Shown here: positions 1 through 64,000 of the stretch, piece by piece | Position numbering within the stretch: position 1 is the first letter of the stretch | Layout: every line of letters starts with the position of its first letter | Assembly (NCBI RefSeq): GCF_963675165.1 | Contig: NC_087388.1 | Coordinates: 4,345,047 to 4,409,046, forward strand | Source of the DNA: Halichondria panicea | Taxonomy: Eukaryota; Porifera; Demospongiae; Suberitida; Halichondriidae | Direction of reading: 5' to 3' | Length of the DNA: 64,000 nucleotides | Program-made: the position numbers and the translations under genes | The notes under the pieces: model-generated | The model's database searches: none | Seen by the model: the letters and a program-made list of their open reading frames with translations, nothing else | What the model was told of the DNA's origin: nothing

Positions 1-305
1 CTACTTGAGATAGAATTCCCTACAGAGACGTAGCTCATAATTATTGCAACTCACTTATAATAATTATAGCTATAAAATAAAGTGTAACCTCATATTTCAG
101 CTCATAATTATTTGTCTCTTTGTTTATCATTACATTAATGTCAGTTGCTTGCTTGTCATATAACGTGTCTGGTGTCTGGAAATACATGTACATGTAGCAT
201 AGCAACATGCACAGACTTATCGTATTGGTGAGAAATTAATTGTCATGTTAGCAAATATTTCAAGGATATAAGCAAGGATACACCCTTGATATGAGTATTT
301 ATACT

Positions 306-373
306 AAAAATGTTCTAACGGTCATTCCGCGATAGTTTATAAACTATCGCGGAATGACCGTTAGAACATTTTT
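306..373. repeat. Perfect 34-bp inverted repeat with no spacer
   Basis: Arm 306-339 is the exact reverse complement of arm 340-373, with the centre at TTTATAAA. As single strand it would fold into a perfect long hairpin. It lies about 290 bp upstream of the kinase-USP start codon. It resembles the tip-to-tip ends of a foldback or MITE element; no target duplication was found. Confidence 0.9.
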
Positions 374-492
374 GCGGAATAGCAGCCTTTCTGCAGCATG
401 CATGTATGCATGCGATATAAAATTTGTGGGTATAATCATAGATGATACAGTATGGTATAATCATTGTTGCTGACTTTGCACTGCACTGTTCC

Positions 493-545
493 TAGCCTCG
501 ATCCCAGGCCGCACTTCCTCGCTTAAAGGCCGATGAAGGAGGCTA
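493..545. mobile_element. 53-bp micro-MITE, TAGCCTCGA family
   Basis: It starts TAGCCTCGA, ends AGGAGGCTA and is flanked by the identical 9-mer CACTGTTCC (484-492 and 546-554), read as a 9-bp target-site duplication. In addition 494-514 is a perfect inverted repeat of 596-616, so a longer or nested element (about 493-617) is also possible. Confidence 0.6.
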
Positions 546-649
546 CACTGTTCCTTGATCAAGGGTCATCTACACATACAATAATTATGTCAATAAGTGC
601 GGCCTGGGATCGAGGATAATCTCTGGTTTGCTCAGCGATCGTCAGAGAC

Positions 650-676
650 ATGACAGGAGATGGCGACTATTTCTAG
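650..676 (+). promoter_or_regulatory. Overlapping upstream ORF
   Basis: ATG at 650 opens an 8-codon frame that stops at 674-676 and overlaps the main start at 660 out of frame. If both lie in the mRNA, this upstream ORF could reduce translation of the kinase-USP protein. The 5' end of the transcript is unknown. Confidence 0.35.
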
Positions 677-3600
677 GGAAACAGACTTGGATAAACTAGT
701 AGTACAAGTGAAGAAGCTTAACCTAGACGCTCAGGGAAGTTCAGGAGCTTATGGAGTTGTCTACAGAGTGACTGTGGAGGGGAGAAAATGTATTGCCAAG
801 AAGCTCCACAGCATCTTGCTCAAAGTTGGTGACTACTATCCAGTGGACCAGAGAGATTCCATTATTGAAAAGTTCCGCAATGAGTGTCGCATTCTGAGCG
901 GCTTAGATCATCCAAACGTTATAGCGTTTGTTGGAGTCCACTACGGTCGAGACAAGAATGACATCAGTCTGATAATGGAGAGGCTTCAATGGGATGTGGC
1001 CGACTTTATCGAGAAGAATCCTGGCACAAGTCTCGTAACTAGAATTAACATCCTATACGATGTATCCAAGGGCCTTCAATATCTCCACTCGCTGACTCCT
1101 CCCCTCATACACCGTGACCTCACTGCTCCCAACATCTTGCTCACTGATGACCTCACTGCCAAGATTGGAGACCTGGGCGTATCCAGGTACGTTGATCCCA
1201 CTGCAATGTCACAAACCCTAACAAAGGCGCCTGGAAACGTATACTACATGTCCCCAGAAGCAAGAGACGAGAATCCGCAATACACTGTCAAGCTGGACAT
1301 TTTCTCCTTCGGTGCTCTCATTATCCACACATTCATTGGGAAAGTGCCAGATGTACATGATGTCCCATATGATCAAACTGCTGTACAGCTCAGTCAAGAG
1401 GGGAAAATCGAGTTGACAAGACGAAAAAAGGCTATTCAGCAGATGACCACAGACCACTGCATGTATCCTCTCATTGTCCGCTGTCTCCATGACAAACCCG
1501 CTTCACGTCCCACTACAGACGAATTATGTGGCTCTCTGGTTGATCTAATCCAAAAAAATGATGCTGTAAGTGAAATATAATTATATGAAGTTGATCAGTT
1601 ACGTCGATACACACTCGTCATGTACATATATAATTATAGGCTGTTCAAAAGACTGAGATTCAAGCCGCTCTTAAGCAACAGTTCAGAAAAGGGGATGTCT
1701 GGTAATTAAACATGTCTTCAAATTGATCATGTATTATAGTATGCATGGTTAAGAGTGCAATATGGGGCGAGTAACAAGCAATGGCAAGGCTACTAATTGC
1801 ACGAGGCGTCTAGCCGAGTGCTATTAACCTTGCCAGTGCTTGTTATGAGTGCTATTAATCCCTTATTGCACGAGTAGCCATACTATTGATTTCTAATTGT
1901 GTATGATGGAGTTCTCTGCAGTTTTTCTTAATATTTTCGGCCACGGCCATTATTCGAAAACAATACGTTGTCATTGACAGCGTGCAATTACTTGACAGGT
2001 AATTGACGGCGCGCAATTACTGGACCGGATGTGATACGGGATTAATTGCTGTACACTCTCCAGTCACTAATAGCACATCATACGATTAATACATGTATGT
2101 GTATAATTATGATGGGTGTTTTTATTCCTTAGGTTCTTGGTCGACATTCGCTGGATAAAACAGTGGATGAAGTTCATAGGCTATAAGCCTGATGACCAGT
2201 CATCAGTTGGCAAGAAGTCCGCTAACCCAGGACCACTGGACAATTCAAACCTTTCCAACACCCGTAAGTTGTGAGTTGCACTTAATTCTGTTGCCCAAAT
2301 CAACACTTATAGGAGAAGTAAGGGTTGGTGTTTTAAATTGTTATTTCAATCGCACTATGACACAGCAACCTTTTTTAATCAGTATGTGTAGCTACTTGTA
2401 TATCCGTTTGAATTTATCTATGGTATCTGAAGTTTTCGTCTCTGTATCTGCTGTATCTGCATTTACGTTGATCATAATTATTTTATAGACGGTCATCTTC
2501 GTGAGCGCTTGGTGGATGAGATGGACTACTTTCTTATTCCAGAGTCAGCTTGGAACAAACTTGCATCCTGGTATGGCCTCAGTCCGAGTTCAAAGGTCAT
2601 CTCAAGGTATTTTGGCGAAAATTCATGCATGCACTAAAAGACATGTGGAATATGCTTTTTGCAGGAGAGTGATTGAGTACGGACTGTGCGAAAAACACCT
2701 TAAGGTGGAGGTGTATCTGCTAGAGTTCCAGCTATGTGCACAGCCCTACCTTAACGACGTGAAGACGAGGGAGTTCAGCAGAGCAGACACTGTTTGTGAG
2801 TAGTTATAACACCACTTTGATGATTAGAGTGACGATTGTATACATGTACATGGTAGCTGATATATTAGCATCCATTTCACAGCTGATTTGGAGTCTGCTA
2901 TTAGGGAGGAGTTTGGTATCCCCCTAACCAGAGAGTGCAGGGTGTGGCATCGCTACATGGCAAATACCTATGAGCTATTGTCAAAAGCTGACCAATCTCT
3001 GCACGATGTTGGACTCTACAATGAAGAGGTGAGCAACTTATTTTCATCTGTTAGCTACGTATAATTATACGTTAAATCACTCCAGGTAAACAATGTAGTA
3101 CGAGTTACGTACGTAACTTAGTGCAATAAAGATTTGATTTGACTTCTATGCATGCAGACTGTTATGCTGGAGAAGAAGAACGATGATGGGTCATGGCCAC
3201 ACCGTAACACTGTACCATGTGGACTGAGTAACCCTGGCAACACTTCATTTATGAACTCAGTTCTCCATGTAAATGCCAATTAATAATTGTGATGTTCAAC
3301 TCACACAGAAATGTGCAATTTACATCTAGAATATTGCCATGTTTTGTTGTCACATAATGTCGTATCTCTTTCTTGTCCTTCATGTAGTGCCTAAGCAACA
3401 CTGTCTCCCTCACTAACTACTTCCTGGAAGACTACAAGAAGCACATCGATACGACCAGCACTCTGGGAACGGGCGGGGCCATTGCCGAGGCTTATGCGGC
3501 CCTAATAGAGGAATTGTGGTGTGGGAAAGGCAGCGTTATTGCCCCAAAGCACTTCCTCGTGAGTACATATACATGTAGCTGTTTTCACATCATAATCAAC

Positions 3601-6600
3601 TTGTCACACGTTTTTGCTGGTAACATGCAGGTCCAGGTTCGTCGCTATGCCTCACAGTTAACAGACCTTGTTGAGCATGACGCTAATGAGCTTCTGGCTA
3701 TCCTATTGGACAGCCTACACGAAGACCTCAACCTGGTGAAAACAAAACTTTCCATTGACATGACTGTGCCTACCAAAGGCAGGGAGGAACAGGTTAGTGT
3801 AATTTGTTCCCAATAACAATAATTATTATTATATTTGGAGCAGGACATTGCTGAAGAGTGGTGGCACAAGCACCTACAACGAAACCAGTCTATGATCGTC
3901 AAGTTATTCCAAGGTCAGCTGCGAACAACATTGGAATGCTCAAAGTGTAAACAGACATCAAAGACCTTTGATCCCTTTACAACGTTGTCACTACAACTCC
4001 CACCCTTCAAAGGGACAAGAAACATCTATGTCTGTTTGGTCCGTAGCAATCCCTTTCAATCAGTCATGAAGGTGAGATTCAATTTACAGAATGCAGATGA
4101 CTACATGTATATACCGTATAGCGGGTAATTTTTGTGGGGTACAAAATTCGTTTATCTCGAAAAAGGTGATTGTCGTGAGTAACAATTTTGTTTAGTCTCA
4201 TTGCCTGCACTGCATTTATACGTTGGAGGTCAGCTTGCCCATGAAAATAAAAAATATTTACCCCCAAAATTTACCCGCTATACGGCAGTAAAAAATTCAA
4301 TAATTAGCTCTGTACATTAATTTGGATAGAGCACTGATTTGTACCATGGGCTCTCGCTAATCCGGCTCTCTGCATTATTGTCACTTCGTTATACCGGCCA
4401 TTGCGTTTGGCACAAAATTAATTGCTAGCAATATTGTACAAAACTCGCCCTGAAATACAGCCCATCTCGCTATACTGTACTGTAATACTGGTCAGTTTTG
4501 ACAGCCTAAAACCATGAATGCACTTTTATTACTTTAATACGTACGACCCGTAATTGATTACACTCTAATAGAGAGCATGATGACTCATCATACGTGAGGC
4601 AGAACCGCTAGCCTCGATTCCAGGTCGCTTTTCAATTGAGAAAGATGGCCTGGTATACACTGTCTGCGCATGCGTCAATTACTCCAAGATTCTTGGGGAT
4701 CGAGATATCTTAGTAAATTAGTCAGTATATTGTATATTTTACAATGATGTCATTGCACAAATCACAGCAGAATAACACAGCTACTTACAACATTTATGAC
4801 CTAGACTACATGTATATAGTGACTAGTTTTGTTGTGATGGCTTCTACTTCTGTTCTGCTCTTGCTCAAGCTCTCTCCAGTGTTGAAAAGTCAGGTTTTGT
4901 CTTCTTTTGTACTGTGGTAGAGTGGTGGGCGTTTTTCTGTCAGTACCTACCGGCTCTGGCAAGTCTACTTGCTTCCAGACGCTTGTTTGATGCCATCTCA
5001 GTAAGATCAGTGTTCCTTGTATGAGCCTGGAGTTGTGATGGCGATTTCTCTCTCATAGTTTAATCAACTACGTGGGTGACCATAGTACAAAAGGTTAATT
5101 GATAAATTACGAAGAGTTTTACTAACAAATTTACTATTGAATCCACCCACGCGTAAACGGTGGTTACCAGGCCCTCTAGTGATAGGGGCTGGGGTCGAGG
5201 CTACAGAACCGCTAAAGTATAACCATTGGATTTGAGTCATGCTGGGCTGCGAATTAGCCCCAGTCACTTTATGAATTGCGGCCACCTCGCTAATACGGAC
5301 AAACTGTACTGTCCCAAGAGTGACCAGATTAACGAGTCCACTGTATTTGCACAATATGCTCTACATTTACATTTATTCCAGTACTATAATTATATACTCA
5401 ATATCATTTCCGCATGTTACAACATAGTATAAGCTGAAGCTTCTCAAAAACGGTCGTATAATGGACTTAAAGACGAAGCTGGGCTCACTGTGTGACATAG
5501 AGGCCAGCCACTTGGCAGTGACAGATGTGTACAACGGTCGATTCCACAGGATCTACGCTGACAAGGACCCTCTCTCACACATTGTGGACAAGGTACGTAT
5601 TCACTATGCTGTACCAAAAGTAGATAGAGAAAAGTGTTGAACTGCTGTACGTAGTAAACGCGGAAGTCCATTTACCAAACTCTATGTCATCATTGTTCAA
5701 TTTAAGTGTTGTTAAGTACCGTACATTGTATTTACTTGATTAAACGCCCTCCTTGAATAAACGCCCATCTCGTTTAAACGCCCAGGGTAAAAGCTCTGTC
5801 TTTGTCAATAAACACCCATCTTAAATAATCGCCCATATATGGGGCGTGGCACTGTGGGTGGAGCTGAAATAGCACATGGAACCCAGTTGCAAGCAGGGCA
5901 GCATAGAATATAATAATACTTTTTATTATGCATCGATGGCAGAGAGAGAGATACCGACACAGAGGGCACTCCTATGACTTAAAATTAAGCTGAGAAATAG
6001 ATTTAAGCTGAGACAGCAGCCCAAGAAGAGCACAATAACTGCTGCTGTGCAAAAGTTTTGGAGTAGACATAACAATAAACGCCCCCTCTAAAGACTTCGA
6101 TCTGAAATAAACGCCCGGGCGTTTAATCAAGTAAATATGGTATGTGCATGTGGTTTCTATAGCACTGCCCTAGCTCTGCGTGTGTGGTTTCTGGGAAGTA
6201 TTGCTAAAATTAATATTAGTGATGAGCAGAGTTGGCCAAATTTTACTAATCAGTGCATCGTTCTTACTCTTATCTACTCTTGACTGCATATACGCAGAGG
6301 AGGAACGCTAGGGTCAAAAGGTTATTAATTAAAACACCATGTGGCCCTAGCCTATGTCTGAGTTTACCCTCGCACCCTTGAGTTTATACACCACCACTAG
6401 CTTGATCCTCTTTATAATCACAACAGAAATCGGTTGAGCTATCGCGCCCCAGAGGAATCAGCGTGAGAGAGGAGATCCAGGATTTAATTGCAACCTTTGA
6501 CCTTTTATTGCATTCTTCGAAACCACACGATTGGAAAATTAGCCTTCTGTGGCTAGGATATAAATTTTGATGTGCTGGCTTGATGCACTGGATCTAGATC

Positions 6601-9600
6601 TAGGTTTAAGCTTCCCATGCAAGCAGGCAAATAAAGAACAGAAACGCTATAAGCTGTTATATGCAGGAACCCAAATTTCATTAAATGTGACCCTATTGAC
6701 CCTGGCGTTCCTCCTGGCATGTACCTATTATGAAATGTCAAGATTAATATGGCTTGCAGGATGACATCTATTGCTACCAACTCCAAAAAGAGCACATTGG
6801 CAACAGAAAGATGGTTCACGTACCAGTTTACATGAGGGCAGAAACGTTCGTATAATTATTTTTTGTACATGTACAAGACACTATACCAGTGTAGCCTCAT
6901 TTCCAGGCTGCAAAAAAGAGGGAAAACAGCCTGCATAATACTCTGTTAGCGTATGCGTCGGTACCCCCAAGACTCTTAGGGTTTGCAATACTTTTATTAG
7001 TAAATTTGTCACCGTATACTGAGTTTCAATTGCAATACGTCTATTTGGATTGCAAAATGCGAGTTTTCGCGTACAATAGACCAAGCAGACCAGTGTGTAT
7101 ATAAAAAATTAGTTGCCGTAGATCGCAAACGAAAGACATGCATTCTAGAAACACAATAGGGCTTGTACATTTTTTACCCCACAACAATTACCCGCTATAC
7201 GGTGATTGATATATATATATCCACCCACGCGCTAACATTGAATACCAGGCCCTAGCTAATACAAGTGGCTGGAATCAAGGCTAACAATACACCTGTACGT
7301 ACTTACAGTGAGCCACAGTACTCACCAAACAAATCGTCGAGGTACTTCATTCTGTTTGGGTTTCCAATTATTGTGTACGTACCAGCAGACGCCACCTATA
7401 GGACTCTGTATACTGCCGTTGTCATCACAATGAGGTGAGGGATAACATGCAAGCTGTGTGTGCATGCGTCCATTGTTAGTGTATGTGTGTCCATTATAAG
7501 GATGTGTACATAATTATTATCCTATAGGAGGTATGTGAAGCTTTTGTCTGAAGTCCAAGAACATGTATCTGTTGAAAGTAAGAAAGATGATTGTTTTCAG
7601 ATTCAATACATTATCTCCTTTAGCAGGAGAGACCGAGAAGGACTTGTTCCAATTGACGGTTGTCAATTGCTATGGCTCTCAGGATATCAAGAAACTTGTT
7701 GATGACCCGCAAACACCTCTGCAACTGTCAGGTGTGTAGAAGGAGTCAGTTGGTATGCAGCCTTACTGCGATCGAATATTGGATCCCACTTGTTTAGCTA
7801 CATGTACCATTCCTTTTATTATGGTGTATGCATGTGTGTGCTTGTAGGCTCTACTTACATTGCCTGTGACTGGGACCAGGAAGTAAAGGAACAGTGCTAT
7901 AACGAGGAAAAGAGCAAGGTGCACATGCATGCAGTGTAATTTGTTTGCCAGTACGTACACTATAACTAATTCAATGACTGAGGTAGAAATCGACTCTGCG
8001 CTAATTTAAATGGTGGAGCACATGCGAAGAATGAAGTTCATAAATCAGACATAATGCCTCAACAGTATAATATACCGGTACATGTACATGTACATGTAGC
8101 GTGCAACACCTGTTGTAATGTATGCTTATATATAGGAGTTTGTGGAGCACCAATCAGTGGGCAAGAGTGAGAGCGATGTACAATTGATGGATTGCTTGGA
8201 TATGTTCACCGTCCTGGAGACAGTTGACGACAATTGGTAAGCCATTCATCTTAAATAAATAATTATTTTGGTGTTAGTATTTTTGTGATTCTCTATACTT
8301 ATTCAAAAGGCATTGTCCAAAGTGTAAAGAGGACACCTCGGTAACAAAGAAGAACGAGGTTTGGACTTTGCCAGACGTATTGACGCTGCACCTCATGAGA
8401 TTATCAAAAGACAGGTAAAGTAAATAATGCTGGGTTCAAGTTTGAATTCTGGATATACAATAGACTCTCGCTATAGTATTCTGGCGCTCTGCAGTAGTAC
8501 GGCCACCTCGATATACCGGCCATTTGGTTTGCTAGCTAGATGTTTACTGCACAAAACTCCGTATACCGGCCAGTACATTTATTACTGCCGGATATGTTGT
8601 TTTGGGTGTGGTTTAGCAGATAAAAATTAGACAGAACCATAAAATTTGTCATTTGATCCGTTTTTTAACCGCGGCTATTTTCTGAAATGCAGCCACCTCG
8701 CTATTCCGGCCTGTAGCTGCACTGTCCCAAAGATGGTCGGATTAACGAGAGTCTACTATAATTTTATGTAATCACAGTGCCACGTCAGCATCAGCATAAT
8801 TTTTGAGGCCCTAAAACAAGCGTCTACCGTTGCTGTAATTATTTTTTCTGTCGCTTATAAACTTGTTTGAGACATCAAGACAATCATCCTGCATCTTCAC
8901 GTTTTAAACAGTTGTCTGACCATGCATAGCTACAGTTCATGAATGTTGTTCACGAGTCAGCTCCAACGTTGCAGCTAGCTAGCAAGTGAAACTGAGTTAG
9001 ACCACGCCCATTTTCTCTAAAATGTCTATACTAGCTGTAGAACACCACCATAATTTTGGCACCAGCTGGGCTGAACACTACTTTTGTGCTAAAAGATGCG
9101 CCACTCAGAAGTAGTTTTCTGGCGCTGTAATTACATCAATTAACGGTTATGCAATAACTTTTTTGTTTACGGCCAAGTGTGACAGACTTTAATCATTCAA
9201 CAACCCTACAGTGACAAGCTGAACGTTATGGTGGACTTCCCTGTATCTGGATTGGATCTCTCCTCTCTAGTACGGTGTCCCAATGTGGTAGAAACTGTCT
9301 ACGACCTCTATGCTGTTTGCAACCGTGTTGGAGGAGCAAAGGATGGGCATTGTGGGTATACAAGTATTCTTTTGTGTTTGTTCCGTTTTCATCCAAATAT
9401 TTTGTGCCCATAATTAATTTCAATTTCTCAGATACTGCCAGTGCTAAGAAAATGGACGATAAACAGTGGTACCAATTCGATGACAGCATCGTCTCAGAGA
9501 CTAGAGAAGATAGACTTGTGGTGAGCTCTCTAAACACAACATCATGCAAGCTAGCACACAGATATTCATGACCTATACCTAATACCCACAGACGGCAGCT

Positions 9601-9654
9601 GCATATATACTGTTCTATCGTCGTCGTGGCTGGGTCTCACCACCTAGTATCTAG
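660..9654 (+). CDS. Protein kinase fused to DUSP-UBL-USP (USP4/11/15-like) with catalytic Cys replaced by Ser
   Basis: Twenty-one exons: 660-1565, 1640-1701, 2133-2263, 2489-2606, 2665-2795, 2883-3028, 3158-3268, 3388-3558, 3631-3792, 3844-4071, 5428-5592, 6760-6849, 7319-7434, 7528-7577, 7624-7731, 7848-7918, 8136-8236, 8310-8414, 9212-9351, 9432-9520, 9592-9654. Every junction is GT-AG with matching phase; the sum is 3264 nt (1087 aa plus stop). Residues 1-302 form a TKL-like kinase with Gly-rich loop GSSGAYG, K47, HRD 151-153, N158 and DLG 171-173, all consistent with activity. DUSP (about 305-410, with GDVWFLVDIRWIKQW) and a UBL (about 412-500) follow, then a USP domain interrupted by a second UBL as in USP4/15. 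The Cys box reads GLSNPGNTSFMNS: Ser528 replaces the nucleophile. The His box GHYT (H1037), D1054 and zinc CxxC pairs (678/681, 958/961) remain. Likely role, by inference: a kinase joined to a ubiquitin-binding pseudo-deubiquitinase. Confidence 0.85.
1566..1639 (+). other. Junction intron between kinase and USP parts
   Basis: A 74-bp intron with donor GTAAGT and acceptor TTATAG, phase 0 on both sides. If it is retained, the kinase frame reads five more codons and stops at 1578-1580, giving a 306-residue kinase-only protein. Alternative splicing here would switch between kinase alone and the fusion. Exon 2 has no usable in-frame ATG close upstream, which favours a fusion over two separate genes. 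Confidence 0.75.
1757..2080. mobile_element. Interspersed repeat, family F, copy 1 (in intron 2)
   Basis: This stretch contains TTGCCAGTGCTTGTTATGAG and TTATTGCACGAGTAGCC and is closely matched at 28964-29125 (same strand) and 63567-63885 (opposite strand). It fills intron 2 of the kinase-USP gene. Exact ends and duplications were not fixed by eye. Confidence 0.65.
4114..4285. mobile_element. CCGTATAGCGGG palindromic MITE, copy 1
   Basis: It begins CCGTATAGCGGGTAA and ends with the reverse complement TTACCCGCTATACGG, in intron 10 of the kinase-USP gene. Further copies or fragments: 7155-7201, 16743-16875, 18343-18585, 25957-26192, 40695-40908, 42659-42867, 52689-52757 and 53082-53356. Confidence 0.8.
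4609..5203. mobile_element. TAGCCTCGA-family element with helicase relic
   Basis: Termini TAGCCTCGA and TCGAGGCTA (perfect 9-bp TIR) are flanked by the direct repeat CAGAACCGC (4600-4608, 5204-5212), a 9-bp target-site duplication. It carries a decayed helicase fragment. At 595 bp it is far longer than its relatives at 493-545 and 60479-60546; a relative of similar size is at 6892-7283. Confidence 0.75.
4899..5003 (+). pseudogene. RecQ-like helicase ATP-binding fragment (relic)
   Basis: One short frame reads VFLSVPTGSGKSTCFQTLV then a stop. PTGSGKST is a Walker A (motif I) box with the spacing seen in RecQ-type helicases. Flanking sequence is out of frame or stopped. It lies inside the TIR element 4609-5203 and is probably cargo or an acquired fragment. 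The RecQ assignment rests on one motif only. Confidence 0.5.
5716..6142. mobile_element. TIR element, AAACGCCC type (in USP intron 11)
   Basis: Left end TTTACTTGATTAAACGCCC (from about 5730) pairs with right end GGCGTTTAATCAAGTAAAT (to about 6137), with further AAACGCCC motifs inside. A non-autonomous inverted-repeat element; no coding frame seen. Confidence 0.65.
6892..7283. mobile_element. TAGCCTCGA-family element, diverged
   Basis: Starts TAGCCTCAT and ends TCAAGGCTA. It shares CCACCCACGCG and CCAGGCCCT near the right end with the element at 4609-5203. A CCGTATAGCGGG-type end (7188-7201) is nested near the right side. No duplication is recognisable. It lies in intron 12 of the kinase-USP gene. 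Confidence 0.5.
8461..8755. mobile_element. TAGACTCTCG-type MITE
   Basis: Left end TAGACTCTCGCTATAG and right end AACGAGAGTCTA are inverted. The interior has repeated GGCCACCTCG and CCGGCC motifs. It lies in intron 18 of the kinase-USP gene and is the most intact copy here of this family (see 4348-5341 and 16891-17236). Confidence 0.7.
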
Positions 9655-10736
9655 GAGCAATCGAAAAGGAGATTCATGAGGTAAACAGATGGTCCCCCAA
9701 TATTATTATAATCATAGCAGTAATTAATTCTGCAGGTATTTGCTGAACCAGACTATAAACTGTTGTGTAGGTTAGTTGTTATATTTACGGATTTTTGTTG
9801 TTGTGTAAAAAATTATTTTTGTTACGGTAGATTATTGTCTGTCTCATCCCCATGCACCCTTCTCATCATAAAACGATTCATTCGGTTCAAATGGGGGAAA
9901 ACGGAAGGAGCAAATGTACATTTACAGCTGTTGTCTATCAAATATGCGCATTGCCAATCCCATGTATGCATGTAAATATGTATCCTTTGTTGCAGATTAC
10001 ATAAGCCAATTAATTGACAAAACAAAGCTTAATTAAGCCCCCCTCCGTGAAGAATAAGAAAGCTAAGATAATAAATTATACATATCGCCTTTGTTTCTCA
10101 AAATGTACGGATGAAACCTTGAAATTTAATTGTTTTAGCCTCGGTCCCCCAGCCCGACTTGTAACACGTATATACTTGGTCAAAAACCTGCACCCTTTCT
10201 CTTTCGGTTATAATTTTTTTTTATTAACGGCCAGGGAACGAGGTTAGAAATGTTTTAGCAACGTGCATATTATGTATTCACAGCACTATATACAATTGAG
10301 TAGAGTCGTACGTATAATTTTTATATGTCACAGTTTTACCATTTACGATTCCAGGCCTCAGTGTGCAATCTGATTGGTTCAGGCTCTACTGCAAGATTTT
10401 TGCAGTGAGTATACAAATCCAGATATAGGCTTGAAACCTGATGTCCTCCCTTCTTTGGGTGGATGGGTCACACCCATCTATAGAGCACTCTTTAATTTTC
10501 AATTGTTACTGTATCAATTCTTACCCAATTCCAAAATCCATGATGGGAGACCAGGAGCATGTGTTCATCAAACTGTTCTATCCAGCTTCTGTGGGTACTG
10601 TGAGTGAGGCTGACTTGGACCAACTGCTGGGTGCTTTGAAAAAAGTTAGTTCTATATACTTTGTTGCGGTAATCCCTAGGCCCTGTAGATATGTATGCTA
10701 TGTAGATCTATGGGTGCATGTGTGGGTGGGTACCAG
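9655..10736. other. Non-coding stretch downstream of the kinase-USP gene
   Basis: Presumed 3' UTR followed by intergenic sequence. One open stretch at 10441-10650 ends before a GTTAGT donor-like site, but its product matches no family I know and its start is not convincing. Nothing else is supported. Confidence 0.3.
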
Positions 10737-11558
10737 CATAGATAAACAAAAGAAAGGGATAGGCAACGCCCCACGTGATGCTAGGTAAATGCAGTGTGTG
10801 ACGTCACACCCTCTGGTTGGAGGCGAGTTGCGCTCAAGAAAGTACACAATGATCACTATATCTGCTTATTTTTCTCGTAGGGGGCCTAAAAGAGAAATTC
10901 AAAGCAATCAGGCATCATGCACACATACACCCAGCACTACTGATAGATACAGCTGCTATGTTAGTGCCGAGATTTCTTTTATTCAGCTTGATTTGTGTGA
11001 AAAAACACCAAATTGTCAGTTTGTGTACCTCTATCTCCAATATGAAATAATTTTATAAACATGTACAGAATTAAAGTGTGTTTATAACTGCATGGAACAA
11101 AGCATATTTTCCAGCTCTCAATGCAGTGAAGTAGTGGCAGCACCATGAAACGTTTGTCCGAAGTCCAGAAAGTTTGCGTACCTCTCCTGCTCTTACTGTA
11201 CATGGAAATCTAGTTTGAAGTGCTCTAAGACACAGTTTAGGTATTAGAAAGTGGAACACAAGTATCTTTATCTGTATTGTGTGATCGAAGAGATGGCATT
11301 TGAAGGACTTGGGAACAGACCTGTTATGGTTTGTAGAGAGTATATACTGACACCCCCTTTGGAGCTCACTTCCTCATCACTTTGCATAAGCAGCTCTAAA
11401 AGATGAATAGCCTATGTCTAAGTGTATCTGGTGTCTCCTCAAGAGCACAGCTTGCTATAATACTACAAACTATAAAATATTTACTGACATTTTGAGTGCA
11501 CACACCCCTTTTTGCTCATTACACGCTCCTTTTTAGCAATTTCTTTCGTTTATCTATG
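10737..11558. mobile_element. CATAGAT-TIR element, copy 1 (822 bp)
   Basis: Left end CATAGATAAACAAAAGAAAG and right end CTTTCGTTTATCTATG are inverted. Flanks are GTACCAG (10730-10736) and GTACCGG (11559-11565), a 7-bp target duplication with one change. No transposase frame is recognisable; probably non-autonomous. Confidence 0.75.
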
Positions 11559-11727
11559 GTACCGGGTGTCACTGGTGATGGAAATGAAAGCATACGAATG
11601 ACTTTAAGCTATAATACGAGCATTCTTAGTTTTGTAAACGTCCAAATTACAGCGACACTTGCGTTGACAATTATTTTTAATGCTGCGTGCGCGTCCTAAA
11701 TGGAGGTAAATGTATAGCTACACCCTA

Positions 11728-11840
11728 GCCTCGATTCTAACCTACTGGAAAATACAAATCGAGGCAAGTAGTCTGAGTATATAGAGCTAGATGCGACCCT
11801 CTAGCGACAGGTGGTACCAGACAGCAAGGAAATCAAGGTA
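11728..11840. mobile_element. Possible TAGCCTCGA-family fragment
   Basis: It begins TAGCCTCGATTCTAACC; AATCAAGGTAG near 11830-11840 resembles a decayed right end. An internal AAATCGAGGC adds a further inverted match. Boundaries are uncertain. Confidence 0.35.
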
Positions 11841-12215
11841 GCAATAAGCAAGCAAGAGTTAATCAATCAAGAATTGTGACTATTTAGATGGGTGTGGCCC
11901 CTCTCCAGGCCATTGAATTTTTGTGACGTTTAGAGGGGGGAGGGGGGTCAAAAAATGCAAAAGTACATGTATAGTTTAAAGTGCCCCCTAAAAAGGTATA
12001 ATTATAAAATTTTGCCGTTTATACACAATAATTATAACATTTATTATGACAAGCATTGTGAGAATAGGTCTTGTCTACGTAATACATTGTGAGGGTAGAG
12101 GGTATATGGTGTACTTTAGTGCACCTATCAAAATACTAGCTACAGCTCTATAGCTATGGACAGTCACTATGCATGCCTAAGGTCGACAATATGATATGGA
12201 GTGTGTTATAACAGG

Positions 12216-12456
12216 AGCCCATAAAGAGAAGGAGCGGCTAACTTCAACGTATACTCGGGGATCGCGTTTCGTAATTGCCGGTGAAACCGCACTTCCTTGT
12301 ATGGAAGCGACTAAGTGCTTGCAAACCGCATCCCTGCATTGCGTATAACACGTGTAGGGATTCAACCACTTAGTGACTCTGCATATATGGAAATGCGGTC
12401 ATAACCACTTACGAAACGGGATCCCCGTAGTCAGTCGCTCCTTCTCTTTATGGGCT
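12216..12456. mobile_element. 241-bp MITE with 21-bp perfect TIRs
   Basis: AGCCCATAAAGAGAAGGAGC at 12216 is matched exactly in inverted orientation at 12436-12456. Just inside, CGGGGATC and GATCCCCG also pair. It lies about 230 bp beyond the stop of the SH2 gene. It resembles none of the other families here. Confidence 0.8.
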
Positions 12457-12689
12457 TCTGGTTATAATTATACTGAGCAATGGTGTTCGTTTACCATGGT
12501 ATATCATTCTGGGCTGCTATAGAGAGTCCCGGTTTATTTCACATAATGTTACACATATGCACGTACACAGACTGGAATCAAAGTTCCAAAATACAAACAC
12601 AAAATGAAAATGACATAATCGTATATAAAACCAGTGACTGTACATTTCACATGCAAACATGCTAAATATAGATGTCAGTATACATGTAG

Positions 12690-13127
12690 CTAGTCGAGAA
12701 AGTACTTGAGCTTGGTTCGACCACCACCCTCCAAATCGAGAGGCTTGTTTCGATAGTGTTTGATTAGTTTCTTGATAGACTTGAATTCCTTAGCATTTGC
12801 GACATTTGCCAATGCGTACTTGCCATTAGATAGCTTGATAACCTCAACATGATGAGTTTCTCCATTCAGCAACACTGAGATCATGTAGACAGGCTCTCTA
12901 CGAACTGATAAAGCATCACTCTCTCGAACAAGAAATGTACCATCGAATCTTGCAGACTTTGATAGCTTATCTTCAGCTATAGAGCGATTCATTCTCCCTC
13001 CATACCATGGCAAGTCTTTGTCTCTGATATCAGGGTTTTCAGTACCCTCTGGCCTGTCTTCAGTGATGACTAACCAGTCTTCATAACTCTCTTCAGAATA
13101 TACTTTGGGACACTTTATAGAAGCCAT
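12690..13127 (-). CDS. SH2-domain-only protein, single exon (145 aa)
   Basis: The product has a short acidic N-terminus (1-40) and one SH2 domain (about 41-143). The domain starts at PWYGGRMNR and has FLVRES at 65-70; R68 is the phosphotyrosine-binding arginine. The last residues, KYFLD, close the domain, so no other domain fits. Such proteins act as free phosphotyrosine readers or competitors of larger adaptors; the fold resembles PI3K-p85 or adaptor SH2 domains, but I cannot name an orthologue. The start ATG (13127-13125) is the first in a frame that opens just upstream, and there is no intron. It stands alone on the minus strand between MITEs and a small plus-strand gene. Confidence 0.85.
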   Translation of the reverse strand: MASIKCPKVYSEESYEDWLVITEDRPEGTENPDIRDKDLPWYGGRMNRSIAEDKLSKSARFDGTFLVRESDALSVRREPVYMISVLLNGETHHVEVIKLSNGKYALANVANAKEFKSIKKLIKHYRNKPLDLEGGGRTKLKYFLD

Positions 13128-13333
13128 GATACTTGGCTATAATTTATAGCTATATAGTTTATAGTGCACTATAATATATTGAGACTCTGCTTTGTTTAGC
13201 TAGCTAGAGTGACCTTTGTTATGAGGTGGCTGTGTTAATTGTATTCATGATGCACTGTGTGTTGTTCCTTACTTACTGTACATAACTGGTAATTATTATA
13301 CAGAATGAAGCCTTGTGGCCTGTGGCTTGCACC

Positions 13334-14381
13334 ATGGTAGCCCCAGTAATGCTACAAGGTAATGCAGCTGCTGTGTCTGGTACTGTTCCTATTACCACCA
13401 CTGTCAGTGAGATTTACTGCAAGACTGTCTCTTCCACAGTTGGATGTACAGGTATAATAATACATTCCAGTTAGTGATAATTATATATACATAACCCCAC
13501 TTGGCCTCTGTATTCCATAAACTCGCAGCCCTGGAGCACATTCCTCATAAACTTCCTTAATCTTGATTGACTCGTGACCACACTCAATGATGTGTAGCTA
13601 AAAGATGGGTGTGGGGCTCACTGTGTGAACGTTAACACTGGCTGGATCATATGCACAAGCTCATTTGTTTTCTCTGATATAGATAGTTTTATCCAAAGTG
13701 AGGTGGCTACATATATATAGTTATTTTCACTCTCGTAATGAGAATTTATGGCGACATAACCCATCTTTTGCCATTCACGGGGATTTGCAAAGGTTTGCTA
13801 TCGTGTGTAGTGGACAATCCAGGTCTACTCTTAGTATGCATGCTATAGAGCTTTTCATTATATACAGCTTATAATAGCCAGGTTATATCCTATAGTGCCA
13901 TTTCAGTAGCACATTCTTGATCCTGTGGTATTTTGCGAGCATCAAAAATATGCGAACTTTGCAAGGGTTGATCAATTCGCAACAATAAAAAATCGCAAAA
14001 CCTAAAATTACTAATAATACACGATCCTTGCCAGAACGCAATAGTTAGATCGCAAAGGGTCAAATTTTCTGCTGATTTGGCTCATTTGCAAAGGTTTTTC
14101 ACCAGCAAAATATTCTATTATAATTATTAGGCCACTGCACTTTTATTACGGTACACATGCATAACCTATCCCCTCTGTGCTGCAACTTAATTGAGATCAA
14201 CTCTTTTGACACCTGTTGTACATACACAGGTGGTCCTGGCTCCAATGTCCCAAGTATTCTCCTTGAGCTGATGTGCAACATCACAGACAAAACTATTGTC
14301 GACAAAATTGTCACCGCTCTCAAGGACACTATCACTCAGCATCTCATTAAAAATCGAGGGCTCCCTTCAACTACAAAGTGA
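13334..14381 (+). CDS. Small two-exon gene, unknown function (89 aa)
   Basis: Exons 13334-13451 and 14230-14381 join in phase (270 nt including stop). The frame is also open upstream to an acceptor-like TTATACAG at about 13300, so a further 5' exon is possible. The product is Thr/Ser-rich at first (TVPITTTVSE), then has a helix-like second half (ITDKTIVDKIVTALKDTI) with four cysteines in all. I recognise no family. The intron is AT-rich with no other coding signal. Evidence is ORF plus phase only; it could be one end of a larger gene or a chance model. Confidence 0.4.
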
Positions 14382-14536
14382 GCTCACGACTGTACAAGCA
14401 TGTTTGTATGTTAATGGAGAAAATTATTGTACTTCCTAAAAGTGATCCCAACGTACCTGGATATGGGTAGTTACCAGTAAAAGGAGGTCTACCTGACAGA
14501 ATAATAGGTTACTGTGGGACTGTACACCAATCGCCC

Positions 14537-15110
14537 TAAGCTATAAGCTAGTGTTCTAGTGTTCGCTATAAGCTAGTGTTCTATAGTGTTTGCTATAAGC
14601 TAGTGTTCTATAGTATAACTTAATGTTCTAGTGTTCGCTATAAGCTATAGTGTTCGCTATAAGCTAGTGTTTGCTATAAGCTAGGGTTCTAGTGTTCGCT
14701 ATAAGCTAGTGTTCTAGTGTTCGCTATAAGCTATAGTGTTCGCTATAAGCTAGTGTTCGCTATAAGCTAGGGTTCTAGTGTTCACTATAAGCTAGTGTTC
14801 TAGTGTTTTAGTGTTCGCTATAAGCTAGTGTTCTAGTGTTCTAGTGTTTGCTATAAGCTAGTGTTCTAGTGTTCGCTATAAGCTAGTGTTCTAGTGTTCG
14901 CTATAAGCTATAGTGTTCGCTATAAGCTAGGGTTCTAGTGTTCACTATAAGCTAGTGTTCTAGTGTTTTAGTGTTCGCTATAAGCTAGTGTTCTAGTGTT
15001 CTAGTGTTTGCTATAAGCTAGTGTTCTAGTGTTCGCTATAAGCTAGTGTTTTAGTGTTCGCTATAAGCTAGTGTTTTAGTGTTTGCTATAAGCTAGTGTT
15101 CTAGTGTTCT
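14537..15110. repeat. Tandem minisatellite, TGTTCGCTATAAGCTAG unit
   Basis: About 570 bp of alternating units: a 17-nt core TGTTCGCTATAAGCTAG and an 8-nt spacer TGTTCTAG in variable number. Higher-order blocks recur (for example around 14690-14790 and 14880-14960), pointing to recent unequal exchange or slippage. It has no coding frame. Confidence 0.9.
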
Positions 15111-15314
15111 TGCACCTTTTCACGTGACAAAAATAATTATGCCAGCTTTGACTACCACCCTGCGTGTAGTCATCTGTGTAAATGCTTGTTAATCCCTCTA
15201 GTACACGATCAGCTAGTGCATGTTATAAAAAGTGTTAATAATACATGTGAAAAGTGCTTCGATCACAGGGAGATATTAAATAACCATAGAGCAGGTAAAT
15301 TTCATTGGTGCAAA
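15111..15314. other. Spacer between minisatellite and TIR element
   Basis: No gene seen. The last 7 bp (15308-15314, GTGCAAA) are the left target duplication of the next element. Confidence 0.4.
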
Positions 15315-16553
15315 CATAGATAATAGAGCACAGAAAGGGATTGGAAACGTAATGATATTCATAGCATTCTTGGTTCATATGCGTGTCTCCATCACGTGAC
15401 CAATTAATGGTGGGGATTTAATACAGTTACATGACAGGTGGCAATGGTTTAATATTCCTAGATCCTATGGCAAGCAGCAAGCTAGTCTCCAGGCGCAGGC
15501 TAGGCAGAAACAGTCACTGGTAGTACTGCAGCAAGTGAGCTTGATTACCAATATCTGTGGAAAAAAATTGTGGCAGTGCTTGCTCAGGGCCAGGGAGACT
15601 TAAATCTCAAACTGTGATCGATGTTTCAAGGTGCAGCTCAGGAGTTGGCCAAGATTGAAATAAATGAGAAGAACACCATTACTACTTTGTTCGATGTATG
15701 ACGGCACTAATAAATATCTAGACTGGATGTCAGCAAGAGATGGAACCTGTGAACAATAGCAATAACAAAATTGTTACCATTAAGTTTACCTTTTCTGATA
15801 CGGAATCATTGTGATCATTGTGTATGTGTGCACTGTTGGGCTGGTTTTGAGCCTTCAAGACCCTAGTCGGTGCCTTTCAGCATTATTACATTTAATTTAC
15901 CAAACGTAAACTGTCTATGTTCCATCAGTATTACCTACACATACATACGTACATGTACATGCAGGACATTTTATTGTTGTGATCTCTCAGAGTATTTAAA
16001 TGTTAATCTTTATTAACCATGCATTTCTACAACCACTTCTTAGCAAATGAGACTCCTTAACACTTGTTCTTAATCATTTGCAAGGTCAGGAAAACTCCAC
16101 ACAGCAACCAATGATTCTGCACTGATTTACTGTTACAACTGGTCCTTAAACATGTATTTGGACTAATCAACAGGACAGTGCAACACAGTGCTGTCAAATG
16201 AACCTACTCTTGTTTCTAAAAATGTACAGAAAACTTTAATAAAGTTCTAAAAACTCCACAAGTATATTGTAACACTTTGACTCTCTACTAACCTTTCTTC
16301 ATAGAGGTTTTCCTGCAGAAAACAGAGATTTAACACTGGTATAGCACACATAAGATGATTGCGGGGGTGGCTACACAGTTTTGTGGTCTAAAGCAGATTC
16401 ATAGCCATCCAATTGTCAAAAGAGTAGAATAGTAAACAAACAATTAACACTTGTAACCGCGAGACACGCATATGACACAGCTGCAAGATGTCACTACGTG
16501 GGTTGTATACTGGGTCACGTGAACGTTTCCAATCCCTGTCTCTATTATCTATG
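15315..16553. mobile_element. CATAGAT-TIR element, copy 2 (1239 bp)
   Basis: Left CATAGATAATAGAG...GGGATTGGAAACG and right CGTTTCCAATCCC...CTCTATTATCTATG form TIRs of about 33 bp. The flanking 7-mer GTGCAAA is exact on both sides (15308-15314, 16554-16560). This is the longest copy in the window. No transposase frame was recognised inside. Confidence 0.88.
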
Positions 16554-16742
16554 GTGCAAATTTTCATATAAACTACTCATAGTTAAATAGTTTGTACCGG
16601 GTTAATAATTGTTCGAGCATTAAGACTACGAAATTATTTAATGTGCCAGAGTTCTACGTCACAATTCTGAGCTGTATGAATTTTAGAGTAAGAAATGTTA
16701 AACTTGGTTCATCCGCGAAAATTTGTACCAACAAAATTGTTA

Positions 16743-17236
16743 TACTGTACATATAGCGGGAAATTTTCGTGAGGTGTAAAATTTCGGGTTTTTTGAGCTA
16801 GGGCTGAGCTGGGAGAAACTCCCACGCACTGGTATTTCACATGCAAAGCTCTTGGTGGGTGTGGTTTGCTGGCATTGAACGTGAATACAGTAGACTCTTG
16901 GGACAGTGCAGCTTGGCCGGAATAGCGAGGTGCCCGCATTTCAGAAAATAGCCGCGGTTAAAAAACGACCCTACCTCGATTTTTAATGTCTAATTTTGCG
17001 GTTCTGTCTTTCGAGGATAAGGAATCATTTTGCTCTCTATATTAAGTGTAATCCAATTTTTATCTGCCAAACCACACCCAAAACGTCATATCCAGCCATA
17101 ATAAATGTATAATAAAACCTAGTTTGGGCCGGGGCAGCCACTGGCCATGCATCTATAGCTAATTAACAATCCATGACAACCCAAATTAATGGCCGGTATA
17201 TGAAGGTAGCCATACTTTAGAGAGCCAGAATAGCGA
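16743..17236. mobile_element. Two abutting MITE fragments
   Basis: At 16743-16875 is a CCGTATAGCGGG-family relative (TATAGCGGGAAATTTTCG, then GGGAGAAACTCCCACGCAC) that shares its interior with 18343-18585. At 16891-17236 is a TAGACTCT-type relative with AATAGCGAGG and CCGGCCAT-like motifs. The rest of 16561-17847 holds no gene that I can see. Confidence 0.5.
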
Positions 17237-17847
17237 CCGCGAAAATTTCTTCAGTATCTCGTATGTCGTTAAAATTGTATTATATAGATGGCTATCAGAA
17301 CCACGCACTATCTATAACTTTGTTTTTGTTATTGTTTCTACCACAGGTTATACATCCTGAAAATGCCCCTTGCTTGAGATAACTACAAAGCTTAAGCTAT
17401 AATTATATAGATACATGTACCTATACTTTTTTATAATAATTTTTATATTATAGCTGAGACGAACCAGCTATAAACACGATTGCTACATGTGCGTACTACC
17501 CTGGCCTGGAACTACAATAATAATTTTTATATTTTGTGCATTACAATTTAAATGTTGTTGACAATAATAATTATTCATAACAGTCGCTATTATAATTTAT
17601 AATTCTGTACAATTGACAAAAATTAGCAGTCCTGATAAATAAACATCTCTCTCTGAATAAAAAAAAATTATATCTAGATGGACCACAGTGCGTATATAAC
17701 ACAGACAAGAAATAATTACACGTAAAGCACAAACCTATGACATCAATATTACAGAATGTACGCACACGTGTACGTATAATTCGATCGATTGGGTCTCTAT
17801 AATTATAGATTGCTAAAAAAGCATATCCACTGTTCAATATATAGGCC

Positions 17848-20800
17848 CTATGTTTCCGAGTTGAAGTGATGAAGCAATTGACCAGCATCTGTTGTAGTTT
17901 GTACGGGGGGCGGTGTGTGTGGTGAGTTCAAATAGTTATCCTCGAGAGGGTTGTGGGTATAGTGCAAACTGTAGGGTTCCGAATTGCTTCGCTTGATTTT
18001 GGGCATGTTGTCGGCGAGATCCATTAGATCCACCATTATCTGTGGAGTGTGGGGGATGCATATAAGTATGTACATGATTATAATTATGCATGTACGTATG
18101 GTGGGTCATAAAAAAAAAAGTTCGGTATCATTATGTGGAGAGCACAAACTCTATAAACATTATTAGGTACACTGACTTGTACATCTTATTATAATTATAT
18201 GTTACTATAGTGATAGAAAGTAGAAAAAGTGACACTCTGAAATTATTATAATTATGCACGTACGTATCTAGACACGTGTTTTTATAACTCGGCCCATGCA
18301 ACACATAACTTGTATAAGCTAGCAATAATTTATAATGTATATACTGTACGTATAGCGGGAAATTTCACGTGGTGCAAAATTCGCATTTTTCGAGGGCAGA
18401 GCAGTTATCGTGTAAACTGGGAGAAACTCCCACGCACCGGTATTTTATACACATGCAAATCTTGTAGGTGGCTGTGGTTTTCCAGCATTGAAACACGAAT
18501 TACAACGGCAAAATTTCTTCTGAGAGCTCTCGAGCCAAATAGCGAAAATTTCACCCTCGAAAATGCCTTGCTATGCTATACAGTAAGTCAATGGATATTA
18601 CGTTCTTTAGGACCAGAAAACATATACACCAGAATGTATTGTGTACCTGTGGGAATAGCGGTCTTTCCTCTTTCTTAAACTGACAGCATTTTATCATCAG
18701 TTGTTTGAATGATTTCGGAGTGTCTTTTCTAGCATCGTTGGGTTCAGGTTTGACGAACCCACAGCCAACCATGAACAAAATCTGCAGTTGGTGAGTACAT
18801 TATAATTGAGTGATTTCATACCATAAACAGCTCTCAAAAATCAAAAATCAAACTCTTTGCAGAGAGACAATCCAAACTATAGTAATGGCCGCTCAAAAGC
18901 TATAGCTAAAATGAAAACTTCAAAATGAAAGTCTATAATCTAGTTTATATCTTGGGACGCAAAAATTAACCGTAGCAGGGAAACAGAAAACAAGTATTAT
19001 TGTTATTAAGCATGCACATGTCGCTAAATATACCTGGTCTCTGAGAGGCATGTGTGAGTAGGGGAGCAGCCCCGATATCAGCTCGTAGATGACAACTCCA
19101 AATGAGTACACGTCACAGTATGCACTGTACGGGTCAGGCTCCTGCATCCGAATCACCTCAGGGGCCTGCATGGGAAATGGAGTTACACGTTAAACATTAA
19201 CTTAATATGCTGTGTTAGGATGCATGTGGAAAACAAACTTGGATACTATATTGTTTTCCCTCCAGACCCGTCACGTGGCCAAACATTTGCATGGTTTTTA
19301 ATGCTATATAATTATAGGCAACCACTAATAATATGATGTAATCAATGAAAGTTAAAGCTATTATAAGCCCACTGCCATAATGTTCTAAACAATAGTGTAA
19401 ACAGGATGACGTGTAATCAGCTAAAAAGTGGGTGGGGCTGGAAAGCAGGGAGAAAACCGTTTTTAAAGAGACCTCACTTGTATAGTAAGTACTATAATTA
19501 CACCAACTTTTTGTGGACAGAAATTCTTGTCAGTGCTACGTACCATAATTATTGCAAGCAATTTTCAATGGCAAATATTTCACAGATTTTCAACAAGCCA
19601 CAATAATTGCAAAAAATAGATGGTGATGTCATACAAGTATACAGGGCCCCTGCAAAATTATACGAAACTCACAAAAATACTCTATTTGTGAAAAGGAAAA
19701 GTATCTGTTCTATGGTATCAAGTACTAAACAGATGTACATTTCTATGAAAGTTATGCAAATCACCACTCCAATGCATGCACGTATAGTTACTCACCATCC
19801 AAAGAATGCTTCCAGTGGGCTGTCTCATTTTCTCCCCTCTATCGTTCCAATGGGTCTTCACAGTGGCCAGACCAAAGTCTCCGATCTTAACCGTGTAATC
19901 GTCGTGCAGGAAAATGTCTTAAGAGAATAGTTAAAGATTATCTGTACTATAATGACTAGTATAATTATTATGGGTATAAAACTGCTGATATTTTACTGTT
20001 TAGGCAGACAAACAGCGGCTGTTATAATTAAAAGGTGGCCTGCTAACACATGCTATGGGAGGTTTTTAGGGCTTTGTAATTCGATAGTATCACAGGGGTG
20101 ACCCCAATAGACGGTTTCACTGTTCATAATTATAGTAAATGAACCGGTGAATACAAAGAGGCATAGTACGTACACGCACACACAGTTGTGAGGGGATACT
20201 GTTTGATTTGAGGTCTCTGTGGATGATCTTCTTAGCATGGAGGTAACTGCAAGTAAAGAGAAGTATAATTTACTTTTTGAACAATTCGAGTAATGGAGAA
20301 ACTTAATTCATAGGAATTTGGGGGTAATAGAACAGAAAATACTTACACAAACAAAAAAATAATCGGCACCAGAGTGAAACTAGAGCACTAAAGTGCAAAC
20401 CCTCGGCTGGTAACATGATTATAAAGAAACCAGAAGACTGATATAATGCAGTGCATATAGTGATGTTGTTATCATCATCATGCATGACTTGCACAGCAAC
20501 TCAGGAGCAATAAAACTAAACCAGACTGGAGGCATGCTGAAACATTTGAGAACAGGTAGTAGTACTATAGATATATGCACTGTGGATTAGGATCACAGCA
20601 AAGAATCCTGGAGTCTCAGAGAAGTATGGCTCCAGGTCCTGCATGGATCCCAGTCAGCTAAAACAAGCTTTCTACTTTAGTGACCCTGTTCCATTGTTCC
20701 TGGTATATACAGCTTTCTACTTTAGTGACCCTGTTCCATTGTTTCTGGACCTGGTACAGGATCACTTCAGTTATAAGTAACGCATGTGCAAGTTCTGTTC

Positions 20801-23800
20801 AAGCTACATTTTGCTCGCTTTTATTAGACAACGAAGCTTTAACACCGAAAGCTGCCACTATTAGAAGTACTGACTTGTTGTGTGGAGGCTACCCATGCTG
20901 TAAACGCAGTGCTAGAGCATCCAGGTAAGCAGACCCAGTCACAAGCTTCTTAGCTTTTGCTCGTTTTTATTTGACAACGAAGGTTTAACATGAAATTCTG
21001 CCACTATTAAAATTAATAACTTGTTGTATGAAGGCTATCTATGCTGTAAACGCAGTGCTGTGGCATCCAGGTGAGTAGATTCACCTGTCACAAACAAACC
21101 AAACGACTACTATAACCCATGGCCGCCCACGCGCCTCGGGTTAATAATGCATTTATATATTATATTATTATTATATGCAAAACTATGCATATGATCCTCG
21201 CACTTACTCGACTCCCTGTGCTGTCTGTCGTGCAATGTCCACCAGCTGGTACATTTCAAACTTGGTCTCCGCAACGTGCAAATGTCTGTATAGTGTAGAC
21301 CCATCACACCACTGTGTTACTATGGTGATCTCAGGCATTGACGTCCAACCCATGAACAAGAGCACATTGGCATGACGAGTTTTTCTGGTGTGTGTGTGTG
21401 TGTGTGAGGGAGGGGATGCCAAATAAACTCGAGTATTAATATATATACGTATACGTACGCTGGCAACACTGTCAGTTGTAAGCTAATGCATATTGACCTT
21501 TAGGATGTGAAAATACGTTGTACACATACATTTTGTACATTTACCGTTTCAAAGTGAAAGTAAACGATAATCAATCAGCAAACTCTACATAACCACAGAT
21601 ACCGAATCAAAACATAGCCATAAGTATAGAGACACAGATGAAGTATTCCATGAACACACACAAGTACGTACCGCGTCACGAGGCATAGGCAGTTTAGCAT
21701 TAGGGTACACACACAAGTACATACCATGTCACGAGGCATACACTATAGGCAGTTTAGCATTAGGGTGCACACACCAGTACGTACCACGTCACGAGGCATA
21801 CACTATAGGCAGTTTAGCATTAGGGTACACACACCAGTACGTACCACGTGACAAGGCATACACTATAGGCACAGTTTAGCATTAGGGTACACACACCAGT
21901 ACGTACCACGTGACAAGGCATACACTATAGGCACAGTTTAGCATTAGGGTACACACACCAGTACGTACTGCGTCACGAGGCATACACTATAGGCAGTTTA
22001 GCATTAGGGTGCACACACCAGTACGTACCGCGTCACGAGGCATACACTATAGGCACAGTTTAGCATTAGGGTACACACACCAGTACGTACCGCGTCACGA
22101 GGCATACACTATAGGCAGTTTAGCATTAGGGTACACACACAAGTACGTACCGCGTCACGAGGCATACACTATAGGCAGTTTAGCATTAGGGTACACACAC
22201 CAGTACGTACCGCGTCACGAGGCATACACTATAGGCAGTTTAGCATTAGGGTACACACACAAGTACGTATCACGTTACGAGGCATACACTTTAGGCAGTT
22301 TAGCATTAGGGTGCACACACAAGTACGTACCGCGTCACGAGGCATACACTATAGGCAGTTTAGCATTAGGGTACACACACAAGTACGTATCACGTTACGA
22401 GGCATACGCTTTAGGCAGTTTAGCATTAGGGTGCACACACAAGTACGTACCGCGTCACGAGGCATACACTATAGGCACAGTTTAGCATTAGGGTACACAC
22501 ACCTTAGCACTCCCACTTCGTTTTTGAACGCCTGCAACTGTTGCTCTGTGGGGTTAGTCACGTTGAGCTTCTTCACTGCCACATGACCTGGTTTGGAAGG
22601 GGGAGACTATTCATTCAGTACAATTATAGGAAACACTATTCGATGAGAAAGTAAATTATGAAATTGTTACCCACAAGGTAGGGATGGAAACAAGAAATCT
22701 GCTGACTACAATGTACACGTGCATGCATGACCATGTGTACACTGTACATAATGACACTGTGAAGAATCACGTGGTATAGCTGGCCTATTTTAAGCAGTCA
22801 TGCCTCATTTTTGGGAAAAACGCTAGCTTAGGCCATACAAATTAACTTACACGTTACTTTTTTCTCGGGCCTTTCTCCTAAGCATTTTATGTGGGGATGC
22901 AGGTTTTTATATTAAAACAGTTAGTCCTATTGTCATGTACATAAAAGGTCAAAGGCCGTGTGATAGACCTCTTTTGAGCTACAAAATACACGTCTTTTTT
23001 ACTGATCCAACTATAAGCAGATGTGAAGATTGAAATAGTTGCGATGAAATATATAATTACAGCAGTGTGTTACACTATATTCCGCCCCACAAGGTCTTCA
23101 TTCACAGGCTGTATAATCTCAACTCCACTCACCATGCCATTTCCCCTTGTAGACAGTCCCAAAGGACCCTGAGCCGATCTTGTCTCCTATCTCTATTTCT
23201 TGGAAGGGGATCTCCCACACATCAGTACTGTCTCGATTGTTTTTCTGTATCATTTTGTTTGGGGAGGGGAAGGGGGCAGTGTTATTACAGGTTACCAGCT
23301 AGTGAAAGACGGGCAAACCTTCAGTATAAGCCCACTTAAACACCAGTTCAATCTTAACTAACAAAAGAAAAATCAGAATCGTTTGCTTACCTTTTTGGTT
23401 TTGTCCTCCATAGACACTCTGTTCCGTGATCTCCGTAATGGTAGCGTACTGCTATCGTAACTAGTGGCCCCATTGACCCGTCGTCCTCCCTTGTGTCTAC
23501 CCGTGGTGGTGACGTCCATACTAGAGGCTGCGTATGGTTGAAGATGAGTCTTCAATAGACTCGGGCTACTGGCTACACCCGAGCTACTGGCTACACCAGG
23601 GCTCGAAATAACGTTGTCAGGGGTGATGGAGAGGCGGTCACCAGATGAACTGCGCCTGTGTGTGTGTGTGTGAGGGGGAGTGGTTATTTAACGTGTGTAT
23701 TCTATGGGTCCAGGGCATGCAAGACTTGTACATTCTGTTTCAAAGGAAGCTGTGTGTGTATTCAACAAGCACAGAGGGTGGACTTGTACATGTACCGTAG

Positions 23801-26800
23801 TGCTAGAAATTTATGCGTAATACAAACTAATTGCTATTAATTTATGTGAGTGCATTTCATATTAATTTAACTGAGCCATTAAACGAACATCCAGACAACA
23901 GCCTTAGGCTATATGTATAACTAGAGCACTGAAGTGCTAAACTTTCAGTTTGAATAGCATGCATGCCTCAGTCACAATCAGAGGAATGTTGTAAAAGCAT
24001 GCAGCAGTATGGCGATGAAATAAGTATGGTGCGGTAAAGCTACATAACATACTACTATAATAGCACGATGAACATTTTGGTTGTTTAATTGCTGCATGCA
24101 GAATCACAGGACTGTGGTGGAAGCCACTGGCCACTAAAAGAAAAGTGCTAAATATTGAGCCAGAATACACAAACTGACAAACAGACATACAAACAAAAAC
24201 ACTAACTAACGGACTACCCTAACAGCTTCCTATCATTGCTTCGGGTTAATTATTTCCCATTGCATGAGGGAAATCTGTTGGAATGTACAAACATGTAAAA
24301 CATGGGTACTGCATGCATTGTGATCACCAACATTAATTAATTACACCTACGTACCTCTCTAGAGAGGAACGCTTTGCCTTGTCCAGGCACTTCTCAGCAT
24401 TGCCAGATCCTTTCCTCTCTATCCTCTGATGGCGTCCCTCCACTGAGCTCCTTCTCTCAGCACGCTCATCAGTACAGCTCAGGGCTTTCAGGTGGTCCAG
24501 ACTACCACTACTAGCCTGGGGGGTCGGGACATTAGGATAGAATAGCATCATTTAGTAAGATAATAAGCTGTACATCTTAATAACAATTAACTCGTACACA
24601 TACGTAGCGACGGTTCCTAATTATAAGCAAAGGATTCATAAGAATGCTTCAGAAGCATGATACAAAATTATCACTCCACACAGTTTCTGCCTTAGCACAG
24701 TTACCCTCCCCCCCCACACACACACTCACCCCCCTCTTGTGTCGGCGTGGTCTCCCTCCCTCAACGGTGAGTACAGAGTTATGGTCGAGAGACGTGGAGG
24801 AAGTGGACGCATACTTGACCATACCACGAGAGCCCAAGGAATGAACACGATTACTGTAGGGTGCATGGGAGGAACGCATCATGAAAAGCAATCAGTCAAA
24901 TTAAAAGTCAACTTATACGGGCACTTAAAAACAGACAGTAACTCTAAGCTTCAGTCAATCTTCAAAAATGGATATCCCATCAAATGCATACAACAAGTAC
25001 ACATACATGTAAAAGCCTATCACTACAGAAAGGGAAGTTAAGAAGAACGCCTTTTTGATGCTAAATTATGTGTACATTATTTACATATACCTGGTGTGTA
25101 TGTGGTGGGTGTCTCCAGTACTCTCCACCGAGTATACTCCAGAGTCTGGACTCAACACCGACACTCTGTAAGGGACAAAATAATAATAATTAACAAACTG
25201 AGTACACAATTAACACAACAAGGTACGTAACTCCCTGTATGGAAGGAAACACAATAACACACTCTAGCTTTCAAACATACAGTAACAGTTGCTGAGTAGG
25301 TTAATGTACGCTCAAGCCATTTAGACAAAAGTTTATGAAAGATGAAGCAAATAGGTACACCTCTTGTAAACACCCTCTCAAACATATACATGTATATTGC
25401 TGAGTATAGAAATCTCACAGGTTATAATCCATCTAAGGTATAGTATGCATTACAGTGTTTCCCCCATGCAGTGTTAAGTTAAGGTGGCCGGACTAATTTC
25501 CCAGATCAACGAACCAAAAGAAATGACAACTGGTGGTCAAAATGGATTAAGAGTTGTCAACACAGCTATAAGGGCGTACACCAATTAATGTACATTATGA
25601 ATAAACACCTGGTGGTAATTGAACCTAGATCTATGACTTGTACTTTCCCATAGACCAAAGCATACACAAGTGAAGCCTGAACCCAACTGCATGTCATTTG
25701 GTCAACTGTACTTAGATTGAAACATATACATGCAGCCAGAAGCCTGAAAAAGTCCATCAATCCCTTGTACACAAGTATAGTAATCAGAAGCCTACATCAA
25801 TCTGGTCCAATTAATCTCCAACTGCATGTGATTTGGTCAACTGTACTTTAGACTGAAGCATATACATGCAGCCAGAAGCCTGAAAAAGCTGTCAATCCCC
25901 TACTGTAACAATAATTTGGTCAAATGTACTTTAGACTAAAGCATGCACAAAATAATACCGTATAGCGCGAAATTTTCGAGGGGCTTAATTTTCGCGGATT
26001 TCGTGGGTTGGAATTCTACACGAAAATTAAGTCCACGAAAAGTGTTCGTTAATAAGAATTACCTGCTATCATGCAAATATTTAAAGGCGTGGCTTCCGGT
26101 AAGCAGTCATTCCGCGAACATTGTGCAACGAAATGGCTTTTAGAGGCCAATCCACGAAATATAAGTGCCTCGAAAATTTCGCGCTATACGGTAATCAGAA
26201 TCCTGAATCGATATATCTGGTCCCTGAGAAGGTCCGACACCACTTGACCTTTCTGCTAATAATAATGACCTTGTTAAAATTTCTAATTCCTTTTTACTAC
26301 CCACACATCCTCCCAACGGCCATGGCAACACTCGAAGCAATACTACAGTGTGTAGATCTAGACTCTGCATGGAAACAACCGCAGCCTAGCCTATAGCTAG
26401 CTAACCTCTCGATCTTACAGCTAGCTCTGTCAGTTCCTGTTACTTTGGTCCTCACTAGTCAACAGTCAGAATATAGCATTAGAAACATACAGAGAAATAA
26501 ACAGACAGGAAATAAACTCTGGTTTGGAAAGTACCAAGGAACAGAGACTCCGAGACTCTAAAGCTAGGATCGAGAGGCCAGGCTACTATGGTAGTCTCCA
26601 GAGTTTAGATCTATATAGTGTTGCCTCGAGTGTTGCCATGGCTGCGGATCTAGCAGAGTGTGGGTAGTAAAAGAAATGTCATAATTAGCAGAAAGGTCAA
26701 GTGGTGTCCGACCTCCTCTGATCAGATCCAATCTCCTAATGCATGTAATTTGGTCAACTGACTCTAATAGGGTCAAGCATATACACATGCACCATGCATA

Positions 26801-29800
26801 CAGCCAGAAGAAAAGCAATCAATCTCTTATACAGTTAGTACTGTAACAGTAAGTTGTACTTTAGACCAAGGCATACACAGCCAGACTGCTGTTCCTTATT
26901 AAGGGGCAGAACCAGCTCGAAAAGTTTCCCCAAGAGAGTATGTTGCAACAAAGATATACGGCACTGAGTTATATAATTATAGCTGTCCTTAATTTGCAGG
27001 CTAATAATTATGGCGACTGTAGAATAGTGATGGGGATATATTTACTGCTGTACATAAGGTATCCATGAGCATAATTTCTTTGAATCGCCCTCTATAGTAA
27101 GTCGTCAGGGGTCGAATACTGGTCAAAAAGACTATCTGGAAGCTACGCAGTCAACAAACAAAATAAATCTTTATATAGTGTTTTCCAGCTGACCTTAGCA
27201 CCTCTTCATTGGATTACAAGACATGCAAACTCTGAGCTTTCATTGTTTCATCTGTAATCATTGGAAGTTACAAATATTGTTGTGACGAGAAACCCAAAAT
27301 TTAAATTATTCACGAGCAATTACTACACTGCGACCTTAATACCCTCCCATATATGGCAACGTGCGCATGGCAGAGGAAAGGTATAAAAGAGGAGTAACAG
27401 TTAACCGTATGGCACATTAGAATCTTTCTTTCAGTGACGAATGATGATGAAGAATCTTGTCCTTTTCTTGGTCTCACTGATGCTTGTGAGTGCTCAGTCA
27501 GTGCCAACAGAAATTGATGAATCAAAAGGTAAATCTTAGAGTGTATGGTATGCCGTGAGAGTTTCCATTGTACATTAATATGTTTTCTTGGAGTGCAGAT
27601 GAAGTTATCAGTTTGGCGAAAGACGAAGTTTGGATCAAGATTTCCGCCTTCAAGCCAATTTTGACCCAACCGGAGATAGTACAAGAGTGCCTAAGCCACT
27701 TCTACCTAATGGCATTCACAAGTGATGTCCTAAACGGAGGAGCAGATGATACACATGCAATCGAGATAACAGCCAAAGGAAACACTCGCAGACAAATCTT
27801 AACGAACCTCCCAGGAGATGACTACCTTTCAAACAAGGGAGATCTATGGACATACCCAATGAGCAGTTTCAATTTCCCAGATCAATGCATCAAGAAGAAT
27901 GACATTACCAACATTGCAATCGTCCAAAACAATAATGATGGGTGGCACATCAGCTCTGTTACAAGTTTCTTCACGGACATTACAGGCAAGAGGGAAATAG
28001 GATCGATTGATATCGCTGCAAACCGTTGGATCGATGGAGATTCATCTCAAGATCGCATGAGATTTGATCTGACTCTCGTCAACTGAAAAGTGACCACACT
28101 GAACAATAACATTTAGTTAATTTATATACTAGCATGTGGAGTGTAGAGTTAGCCATGTAGTATGTAGTAGATCAAGTTAGCCCGGGCATAGCTTTTGATT
28201 TACGAACTAGCCAATTACATACATGCAGTGCCTTCAGCCTAGAGAGTAATTTTTTTTCTCACGCAAATTGATGATATTTCAACTTACTTTGCATGCATAA
28301 GCCCAGCCAGTAGTGTCAAACACTAGCTAAGCGCTACTTTCCCTATCTACTGTGTGTGGAGCGGCCATCTTTGAGTGACGTTTCACTGACGTCTGAGAAA
28401 TGGCTTTGTCAACGTTGCGGAACGTTGCGGTAGGTACTGGTTTTTGTAAGGAAATTCATAGATTACAAGCCTGTATATAACGTCATTCTATCGCGGTTTC
28501 TTTGACGTCACAGATCTAGACTAAATATCTCAGAATATAAAAAGTTTTAATGAAGTTGCTGCTACCAGAAGAGACAATTCAACATTCTTTATGTTAGATC
28601 TTAGCCGACAAATTTACTTTACTTGATTTCCATCGCTAAGCGAAAGGGCACTCAAAAAACTCGACATTTGGGTAGTAATCAGTGTGTATACTTATGTAAG
28701 CTAAACGAAATCTTGCATATGTTAGATAAACTATTCAGAAATGTTGTGCCAGAGTTCCAGACCTCAGCCGACGACGATTGGTCTTTTCCAGATTGTCCAC
28801 TATAGAAATATTTTGGCGTCAATCAAAACAAATCAGTGAAGGTGCATGCACTGAAAGCAACATGCATTATAAGACATCAGGTGTGAGAGTGAACTTCCAT
28901 AATCTACATGGTGTTAATCAGTGGATTGCTACAACGTATGAGCAATTGCAAGATCAAGATGCTTGCCATTAACCTTGCCAGTGCTTGTTATGAGTGCTAT
29001 TAATCCCATATTGCACGAGTAGCCATAATATTGATTGTTGGATGCAGTTTTAAGGACATTTTTAGCTGCAGTTTCAGTAAAAAAATTAGCCGCGGCCGTT
29101 ATTCGAACGTGCGGTCGTCGTCGTCAAGGCAATAATTGCAGTGAATAATACGATTATAGTTATAATTATAGTCACACCTCAGTAAATAACAATACAACAG
29201 CTATATATTGTGCACATTTACTGCACGAAAGGTGTGGTTCTGAAAGGGAGGGTGGGAGGCTCGAAAGTTGAGCAGTCAGTTAGAGCAGTCAGTCAGAGCT
29301 GTACTTTGCACGTGTAACAGAATAGGTCACACATGCGCGATATATGGGGCCATGCCCGTGCGCCTCTATAACCGAGGTAAGGCCGCAGTTAAGATGCTTC
29401 CTCATTAACTATACATTAAACTGCAAGAGTAAGTGTGTCATATCCGAAGCGTGGATATTATTACATTTTGGCAGTATACCGGGTCTAAGCTGGAGTCACG
29501 TGCCCTTCGTACCCTGTCGGGCTAGAGATCGGGGGTCATGAGACTGTGGTTAGGTTTTGGGGGAGTGCTGAGAGAGGGGCCCCCGTGGTCAAGAGTGAGA
29601 TAATGCATAAACTAGAGGCGAGTGCATTATGTGATGCCTTTCATGCAGTAATTGACGTAACAACAACTACACGTATTAAGCAGTGTACACACAAGCCTTG
29701 TCAAAAAGAAGGAAATGCAATTTTGGGTGGGAACAACTGTGAGGATGATAATGACATGTTGTTGCCTTTTGACCTCTGAGATCAAAGGAATAGCTGTGCC

Positions 29801-32800
29801 AATATATAGCATATTGTAGGGCCAATAATTATATGTACTGGGTCAAAGTCATTGAATAGGGAGAGGGATTGGAAACGGAAGTTACCTCGAATTATATCCG
29901 CGTTACGCCGGGGTTTAATCGAGGCTGCATGTGTATCTAACGTTGGTAAAATCTAGTACCTTGACTTGTCTGCTAGATTATACTACATTTGTACTAAAAC
30001 TTGCACTTCCAACTGACACTTGAGACCAAATAGGACACAGTACACCGATGAGTTGCACAGTCTTAGCTATATTAGAAGCATTCTAGGTACATAAAGATCT
30101 CATAGCGTGACAATTAAAGAACGTTTTGTACCTCTAGCTCTCTTCACAAAAGGCAAAAATGTATTTTTTCTTTTCTAACTGGTGCTCACCATTAGGGGGC
30201 ATGAGAATGACGTTTTAGGGGGGCTCTGAATATCTTGTAGTGATCATAATTCATGAAACATTGTTTCCTGCGTGTTGAGCAACCGTAACACGGATTGACA
30301 TCAAAGGCTCTCTGGTGCCATGCTGCAAATTCAATGTAAAATGTCACGTGACGCTACTTCCGTTTCCAATCCCTCTTCCTATTCAATCTATGGTCAAAGT
30401 GACCTTTTTGAGACCAGAGCCCACCCAATACTTCAAATCATTGCTTTTATAAGTGATACATGACTGAGACATTTACGGTTCCTGTGGTAAATTTTTACTA
30501 GACATGCAGCTTATGCATGGTTTCGATGCACTTACTATATATAATATTGTAAATCCAGCCACCAAAAACAGAACAAATTATACCTTCACATCTATGCAGC
30601 AAGTGGTTTCTAACTGGTTTCTATAATTATGCAGAAAATGGTTTTCAAGGCTAGTTACAGTTTATTGGCCCTTGTATAGTAGATAATGATCTTTAGGCCT
30701 TTAACCACAATCTACTACCAGGCCAATAAACAGCTTGTGGCACTCATAGTCATGTAATAACTATTACCTAATGAAATTGTATTTAAGGCATACTGTATTA
30801 TCAGATAAGACAGCAGAAGAAAACCCAACAGCAAAAAAGCGCCTCAAAATCTTCATAAAATGAGCATGATTACAATCATCATTTTGTGCTCACTGCTGGG
30901 AGTTCACTCCCTACCAACAGATACAGCTAGTGATGATCATGCTGCTACGGACACTCTTAAAGAGAGCGACGCACATCTGGTTAAACGAAATGCTCCAACC
31001 TGCCCAAACAGTGAGTAGCCAAATTGCTGTGTGTGTGTTGGTATAGGAGAGATCCACGTAGAGAGAACAAGACTTCGTATAATTATAACTGCAAACTATA
31101 AGGAGAGGTTTCTATAAGCAAACACAGCAGACATTCATATTGCAGCTGCACGATTGTAACTATAGTATATGATTCATTTCTATGCAGACTGTTCCCTGAA
31201 GAGCTTTGAGCTTTTTGTTGCAACAAGCTATCAACCGGGTGCACAATCAGGCAATCAACATGAATTTTGGATACGTGCAGAGGGCAAAAACCACTACTAT
31301 GTACTGCCAGTTCCACCTGGACAAGGGGGGCACATCACATGGGAGTTGGAAATATCAGATTTCAGACCAGAGGTCAGTGAATGCCTTAAAGAAGAGGACA
31401 TAGAAGAAATGTTCTTCAAAGAGCGCGGAAATGATGGTTGGATAATTCAGGTAGTCACGATTCACTACGTCTACTGGTGTGACAAGAAGACCATCGGTCC
31501 TGACTTCCATCATTTTAATCGAATTGTGGACGGCGATGGCTCTCCAAGTAACGTTATACTGGAACTAATTCCATAGCTTCATACTCTCATAACTTCAGCT
31601 GCCGTTGAATGTTACGGTGTTATTACGCATGCAATTAGTTGTATGTAAGAGCTATATGTATAGTATATGAGACTGAGCATTGTACATGAAATATACATTT
31701 CCTGCTTTTGAAACACTATATCAACAAAAATTAATGGTCAATTTATGTGACAAATCTAAGTCCTCTATTCTGCTGAATGCAAATAATTATGCGAAGTAGA
31801 CCATTATTATAACCAGTTCATATTACAATTCGCGTGCAATAGCAGGATGCAAAAACTTGCAAGAAATCAAGGCAAGCAGAACTTTATCAACTGGTGGTCA
31901 CAATAGTTGTCAACACAGCTAAGAGGAAGTACACCAAATCTACAATAACATGTGAATAAGCACCAGGTGGTACTTGAACCTATGTACTTTCCCACAGCCA
32001 CCAGTTGTTATAAGTAAACAATCAGCTTGTATTGTACGACTAGAAAAACATTTGCAATGTGAAAAATTGCTAGGATTGGCCAGGGGAATCATCAGAAAGC
32101 ATGAAAACAAGAAATCAGATGAGAGCATAACTCCAATCCGTTACTGTGTTCTGCATCACAATGTTTAATCTCGAGATGTACGTTTGGCCGAACGAGCATC
32201 GAGGCATAAAAGTAGTGTGGAAATCGATGTAGAGCTCACAATTAAAACTGAAAATCGACGAAAGAAGAAGATTAGCATACGTATACAAGGTCACTTTTCC
32301 TTTACCTCGTGAAAACTGTATCAGAATTAAGGACATCTGCAAAATCACAGCTGTACACCCGTCTGGATCTGATACGACTTCATATGGACATTTGGAACAG
32401 GGGGAGGGTCCATATTGACTAATTACTACCTACTAGAAAGTGAGAGTTGACCGGGAAATTTGTGTAATTAATTGGTGATAACTTTGTTTAAAGGTATGCA
32501 TGTTCATTGCATAATTGAGGCATAATTATCATTGTACGCACATTTACACCCTACCAAAAGATACAGCTAGTGATGGAGAAGGTGCTCACTTTTGGAGGCC
32601 ACCATTGTCTAACGGCTTGCAGTCAGACCTTGAAACCAGAGCTGTACATAGTTTACTAGTTGTAGATTACGGTCATGCATTGTAGCGAGCCTTCTGTTGA
32701 TAGAGAGAGAGAGTTCGAAGAATCGTGGCTATGTTCGAGCTAAATCTGTTCCAATAGTTAGTGTTTGGCCTTGTCACTCCGCCGAGGAAGCTTTTTGTTG

Positions 32801-35800
32801 GCCGTGAGTTCGGACTTGAATAGAGCCTTACCTAGTCTATACCTAGGTACTATCAGCTTAGTGCTCTGAGCCGCTGTCCTCGAGAACAAGCGTTCGAAAA
32901 TAGAACATGTTTGATAATCAGTTGTTTACTCTAGCTAAGGCTGTGTAACTAAATAGTGTTCTGTGTCCCAAATGGCCTCAAGTATGAGATGATTGATGTT
33001 TAGCAGCAGAACTGCTCGTGGACTTCTTACAGACAGCAAAACAATTCTCATGAATTATTCATGTTTAGCCCTCGTGTTAAAAAGTAAGCCTCGATTAACA
33101 CCGCGGAGATACACGGATGGTACTTCGAGGGTACTTCAGTTTCTCCTACTCTTATCTATGGTGTAGCTAGCCAGTTGTGGCCCAAGAGTGTCTGTGTCTT
33201 GTGTCTTGTTTGAGCTAGACAGTGTGCCCATGCGCATTAATTCACGTAAAACTTGGTAAAGGGTCACGAGTACAAAAAACGAATATCGTGCCAGTCCATG
33301 ACAGACAGACAGACAGACAAAATCTCAATGTTGCACACTAGGTAAGGGGCTCGCTTCACTGCCCCAATAATTTCATAGCTTTTATACACTCAGAGCTCTA
33401 GCTACATTTAGATATAGCTGACTCCAATGAATGCATTCATCATAATTATGAATAAACACCTATATTACTTTCCCACAAGTATAATAATTATAAGCAAGTA
33501 TATAACGGTAGGCAATCTGGATCATCAGAAATGCAACAAGCCTCGAGCATCAATCAAACAAACATTTGGCCCCGTAACCTGCCGAAATTTGGTCAATGTG
33601 TAATCTTGAGGCATTAACACGCAATACCTTAAAAGGAAACTTTTATGACATACATAGTTAACACCGGATGAAGAATCCTTATTAAAGCATCAAAATGGTC
33701 CAATCCCCTCCAGTAACGGTTAACTGTACTTTAGACCAAAGCACACACACGCAGCGCCAGAAGCCTGGCGCACCAATAAAAATGGTCCAATCCCTTCTCG
33801 TAATTTGATTAAATGTAGACTAGGTCATAGTATTAGCAGCCAGAAGCCTGAGGCATCAATTAAAATGGTCCAATCCCTTATTGTAATTTAGTTAGTGCTG
33901 CTGATCACATGATCTCCAGCAAATTAAAAGTAATCGGGTGACCATGTTTGAAGCATGTGAAATAATCCACATGCACACTTAAGTGTGACTTTTTTCATGA
34001 AAATGAAAAATAGATGGATTCAAATGTATAGCTGGGTACAAAACTGGTTCAACAGGTCAAGCTGTACAAATGGCAGGCTGTACATGCACAAGGCTAGAGA
34101 TCACCTGACAGCACTAACCTTTAGAACACATTTAGCCAAAATCACGTGTTTTAATGCTGGTGCCCTCGAATGGACTCTCGGTTACGTAGTGCACTCGGCG
34201 CACCACGTTAACCTTGAGTCCATCCTCGGCACACATGCAGATTAAAACACTTAATCTTGGCTAGGTGTTTTCTACTTAAATGTACACTAGGCCATGGATA
34301 GCAATAGCAGCCAGAAGCCTGAGGCATCAATTATTATGGTCCCTCAAAAATGTACACTAGGCGCCATAGCAATAGCAGCCAGAAGCCTAAGGCATCAAGT
34401 ATTATGGTCCCTCCCTTCTCGTATTTGGTTAAAAATGTACACTATAGGCGCCATAGCAATAGCAGCCAGAAATCTAAGGCATCAATTACAATGGCCCAAT
34501 CTTTCTTGTTAAATGCACACTAAGCCATAACATTTGCAGCCAGAAGCCTGAGGTATGCATCAATGGTCCAATCCCCTCCAATAATGTATACAGAAACCTC
34601 AGGTATCAATCAAAATGGTTCTTTTCTCTAGCAATAATTATTATTTGTTCAACTGCATGGCTTATAATGTAGTCTAGGACAAGCCAGAAGCCTGAAGCAT
34701 CAATCAATGGTCCAATCACTTGTTGTAATTCAGTAAACTCCACACATTCAGCCACCCACACACAGCAAACGTGTATATAAACAAAAAAACAAGCAATCTA
34801 AATCAACAAGTGCTAAAAAGCCTCAGCCCTACATGTACATCTGCATCAATCATCATAAAAAAAAAAAAACACTCTCAAGCAACTACAATTGCAGCATACG
34901 ACATGAAGAGGCTTGGCTGTTTGCTACTGTTCTGCCTTGTACTTGGAGGCTACTCCCTCCAACCGAAAAAGGATGATCAATTTGAGATGAACGAGGAGGG
35001 TCCAGCTATCGTGAAAAGAGATGCAGCAGTAGACACCGTCACCATGGTCATGGAATGCAATAAAGTGACAGTTGACAATATCACAAGCATACAGTGCACA
35101 GAAGATAGTGGAACAACATTGGGGGCTGAGAATGATTTCTGCAATAACACCAATGGTACGTACATGTGAAAGTTGTAAACTATACAACGGTACGTAACTT
35201 GTCATTACTTGCACTCCAGAGTATACATGTACGTGTGTAATTTACCAGTAATGGTTATACTAGAGCACTAAAGTGCAAACCCTCGGCTGTTGACGTGATA
35301 ATAAAGAAACCAGAAGAGTGATAATGCAGTGCATGTAGCATGTATGAATAGCAGAGCACAGCAACTCAAGAGCAATAAAACTAAACTAACAACGTACATG
35401 CATGAGACATGCACTATGGACTGGGATCACAGCAAAGAAGCCTAGAGTCTTCTAGACTAAGAGAAGTATGGCTCCTTCCAGGCTGGAGTACGTATAGGAT
35501 CCAGAGTCAGTCAACAACCAGTCACAATTCTACTTCTTGACAATTGTTCCTGGTACGGGATCACTTCAGTTGAAAATACATAATCAAGCCTTGACTACGT
35601 ATTTTCAGCTGAAGTGATCCCGTACCTTGACTCAAGGCCACGTGGCAAGTTTAAGCTTCTTAGCTTTTGCTCGCTTTTACTCGACAAAGAAGCTTTAACA
35701 TCAAAATCTGCCACTATTTAAACCAAGATATTGTTGTGTGAAGACTACCTATGCTGCAAACGCAGTGCTATGGCATCCAGGTGAGTAGATATACTCGTTA

Positions 35801-38800
35801 CAAACAAACAAACAAACAAACAGACAAACAGACAGACTACTATAACCCGTGGCCGCCCACGCGCCTCGGGTTAACAATGTCTTCTATTATACAGTCAAGC
35901 ATAACTATACCACCCCTCAGAGTTTATCCTAAAAAGGAATAGGGGAAACATTTTTTACAGCTACTATAATATTCAACCAATATAAAAAGGAGATTTGGAA
36001 GCCAATTAAAAGAATTCTGTACAAAAACGTACAGCGCAGTATCTCTGGCGTTTTATTTGTAACAATTAAGCATACGAATTTGATTTTGATTTTTTAAGGG
36101 GTGTATAATTATAAACAATGTGAAGTGAATCCATTTATTTGTCAAGCTATACACAGCATTAATTTCCATACATTCCATTTTTATTCTTGCAGGAACCATA
36201 AAAGTTGTATGGAATTTGTAGTCTGCACTGAGATTTTAAGAGAGAAAGTGGTACCCATAGTTGCAGAAGTTAAAATCGAAATTGAGATTACTTTTCCGAG
36301 TGGAATAAAAATAAAAATAATTATTTGTTTCAAAGTCATACCAAAATGCTACACGAAAGTGAAATTTCGATTTCTCTCAGGTGTCTCAGATATCAAACCT
36401 GAATATATCGGCAATTCGGTCTTAAAACATGTTAGTGGGTCTGTTATAGTTGAGAGTGCCACGCTGAAAAGTTTCGCTTGCGTCAACAACATGTTAAAAA
36501 TGTTTGAGCATGAAAAGGAACCAAGTTCGTTTAGGCTGACCCCAAACCAGAAAGAATACTGCTTTTGAGTAAAATCTACTACAGAACATATTGTAGCTAT
36601 TGAATAGTTTAATAATGAACTCTACTATACATGTGTGTATTTGTACTGCTGAAATTTTCTAGAAACTATACTTGTACATGTATTGTAAAAACATTTTGAA
36701 AGCAATCGAGTAAAGGCAAATTGCACTCACAATAAATATCCATACACCCACATGCCTCCCACCTCACACACCCTCACACTCTCACCCGGTAGCATCTAGA
36801 AGGGCGGAGTTGGGTGTAACGGAGCCAGTGTTCCGCGAGTGGGGTGATTGACTGCGTGAGAATCGAGCATCCTCGCTCTGAGATCGTCCAACTGAGATAG
36901 GGTTTATGGCTGAGGGGGTGGAGGTCGAACGCTCTCTAGATACTCGCCTATGGGGAGGGGGGAGGGGGTCTTTTAACAATGTGCAAATCACTATACTCAT
37001 CATTATAAGCAATAAATTATAGACACTCAATTAAGCATTTCAAGCCAAAATCAATGGTGTAGATGCTCACAAAACATTCTAGTAATAGAGTATGTATTCT
37101 GTCGCATGTGCGTGCATGCATGTACCACTGTAGCAAACAAATGAATTTATAAAGCAGGCTGTCCTTACCAGCAACACACTGGTGTAGCAAGGTGTCATAT
37201 AGGGGGATATCTCCCCTCTGGCTCAAATTCCTCCTCCCAACATTTTCATTCAGGTACTAGTTGTATGACGGCTATGCAAAGATCCCCCTCTACTTTAAAA
37301 TCCTAATGTAGAACACCCTGTGTAGTATTAACTACAATGACAGACTAGTACTGTACCCATACCTCAAAGGTCCCAGTGGTGCTGGTGTGAAAGTGGTGTC
37401 AGGGGGGCTATCGGATCGTAGTGGCTCCATTGTCCCAGATAACAGGGCAGAGTAGGGCGAGGCTAATAAAGGAGTGTGGGGAACGGACGAGGGGAGCACT
37501 GCTGCCGGGGGATTCTGACCAGATAGGATACTGGAGAGAGGGGGGGGGGAAGTTATGAATTCGAAACATGCAGTAAATATCTAAGCTACATGTACAATAT
37601 CAATGTCAGATGCATGTATAGAAGGAGGATTCGAAATTGGTTTATACACTCCTTTACGTGCATGTACATACATGTAGATACCTCACGGATGAATTCATTC
37701 ACACAATATTTCTAAACTACAAGTAATGCATTAGCTCTGAATGAATGAAGAGTAAAGACAAAAATTTCAATTTCATGCACCCATGTCGTCTCACCGTAGA
37801 TAGAGTAGGTCATCGTCGACATAGGTACACCTGATGGGCACTTTGGGACTGCATCGCTGGTGGTAGCGAAACCCACACACATCACACCTGAGGGGGGGGG
37901 GTTAGACCGGCTTACTCAGTACTTGGAAATGAAATTTAATATTGCACCATTGAAAAGCATACACTAGGATACGTTGTGATGAGGTTGTGTTTTCATCAAA
38001 ACTCGATTGTACAGTTGTGCCAGTTCGGAGGCCAGATTTACATGTAGCAGACAAGTTCTCATGGTGTGGGGCTTTAACCACGTATATATCTACACCTATA
38101 CAGTGATGTATAGCAGCTTACTTGAACCCCTGGAAGAGGTGCTTCTTGCACACGTCACAGTACTGCCAGGCCAGGAATGTCCGTCTTACCTGAGGAAAAA
38201 GGAACAAAGATATTTGTAAAATGGGGGTTTAGTATAAGGTAACAGCATGTACAATGTACATGTACATTAGACTATGTTATGAAAGCAGTAAAAGTGTTGG
38301 TGCTGCAAGCTACTAAAGTAATACACAAGTGCATGCATAAATTCTGCAATGTTTTCAAACTAAAGATCTCGCTCATACATTGTATACAAATTGGGCATAG
38401 CTGCAGCACTCACAAATTTGTGATGGTTGGTAGCCATGGTGCTCTGTTTCAGGTTGTTCTTGTACGCAACCTGAATCTGGGAGTGGGTAAAGATCATTAG
38501 ATGAAAAACCACAAAACATTTGTATTATATGTACATGTACCTCCCACCCACCTTTCCCTCTAACAACCCACACACCTTTCCCTCTAACAACCCACACCAT
38601 CACACTCATTCACACCCACCTACCCACACACCACACACACATCCACCCCCGCACACACCTCTTGCCCTCCCAGTACAGTAGTAGGCGCTGCCCAATCAAT
38701 GAGCAGCTTGCCGTCTTTTTGGAGAACATAGACCACACACTGAGCAGTGGAGAGGAATCGAGTTTTCATAGCTTTCATGAGAGCCTGTCGGATATTTTGG

Positions 38801-41800
38801 TCTGGCTTTACGTTCACCTAAAGTGGGTGGGGTAGGAGGACTGAAACACATGTGCACTGTAAAATGACAGACTAAGTGTACTATACAGTGTATGATGTGG
38901 GTTGAGACATGGCTGAAATTGATACATGTACCTTGGAACAGTGAGGTACTAAACATCAAGCTAAACAGCAGCTTCATTGTGATTATAGTGCACTGTGTAA
39001 CTTACATGTATGTTGTTGCAAGGCTCAGATACATATACTATAGCTACCCTTTGAGTTAGGCTTTAAAAGTGTACATGCAGTGAAACCTGTCTGTTGGGCA
39101 AACCAACACAACTTATTGCATAACTTATAGCTAACATACATGCAGTACAAACTTACACACGCAGGCTACACATACACATAGGGCTCTTTAACCGAGCTGT
39201 ATTGTGGAGGTTGACCTAAGTGACCACAGCAGACAATTTTCACTGTGTGTACATGCGATACCTCGACACTTTCATAGGTCAGACAATAATTATCACACTC
39301 AAGACGTGTGGAAGTGAATACACCACACTCACCATGGTTCTCTGTTTGTCAGGAAGGTTGACCTTTATCAAACTCTTAGATATGCCCTGAGAGTCTTCAA
39401 TCGAGTGGGGGTCAAAGGTCGGGGGTGGGGCGTAAGATTGGGACGCTGTGAGGAGTCTGTGGTCAGGAGGTTGGTCTACAGGCAGGTGGAGAGAGTATCT
39501 GCTCCCAGGCGGACTCCTACATACATTTGTGTGTACATGAAACCTACTGTACAGGTACATTGTATACTGTATTACTAGCTAGTGAAAATCTTTACGAATA
39601 GCAGAAAATTGGTCACTTTGCGATCTAAGTTTTTTCGTTCTGCACCGATGTAGGCTCTTGCGATTATGTTTTTGTGAAGCAAACAACACTCATAAAATTA
39701 ATGATGTTCGATGCTCGCAAAACATTCTAGTAATACGGTACGTACGATTCTCTTAGGGCAATAGACAACAAGATACGCTTACTTGACAGTTGGAGATGGT
39801 GTGAGAAGCTCTGGAGAGTGGTCTAGCCCCTCCCCATTGTTGACACGCCCCTCGTTGACGGCTAGCAGGTATTTCTCCTTCAGATGATACTCTTCTAACT
39901 GTGCGTACAGCTCATTCTCCTCCTGGACGGAAAGATGTGGTGCAGTCAAACTCCATTATATATGCTTACACGTAATTATTAGCATGCATGCATACAGCTT
40001 CACTAGACATCCTTACACTAGTTATTGGCGTTAATTTATTTCATTACTAGCACTAGGTCATTCGGTTTATACGTTCAGGGACAACGCACCTATCACAAGT
40101 ATGCCCAGAGAAAAGTTCTAGTACAAAGTTAGACAGGTGTCTTGAGAAATGAGCATTAATTAACCAGCTAATTAGTATCAATTAATGCAAACATATCATT
40201 TCCAGCTATATCAAAACATTCAGCCAGACAATAACAAAGACCACCATTCCTTGAATACTCAAATACCACACATAACCACGAGCCACACTACAGGCAATAA
40301 CGACTACTAACGATGGAGTACAATTATAAAAGGGCACTAAAGTGAAATCTATTTACACCTTGGTCAGAGCAACAGTGGTACTAAAGAGGTGGCCTGCTAA
40401 CACATGCACAGGTTAAACACATGCTCTGTGGACTCGACTGCATTATAGAGGTCGGCCAGGTAGTGAGGTGACCACAATAGACAGGTTCAACTTGGTTACT
40501 ATTATCATAAATTAATATACACCCACCATTCATGCTAGCGATTTCTCTTATACACTTACCTCGACAACTATTGATGGTCTATTCTCGGGGAACATGGTTC
40601 CTATCTCATCCAGCTGTGTCTGAGTGCTGCGAATCATCTCACGGATATCCAGAATCTGCACGAACAAAGGCTATGTAAGCAACGTATACCGTATACCGTA
40701 TAGCTGGTAATTTTCGTGGGACAAAATATTCGTGGTTTTCGTGGTTGGAGGTCTGACCACGAATATTTTACCCACGAATGAAGCGACCTTGCAATTGCCT
40801 ACCTTTACCTACAATTCAAGCAGCAACCACGAAAATATTATCCACGAAATGTCTCAATATTGCTGAACCACGAATATTTTGTCCCCCGAAAATTACCCGC
40901 TATACGGTAGTACGTACAGTGTCAATTTTGGGGCCGTTTAGATAAAAATCGAAGAGAGTTAAAAGTTGGCACAGTGAGTTCAACACATCACCTGAAGAGC
41001 TCACTTCAAGCTTGCAGAAAATAATAAACCACTGCATGAACATGGACGTGAGGTATGGCCGATAAAAACATTAAAAACTTACATCACGATGATGACAAAC
41101 GAATTGTACAGTCATGAGCACATGCTAGGACAGCATCAACACACAGCACAGCTAGTAGGTGATGACTAATGCATGCACTTGTGGAGTCCCCCACACACCA
41201 CAATAAAGGCACAGGAAGGCAGTGAAGCGAGCTTTTAAAAGTAGTGACTATACTGACTAATGGACTAATGGGCATCCACTGAATAAGGTTGCTAATGACA
41301 TCGACACTTTCACTATATACAGACACATCGTCACATCACGTAAACAGTTGCCTACAGCTAAACTTGTTTACCCCTTACAACACAAACAGTTACATGTAAG
41401 CAACTATAGGGTATGCTGGGTTCCATTAACTAGAGTAAATGTCACACGCCATATTACATAGATGGGTAGAGAGTGAGAGAGACTTAGAGGTTGGGAACAA
41501 AACTACTCGACACTAAAAGCATATTCGAACTCTCGTGCATACCGGAAGATGCCAAAGTTTTAAGTGTTTTGACTAAATTTGTTTCCTTTGATAACACTTT
41601 CTCGTGGTGTGAAAACTGCTCCTTTCTATTTAGAAAATGTTGTTTGTTTGTATTTCTCTATCTAAACAAATTGCCCACCAACACAAATATTTAAGAATAT
41701 GTCACAGAAATACTACTATAGTGAAACCTGTCTATTGTGGTCACCCTGAAGTCTCTCTCTCAGGTTAATGGGTCCCAAAGTCTCCGTTTAACATGTGTTT

Positions 41801-44800
41801 CAACCTGCCTTAGTAGACTATCTCTTTATTACTACCCAAGTATGCATGAGCACTATAGACAATCGACTAAAAACAATGTGAAACGTTGCTAGGACAATAG
41901 CACTGCCAATCCTATGTACAACCAGTATCACAGTTCACAATATCACGCGTGTAGTTACAATACAAGGCTTACAATTACAAACGCGATGTTTACAGTCGAT
42001 CGTACAGTTCCCAGTAAATTGTCAGACAGGATTGATTTCATGTACACGCACTTATTGGAGTGTTGGTGACAGATTAAATTAAGAGTGACTACATTCTAAA
42101 CTCCTGTGAATCATGGGGAGGGATCACATGACAGGGGGTAATACCCCCCACAAAGAATGAACGCATATGCATAAAAAACAAGCCCAAAATACAAAAATGC
42201 TTTGACGATACTAAATCCTACACTGACAAGTACTATTTATAGCAACCATGCACGATCTAAATGGAACGTATTTACTCATTGTGTGGGAGGGGAGTTTCCC
42301 AATTCATAGCCAACAGGTCTCAATTAATTAGCTATCTAACAATGCACGGCAATAACTAATTACATTACCACAACATCAGAAGCAGTGTGAAGCTTTTAAC
42401 AGGAACTATTAGCGGTGCCTTTGTATGTAGTTCACAGGCTAGCAATCTCACACAGCTAGTAGCAGACTTGTAATCTAATTAAACAACACATCTTATAATT
42501 ATCGACAATAGCCTCAAAGGGTTGGTTACCCATGGCAACGCCCACAGAGGCTGGCAATCAGCTGTGAATTACAAGCACCCACCACCTAAAATGCACCAGG
42601 GAACGTTGTACATGTCAAACTCAATATAATTAATGGTCAACAATGTTTAGGAGGTGCCTCGTATAGCAGATAATTTCGGGGGGGGGGGGGCAAATATTTG
42701 TGGTTGAACAATATTTAGTCTGTTCGTGTATCTTACTTTCGTGGCTGCTGCTTGCACCGCAGGTGAAGGTTGTCAAGGTCGCTTCATTCGTGGGTAAAGT
42801 ATTTGTGCTGGGATTCAACCACGAAAACCACGAATTGTTTACCCCCAAATATTAACTGCTATACGGTACATAATGCAATTGATAATTATGAGTGACTCAC
42901 TATACATAATATGCGGCTGTGTTTGTACAATCATGTCACCAGTAGCAGTACACATAAACCAATGAGGTAGTAGCTATTTTTAGAAGAAGATGTGAACATG
43001 CACACACCTACGTGACCATGACACGTTGTTTGTGCTCTCAATAGCTGTTATTGCAAACACAAACACCATATTCCACAGCAGCACTGAATGCATACCACAC
43101 TACAACAATACATTGGCCACTTCCAATCATAGCAACAGCTACAAGCGTAGCTAGCGTGCGTGCCCTCAATTACCATAGCTACACTTACAACCACCTGACA
43201 CTCGATCACATATATACACTGTGTACACATAATACATACCACTCCAGTCCTAATGCACATTCCAAGTTGCATTTTTTCCATTCCAATAATCACTAATGAC
43301 TTGTTTGCACAGGATGACATGACCCACACACTAAACCTGAGATACCGTTAGTGATCTAATCAGACATTCAGGCTTCATAACATTTTCTTTATAACATTAT
43401 TTTGCATAGAGTTTATAATAACAAAAGTTTACTAGCTGGCACTGGAATAAACGCATGTGACGTATGCGCTGTAGCTACAAAGTGCACCACCCCCTCAAAA
43501 AATCACCGTCATGCAATGACATCACATCTGTTATTTGTTCAACACTTGCTTGAAATACACTCACTACAGCAAAAGATACGTAACTAATAATTAGTAGATA
43601 TAAACACAAGATGTCAACAGTATCCACCTATTGCGTCATTTGGGAACTAACTAAGACACCCCCAAACTCTTAAAAACATTACACTGACTCTGGATAACCC
43701 CTTACCATTGCAAAGGTATAACAATATTAACATCCTGTTTACAGCATCTTATTATAGGTTGCAATTGCATAACAACATCCTGAGGCATAAGGCAATGAGA
43801 TGTCAGGTAGATGATGTTGCAGCTGAAGTGGAATGTTCAAATATGGCTAAGTTTTGGCTGAGGTTGACACAATGTGTGTACATGCATTTTTCTACATTGA
43901 GTCTCTGCTCACTAAGCAACCATTTGCACAGCTGGAAGAAAGTTTTAAATCACACTTAAAGAGCAGAAAGAAATGAGGGAGAAATAATTTCCCCTACTAT
44001 AATCATTTCCGTAACATATGCAGAAAGATTATCAGTTAGTCAAAAAGGGGTGTATTAAACATAATATCCTTTGATGTGGTGGAGCTTATACAGATTCAAC
44101 CAGTGACAAGAAGTTATAGGGAAGCTTTGATAGTCTCAGCTATACAAGCATTATAAATCAGTTTCTTTCACAGTGAAAAAACACAGCTCATACACAGCTC
44201 ATAAACGCCCAGTTTTTAAAGCTTTGATGAAAGGGTCGATCAATGTCTTCATGAGAGCATACATGTAGGAAGTTGGTCAATGATCTGGCAACCAATCTGA
44301 TGGAACAAAGAGCCACCAAGCGAAATCATGCACCACCATTAGCCACCCCTATAAGAAGTCTCCACAACAAGGCAGTTAGGGTGTATAACTATAGTACACA
44401 GCTAGTACATCGCTTTGTATGCGGCACAACTTCATTTATGCTAGCACACAGTGAGTGAGTGACACTACAATACATAGTTCAATACTCAACTGCAACTGTC
44501 AGTGATCATATATCATTTGGAACAACTTTTAACTTTTAACTGCACGTGGGGACAACTGTCGTTAGTAACATTATCAAGAGAGGGAGGATCAAGTTACTGA
44601 CAATAGATGGAGAGCAATTAGTGACAAAGCTGTAAAACAGAAATGGACACCAAATTCAGGCGATAACATCCTAACAACAATGGACACAGAGAAATGCTCT
44701 CCTAGCTTAATTACACACAGTCTGTCACTGGTTTAGTGGTTGATTAATTAATCGATGCTCAAAAAGGACATCACCTATAGCTATAAAAGCATCATTAATT

Positions 44801-45314
44801 TATTTGAGAAGCATGACATGATTTATTACGTGTGCTGCACTGCTGGTTTGCTTTGTAATTCATTAAAACTCCCAACACCTGGGAGAATAACTATTGTAGG
44901 CTTGTTAGCCAGAGGGTCGTTAATTTGATGGGCTATATTTAGAGCAATGTTTATCAGCGTCTGAAAAACAACAGTCCAACAGTTCCAAGGCCAGACAATG
45001 AAAGGTATAGCTTGGTGCTGTATGTGGCAACATGAATCTACATGTTTTATACAAGCTAATGTATGCATTTACTACAAAAACTACACAAAAACAACAAGAA
45101 ATTTACAAGATCTTGTAGTTAAAATAACAACAACAAAAAGCCACAAATTGGCTTTAGGTTAAGGTTGTAGACTGTTTAGTAGTTCACAATATGTCCTATA
45201 GAGCTAAGGGCAACAGTTATTAAAGCTAGCTGCAAAGCTGTATTAAAATCATATTTCTGTGGTTGCACTTACCTCCTGCGTTGGAGAGCATGGAGGGCCA
45301 GGACTGTCAGCCAT
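17848..45314 (-). CDS. RAF serine/threonine kinase (A/B/C-Raf orthologue), 933 aa
   Basis: Twenty-two exons on the minus strand: 45314-45273, 40655-40560, 39922-39783, 39516-39333, 38817-38659, 38476-38414, 38189-38122, 37887-37795, 37530-37363, 36947-36786, 25165-25091, 24853-24730, 24515-24355, 23655-23391, 23244-23133, 22587-22503, 21384-21208, 20246-20200, 19917-19796, 19165-19034, 18781-18647, 18039-17848. All phases agree; 2802 nt. Domains: B-Raf-specific N-terminal region (about 15-60), Ras-binding domain (143-205, [11 protein letters not shown]), C1 zinc finger (about 225-272), Ser-rich hinge with RSTSTP (14-3-3-type site), kinase 612-870 with GSGSFG 624-629, K643, HRD 734-736, DFG 754-756 and LATV after DFG (V760 matches B-Raf V600). 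The tail has KRSNSEP, the C-terminal 14-3-3 site. It acts between Ras and MEK. Introns 1 (4.6 kb) and 10 (11.6 kb) are very large for this window. Confidence 0.95.
18343..18585. mobile_element. CCGTATAGCGGG-family MITE (RAF intron 21)
   Basis: It runs from TACGTATAGCGGGAAATTT to TGCTATACAGTA near 18585 and shares GGGAGAAACTCCCACGCAC with 16743-16875. It sits between RAF exons 21 and 22. Confidence 0.55.
20376..21150. repeat. Interspersed repeat, family H, copy 1 (RAF intron)
   Basis: Starts near CTAGAGCACTAAAGTGCAAA and ends GGCCGCCCACGCGCCTCGGG. The same order of blocks occurs at 35259-35875. An internal segment (AGTGACCCTGTTCCATTGTT) is locally duplicated at 20678-20745, and the TTTTGCTCG segment at 20810 is repeated at 20955. 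It lies between RAF exons 17 and 18. Confidence 0.75.
21655..22503. repeat. 60-bp tandem array (about 14 units) in a RAF intron
   Basis: The unit is 60 bp, with fixed landmarks AGTACGTACCGCGTCACGAG and CAGTTTAGCATTAGGG; some units carry a 2-bp CA insertion, and variants (CACGTTACGAG, TTTAGG) alternate in the last third. Because 60 divides by 3, long repetitive reading frames appear on the plus strand; these are not genes. The array ends within a few bases of the 3' splice donor of RAF exon 16 (22503). Confidence 0.95.
25600..26890. repeat. Diverged GCCAGAAGCCTGA repeats plus one MITE
   Basis: Blocks with CATGCAGCCAGAAGCCTGAA and TTTGGTCAACTGTACTTTAG recur at about 25660-25940 and 26740-26880. 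A CCGTATAGC-type MITE (25957-26192, with TATAGCGCGAAATTTTCG and its inverse) sits among them. This is the start of RAF intron 10 as read on the plus strand. Confidence 0.65.
27382..27388 (+). promoter_or_regulatory. TATA box of the nested gene at 27441
   Basis: TATAAAA lies 53 bp before the start codon. A transcription start about 30 bp downstream would give a short 5' UTR. This supports an independent promoter inside the RAF intron. Confidence 0.6.
27441..28086 (+). CDS. Secreted PLAT-like protein, nested in RAF intron 10 (191 aa)
   Basis: Exons 27441-27528 and 27599-28086 join in phase 1 (576 nt). Residues 1-20 are a signal peptide ([20 protein letters not shown]). The rest reads like a single PLAT/LH2 beta-sandwich: [15 protein letters not shown] (strand and turn), NKGDLWTY, then [19 protein letters not shown], the usual late PLAT signature, and NRWIDGD. 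There is no TM segment, so it is probably released. It has a TATA box of its own and lies antisense to RAF. It shares order of motifs and intron phase with the gene at 30860. The domain call comes from the motif pattern only. Confidence 0.8.
28964..29125. mobile_element. Family F repeat, copy 2 (partial)
   Basis: Matches the middle of 1757-2080: TTGCCAGTGCTTGTTATGAG, ATTGCACGAGTAGCC, then GCCGCGGCCGTTATTCGAA. Shorter than the other two copies. Confidence 0.6.
29849..30392. mobile_element. CATAGAT-TIR element, copy 3 (544 bp)
   Basis: The inner TIR GGGATTGGAAACGGAAGT has its inverse ACTTCCGTTTCCAATCCC at 30355-30372. The flanking 7-mer GTCAAAG is exact (29842-29848, 30393-30399). The left tip has lost a few bases compared with the right tip. 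Non-coding. Confidence 0.82.
30860..31576 (+). CDS. Secreted PLAT-like protein with KR cleavage site, nested in RAF intron 10 (179 aa)
   Basis: Exons 30860-31010 and 31188-31576 join in phase 1 (540 nt). A signal peptide (1-18, [18 protein letters not shown]) is followed by an acidic propeptide ending HLVKR, a dibasic site for furin-type cleavage. The mature part resembles the protein at 27441: HEFWIRAEG (strand), then [16 protein letters not shown] (PLAT-like signature) and [10 protein letters not shown]. The two are likely old tandem duplicates; identity is low by eye. TATTTAAG at about 30778 is a possible TATA element. It is on the strand opposite to RAF and inside its largest intron. Confidence 0.8.
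33080..33163. mobile_element. Solo right end of a CATAGAT-TIR element
   Basis: CTCTTATCTATG at 33152-33163, preceded by CCTCGATTAACACCGCGG, which resembles the interior of the copies at 29849 and 46331. No left end was found. Confidence 0.4.
33700..34720. repeat. Irregular array of GCCAGAAGCCTGA-type repeats
   Basis: Units of roughly 70-90 bp with GCAGCCAGAAGCCTGAGGCA, AATGGTCCAATCCC and TGTACACTAGGCCATA recur at least seven times, diverged. Related single blocks occur at 25600-26890. The array ends about 50 bp before the TATA box of the gene at 34903. Confidence 0.8.
34774..34781 (+). promoter_or_regulatory. TATA-like box of the nested gene at 34903
   Basis: TATATAAA lies 122 bp upstream of the start codon, beyond the repeat array. 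The assignment is by sequence only. Confidence 0.45.
34903..36568 (+). CDS. Secreted Cys-containing protein, nested in RAF intron 10 (210 aa)
   Basis: Exons 34903-35159 and 36193-36568 join in phase 2 (633 nt). The donor at 35160 (GTACAT) is chosen over the nearer GTACGT at 35156 because only it keeps the frame. A signal peptide (1-18, [18 protein letters not shown]) and a propeptide ending IVKR precede a mature region with several cysteines and N-glycosylation sites (NIT, NNT). The second exon is rich in alternating hydrophobic residues ([18 protein letters not shown]), suggesting beta structure. I recognise no family. The intron contains family H repeat copy 2. The layout (signal, acidic pro-region, KR, mature domain) resembles the neighbour at 30860. 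Confidence 0.75.
35259..35875. repeat. Interspersed repeat, family H, copy 2
   Basis: Same block order as 20376-21150, from TAGAGCACTAAAGTGCAAAC to GGCCGCCCACGCGCCTCGGG. Unlike copy 1 it contains a long hairpin, 35552-35579 paired with 35599-35626 (28 bp, one mismatch). It lies in the intron of the gene at 34903. Confidence 0.75.
40695..40908. mobile_element. CCGTATAGCGGG-type MITE (RAF intron 1)
   Basis: ACCGTATAGCTGGTAATTTT at the left and AAAATTACCCGCTATACGGT at the right are inverted repeats. The interior has repeated CACGAATATTTT. Non-coding. Confidence 0.8.
40909..45272. other. RAF intron 1 (most of it)
   Basis: No exon or gene is supported. It includes a CCGTATAGC-type MITE at 42659-42867 with a G11-12 run at the left. 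Several short frames here have no splice partners or known motifs. Confidence 0.5.
42659..42867. mobile_element. CCGTATAGCGGG-type MITE (RAF intron 1), diverged
   Basis: CGTATAGCAGATAATTTCGG at the left and TAACTGCTATACGGT at the right are an imperfect inverted repeat, with inner CCACGAAAACCACGAA. Non-coding. Confidence 0.65.
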
Positions 45315-45623
45315 TTTACGATGCTGTTTAATAGGGTGCTTTCATCGAATAGCAAAGCAGCAGACTGGCGATAAATCTAGCTTGACCTCTATGCTTTGGC
45401 TGTCTTGTTGTCTGACATGACACTCAGTTGTACATAGTGTGGGTGGGTCTTCACAAAAATAGTGCTACTGCAATGTCGTCACAATCCGTAAAGTTCACAT
45501 TTTTAAAATTTTGAAGCCATAGATTATTACTCAGTCTAGTCTAGTCACCTCACCATAGAGTAGTCTATCTATGTCCTCACCACTTGCCTTGTGTCTCAGT
45601 GCAACCTACTGAGATAAGATTTG
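45315..45623. promoter_or_regulatory. Shared 309-bp region between RAF and GPC acyltransferase starts
   Basis: The RAF start codon (minus) and the acyltransferase start codon (plus) are 309 bp apart and diverge. No clear TATA box is seen on either side, so a bidirectional TATA-less promoter is the simplest reading. Extra 5' non-coding exons cannot be excluded. Confidence 0.5.
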
Positions 45624-48600
45624 ATGGCCACTACTGATCCCTCCAGAGCTGGTACATCTATAATTAAAGATCACCGGCCATCAGCCTGAATTAAACTCGC
45701 CACAGAAAAGCACAAGTGGTTGCGGGCACAAGTGTGGCATACCAAGTGTGTCATAAGTGGAATCCCCAACTGGCGTTATATCTTATTGATTGTGGTTGAC
45801 TATGAGTGCCCGTATCTAGTGGATTGTCCGATTATAAAATCTAGGAAAGATAAATATAATGATTGAATACTATACAACAATAGTGTGTATAACTTCTCCT
45901 CTCATGCAGTAATACATATAAAACCCATAGGTGAAGTCGCTGATTCAGAAGTAGAACAACTGATAGATGGATCAGACTATTTGGACCTGGACCTTGTTGA
46001 TCTGAACCGGGAAGACTACAATGACATAGTGACTATCCTCAAACTGAATGATGTGCTCAGAGACAAACTGGCATTCACTGTGAGTTAGGGCCTAGAGGAA
46101 GCATGCATGTAGCAGGTCCGGGTAAACGTTATATTTGCAGAAGAGGCTAATTGATTTGGGCCTATAATACATAGTTACTTTATATAGGACTACATCATTA
46201 GCCACCCTATAGGCAATGATTTCAAGGGGAGAATTGAAAACAATCCGGTATATAGTAGAAGAGATGGCCAAGACTCCTCTAATTATTTAGGCTATACTAA
46301 TCATGTTCCCAGCATTATAGTTCCCTACATCATAGATAAAAGAGAGAAATGGATAGGAAACACTTAGCGCCTTGAAAACTATCCGCGTTTCCCCCGGGAT
46401 TCATTCGAGGCCGCCTACTGTACATGGAAAAAAATGGCCAAAAACACAAAAAGAGACAAATGATTGTCTTACTGTCAGTGTGAGAACCCTGCTGCTAAAC
46501 TTTTACTTCTGTTTAATACTTGAGGCTATATGACACACAGTACACTACTTATGTAGGTTGTTCTAGCTGTATTATAGGTGTTATTGGTACAAGAAACATC
46601 CTAAGTAGTGAAAGCAATGTTTCTGTACCTCTAGCTACTTCTTAGCAATCCCAAAAAAGTTTCTATTATTTCCAAATGATACCTAGTATAAAGGGACATT
46701 AAATTGAAGTGGTAGGGAGACTTGGAAAGGTCTGAATTTTTCAAAACAGCCATAGAAGTAGTTTTCATGGGGGTTTGGGAGCGAAACACGGCTGTATCTT
46801 AGCTCAGTGTATGTATTTTATATGCAGCTTATGGGATCACGTGATCCGTTTCCTATCCATTTCTCTCTTTTATCTATGCCTACATCATGATTATAGTAAT
46901 AGTACTAGGTCATTAATTTTGAAGATTTCTCCAGTGATGGTGATCCAAGCAAATAATTAGTAATTAATTAGTGTGAGGTTTTATAGATACTTCCAAGAGT
47001 TCATGATACTTCTTATTGACAGAACTGCAATTGTAATTATAAGCTGTACATTTACAATAATTATGGGCGTAACTTTAATTTCTTTGTTTTTCCTTCTCTC
47101 TATAATAGGTATTCTCAATGAACATTTTCTTCACCTGTTTTCTGGTTGGCTATGTTCCAAACTATTTCTACATCTGGTACACTGGGGTAAGTCACCACGC
47201 CAAAATAATGATCATCATTATACTAGCTGCCAGCAATAAACGAACAGGGTGTCATACAGGGGGGGAGGGCCGGGGGATATTCCCCTCCATAAAATTTGCA
47301 TTCAGGTACTAGTTGGGGGCAATTTTACATACTAACAGGGTATTGAAATAACAGTTGACCTTTTTTTTAGCGAAATTTTCTCTTATTTCCCCCCTCTACT
47401 TCAAAATCCTGTATGACACCCTGACAAATGTACTGTAAAAATGGCTATTAAAACAGCAATAGAACCAATAGCCAGTTACTGTATACCAGTTATAGACGGG
47501 TAGTAATTTTGCTTTTAGAGTACTAATTTTGGCGGATTTGCAGTAAGCACAATAATTTATTTGTCAAAAGATGAGTTTTTAAGGTTGAATGTAAGTTTGG
47601 GAGTCAGATACAGATGAAACAATGCTACATATCTGGCTTGCTTAGCATGCTCTCAAAAGTACATTTTCATGTTGATTCATAATGCATTTAGCGCGGTTTA
47701 GCATTAATTACAAATTCACTAAAATTAGTACCAGTTTATAATAGGTAGTCTCTATTTCCCATATAACTGTCGTATGTTTGAAAACTATGCCTGCCAGCCA
47801 CATATACGACCTCCCGCCCACCTCCCACCCACCCATAGAAAGCAGTGGTCCTCCTCTCCTATCGATGGTACACATACAAACAACTCGGATTCCACTATTT
47901 CCTCTTTGATTTTTGCTACTTTACAAACGTCCTCATCCTTATCTACCTGTGGCTACCCTCCAGCCTCCTGGGAGACTACTGGCGGGGGGCATTGTTTGTT
48001 GGTATTTTCAGCTTCTCGTTTGGTCCCCTCCTAAGCGGTATATTGCTGTGGAGGAATTCCCTGGTGCCCCACTCGACTGACAAGATGACCTCACTCTTCA
48101 TACACATTTCACCTGTCATGGCTCTTTGGGGAATTAGATGGTGAGCTACGTATATAGTTAATTCGGGTTTCATAAATTTTGTGACATGATTTCAAGGATC
48201 CTGCTTTCGTTTTTGTTTCCAAATAGTACTGGCCCACCCTTTTTCCAAATAGTACTTGATACTTGGTGTGTGTCATATAGGATCTAGCCAACACATGCAT
48301 GTCTCTCACGTTGTAGCTTGAAAGGTTTCTTATCTCCAGGTTTTCGACGGAGGAGCAGGGTTTTCCCCTTTGCTCTGAGCCCACCGTCCCAGGTCCGAGA
48401 GGTTGTGATCATGTGACCATGACTGACGCTGTCTATGTGCCTATTTTCCTGTACGCCATGTGGCAAATCATGTACATCGTAGTGGTGAGGTTTAGAAAAT
48501 GACGCATGACCTTTTTTGGGCCTCGAAAAAATGCAATTGCAAGTGTACAATATAATTATGATAACGTGCATTGTGCAAAAGCCTTTCTGGTGTACAACTA

Positions 48601-50428
48601 GCTAACAGTCTCAAAAACGATTATACTGTATACATGTATTAAAATCGAACAACAAACTTGTGCGTATAGCTTGTAGCCAGTGCTAAGCGTAGCTCTACGT
48701 ACTTAACTTGTTCATGTCCAATCAGTGAGCCCCACCCTTTTTCCCAGAGGAGGTACTACAGGAAGTGATGTGAATTATGTCATAAAGAGTATCTAGCTTC
48801 GAATCTAAGTCGCCCTTGCTGTTCTGTATATCCAGTACTGTAGTTAATATTTATGGTATCTGTGCAATACAGAAGGAAACAAGAGTTTTTTGCACTACAG
48901 ACAATCATAACAAGTAGCAAGATGTAAAGTTTTTGTAGCTTCTCTGCATGTGTTCTAAACGACTGAACACAGTGACAAAAGTCAAATAATAGTGAATATC
49001 TCGTCAGTTCACCCCGATACTTATCAATACCTATCGATTATATGAAAGGTAGAGCCAAATTATTATATCTCCAAGTAATTTTTTAGCGTAATTTCATTCT
49101 GATAAGCTCTTATCAAGGAACATAATTATGTACATGGGAAAATGAATGTAAATAATACATGTAACTGGAATGTAATTAAAAACTGGATCCCGTGATTGTG
49201 TCGGACCCTCCTCTGCCTTTTTCCAGCCTTCCTGGTGTTTAGTGAGCCCCACCCATTCGTCCTGCTTACCAACAAATGTCTACTTTTTGGCTGTGTAGAT
49301 CTATTTTAAAATCATTGCGCCCTCAGAGTTTATGAGTTTATGGTAGTTAAACCCCACCCATGCAGTTTCTATGATACAGATCCGAAGTGAGGTATATTAG
49401 GTAGAATCATGATATCCTCTGTACCTGCATGTAGATATTCATATGGAGGAAGGAGAAAGTATCGAAGAAAAAGTACTCCACTAGCTACACTTGGATGGTT
49501 GAGCGATCTAAATTAGGATTTATGAACAAGATCTATCGAATATTTGGAGAAAAGTACCAGAAGCCGATGTTTGTATTCTGGCAGCTCATCTACACCATTG
49601 TGTCAATGCTCCCCGTCAAGTTTTACTTCCACAAGTGAGTTTTGCTGCATGCATGAGTTCCTACAGTATATGACTGCTATTTTGTTTTTGTTTTCACTGA
49701 ATCTGTTGAGTTGATTGTACACATTCATAAACTCTATCAGGAGTACTCCTGACTCTATACATGTGTGATCCTCAAATCCATATCAATCCAGTGGGGCCAT
49801 AATGGAGGAAGCTTCTCCCCAAACACTTCAGCTTCCTTTAACTAGGAAGGTCTACCATCTACTATACTATAAATGGCATTCTGAGAACCTAAAAGAAAAT
49901 ATTTGGGGGGGAGGTTAACCCCTGCCCCCCATTAGATGAAACCCTGTTTACTAATTGCTCTTCACCCCAGTCCTATAGCAAGGGCATATATAAAAGAAGA
50001 GAGGGCATGCAGTCAAAATTAAAAGCGTGGGCGGATGAATGTGGATTTGCATGAAGCCAAAAACAGAAATTTCTATTTTTAGCACTATAAAATTATGCAC
50101 ATTCATCTGCTCATGCTTTGAATTGTAGTATTTCGCTAATTTTTCGTTTTAGACACCAACTGCGTGATTAACGGTATTAGCATTATAGCTATAATTATAT
50201 ATAGCCATGTGAATATTAATTTTGGGTCAACTACACACACACACACATTATAGTACTCTCCTTGGTGTGTTCGTGGGTTCTGTGGTAATGACGTTTGCCT
50301 GCTACAATGGAGCCAGCTTCTACATCGATGTGTTCAGTCAGCGCTACTACTTTGAGAAAGTACTTAAGATTCCTGCTTCTCAGAAACCAACTGGACAAAC
50401 AGAAATGTATGCGCACAAGAAAAACTGA
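45624..50428 (+). CDS. Glycerophosphocholine acyltransferase 1 (GPC1/DUF2838 family), 365 aa
   Basis: Seven exons: 45624-45651, 45910-46079, 47109-47186, 47839-48140, 48340-48484, 49435-49634, 50254-50428; phases agree (1098 nt). The family acylates glycerophosphocholine with acyl-CoA to lysophosphatidylcholine at the ER. The N-terminal 70 residues are acidic and soluble. Then come several membrane segments with family landmarks: HYFLFDFCYFTN, then GPLLSGILLWRNSLVPHSTDK followed by TSLFIHISPVM, and near the C-terminus CYNGASFYIDVF. The 28-nt first exon is chosen because its phase-1 donor restores the frame exactly. Exon 5 needs phase 2 from exon 4, which avoids stops in the other frames. A CATAGAT-TIR element (46331-46878) lies in intron 2. 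Calling from motifs remembered for the family; no alignment was run. Confidence 0.88.
46331..46878. mobile_element. CATAGAT-TIR element, copy 4 (548 bp)
   Basis: Left CATAGATAAAAGAGAGAAAT and right ATTTCTCTCTTTTATCTATG are perfect inverses over at least 20 bp and continue to GGATAGGAAAC. The flanking 7-mer CCTACAT is exact (46324-46330, 46879-46885). It is inside intron 2 of the acyltransferase gene. No coding frame. Confidence 0.9.
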
Positions 50429-51339
50429 AACACAAAAAGACAATACCATGCATGTCTCGGCCCCTTCATGTTCTATACATATAGCTACCGGTATATGTAT
50501 TTCATGTAATTATACCATTGCTTAAAGATACATGAGTGCATATTTCGTCAATGTTCATTATTTTTGAGCTGTAACTGTAACCACTCAAAACGTTGTAAGC
50601 ATGCAGCATGTGCTTCAGCCTGTCTGAGAATTTTCCATTGAGCATGAGGTTAAAGTCTTATTCTTAATTGTCCTGCATGTATAGATAGCACGATGTAGGA
50701 TGCATGTCGTGCTTGGAATAATTTTAGCATATTAGGTGTCTAAAAAATAATTAGCATCGTAAATTTTTAGGTAAATATCATTACATTAAGTTTTAATAAC
50801 AACGTTCTCATGGCAAAAAATGGCTATATATATCAGTTCAAGTCAGCAAGATAACACTGAGAATTACGTGTATGATTATTAATACATGTGTTATTATGTC
50901 TTGTGTCAGTTGTGTGCTGTGTTTATGTCTAATAGCTACGTCTTTTGTCTTACGTCTTTTCACATAATCAGGTTCAAGAAATTAAGAATAGAGAAAAAAA
51001 GCATTAATTTATCAAGGCCTAGCCGCCACTACCTATTTGGTTGGACAGTGCTATTAGCTATAGTGCATGGCTATATAGAGAGTAGAATACCAAAAATGTG
51101 TGAAGTAGATCTAGTTGTACTGAAATGTAAATATCTTATGATTGGGGAACATTTCTAAGAAAATCTGCTGATACTATTGTATGTGAATGAATAAGCTACA
51201 ACATATCCAAAAAAATGCATGTTTCCATGACAACATAAGGTGGTGGGTTTGTGGTGATTAATAAAACAGTATACAATTGGGTATAATCGGTTGGGAGAGA
51301 AAAGGCCAACGGTTTAATTCCGGTTAAGATTTGGAACTT
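50429..51339. other. Spacer after the acyltransferase gene
   Basis: No gene seen. 50690-50880 is a diverged copy of a repeat found again at 60297-60455 (shared AATTTTGGCATAATAGGTGT-like start and CTCATGGCAAAAAATGGCT). Confidence 0.45.
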
Positions 51340-51930
51340 TGTCACAACATCTATAGTGCTGGAGGAGTCACTATCACCAGCTAGATATATAACACTGGGA
51401 AGAGTAGGTGAGTCACATCATTATAATATTGCATCGGTGCAAATGGCTGCATGTGTTTGCAGTGAACTACATTGATCTCCCTGCGATCAGCAATGGTCAA
51501 ATCACGTACTCACCTCCTCGTCATGTGTCAGTTTTTCTCAGAAACACCACGTACTAACAGATACTCAGGAACCATAGCAGTGTACAGTTGTTCATCTTGG
51601 TACCACCTGGTGAGGGGATCATCAATGAGAGTTTGTGAAGAAGGGGCCGGTGTGGAATGAAACACAACCATCAGCATGTGAACTAGGTGGTGAGCATTTT
51701 ATTGACTTGGTGTATATATTATACTTCTGCATGAGCAGCATCTCCAAACACTGGTTCAGAAGTTTCAACACCAAATGGTGAGACAACAATATTTCCCACT
51801 GATGCAGTTCAAGTTTCTCTTTCTCCCACAACTGCCTTTGTGGGCACTTGTGGTAGCTCTTCAACAGAAACAACTGATTCAGAAGCAGTGACAACTAGCT
51901 TTGTGTCTAGTTCCACTAATACTTTCAGTA
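51340..51930 (+). pseudogene. Decayed duplicate of the receptor phosphatase ectodomain (sushi exon)
   Basis: It closely matches 55085-55560: end of the Ig-like exon, the intron, the sushi exon and the start of the Ser/Thr stalk exon. The sushi part reads [20 protein letters not shown] but then has a small insertion that brings in a stop after LRNTTY, plus further indels near VWN. The stalk part is also frameshifted. It is an unprocessed segmental duplicate because the intron is copied too. No start or phosphatase part is found. Confidence 0.8.
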
Positions 51931-51974
51931 AGTTATTATCTTGGTCTGTTTTTGCTTCACACATTAGTTTGGAC

Positions 51975-53010
51975 GCTTAATTCAGTCATTGATTGTGGTT
52001 TACCTGCTGATCCTACCGATGGACAAGTAGATACATCATCTGGTACTACCTTTGGGAGTGTTGATCAGCATTTTCAAAGCTGGTATATAGATCATATAAT
52101 TATTGTGAACTGCTTTAGGGTACGTCTCTAAGATTTTTTATCTGTGGAGTGCAGTCATAATTATAGTAACAACTATTGTCCACCCATGCAGGTTCATGGT
52201 TGATGAGACGACGTTTGCCCTCATTATTGAGTCAGTGAGTCTATCTGATGCGGGTAACTACCAGTGTGTGCTCGGTGTGAGGGACCCGGCCGGTCTGCCT
52301 CTTATCTATCCCCAAACTGAGACACTCAACCTGACACTCGTCGTCTATCGTAAGTCTGAGGGATTATTCACAGAGGGATCTCCTCCAGATTCACTTGGTC
52401 CTTTTCTTATATTTGGTATAAGTCATACTTGTAATAATTATTGTAGATGGACTTGAATAATAAAGAACTCTGATTCATGATAAACAACACAGGTATTGAA
52501 GTGAACTAACTAGAATATGTATAAATATAGAAGACAGACGTTACATCATAAGTACAGTAGACACAGTTTACAACTAACACCTGATATAGTCTATTCAAGT
52601 TATGTCCTGCAAAGGCATGAATGTTCAAGACATCACAATACTCTAGCCCTGTTTCTCCTGCCTGCATGAGGCCGCTAATTCTATAACTACCGTATAGCGG
52701 GTAATTTCGGGGGACAAAATATTCGTGGTTCAGCAATATTGAGACATCATGCAGCTACTTATTGGTGCAATACACTATCACGCAACTGTGGTGCTGACGG
52801 AAAGTGGACATCAATTAACAGAACCTAACCTGTCACCAAGGTGACCGTCACTTTTGTCTATTGGCATGTACAGTGTATAATTATGATTCATACTTGCAGG
52901 TACTCCAGCCTCCACTGAAACCAGTACCACTATTGGGATCGTAATTAGAGCAATAGCAGGAATGTGGTTCCTTGTCTCCATGACGATCATTGCTTTACTT
53001 TTGATCTGAT
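51975..53010 (+). pseudogene. Fragments of another sushi/Ig receptor gene
   Basis: Pieces in order: a sushi start (CGLPADPTDGQ, about 52000-52070), an Ig-domain end (LIIESVSLSDAGNYQCVLGV, 52193-52350) with the DxGxYxC pattern and a donor-like GTAAGT, and at about 52911-53008 a Thr-rich piece followed by a hydrophobic stretch (IVIRAIAGMWFLVSM) ending in a stop. They lie in the same order as in the gene at 54667. It is either a relic or a very short membrane protein; the frames do not join cleanly. Confidence 0.5.
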
Positions 53011-53081
53011 TGGGCTGCAATATATCTGGTATATCACATTTTTGTCTGTATACGTATATACACTTGTTCTTCTCATCGGCT

Positions 53082-53356
53082 ACCGTATAGCGGGTATATA
53101 TTTTGAGGGTATAAATGTTCGCGGTTTTCGCGGATTGAGCCTGTACCGCGAAAATTTATACCCACGAAAATTTATGAATAGTAGGCGTGTTCAGTATTAT
53201 GGATTCGAGGCTAACGGTGTGGAGGTATAGCTGCATGTTGATGTGCGCATGCGCCAAAAGGCTGGAACTCAGACCACGAAAATAAAATCCGCGAAATCCT
53301 TTGTAATGGTCCATCCACGAAAGTTTATAACCTCGAAATATACCCGCTATTACGGT
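53082..53356. mobile_element. CCGTATAGCGGG-type MITE
   Basis: ACCGTATAGCGGGTATATTT at the left and its inverse AATATACCCGCTATTACGGT at the right (one extra base). A left half of the same family lies at 52689-52757. Interior CGCGAAAATTTATACCC is partly palindromic. Confidence 0.8.
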
Positions 53357-53451
53357 ATGTTAAGTCCTTTCCTTTGGAACGAATGTAGCTATACTTTGAA
53401 TTTGTGTTGCGGTATATCAGTACGAATTTTCAGTCCCATAAGTCAGCTGGA

Positions 53452-53685
53452 CTAAACCCACGTACAAGAAGGGTTGCTCTGTAGCTTCCTTGCATGTATC
53501 TGGAAAGTTCTTAAGAGTTGTTTAACTTTCTTGACAGACTTTTCTGCTAGACCGTTGGACTGTGGGTGGTCAGTATAAAAGGCTGCTGGTGATATGTGCA
53601 GGCTCATTAATTTCTTTGCAGTTACATTGAGGGCCATTGTGCTCAGTGACGGTGAGTCGGTAAACTGATCATGAAAGTATTCCAT
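53452..53685 (-). pseudogene. Retrotransposon integrase fragment (Gypsy-like)
   Basis: A short minus-strand frame has YTDHPQSNGLAEKSVKKVKQ, the pattern of the integrase core end (HPQSNGLAE) in Gypsy/Ty3-type elements. No reverse transcriptase or LTR is seen near it. It is a decayed fragment. 53700-54420 may contain more of the same element. Confidence 0.7.
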
Positions 53686-54102
53686 GCTGTGTGAATATGG
53701 CTTTCAGCGCTGTAATCACCTTGGATGCTGTTGTGTTCGAGAGCTACTGTACTTCGATGATCAATTTTAACACACTGTCTGAAACCTCTTCGTAGATTTC
53801 AGCTGATATCAGACCATTTTGAAAGTTATGGCGTTCAAAGACCAGTGAATGTGAAAAAGCTAATGTGGACTGCCCCCATGGCGACACCTGCGCCTATGCC
53901 AATGTTTATGCGCTCTAACTGTTGATCATGGGGTGTAACTGTTGAAATGCTCCAACCCAACAAAGGCATTTCACAAGGCGGCCAGGCAGTGGCGTAGGAA
54001 GGGGGGCTCCAGGGGCTGGAGTCCCCCATATTTCTAGGGTATATAAAGTAGACATGACTTATCAAGCTGCACTATATATACAGATAGCCTCTCTTTTTCC
54101 AT

Positions 54103-54417
54103 TCAAAAAACCAGAGCCCCCCCCCCCCCCATTGAGAAATTGCTTCCTACGCCACTGCCAGGTATAATTGTCTTGTCAATTTCAAACAAATCTCCTCCTT
54201 TTCTCCCAAGAGTGTAATATTGTAGTTTTGATATAGGAGTGATTCTCTGAGAGGAGTTGTGTCCTTTGGCATTCTGGAAAATGTGTTGACAATGTCTTTT
54301 GGGCACCTGGCCACCATACTGATTGGGCAACTCGCATCTGCAACGGACGATTACTGGACGGTCACTATGGAATTTTCTCATTTTCAACTTCTCTGCGATT
54401 ACCCATAAAAGTAACAA
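54103..54417 (-). pseudogene. Possible retroelement relic
   Basis: A minus-strand frame has CRCELPNQYGGQVPKRHC, suggestive of a decayed zinc-knuckle region like those in retroelement Gag or Pol polyproteins. It fits with the integrase relic 600 bp away on the same strand, but similarity is weak. Confidence 0.3.
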
Positions 54418-54666
54418 ATGTCATGTGTTAGTGTCAAGTTTTGTGGATAATGTTTGTTCTCTGTTCCTAGATCTAGTAACTTTTATTCTACTTCCTTCCT
54501 GTATTTTATATAGTTGTGTCCATGAAGATATACAATTTTGATATGTTAATAACAGGAAATAGTTTGGATCTATAGACACTTTGCTGTAAAGTTTAAGAGC
54601 AACATTAATTTTGTAAAAGAAGTTCACTATAAGTACTTTTGTAGCAAGATCTATGCTGCATGCAGA

Positions 54667-57600
54667 ATGAATTTTGTGACAGTGGTTCGATTTCTTAGCA
54701 TACCAATGGTACTATCGCTGAAAGGTAATGCCTTACTGTATGTGATCATATAATGTTGTGTAAGTAATTGCTCCAGAGTTTTCCTTGGCTAGATACAGTG
54801 ACACAGCAGTGTATGCCAACAAAAGTGTTCTTGACATCAACCTGCTTGGAGAGGGTTTTGTCACTGATGGAGGTGCTCTGGAGTGTCACACTGACAACAC
54901 TACTTGCTGTAGGAGAGATGATGGAACAGCTGCGGGAGAGTGGTACTATCCTGATGGAACTGTCATTGAAGGAGGTGGTACCTTTAATGACAGTACTGGG
55001 TTCTACAGAACAAGAGGTCACATGTTTATTCGACTAAATCGGCTGAGGATACAGGATCCAACTGGAAAGTATCGATGTGTGGTACCTGGTGCTGGAGGAG
55101 TTGATATCACTAGATATGTAACACTGGAAAGAGGAGGTGAGACACATAATTATAATGCTGCATGGGTGCAAATGACTGTGTTTGCAGTGAAATGCACTGA
55201 TCTCCCTGCAATCAGCAATGGTCAAATTAACTACTCACCTCCTCGTCATTTATCAGTTCTTCTCAGGAACACCACTTACAGATACTCAGGAACCATAGCA
55301 GTGTACAATTGTTTATCTTGGTACCAACTGGTGAGAGGATCATTAATAAGAGTATGTGGTCCAGAAGGGGTGTGGAATGGAACACAACCAGCATGTGAAC
55401 TAGGTGGTAAGCATTTGATTAATTAACTTGGTGTGCACCATAAATCCTGAATATATTCAGTGTCTCCAAGTACTGTTTCAGAATTTTCAACACCACCTCT
55501 AATTACAAATACCATGAGAACAATCCGAGACTTTGTATCAAGTACCACTAACAGTATTCTAGACACATTCAGTCAGGCTTCCCCTACAACTGACTCTGTG
55601 GATACTCCCACAACTTTGAAAACGTTGGCAACTGTCGTTGTATCCAATAGCAGCATTAATGTAGCCACTACTCAAAGTGGATCTACTTCTATACCAATGA
55701 ACAACTCAGGGGATACTCCTGGCAGTTCTTCACCCACAACTTCGAAAACGTTGGCAACTGGTGTTGCACCCAATAGCAGTAGTGTAGCCACCACTCAAGG
55801 TGGATCTACTCCTATACCGATGAACGGCTCTGTTGTTCCTGCAATATTTGTGGTGATTTTGTTAATAATTCTGGTTTCTGTAGGAGCTATCACTGTTTTA
55901 CTAGTGTACAAGAGGTAAGAAAGTTCATTGTTAAACTCATGCATAACCAAGTCACCCAGGCACAAGAAAAACAAAACAAATAAGCAAAATAGAAGGGATG
56001 AAATTCAATTACATTCCCAATATCAGCTAACTGCTACTGAGTGTTCGACAGGAGAATGCAGATTGAAAGGTATATCATAGATGTGAACTGGGAAGGTGAT
56101 CGAATTATGCCTGCATATTCATTCTGATAAATCTCTATAATGTAGATGCTGATCATTGTGAGGATATTACTATTGTTAAGGAAGAACATGGCAGTGGTGT
56201 CAAACATGTTGAGGCCATTCGATCAGTTCCAGTCTCACAGTTTGGGGAGTTTGTCTCTCAGCATCATGCTCAAAGAAACAAGAAATTCAATGACAACTTT
56301 GAGGTCAGAGTAAAAATTAATGTGACTTTAAAATACAATGCTTTAACTATATAACTAGACTCTTGACAAGGGTGAACAGGGTCACACTGTGAATGTTTCG
56401 TGCAGTGAAGCAAACATCAAAGCTAACAGATACAAGAACATCACTGTCTGTAAGTGCATGGCCACCCATGCATGCATGCATGCCTCTGTTTCTAAATCAT
56501 TATCATGGCATGCCCTTCAATTCAGATGATGACAACCGTATTGTACTGCAACCTTTGCCTAACTCACAGAGTGGCTACATCAATGCTTGCTATGTAAACG
56601 TGAGTGTTTTCAACAACATTGCATGTGTCGTATAATTGTATATGACAATTATGCATAATTTATGGCTATAATACTTGCTTATATAGGGTTACTGTTGCCA
56701 ATCAAAGTTCATTGCTACACAAGGTAAGTTATTGTAGACAAGTGTTTGTAAACGTGTAGGATACTGGTATGAATGTTATGTTTATGTGATGATGTGTTTG
56801 TTGCATCTGAGAACAAAAAAAGCAAACAATTTCACATTAAACATTAAATTGATTCTATTGTCGTGACTCTCAGTTTGTATCGAGTTTAAAGTTGACAAAT
56901 GCAGCCTACCAGCTATTGCATCATCTATGTTTTGTTTTCTCATTGGATGTAGCTTTCAAAAAAACATAACTATTTCAGAGTTATAGGCCACATTTCCTCC
57001 AACTTTGGTCAATGAAACTGTTCCGAGCATTTAAATGCATAATATCCTAGACGTCTATTGTATACATACAATCCCAGGTCCGCTGTTGAGCACTGTGTTG
57101 GACTTTTGGCGGCTGGTGTGGCAGGAGAGACCCTCTGCAATAGTCATGCTCACCAACACTGTCGAGATAGGGAGAGTCAAGTGTGAGGAATACTGGCCAG
57201 AGTCGGGGAGCATGAGTTTTGTACCATTCCATGTAGTCATAACTGACAAGCAGATTCTTGCTGACTACACAGTCAGAAGCTTTGTTATAAATGTGAGTGA
57301 ATTGTCCACTTTACAATGATGACTGCATGGAAAATGTTAACAAAATGTTAACGAATTTGTATGTAGATTTGATTTTCATGTACCTCCTCCTTACAGAATA
57401 CTTCTGATGGTCTCTCCCTCGAATTGACTCAGTTCCACTTCACTACCTGGCCTGACCACGGTGTGCCGGGCTCTGCCACACCCCTACTAGTTTTTCTCCA
57501 TAGAATTCGAGCATTTGCCGCTACTAAGACAGGACCCTTGCTTCTACACTGCAGGTACAAGAGTCGCATGTGAAAATTATAGGCCTACAATTGTTTTTCT

Positions 57601-59569
57601 CTTTTTCTCTCTCTCTCAGTGCTGGGGTTGGTCGTACTGGTACTTACCTCACCCTGGACAATGTCCTGGACCAGATTAAGATAGAGGGTGTGGTTGACAT
57701 TGATGGGGTGATTGTCAAGGCTCGCAATCAGAGAATGAAAATGGTTCAAACCAAGGTACCTTCCTATTAACAATTAGATCTAACCATTGTTAAATAATAC
57801 AGCGGCATAAAAATAGTTTTATTACATAATTATAGATACTTCTGACGGTTACCTTCCGAGGTATGCCTTTATTTTTTATGGAGTATATACCATCACTTGA
57901 ATGTTAGCAGCATTATATTAAAAAAAAAAACAGAACAAAGAAAATTCCTAGTTTACACTGATCTTTGTACATATCAAGTTGAATACGACTGCATGCACAA
58001 AAGTGATAAAAAGGTAACATTGTAAAATTTCATTATAACATTGAATATAGGAACAGTACATTTTCATCCATGATGCTATCCTTGAGTTCTTGACGTGTGG
58101 GGATACTCAAATCTCCTCCACAAACTTCCGTGCTGCCATGGATAAACTAAGTCGAATGGACCCCAGCCACCTGCTCACTGGCTACCAACAGCAGTTCAAA
58201 GTCCTGGATCAGGTGAGCCCCAGTCCCTCTCAGGTAAACTGCTTCACTGCTCTCAAACATAAAGACAAGAACAGAGGAAACAAGTACCTTCCTAGTGAGC
58301 ATTATGTGTTCTTCCGTCAATCAAAAAGACCATGCAGTATATAGTTGATATCGATCAATATAGGACGGTGCATTCATTCGCTTCACTGTAGGTGAAAGGT
58401 ATCGAATCATATTGTTTGGGGAACATCCTGATTACATCAATGCTGTCACTGCCAGTGTAAGCCATGCATCAGTCAAGTGCAGTTAAATTCAGGTGAACAT
58501 GTACTCATGTCACATGCAGGGATACAAGCAACAGAAGGCCTTCATCATTGCTCAAAATCCTCTCGAATCAACAATCAGAAACTTTTGGAAACTCGTCACG
58601 GATCAGAAGTGTGGAGCTGTGGTGATGCTGTCTCAGCTAGTGGAAACTGGAGAGGTATTATGAGCAAATTTGGCTACCTGCATGTCTGTATAATGTGTAA
58701 ATTGTGATGGTACAGATGAGTGCATGTAATATAAGGTATAAACAAACACTGCATGTCACATTATACAGAATGTGTGTGCCATGTACTGGCCCGAAGAAGG
58801 CACTGAGTGCTATGGGGAGTTTGAAGTAGAGTTGGTGGGGATGGAGAAATGCTCAGGGTTCACCATCAGGAACATCACTGTCAACGATAGAAGAGTGAGG
58901 GAAAGGAAAATTATAATAATTGTTACACCTCTCACATTATAGAAATGTCCACTCCTATACCTTCTGCTGTTTTCTTTCATGCATCTTGCATTCTAGCGTG
59001 GCCTGTCCCAACAAGTGGCTCAGTTTCATGTGACCAGCTGGTCTCCCAACGGCTCCTGCTCCAACCTCAAGGCAGTCATTGATGTCATTGAGGAGGTTAC
59101 AAAGGTGCAAAGGAGAACTGAAAACAAACCAGTACTGGTCCATTGCAGGTACATACACTGTCACTGCATGCATTCATGTCCGTAGAAAATCAATCTTTGA
59201 ACCAAGCTAGCTGGTAACAGATTCCATTCTTATAATAGTATAGAGCTAGATCTAGTGCATGCATTCTACCTAGTTTCCTAGAGTATTCAATCCGACAAAA
59301 CTATGTTCATTTCCAGTGACACAGTGAGTCGCAGTGGCATGTTCTGTGCACTAGCTACCGTCATTGACTGTTGCAAGGTGGAGGGAGTGGTGGATGTGTT
59401 CCAGGTGGTCAAGGTTCTCAGAGTCCGCAAACCAGGAGCAATACTTACTGTGGTGAGGACAAATTAGTCAATACATAATGCATAATTGGTTTATGTTACA
59501 TTAAATCTGCAGGAGCAGTACAAACTGGTCTATGAAGCTGTGCTGGTGTTTCTGCATGGAGGAATTTGA
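54667..59569 (+). CDS. Receptor-type protein tyrosine phosphatase with Ig-like and sushi domains (994 aa)
   Basis: Nineteen exons: 54667-54724, 54777-55136, 55188-55406, 55461-55914, 55960-56069, 56146-56303, 56359-56449, 56526-56599, 56687-56723, 57078-57292, 57397-57554, 57620-57755, 58051-58294, 58392-58456, 58520-58654, 58769-58894, 58997-59148, 59317-59452, 59513-59569. Phases agree (2985 nt). Order: signal peptide 1-19; Ig-like 20-139; sushi/CCP 140-212 with four cysteines; Ser/Thr-rich stalk 213-336 with a repeated [18 protein letters not shown] block; TM 338-361; D1 about 400-670 with WPD (D612) and HCSAGVGRT 643-651, so active; D2 about 700-990. D2 keeps C930 and R936 ([10 protein letters not shown]), but its WPD loop reads WSP and the GxG of the P-loop is lost, so it is probably weak or inactive, as in many receptor phosphatases. 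It removes phosphate from tyrosine at the plasma membrane; ligand unknown. Confidence 0.92.
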
Positions 59570-60296
59570 CACTTACTACTGTAACACCTGCTTGACTACA
59601 TAATTACAATTTAAAACTTCGCTGTGGTAAATATCATTAACTGAATAGTTTTCCTGTAGAATAATGTCCTACATGTACCTGCATGACTTTTACATTGATG
59701 ACTTCACTGTATATCACCCACCTCTGTCCTGGCATGGCGTTGGCTGACCCCCGATGGAAGTCATCTGCCGAGCACTGTATTGGGCAGGTGGTGGCTCCAT
59801 TGTGGGTCATTCTCGTGACAGCTCTTCACCATAAATACACTGTCAGAACAACTTAACGTAGTCTATATCTATTGTTGAGGATACTGATGATATAGACTAT
59901 TACACTTTAACTTGCTATACACATGCACTGTCAGCTTATTATAGTCAGTGATGAGGACTTTTAAATCAGGGATCCAGAGTATAGGCCTTGGCTTTTATTT
60001 TGCCTATTATTCAAAAAGTCAGCCAGTTTGGTGTAGTACCCATGCATTATTCATTTGTAGTTGTATTGATAGCACTACCTGAGGTATAGCGTCGTTGTCT
60101 ATAGCTAGTATTTTTCAACTTCGTCGTATTAATACAAAAATCGGCCTGGGACCGAGGCTATAGCTACATCTACCTGAGTACAGATAGTAAAATAATTATA
60201 ATCCTCTAGTGGTTGTGCTGAAAGAGAAAATACTCCTCCATGCCTGCCTAGTGGCTAGTGCTTACTAGCTATAGATCTAATTAAGTAAGTAGGCCT

Positions 60297-60455
60297 GCTC
60301 GGAACAATTTTGGCATAATAGGTGTCAAAAGAATAATTGGGCAACAATGTCCATTTTTGGTAAAGATCATTACATTTAAGTTTTGCATATAACGATGTCT
60401 CATGGCAAAAATGGCTGATCACTTCAAGCCAACAAGATAACAATGAGAATCGTGA
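60297..60455. repeat. Interspersed repeat, second copy of 50690-50880
   Basis: Colinear over about 160 bp: GGCATAATAGGTGTC, ATCATTACATTTAAGTTTT, CTCATGGCAAAAATGGCT and AACAAGATAACAATGAGAA. No ends defined; non-coding. Confidence 0.65.
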
Positions 60456-60478
60456 CATATTAATTTTGTCGTTGTGTG

Positions 60479-60546
60479 TAGCCTCGATCCCTATAGTTGT
60501 TCACCTAACCATTATAAAAGCGAAAACTCGGCCTGGGATGAGGCTA
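60479..60546. mobile_element. 68-bp micro-MITE, TAGCCTCGA family
   Basis: Termini TAGCCTCGATCCC and GGGATGAGGCTA. Flanking 9-mers CGTTGTGTG (60470-60478) and CGTCATGTG (60547-60555) match at seven of nine positions, consistent with an aged 9-bp target duplication. Confidence 0.6.
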
Positions 60547-62040
60547 CGTCATGTGGCTATAGCTAATATAAGGCCCTGGCAAATTATGCCCGCATAATTA
60601 TTTTGGGGTTAGTTCATTATGCAGCATAATTGGGGCATAAAGTATAGGATATATACTAGGTTAAATTTGTGAAATTGGATTTGGAAATTAGTCAAATCCA
60701 TGGTCCTCTGCTGCCGCTGCTAAACGTGTTTCAGTTTTTCTTTTAAAAAACCGTAATTCTTACACCATTACAGTGATTACGGTGAATATAATATATTTGC
60801 TCTTCCTGTTAGTAGGGGTTGGTAGATTATGCTGCATGGCATAATTTTGAGCATAATAGGTACATTTTTGGGTGAGAATTCTGGCATAATAGGCACATTT
60901 TTAACAATATGAGCAGGTTTTACAGAAATACATGTCAGTAAGAGTCATAGCATAAACATTTGGAAGTATACTGCATGGTACATGGTTAATTATCTCCTAT
61001 ATCATAATAGTGTATAGATATAGAGTCACACAATAATAAGCTCCAACCTGCTAAAAGTTAGCATTTTACATGCGGCATACTTGTCAACCACATAATATCT
61101 AAATGAAGTCGAAATTATATATAGACATGACTGTCACAGCAGTATAATTATATAGTGACTATAATTATTAGGCCATGCCCTCAGCATCAAATTTGGCAGT
61201 TTGCCAAAACAGTTAAATATCACGTGACCACAATTAATATAAACAGGAGTCAAAATTTGTGCAATAATTGAAAACACACACACTGAACTGTACTGTCAAT
61301 CCTATGTACAATCTGTACTGAATAATTATACATAAGCAAAATATACAGCAATAATAATTAAATAATGTATAAAAGTCATACATTTCATACATTTTAAACA
61401 CGTATCATAATTGTTCACAGCATACAGAGTGTACGTATTATTATTATATGGCCAGACTCAAGTTCCACAAAAGTTCTATATAGTGGACCTTGTTGTCTCT
61501 GCATGGAAACACAGTGAAAACAATTAAAATATGAACTTGTATGTTTTACGTGACATGGAATTCTATATCCATTGCCGCCATTCCGCTTGCTTATATACAC
61601 GAGCTCCATATAATTATAGATATATCATCATCAGTTTAATATAGCTAATTTTAAAAGCAACACTTTTATGAACAGTTTTATGCATATTGTTATGTTAGGC
61701 TGTTGTCTGTGGAGAATATTGAAAAAAGCTGTTCCTTTTGATTATAGGCTAAAGATGAGTCACATGCATGCAACAATGACTTTACTGTTGAATTTCGCAC
61801 CTGATCAAGCCTAATCGAGGTATACTTGCGTCGTACTTCTTTTGACTGTGTCATGTTGACCATTTGCAGAAATGATCGACGCTGCTAAAAAGGATGCTAA
61901 AAGTTTGAAGTCATTAATTGCATGGCTAAACAGCTTTGCAGCTTTTTTTCACTCTAACAGCTACCAATATAGCTCTACAGATTACATTGTATAAGGATTC
62001 TTATTATGCCTCGGTGCGCATGCGCAAGCGAGGTATACGG

Positions 62041-62042
<2 letters not shown>

Positions 62043-62076
<34 letters not shown>
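62043..62076. repeat. GT dinucleotide microsatellite
   Basis: About 17 GT units without interruption. Confidence 0.95.
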
Positions 62077-62079
<3 letters not shown>

Positions 62080-62679
62080 CTGCTACAGCTGCTCAAGGAT
62101 GAATCAAGTGCAAGTAAGAGTTTCTATAGGCTTCTAGTCATGTTTACTTGGATTTTAATTTGGGGATTTGCAAAATAATGCTTCGTTCTTGAGTTATGCT
62201 TAGTTTTTCAGAAGAGCACGTAGCCAAACGTGTTTACCGAATGTTGCTACTCTACTTAGTAGTTAGCTATGCACTAGAACGCTAGCTATTGGTAGCTGCA
62301 AGAGTGAGAAGAGAGCTGCAAGGCTCTGCAGACGGCAGCCTGACTATTTTAGACTTGAACTTTTGGCATCGATCGTTTTTAACAACAATCATGGTTGATC
62401 ATTACCAACTCCTTGAGTTTGCATCATGATTGGACTGAATAAAAGCAGCTTTATGTTATGTAGCTTTGGCATCTCCACCAAGGTATCAGCACCTGCGGTG
62501 CTTTCATTACTAACTGCAGCTCTAGCTGTCTGTGGAAGGCCTCATTGAACTGCAATGTGCAAGGTATAACATATAATTAATTATGCATGCTTCCTAGTTT
62601 GAAAACAAAACAAGAACCTGGCTGAGCTAGGGTTTCCAGATGAGCAGACATAGAATATGCACACATACGAACAAACCAA

Positions 62680-64000
62680 CTAAAGTGTCACGAGCTTAAT
62701 AAAATGTGTGGTATTTATATAATTGTACGTACATTGAGTGAAATGCTGACAGATTTCATCAGCTATCTTCTCTTTTCTCAGTTTCAGTAACAACTCCAGC
62801 AGAGCTCTGTAAGTTGCTGCATAAGGATTGTGCGTTTTCCAGAAAGTAAAGCATTTTATCATGGCTACTTGAGTTCCTTCTCTATAGAACAACATATTCA
62901 CATCAGCTTGTTCAGCAGGAGTTAATCCCATGGATTTAGAATAGATCATCACACCATCAAAATATTCGGTCAGGTAGGGAAATTCAGAATCACTTATTTC
63001 ACTGCTGAGTTGCTCACCAGTCAGATTGTATAGTCTTATTAGTTTTTGGAGAGTAACTCGATGTGCGGATGGTCCTATATAGAGGAAGCAAACAATTGAA
63101 TCCAGCAAAAAAACATACAATTAAAACGACTGTTACCAGCAAATGATGAGGTTGGAATTCCAACTTTCTGGACTCGAGCGGTTGGGTATTGGAGCCTTTC
63201 CGATGACAGTGACCCCGTATCTACATAAAATATTCAGTAAACAACAGCTAGTGTTACAGTTTGTTGAACAATCAAACCTGATGATGGCGTCTTCACAATG
63301 GATTTAGAGCCAGATTCATTATCTGCATGTCAATTAGCAGACACTGAAATATACACTGACGTTAAAACAACTTACCTGCATCGTAAATTTTGTAAAAACA
63401 CCATTCTTTATGTCCAGTTGGTGTTGTTCCGTGGTGAGGGCATATCCCACTGAGTTCACCTTTGTGGGTGATGATCCTAACCAAAGTTATAATAAGGCTC
63501 CCTATAATTTGTACAATGCTAAGAGTGCAATCTATGTACAATAAAATAATCGTATGATGTGGTATTACCGACTGCCATGGAGAGTGTACAGCAATTAATC
63601 CTCATATCACATCCGGTCCAGTAATTGCACATCGCCACTAACAGCGTGCAATTACCTGTCCAGTAATTGCACGCTGTCAATGACAACATATATTGTTTTC
63701 GAATAACGGCCACAGCCGAAAATATTACAGGAATCATGATTAGAAATCAATAGTACGGCTACTCGTGCAATAAGGGATTAATAGCACTCATAACAAGCAC
63801 TGGCAAGGTTAATAGCACTCGGCTGCGCCTCGTGCAATTATAGTATATAATTATAGCCTTGCCATTGCTTGTTACTCGCGCTATTAAATAAATCCTAATA
63901 AATAAATAAAGTATGTTATTATATCCAAAGTACGCATTCTAGTGCACGTGCTATCACTTACAACTTGATGAGCTTGAATGACATATGACTCTTGCTACAT
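62680..64000 (-). CDS. Death-fold-like domain protein, 3' part (partial)
   Basis: Minus-strand exons in phase: 64000-63962 (enters from outside the window), 63476-63376, 63322-63278, 63220-63137, and 63074 to either a stop at 62680 or a GTACGT donor at 62733. If spliced there, a short last exon ending at about 62551 is possible. The last exon encodes about 115 residues in an all-helical pattern (LQKLIRLYNLTGEQLSSEIS ... ALLELLLKLRKEKIADEICQ); the central tryptophan in CFTFWKTHNP and the final LRKEKIADEI match the rhythm of death-fold domains. Upstream is a Ser-rich linker and a C/H-rich segment (GELSGICPHHGTTPTGHKEW). Death-fold proteins act as adaptors by self-association. The fold call is by pattern and is tentative. 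Confidence 0.6.
63567..63885. mobile_element. Family F repeat, copy 3 (inverted)
   Basis: Reverse-complement match to 1757-2080, including GGCTACTCGTGCAATAAGGG and TTCGAATAACGGCCAC. It lies in an intron of the death-fold-like gene. Confidence 0.7.

Follow-up and report, generated by a model that had tools for sequence, protein, structure and literature searches.

The 64,000-nucleotide stretch of Halichondria panicea DNA analysed here (hereafter the window) carries a gene in which a complete protein kinase exon is joined in frame to the DUSP, UBL, and USP domains of a USP4/15-type protein, and in which the USP domain is probably a dead protease. The kinase-USP fusion, as read from its deduced splicing, is confirmed at the sequence level and is well supported by paralogs with the same junction. 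In our reading, to which we give somewhat better than even credence, an exon-shuffled gene would encode a kinase that is guided by a docking arm of USP4/15 type and by a ubiquitin-binding domain unable to cut.

Phosphorylation and ubiquitin signaling are known to cross-talk mostly via separate proteins. A single chain that holds an intact-looking kinase together with the docking arm of a USP4/15 protein and a USP carrying Cys-to-Ser would amount to a natural experiment on phosphorylation directed by ubiquitin. The preliminary description knew of no animal protein in which a kinase and a USP are combined, and no kinase-USP fusion occurs among the literature matches listed, in which subscription papers are thinly covered. 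Within this one genome, the kinase exon is followed by ankyrin exons in some genes and by exons of the ubiquitin pathway in other genes, and duplicates of the fusion gene could help to trace how an enzyme turns into a scaffold.

Gene model and domain architecture

The gene comprises 21 exons and 20 GT-AG introns, all in phase (Table 1), in a host assembly of 131 Mb and 39 contigs. The chain was rebuilt from the sequence with splice sites picked by eye, and it confirms the preliminary description in placing a complete kinase exon in frame with DUSP-UBL-USP. The 20 phase-keeping introns listed there stand as well; the product length of 1087 residues does not, as the open reading frame has 1089 codons including the stop and yields 1088 residues. 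The ATG at 660 is immediately preceded by an in-frame TGA. Two donors are critical to the model, namely 6845 (GTTCGT, phase 2) and 9351 (GTGGGT, yielding the canonical His box GHYTA), and by-eye comparison places the exon 12 donor in phase 2 in the ordinary USP4/15 gene of this genome too. Intron 19 splits Tyr1039 of the His box.

Table 1. Features of the kinase-USP gene (positions within the window)
Feature	Position	Strand	Basis
Exon 1: whole kinase domain in a single exon, residues 1-302	660..1565	+	exon model, Pfam
Kinase-DUSP intron, 74 bases, phase 0, GTAAGT...ATTATAG	1566..1639	+	exon model
Exon 2: N-terminus of USP4/15-type DUSP, AVQKTEIQAALKQQFRKGDVW	1640..1701	+	aligns with human USP15, QRSDIATLLKTSLRKGDTW
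Exons 3-5: remaining DUSP and start of UBL	2133-2263, 2489-2606, 2665-2795	+	exon model, Pfam
Exon 6: UBL	2883..3028	+	exon model, base comparison with paralogs
Exon 7: linker and Cys box, GLSNPGNTSFMNSVLH	3158..3268	+	exon model, USP15 alignment
Codon TCA, Ser528 at the catalytic-Cys position	3245..3247	+	comparison with USP15 and ordinary USP4/15
Exons 8-19: USP catalytic core halves and inserted region	3388..9351	+	exon model, Pfam
His box GHYTA (His1038) and FDDS (Asp1055/1056, exon 20)	9348..9520	+	exon model, alignment
Exon 21, stop TAG at 9652-9654	9592..9654	+	exon model

A Pfam search of the product, the check proposed in the preliminary description, returns a kinase (residues 27-291, PF07714, 2.9e-35) followed by the DUSP (320-409, 8.5e-19), Ubiquitin_3 (426-512, 7.9e-25), and UCH (519-1077, 1.8e-57) domains in the order of the USP4/15 family. 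USP4, USP15, and USP11 share this DUSP-UBL-USP order and the insert in the catalytic core, and the best PDB matches are to USP15, both for the DUSP-UBL part (4a3o, 1.4e-60) and for the USP part (6crn, 2.9e-93). Unlike these three proteins, the window gene has a Ser for the catalytic Cys, takes its start from a kinase exon, and has an altered switching loop.

The kinase-DUSP junction and its paralogs

Exon 2 does encode the start of the DUSP, which aligns with human USP15, and lacks an in-frame ATG, as had been described. As an in-frame TAG (1637-1639) also stands directly 5' of it, an upstream coding exon is required. Two further genes, A and B (the latter at C12:3987260-3993587), lie in tandem on the same contig at 0.36-0.37 Mb from the window gene. 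Their kinase exons are 79-80% identical with that of the window gene and have DUSP exons directly behind them. All three genes share the junction at the same place and in phase 0, with introns of 74 (window) and 50 bases (A and B); in each gene, exon 2 is directly preceded by an in-frame TAG. The recurrence at two further loci puts the junction beyond chance, and the kinase-DUSP join is old rather than a one-off, as related genes in the genome carry it. The frame of the window gene is open across its GT-AG junctions and is kept in the paralogs, with the exception of one acceptor in A. An assembly error or misjoin was ruled out, since two loci elsewhere have the same join and the Cys-to-Ser change takes two base changes.

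The paralogs differ in their state. The 17 modelled exons of B read open and encode a kinase followed by three DUSP-UBL modules; Pfam finds no UCH match in their product, and the next 5 kb or so downstream yielded no USP exon either. In copy A, the third exon no longer has its AG acceptor (the assembly reads CG there), and aligning A directly with B brings out one stop in A that may stem from a slip at gaps. The fourth copy, L013, has decayed. In exon 6, the UBL of the window gene matches the third UBL of A and of B at 125 and 124 of 141 bases, respectively, as compared with 100/141 for the ordinary USP4/15 gene (about C12:6622133-6630550).

The kinase exon and its relatives

The kinase retains K47, E75, D153 of HRD, N158, D171 of DLG, and E200 of SPE, and it scores 122.2 bits in Pfam (PK_Tyr_Ser-Thr/Pkinase) against a curated cut-off of 23.1. 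The catalytic Lys, Glu, HRD Asp, Asn, and DxG Asp are invariant across 10 family members, and the window kinase has a Ser in place of the first glycine of its G-loop. In sequence it resembles kinases of the TKL type, TNNI3K and IRAK4 among them, the closest solved chains being TNNI3K (1.5e-27), CTR1, and IRAK4 (5.9e-21). For the kinase exon together with ten members of its family, AlphaFold gave no usable model (pLDDT 39.5).

Other genes of this genome carry the same kind of kinase exon. In all seven close relatives sampled, ankyrin Pfam matches lie downstream of it where the window gene has DUSP-UBL-USP, and the exon thus has the appearance of a module moved by shuffling. A kinase-plus-ankyrin layout is familiar from RIPK4 and ANKK1. 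The kinases of the window gene, A, and B form one clade (100/100, midpoint root), separate from the seven ankyrin-bearing relatives. When contigs of bacteria and archaea were scanned for stray related DNA, two loci with 27-28% identity came up.

Loss of the catalytic cysteine

The Cys box reads GNTSFMN in the window gene versus GNTCFMN in human USP15 (6crn) and ordinary USP4/15, and it thus departs from the GNTC(F/Y) of active USPs. The codon is TCA versus TGC in the ordinary gene of this genome. His1038 (in GHY), Asp1055, and Asp1056 are kept, as are two CxxC zinc motifs at residues 678 and 959. Across 313 columns of the USP core, 56 changes are confined to the window gene versus 13 confined to the ordinary one (p = 1.7e-7). 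The switching loop reads SQL (matched to the USP4 loop by letters), and the stretch before the catalytic His is GGAKDGH versus GGMGGGH in USP15. Because the catalytic Cys is replaced by Ser and the domain has evolved fast, the term deubiquitinase, which the preliminary description used, is probably wrong as an activity. Cys-to-Ser is the usual inactivating change in USPs and serves in the laboratory for substrate trapping. The fast change could also mean a loss of ubiquitin binding.

In USP4, the DUSP-Ubl part and the switching loop (P384-Q385-F386) control ubiquitin release (PMC4243247). USP39 is described as a pseudo-deubiquitinase with a USP fold that lacks the catalytic cysteine, having an Asp in its place and no catalytic His (PMC10919355). 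The window gene likewise has a USP fold without the catalytic cysteine; it differs from USP39 in having a Ser for that Cys, in keeping His and Asp, and in carrying an attached kinase.

Selection and divergence

The kinase is under purifying selection, with a dN/dS of 0.178 (0.13-0.25) between the window gene and A and B. Between A and B, direct exon alignment gives 0.02 (0.00-0.12) for the kinase, where an earlier comparison had given 0.145 (0.03-0.34). The DUSP-UBL exons 2-17 of A and B are weakly constrained (0.53, 0.36-0.79). By module, direct exon alignment gives 0.38 (0.18-0.79), 0.98 (0.42-3.18), and 0.45 (0.23-1.04) for modules 1, 2, and 3. Earlier A-B values for modules 1 (0.71, 0.49-1.10) and 2 (0.78, 0.30-2.40) were set aside, as were the comparisons of these modules with the window gene, because they rest on tblastn pieces in which A1 and B1 are frame-slipped and A2 and B2 partial; the earlier value for module 3 (0.455, 0.27-0.96) is superseded by the direct alignment.

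Synonymous divergence (dS) between the window gene and A or B is 0.74-0.77 for the kinase and 0.73-0.87 for the DUSP-UBL half against their third module, values so close that it looks as if both halves duplicated together. The module tree includes frame-slipped rows and leaves the sister of the window module open, and hence module 3 was judged by dS and base counts only. Against ordinary USP4/15, dS is saturated (about 2 or infinite), so that the dN/dS of about 0.1 says little.

Alternative readings

The locus could instead hold two genes: a kinase-only mRNA running through 1566-1580 and ending in VSEI, and a USP transcript with a hidden first exon or trans-spliced at 1640 from an operon. In favor of this, the kinase frame has a natural end at 1580. 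Against this, the gap is very short in all three genes and holds no AATAAA or ATTAAA in the window gene (1566-1639), and exon 2 has a stop just before it and lacks a start of its own. Moreover, reading through produces unlike tails, VSEI for the window gene and VILFFECLLF for both A and B, yet both exon edges correspond, and a phase-0 GT donor, read by eye, sits at the equivalent kinase-exon end in all seven close relatives sampled. We therefore consider two genes very improbable.

If the fusion is real, the USP part may still be a decaying relic that binds nothing, leaving a kinase with a DUSP-UBL docking arm. The fast USP lineage, the lost Cys, and paralog B, which has three DUSP-UBL modules and no detected USP part, speak for such a relic. 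Its retained CxxC motifs, His, and Asp speak against it, as do exons 7-21, all 15 of which are still open with GT-AG introns despite saturated dS from the ordinary gene; on balance we find a relic doubtful, if worth keeping in mind. Conversely, the domain might still cleave, with Ser as a slow nucleophile or by another nucleophile, which would make the protein a true kinase-deubiquitinase. Cys-to-Ser usually inactivates USPs, and the switching loop and the stretch before the His have changed too. On the other hand, the domain retains His and Asp, among them the Asp on which USP15 depends (PMC10867860), and the supposed pseudo-deubiquitinases USP53/54 (PMC12037411) and USP52 turned out to be active, with USP39 disputed (PMC10919355). 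Given Ser528, an active kinase-deubiquitinase seems very unlikely.

Proposed origin and function

In the exon-shuffling reading that we prefer, a first exon with a whole TKL-like kinase and a phase-0 donor would have been joined to a duplicate of a USP4/15 gene, to which it would supply the start codon. The product is predicted to be an active protein kinase. Its DUSP-UBL arm would bring the kinase to USP4/15-type partners, and the most that the dead USP would do is to bind the ubiquitin on these partners and retain it uncut. Proximity could then let the kinase act on proteins that are ubiquitinated or associated with USP4/15. In addition, the dead USP may be a competitor of ordinary USP4/15. 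Instead of removing ubiquitin, the protein may thus deliver a kinase to partners in the ubiquitin pathway, and we infer a coupling of phosphorylation to ubiquitin recognition without cleavage.

A wider reading, which we deem improbable, starts from the "integrated decoy" receptors known in plants. In this animal counterpart, the kinase exon would be a common signaling head shuffled onto many baits (ankyrin repeats, arrays of DUSP-UBL, an inactive copy of a ubiquitin regulator of the host, and perhaps Kelch), with the dead USP4/15 copy as a bait or sensor. This bait would respond to attackers, or to states of ubiquitin in which the real USP4/15 takes part, and the kinase would signal that contact had been made. 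The contrast between the A-B kinase and its tail in dN/dS (0.02 versus 0.53) fits a constant head with diversifying baits, but weak constraint on the tail is an explanation too.

Gene Model and Domain Content

Rebuilt from the raw sequence, the window gene (660-9654, plus strand) comprises 21 exons, whose 20 GT-AG introns leave a single open frame: 1088 residues, or 1089 codons once the stop is counted. A kinase is thus in frame with DUSP, ubiquitin-like (UBL), and USP domains and all introns keep phase, as the preliminary description held; its one exact frame stands too, whereas its count (1088 codons, 1087 residues) does not. The domain search it proposed returned all four domains from the product.

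Pfam domains in the window gene product
Domain	Residues	Evidence
Kinase	27-291	Pfam, above curated cut-off
DUSP	320-409	Pfam, above curated cut-off
UBL (Ubiquitin_3)	426-512	Pfam, above curated cut-off
USP catalytic domain (UCH)	519-1077	Pfam, above curated cut-off

The entire kinase domain is encoded by exon 1, which has an in-frame stop ahead of its ATG at 660 and ends on a GTAAGT donor. The catalytic Lys47, Glu75, Asp153, Asn158, Asp171, and Glu200 are present and invariant among ten family members, but the first glycine of the G-loop is a serine; among solved structures, TNNI3K, CTR1, and IRAK4 are closest. Exon 2 was described as having no nearby in-frame ATG, and indeed none was found within it; an in-frame TAG immediately precedes its start, and by alignment it corresponds to the human USP15 N-terminus (QRSDIATLLKTSLRKGDTW), so the USP half requires an upstream coding exon. 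About 290 bases upstream of the ATG, a 68-base perfect palindrome with 33-base arms (306-373; seen by eye) resembles a hairpin, either a small element or a regulatory one.

A Junction Common to Three Genes

The kinase exon finds 134 matches in the same genome, a lower bound, as 130 of 798 candidates were scored. The two that rank next after the gene itself (C12:3987275 and C12:3973241) share 80% and 79% identity with it; they sit on the same contig at a distance of 0.36-0.37 Mb, and DUSP exons come directly behind both. They belong to the tandem paralogs B and A, respectively, and in all three genes the kinase and DUSP exons are separated by a phase-0 intron (74 bases in the window gene, 50 in A, 50 in B) that ends in an in-frame TAG and is followed by A(V/F)QK(T/V)EI. 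Their kinases form one clade (100/100), separate from seven sampled relatives. Judged from sequence, the kinase-DUSP fusion is old and common to the three genes.

Exons 1-17 of gene B join through GT-AG introns into an open frame of 911 residues, with one kinase and three DUSP and three UBL stretches; Pfam gave no UCH match in this 17-exon product. Further on, A and B both contain a linker exon resembling the one before the USP (E 0.002-0.003). No convincing USP exon was found in the ~6 kb after A or the ~5 kb after B, and a genome-wide UCH search listed no match after either. In gene A one splice acceptor has been lost; in a fourth copy (L013, C12:3952271), a stop is present and the donor is absent. 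Between A and B, near the end of locus L001, a reverse-transcriptase-like frame was seen by eye.

The genome holds 14 DUSP matches: nine in A and B, one in the window gene, two in its ordinary USP4/15-like gene, one in a C8 USP gene with an EF-hand-like stretch (by eye USP32-like), and one on C10. No kinase match was found in the 3.6 kb upstream of the ordinary gene or within ~10 kb upstream of the C8 gene.

Selection and Timing

Codon counts (NG86; intervals from bootstrapping) put kinase dN/dS at 0.178 [0.13-0.25] for the window gene against either A or B, and at 0.02 [0.00-0.12] for a direct alignment of the two paralogs. The DUSP-UBL part of the window gene gives 0.21 [0.14-0.34] and 0.23 [0.14-0.35] against the third modules of A and B, and exons 2-17 of A versus B give 0.53 [0.36-0.79], with module 2 at 0.98. 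Constraint is looser on the DUSP-UBL part than on the kinase. Within the tandem pair (C12:3973223-3993587), an almost frozen kinase exon precedes a fast-changing tail.

Kinase dS is 0.74-0.77 and DUSP-UBL dS against the third modules 0.73-0.87; against the ordinary USP4/15 gene, dS is saturated. Exon 6 of the window gene matches 125/141 bases in the third module of A, 124/141 in that of B, and 100/141 in the ordinary gene. Read most simply, kinase and DUSP-UBL would already have been joined when the three genes separated.

A Serine in Place of the Catalytic Cysteine

The window gene had been described as a USP4/15-type deubiquitinase. The DUSP-Ubiquitin_3-UCH order agrees with the type, but the catalytic Cys is replaced by Ser relative to human USP15 (6crn; GLSNPGNTSFMN vs GLSNLGNTCFMN), and the domain is probably a dead protease. 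The Ser codon, TCA, is two changes from the TGC of the ordinary gene. With human USP15 as reference, 56 of 313 comparable columns are changed in the window gene only and 13 in the ordinary gene only, a few of the latter at alignment edges (p = 1.7e-7); all three agree at 143, both genes depart from human in common at 63, and each differs from the others at 38. The window-gene changes include P600S and F602L, at a letter match to the switching-loop PQF of USP4, and hit glycines preceding the catalytic His. In USP4, mutation at this site alters ubiquitin release (PMC4243247).

Two CxxC motifs, Asp1055/1056, and His1038 (in a GHYTA box that depends on the donor chosen at 9351) are kept. Naturally inactive USPs exist, but reports of activity followed for some of them (PMC10919355), so inactivity here is a prediction. 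In the most likely mode of action, the DUSP-UBL arm would take the kinase to its partners, the serine USP may hold on to ubiquitin and leave it uncut, and the kinase would phosphorylate whatever is held; the protein may also compete with the ordinary USP4/15. DUSP-UBL mediates some substrate binding in the USP4/15/11 group (PMC4624187) and promotes ubiquitin release in USP4 (PMC4243247). Gene B, in which no USP was found, points to the docking arm as the essential part. The strongest rival reading is that the USP domain is a relic.

The kinase and USP4/15 families are each already known. No kinase-USP fusion was found among the papers listed in literature searches, which covered few subscription papers. 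To our knowledge, neither this union, the natural Cys-to-Ser change, nor the three-gene family was known before.

Other Tails Behind the Kinase Exon

Seven close relatives sampled outside the DUSP group (L008-L012, L014, L015; 57-62% identical) have a one-exon kinase with, by eye, the equivalent phase-0 GT donor (7/7), and in every one Pfam matches to ankyrin follow downstream on that strand. Six more distant loci were sampled (L018-L023); a scan of one, L023, gave a kinase exon at 624-1526 and a 325-residue Kelch frame (2646-3620) that follows it by 1.1 kb in the same orientation, perhaps a candidate further partner of the kinase head. The pattern, as read from these loci, is a kinase first exon ahead of varying tails. 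At L021 (reverse strand; 2374-2931 from the far end), a GTPase-like motif frame (HDVGGQPGFLEMIPSL...) was seen by eye downstream of a related kinase.

The one-exon kinase also forms dense arrays (C10:5.05-6.42 Mb and C17:1.95-2.18 Mb of the assembly), whose sampled members have ankyrin downstream. Some array members score identically (C10:5673431 and C10:5775678, both 382.6 bits), which, with the density, suggests recent amplification.

Elsewhere in the window, a 145-residue frame on the minus strand (12690-13127) resembles, by eye, a lone SH2 domain protein (WYGGRMNRSIAEDKL...TFLVRESD), and a frame of near-identical ~20-residue repeats (22009-22485) is probably a tandem DNA repeat.
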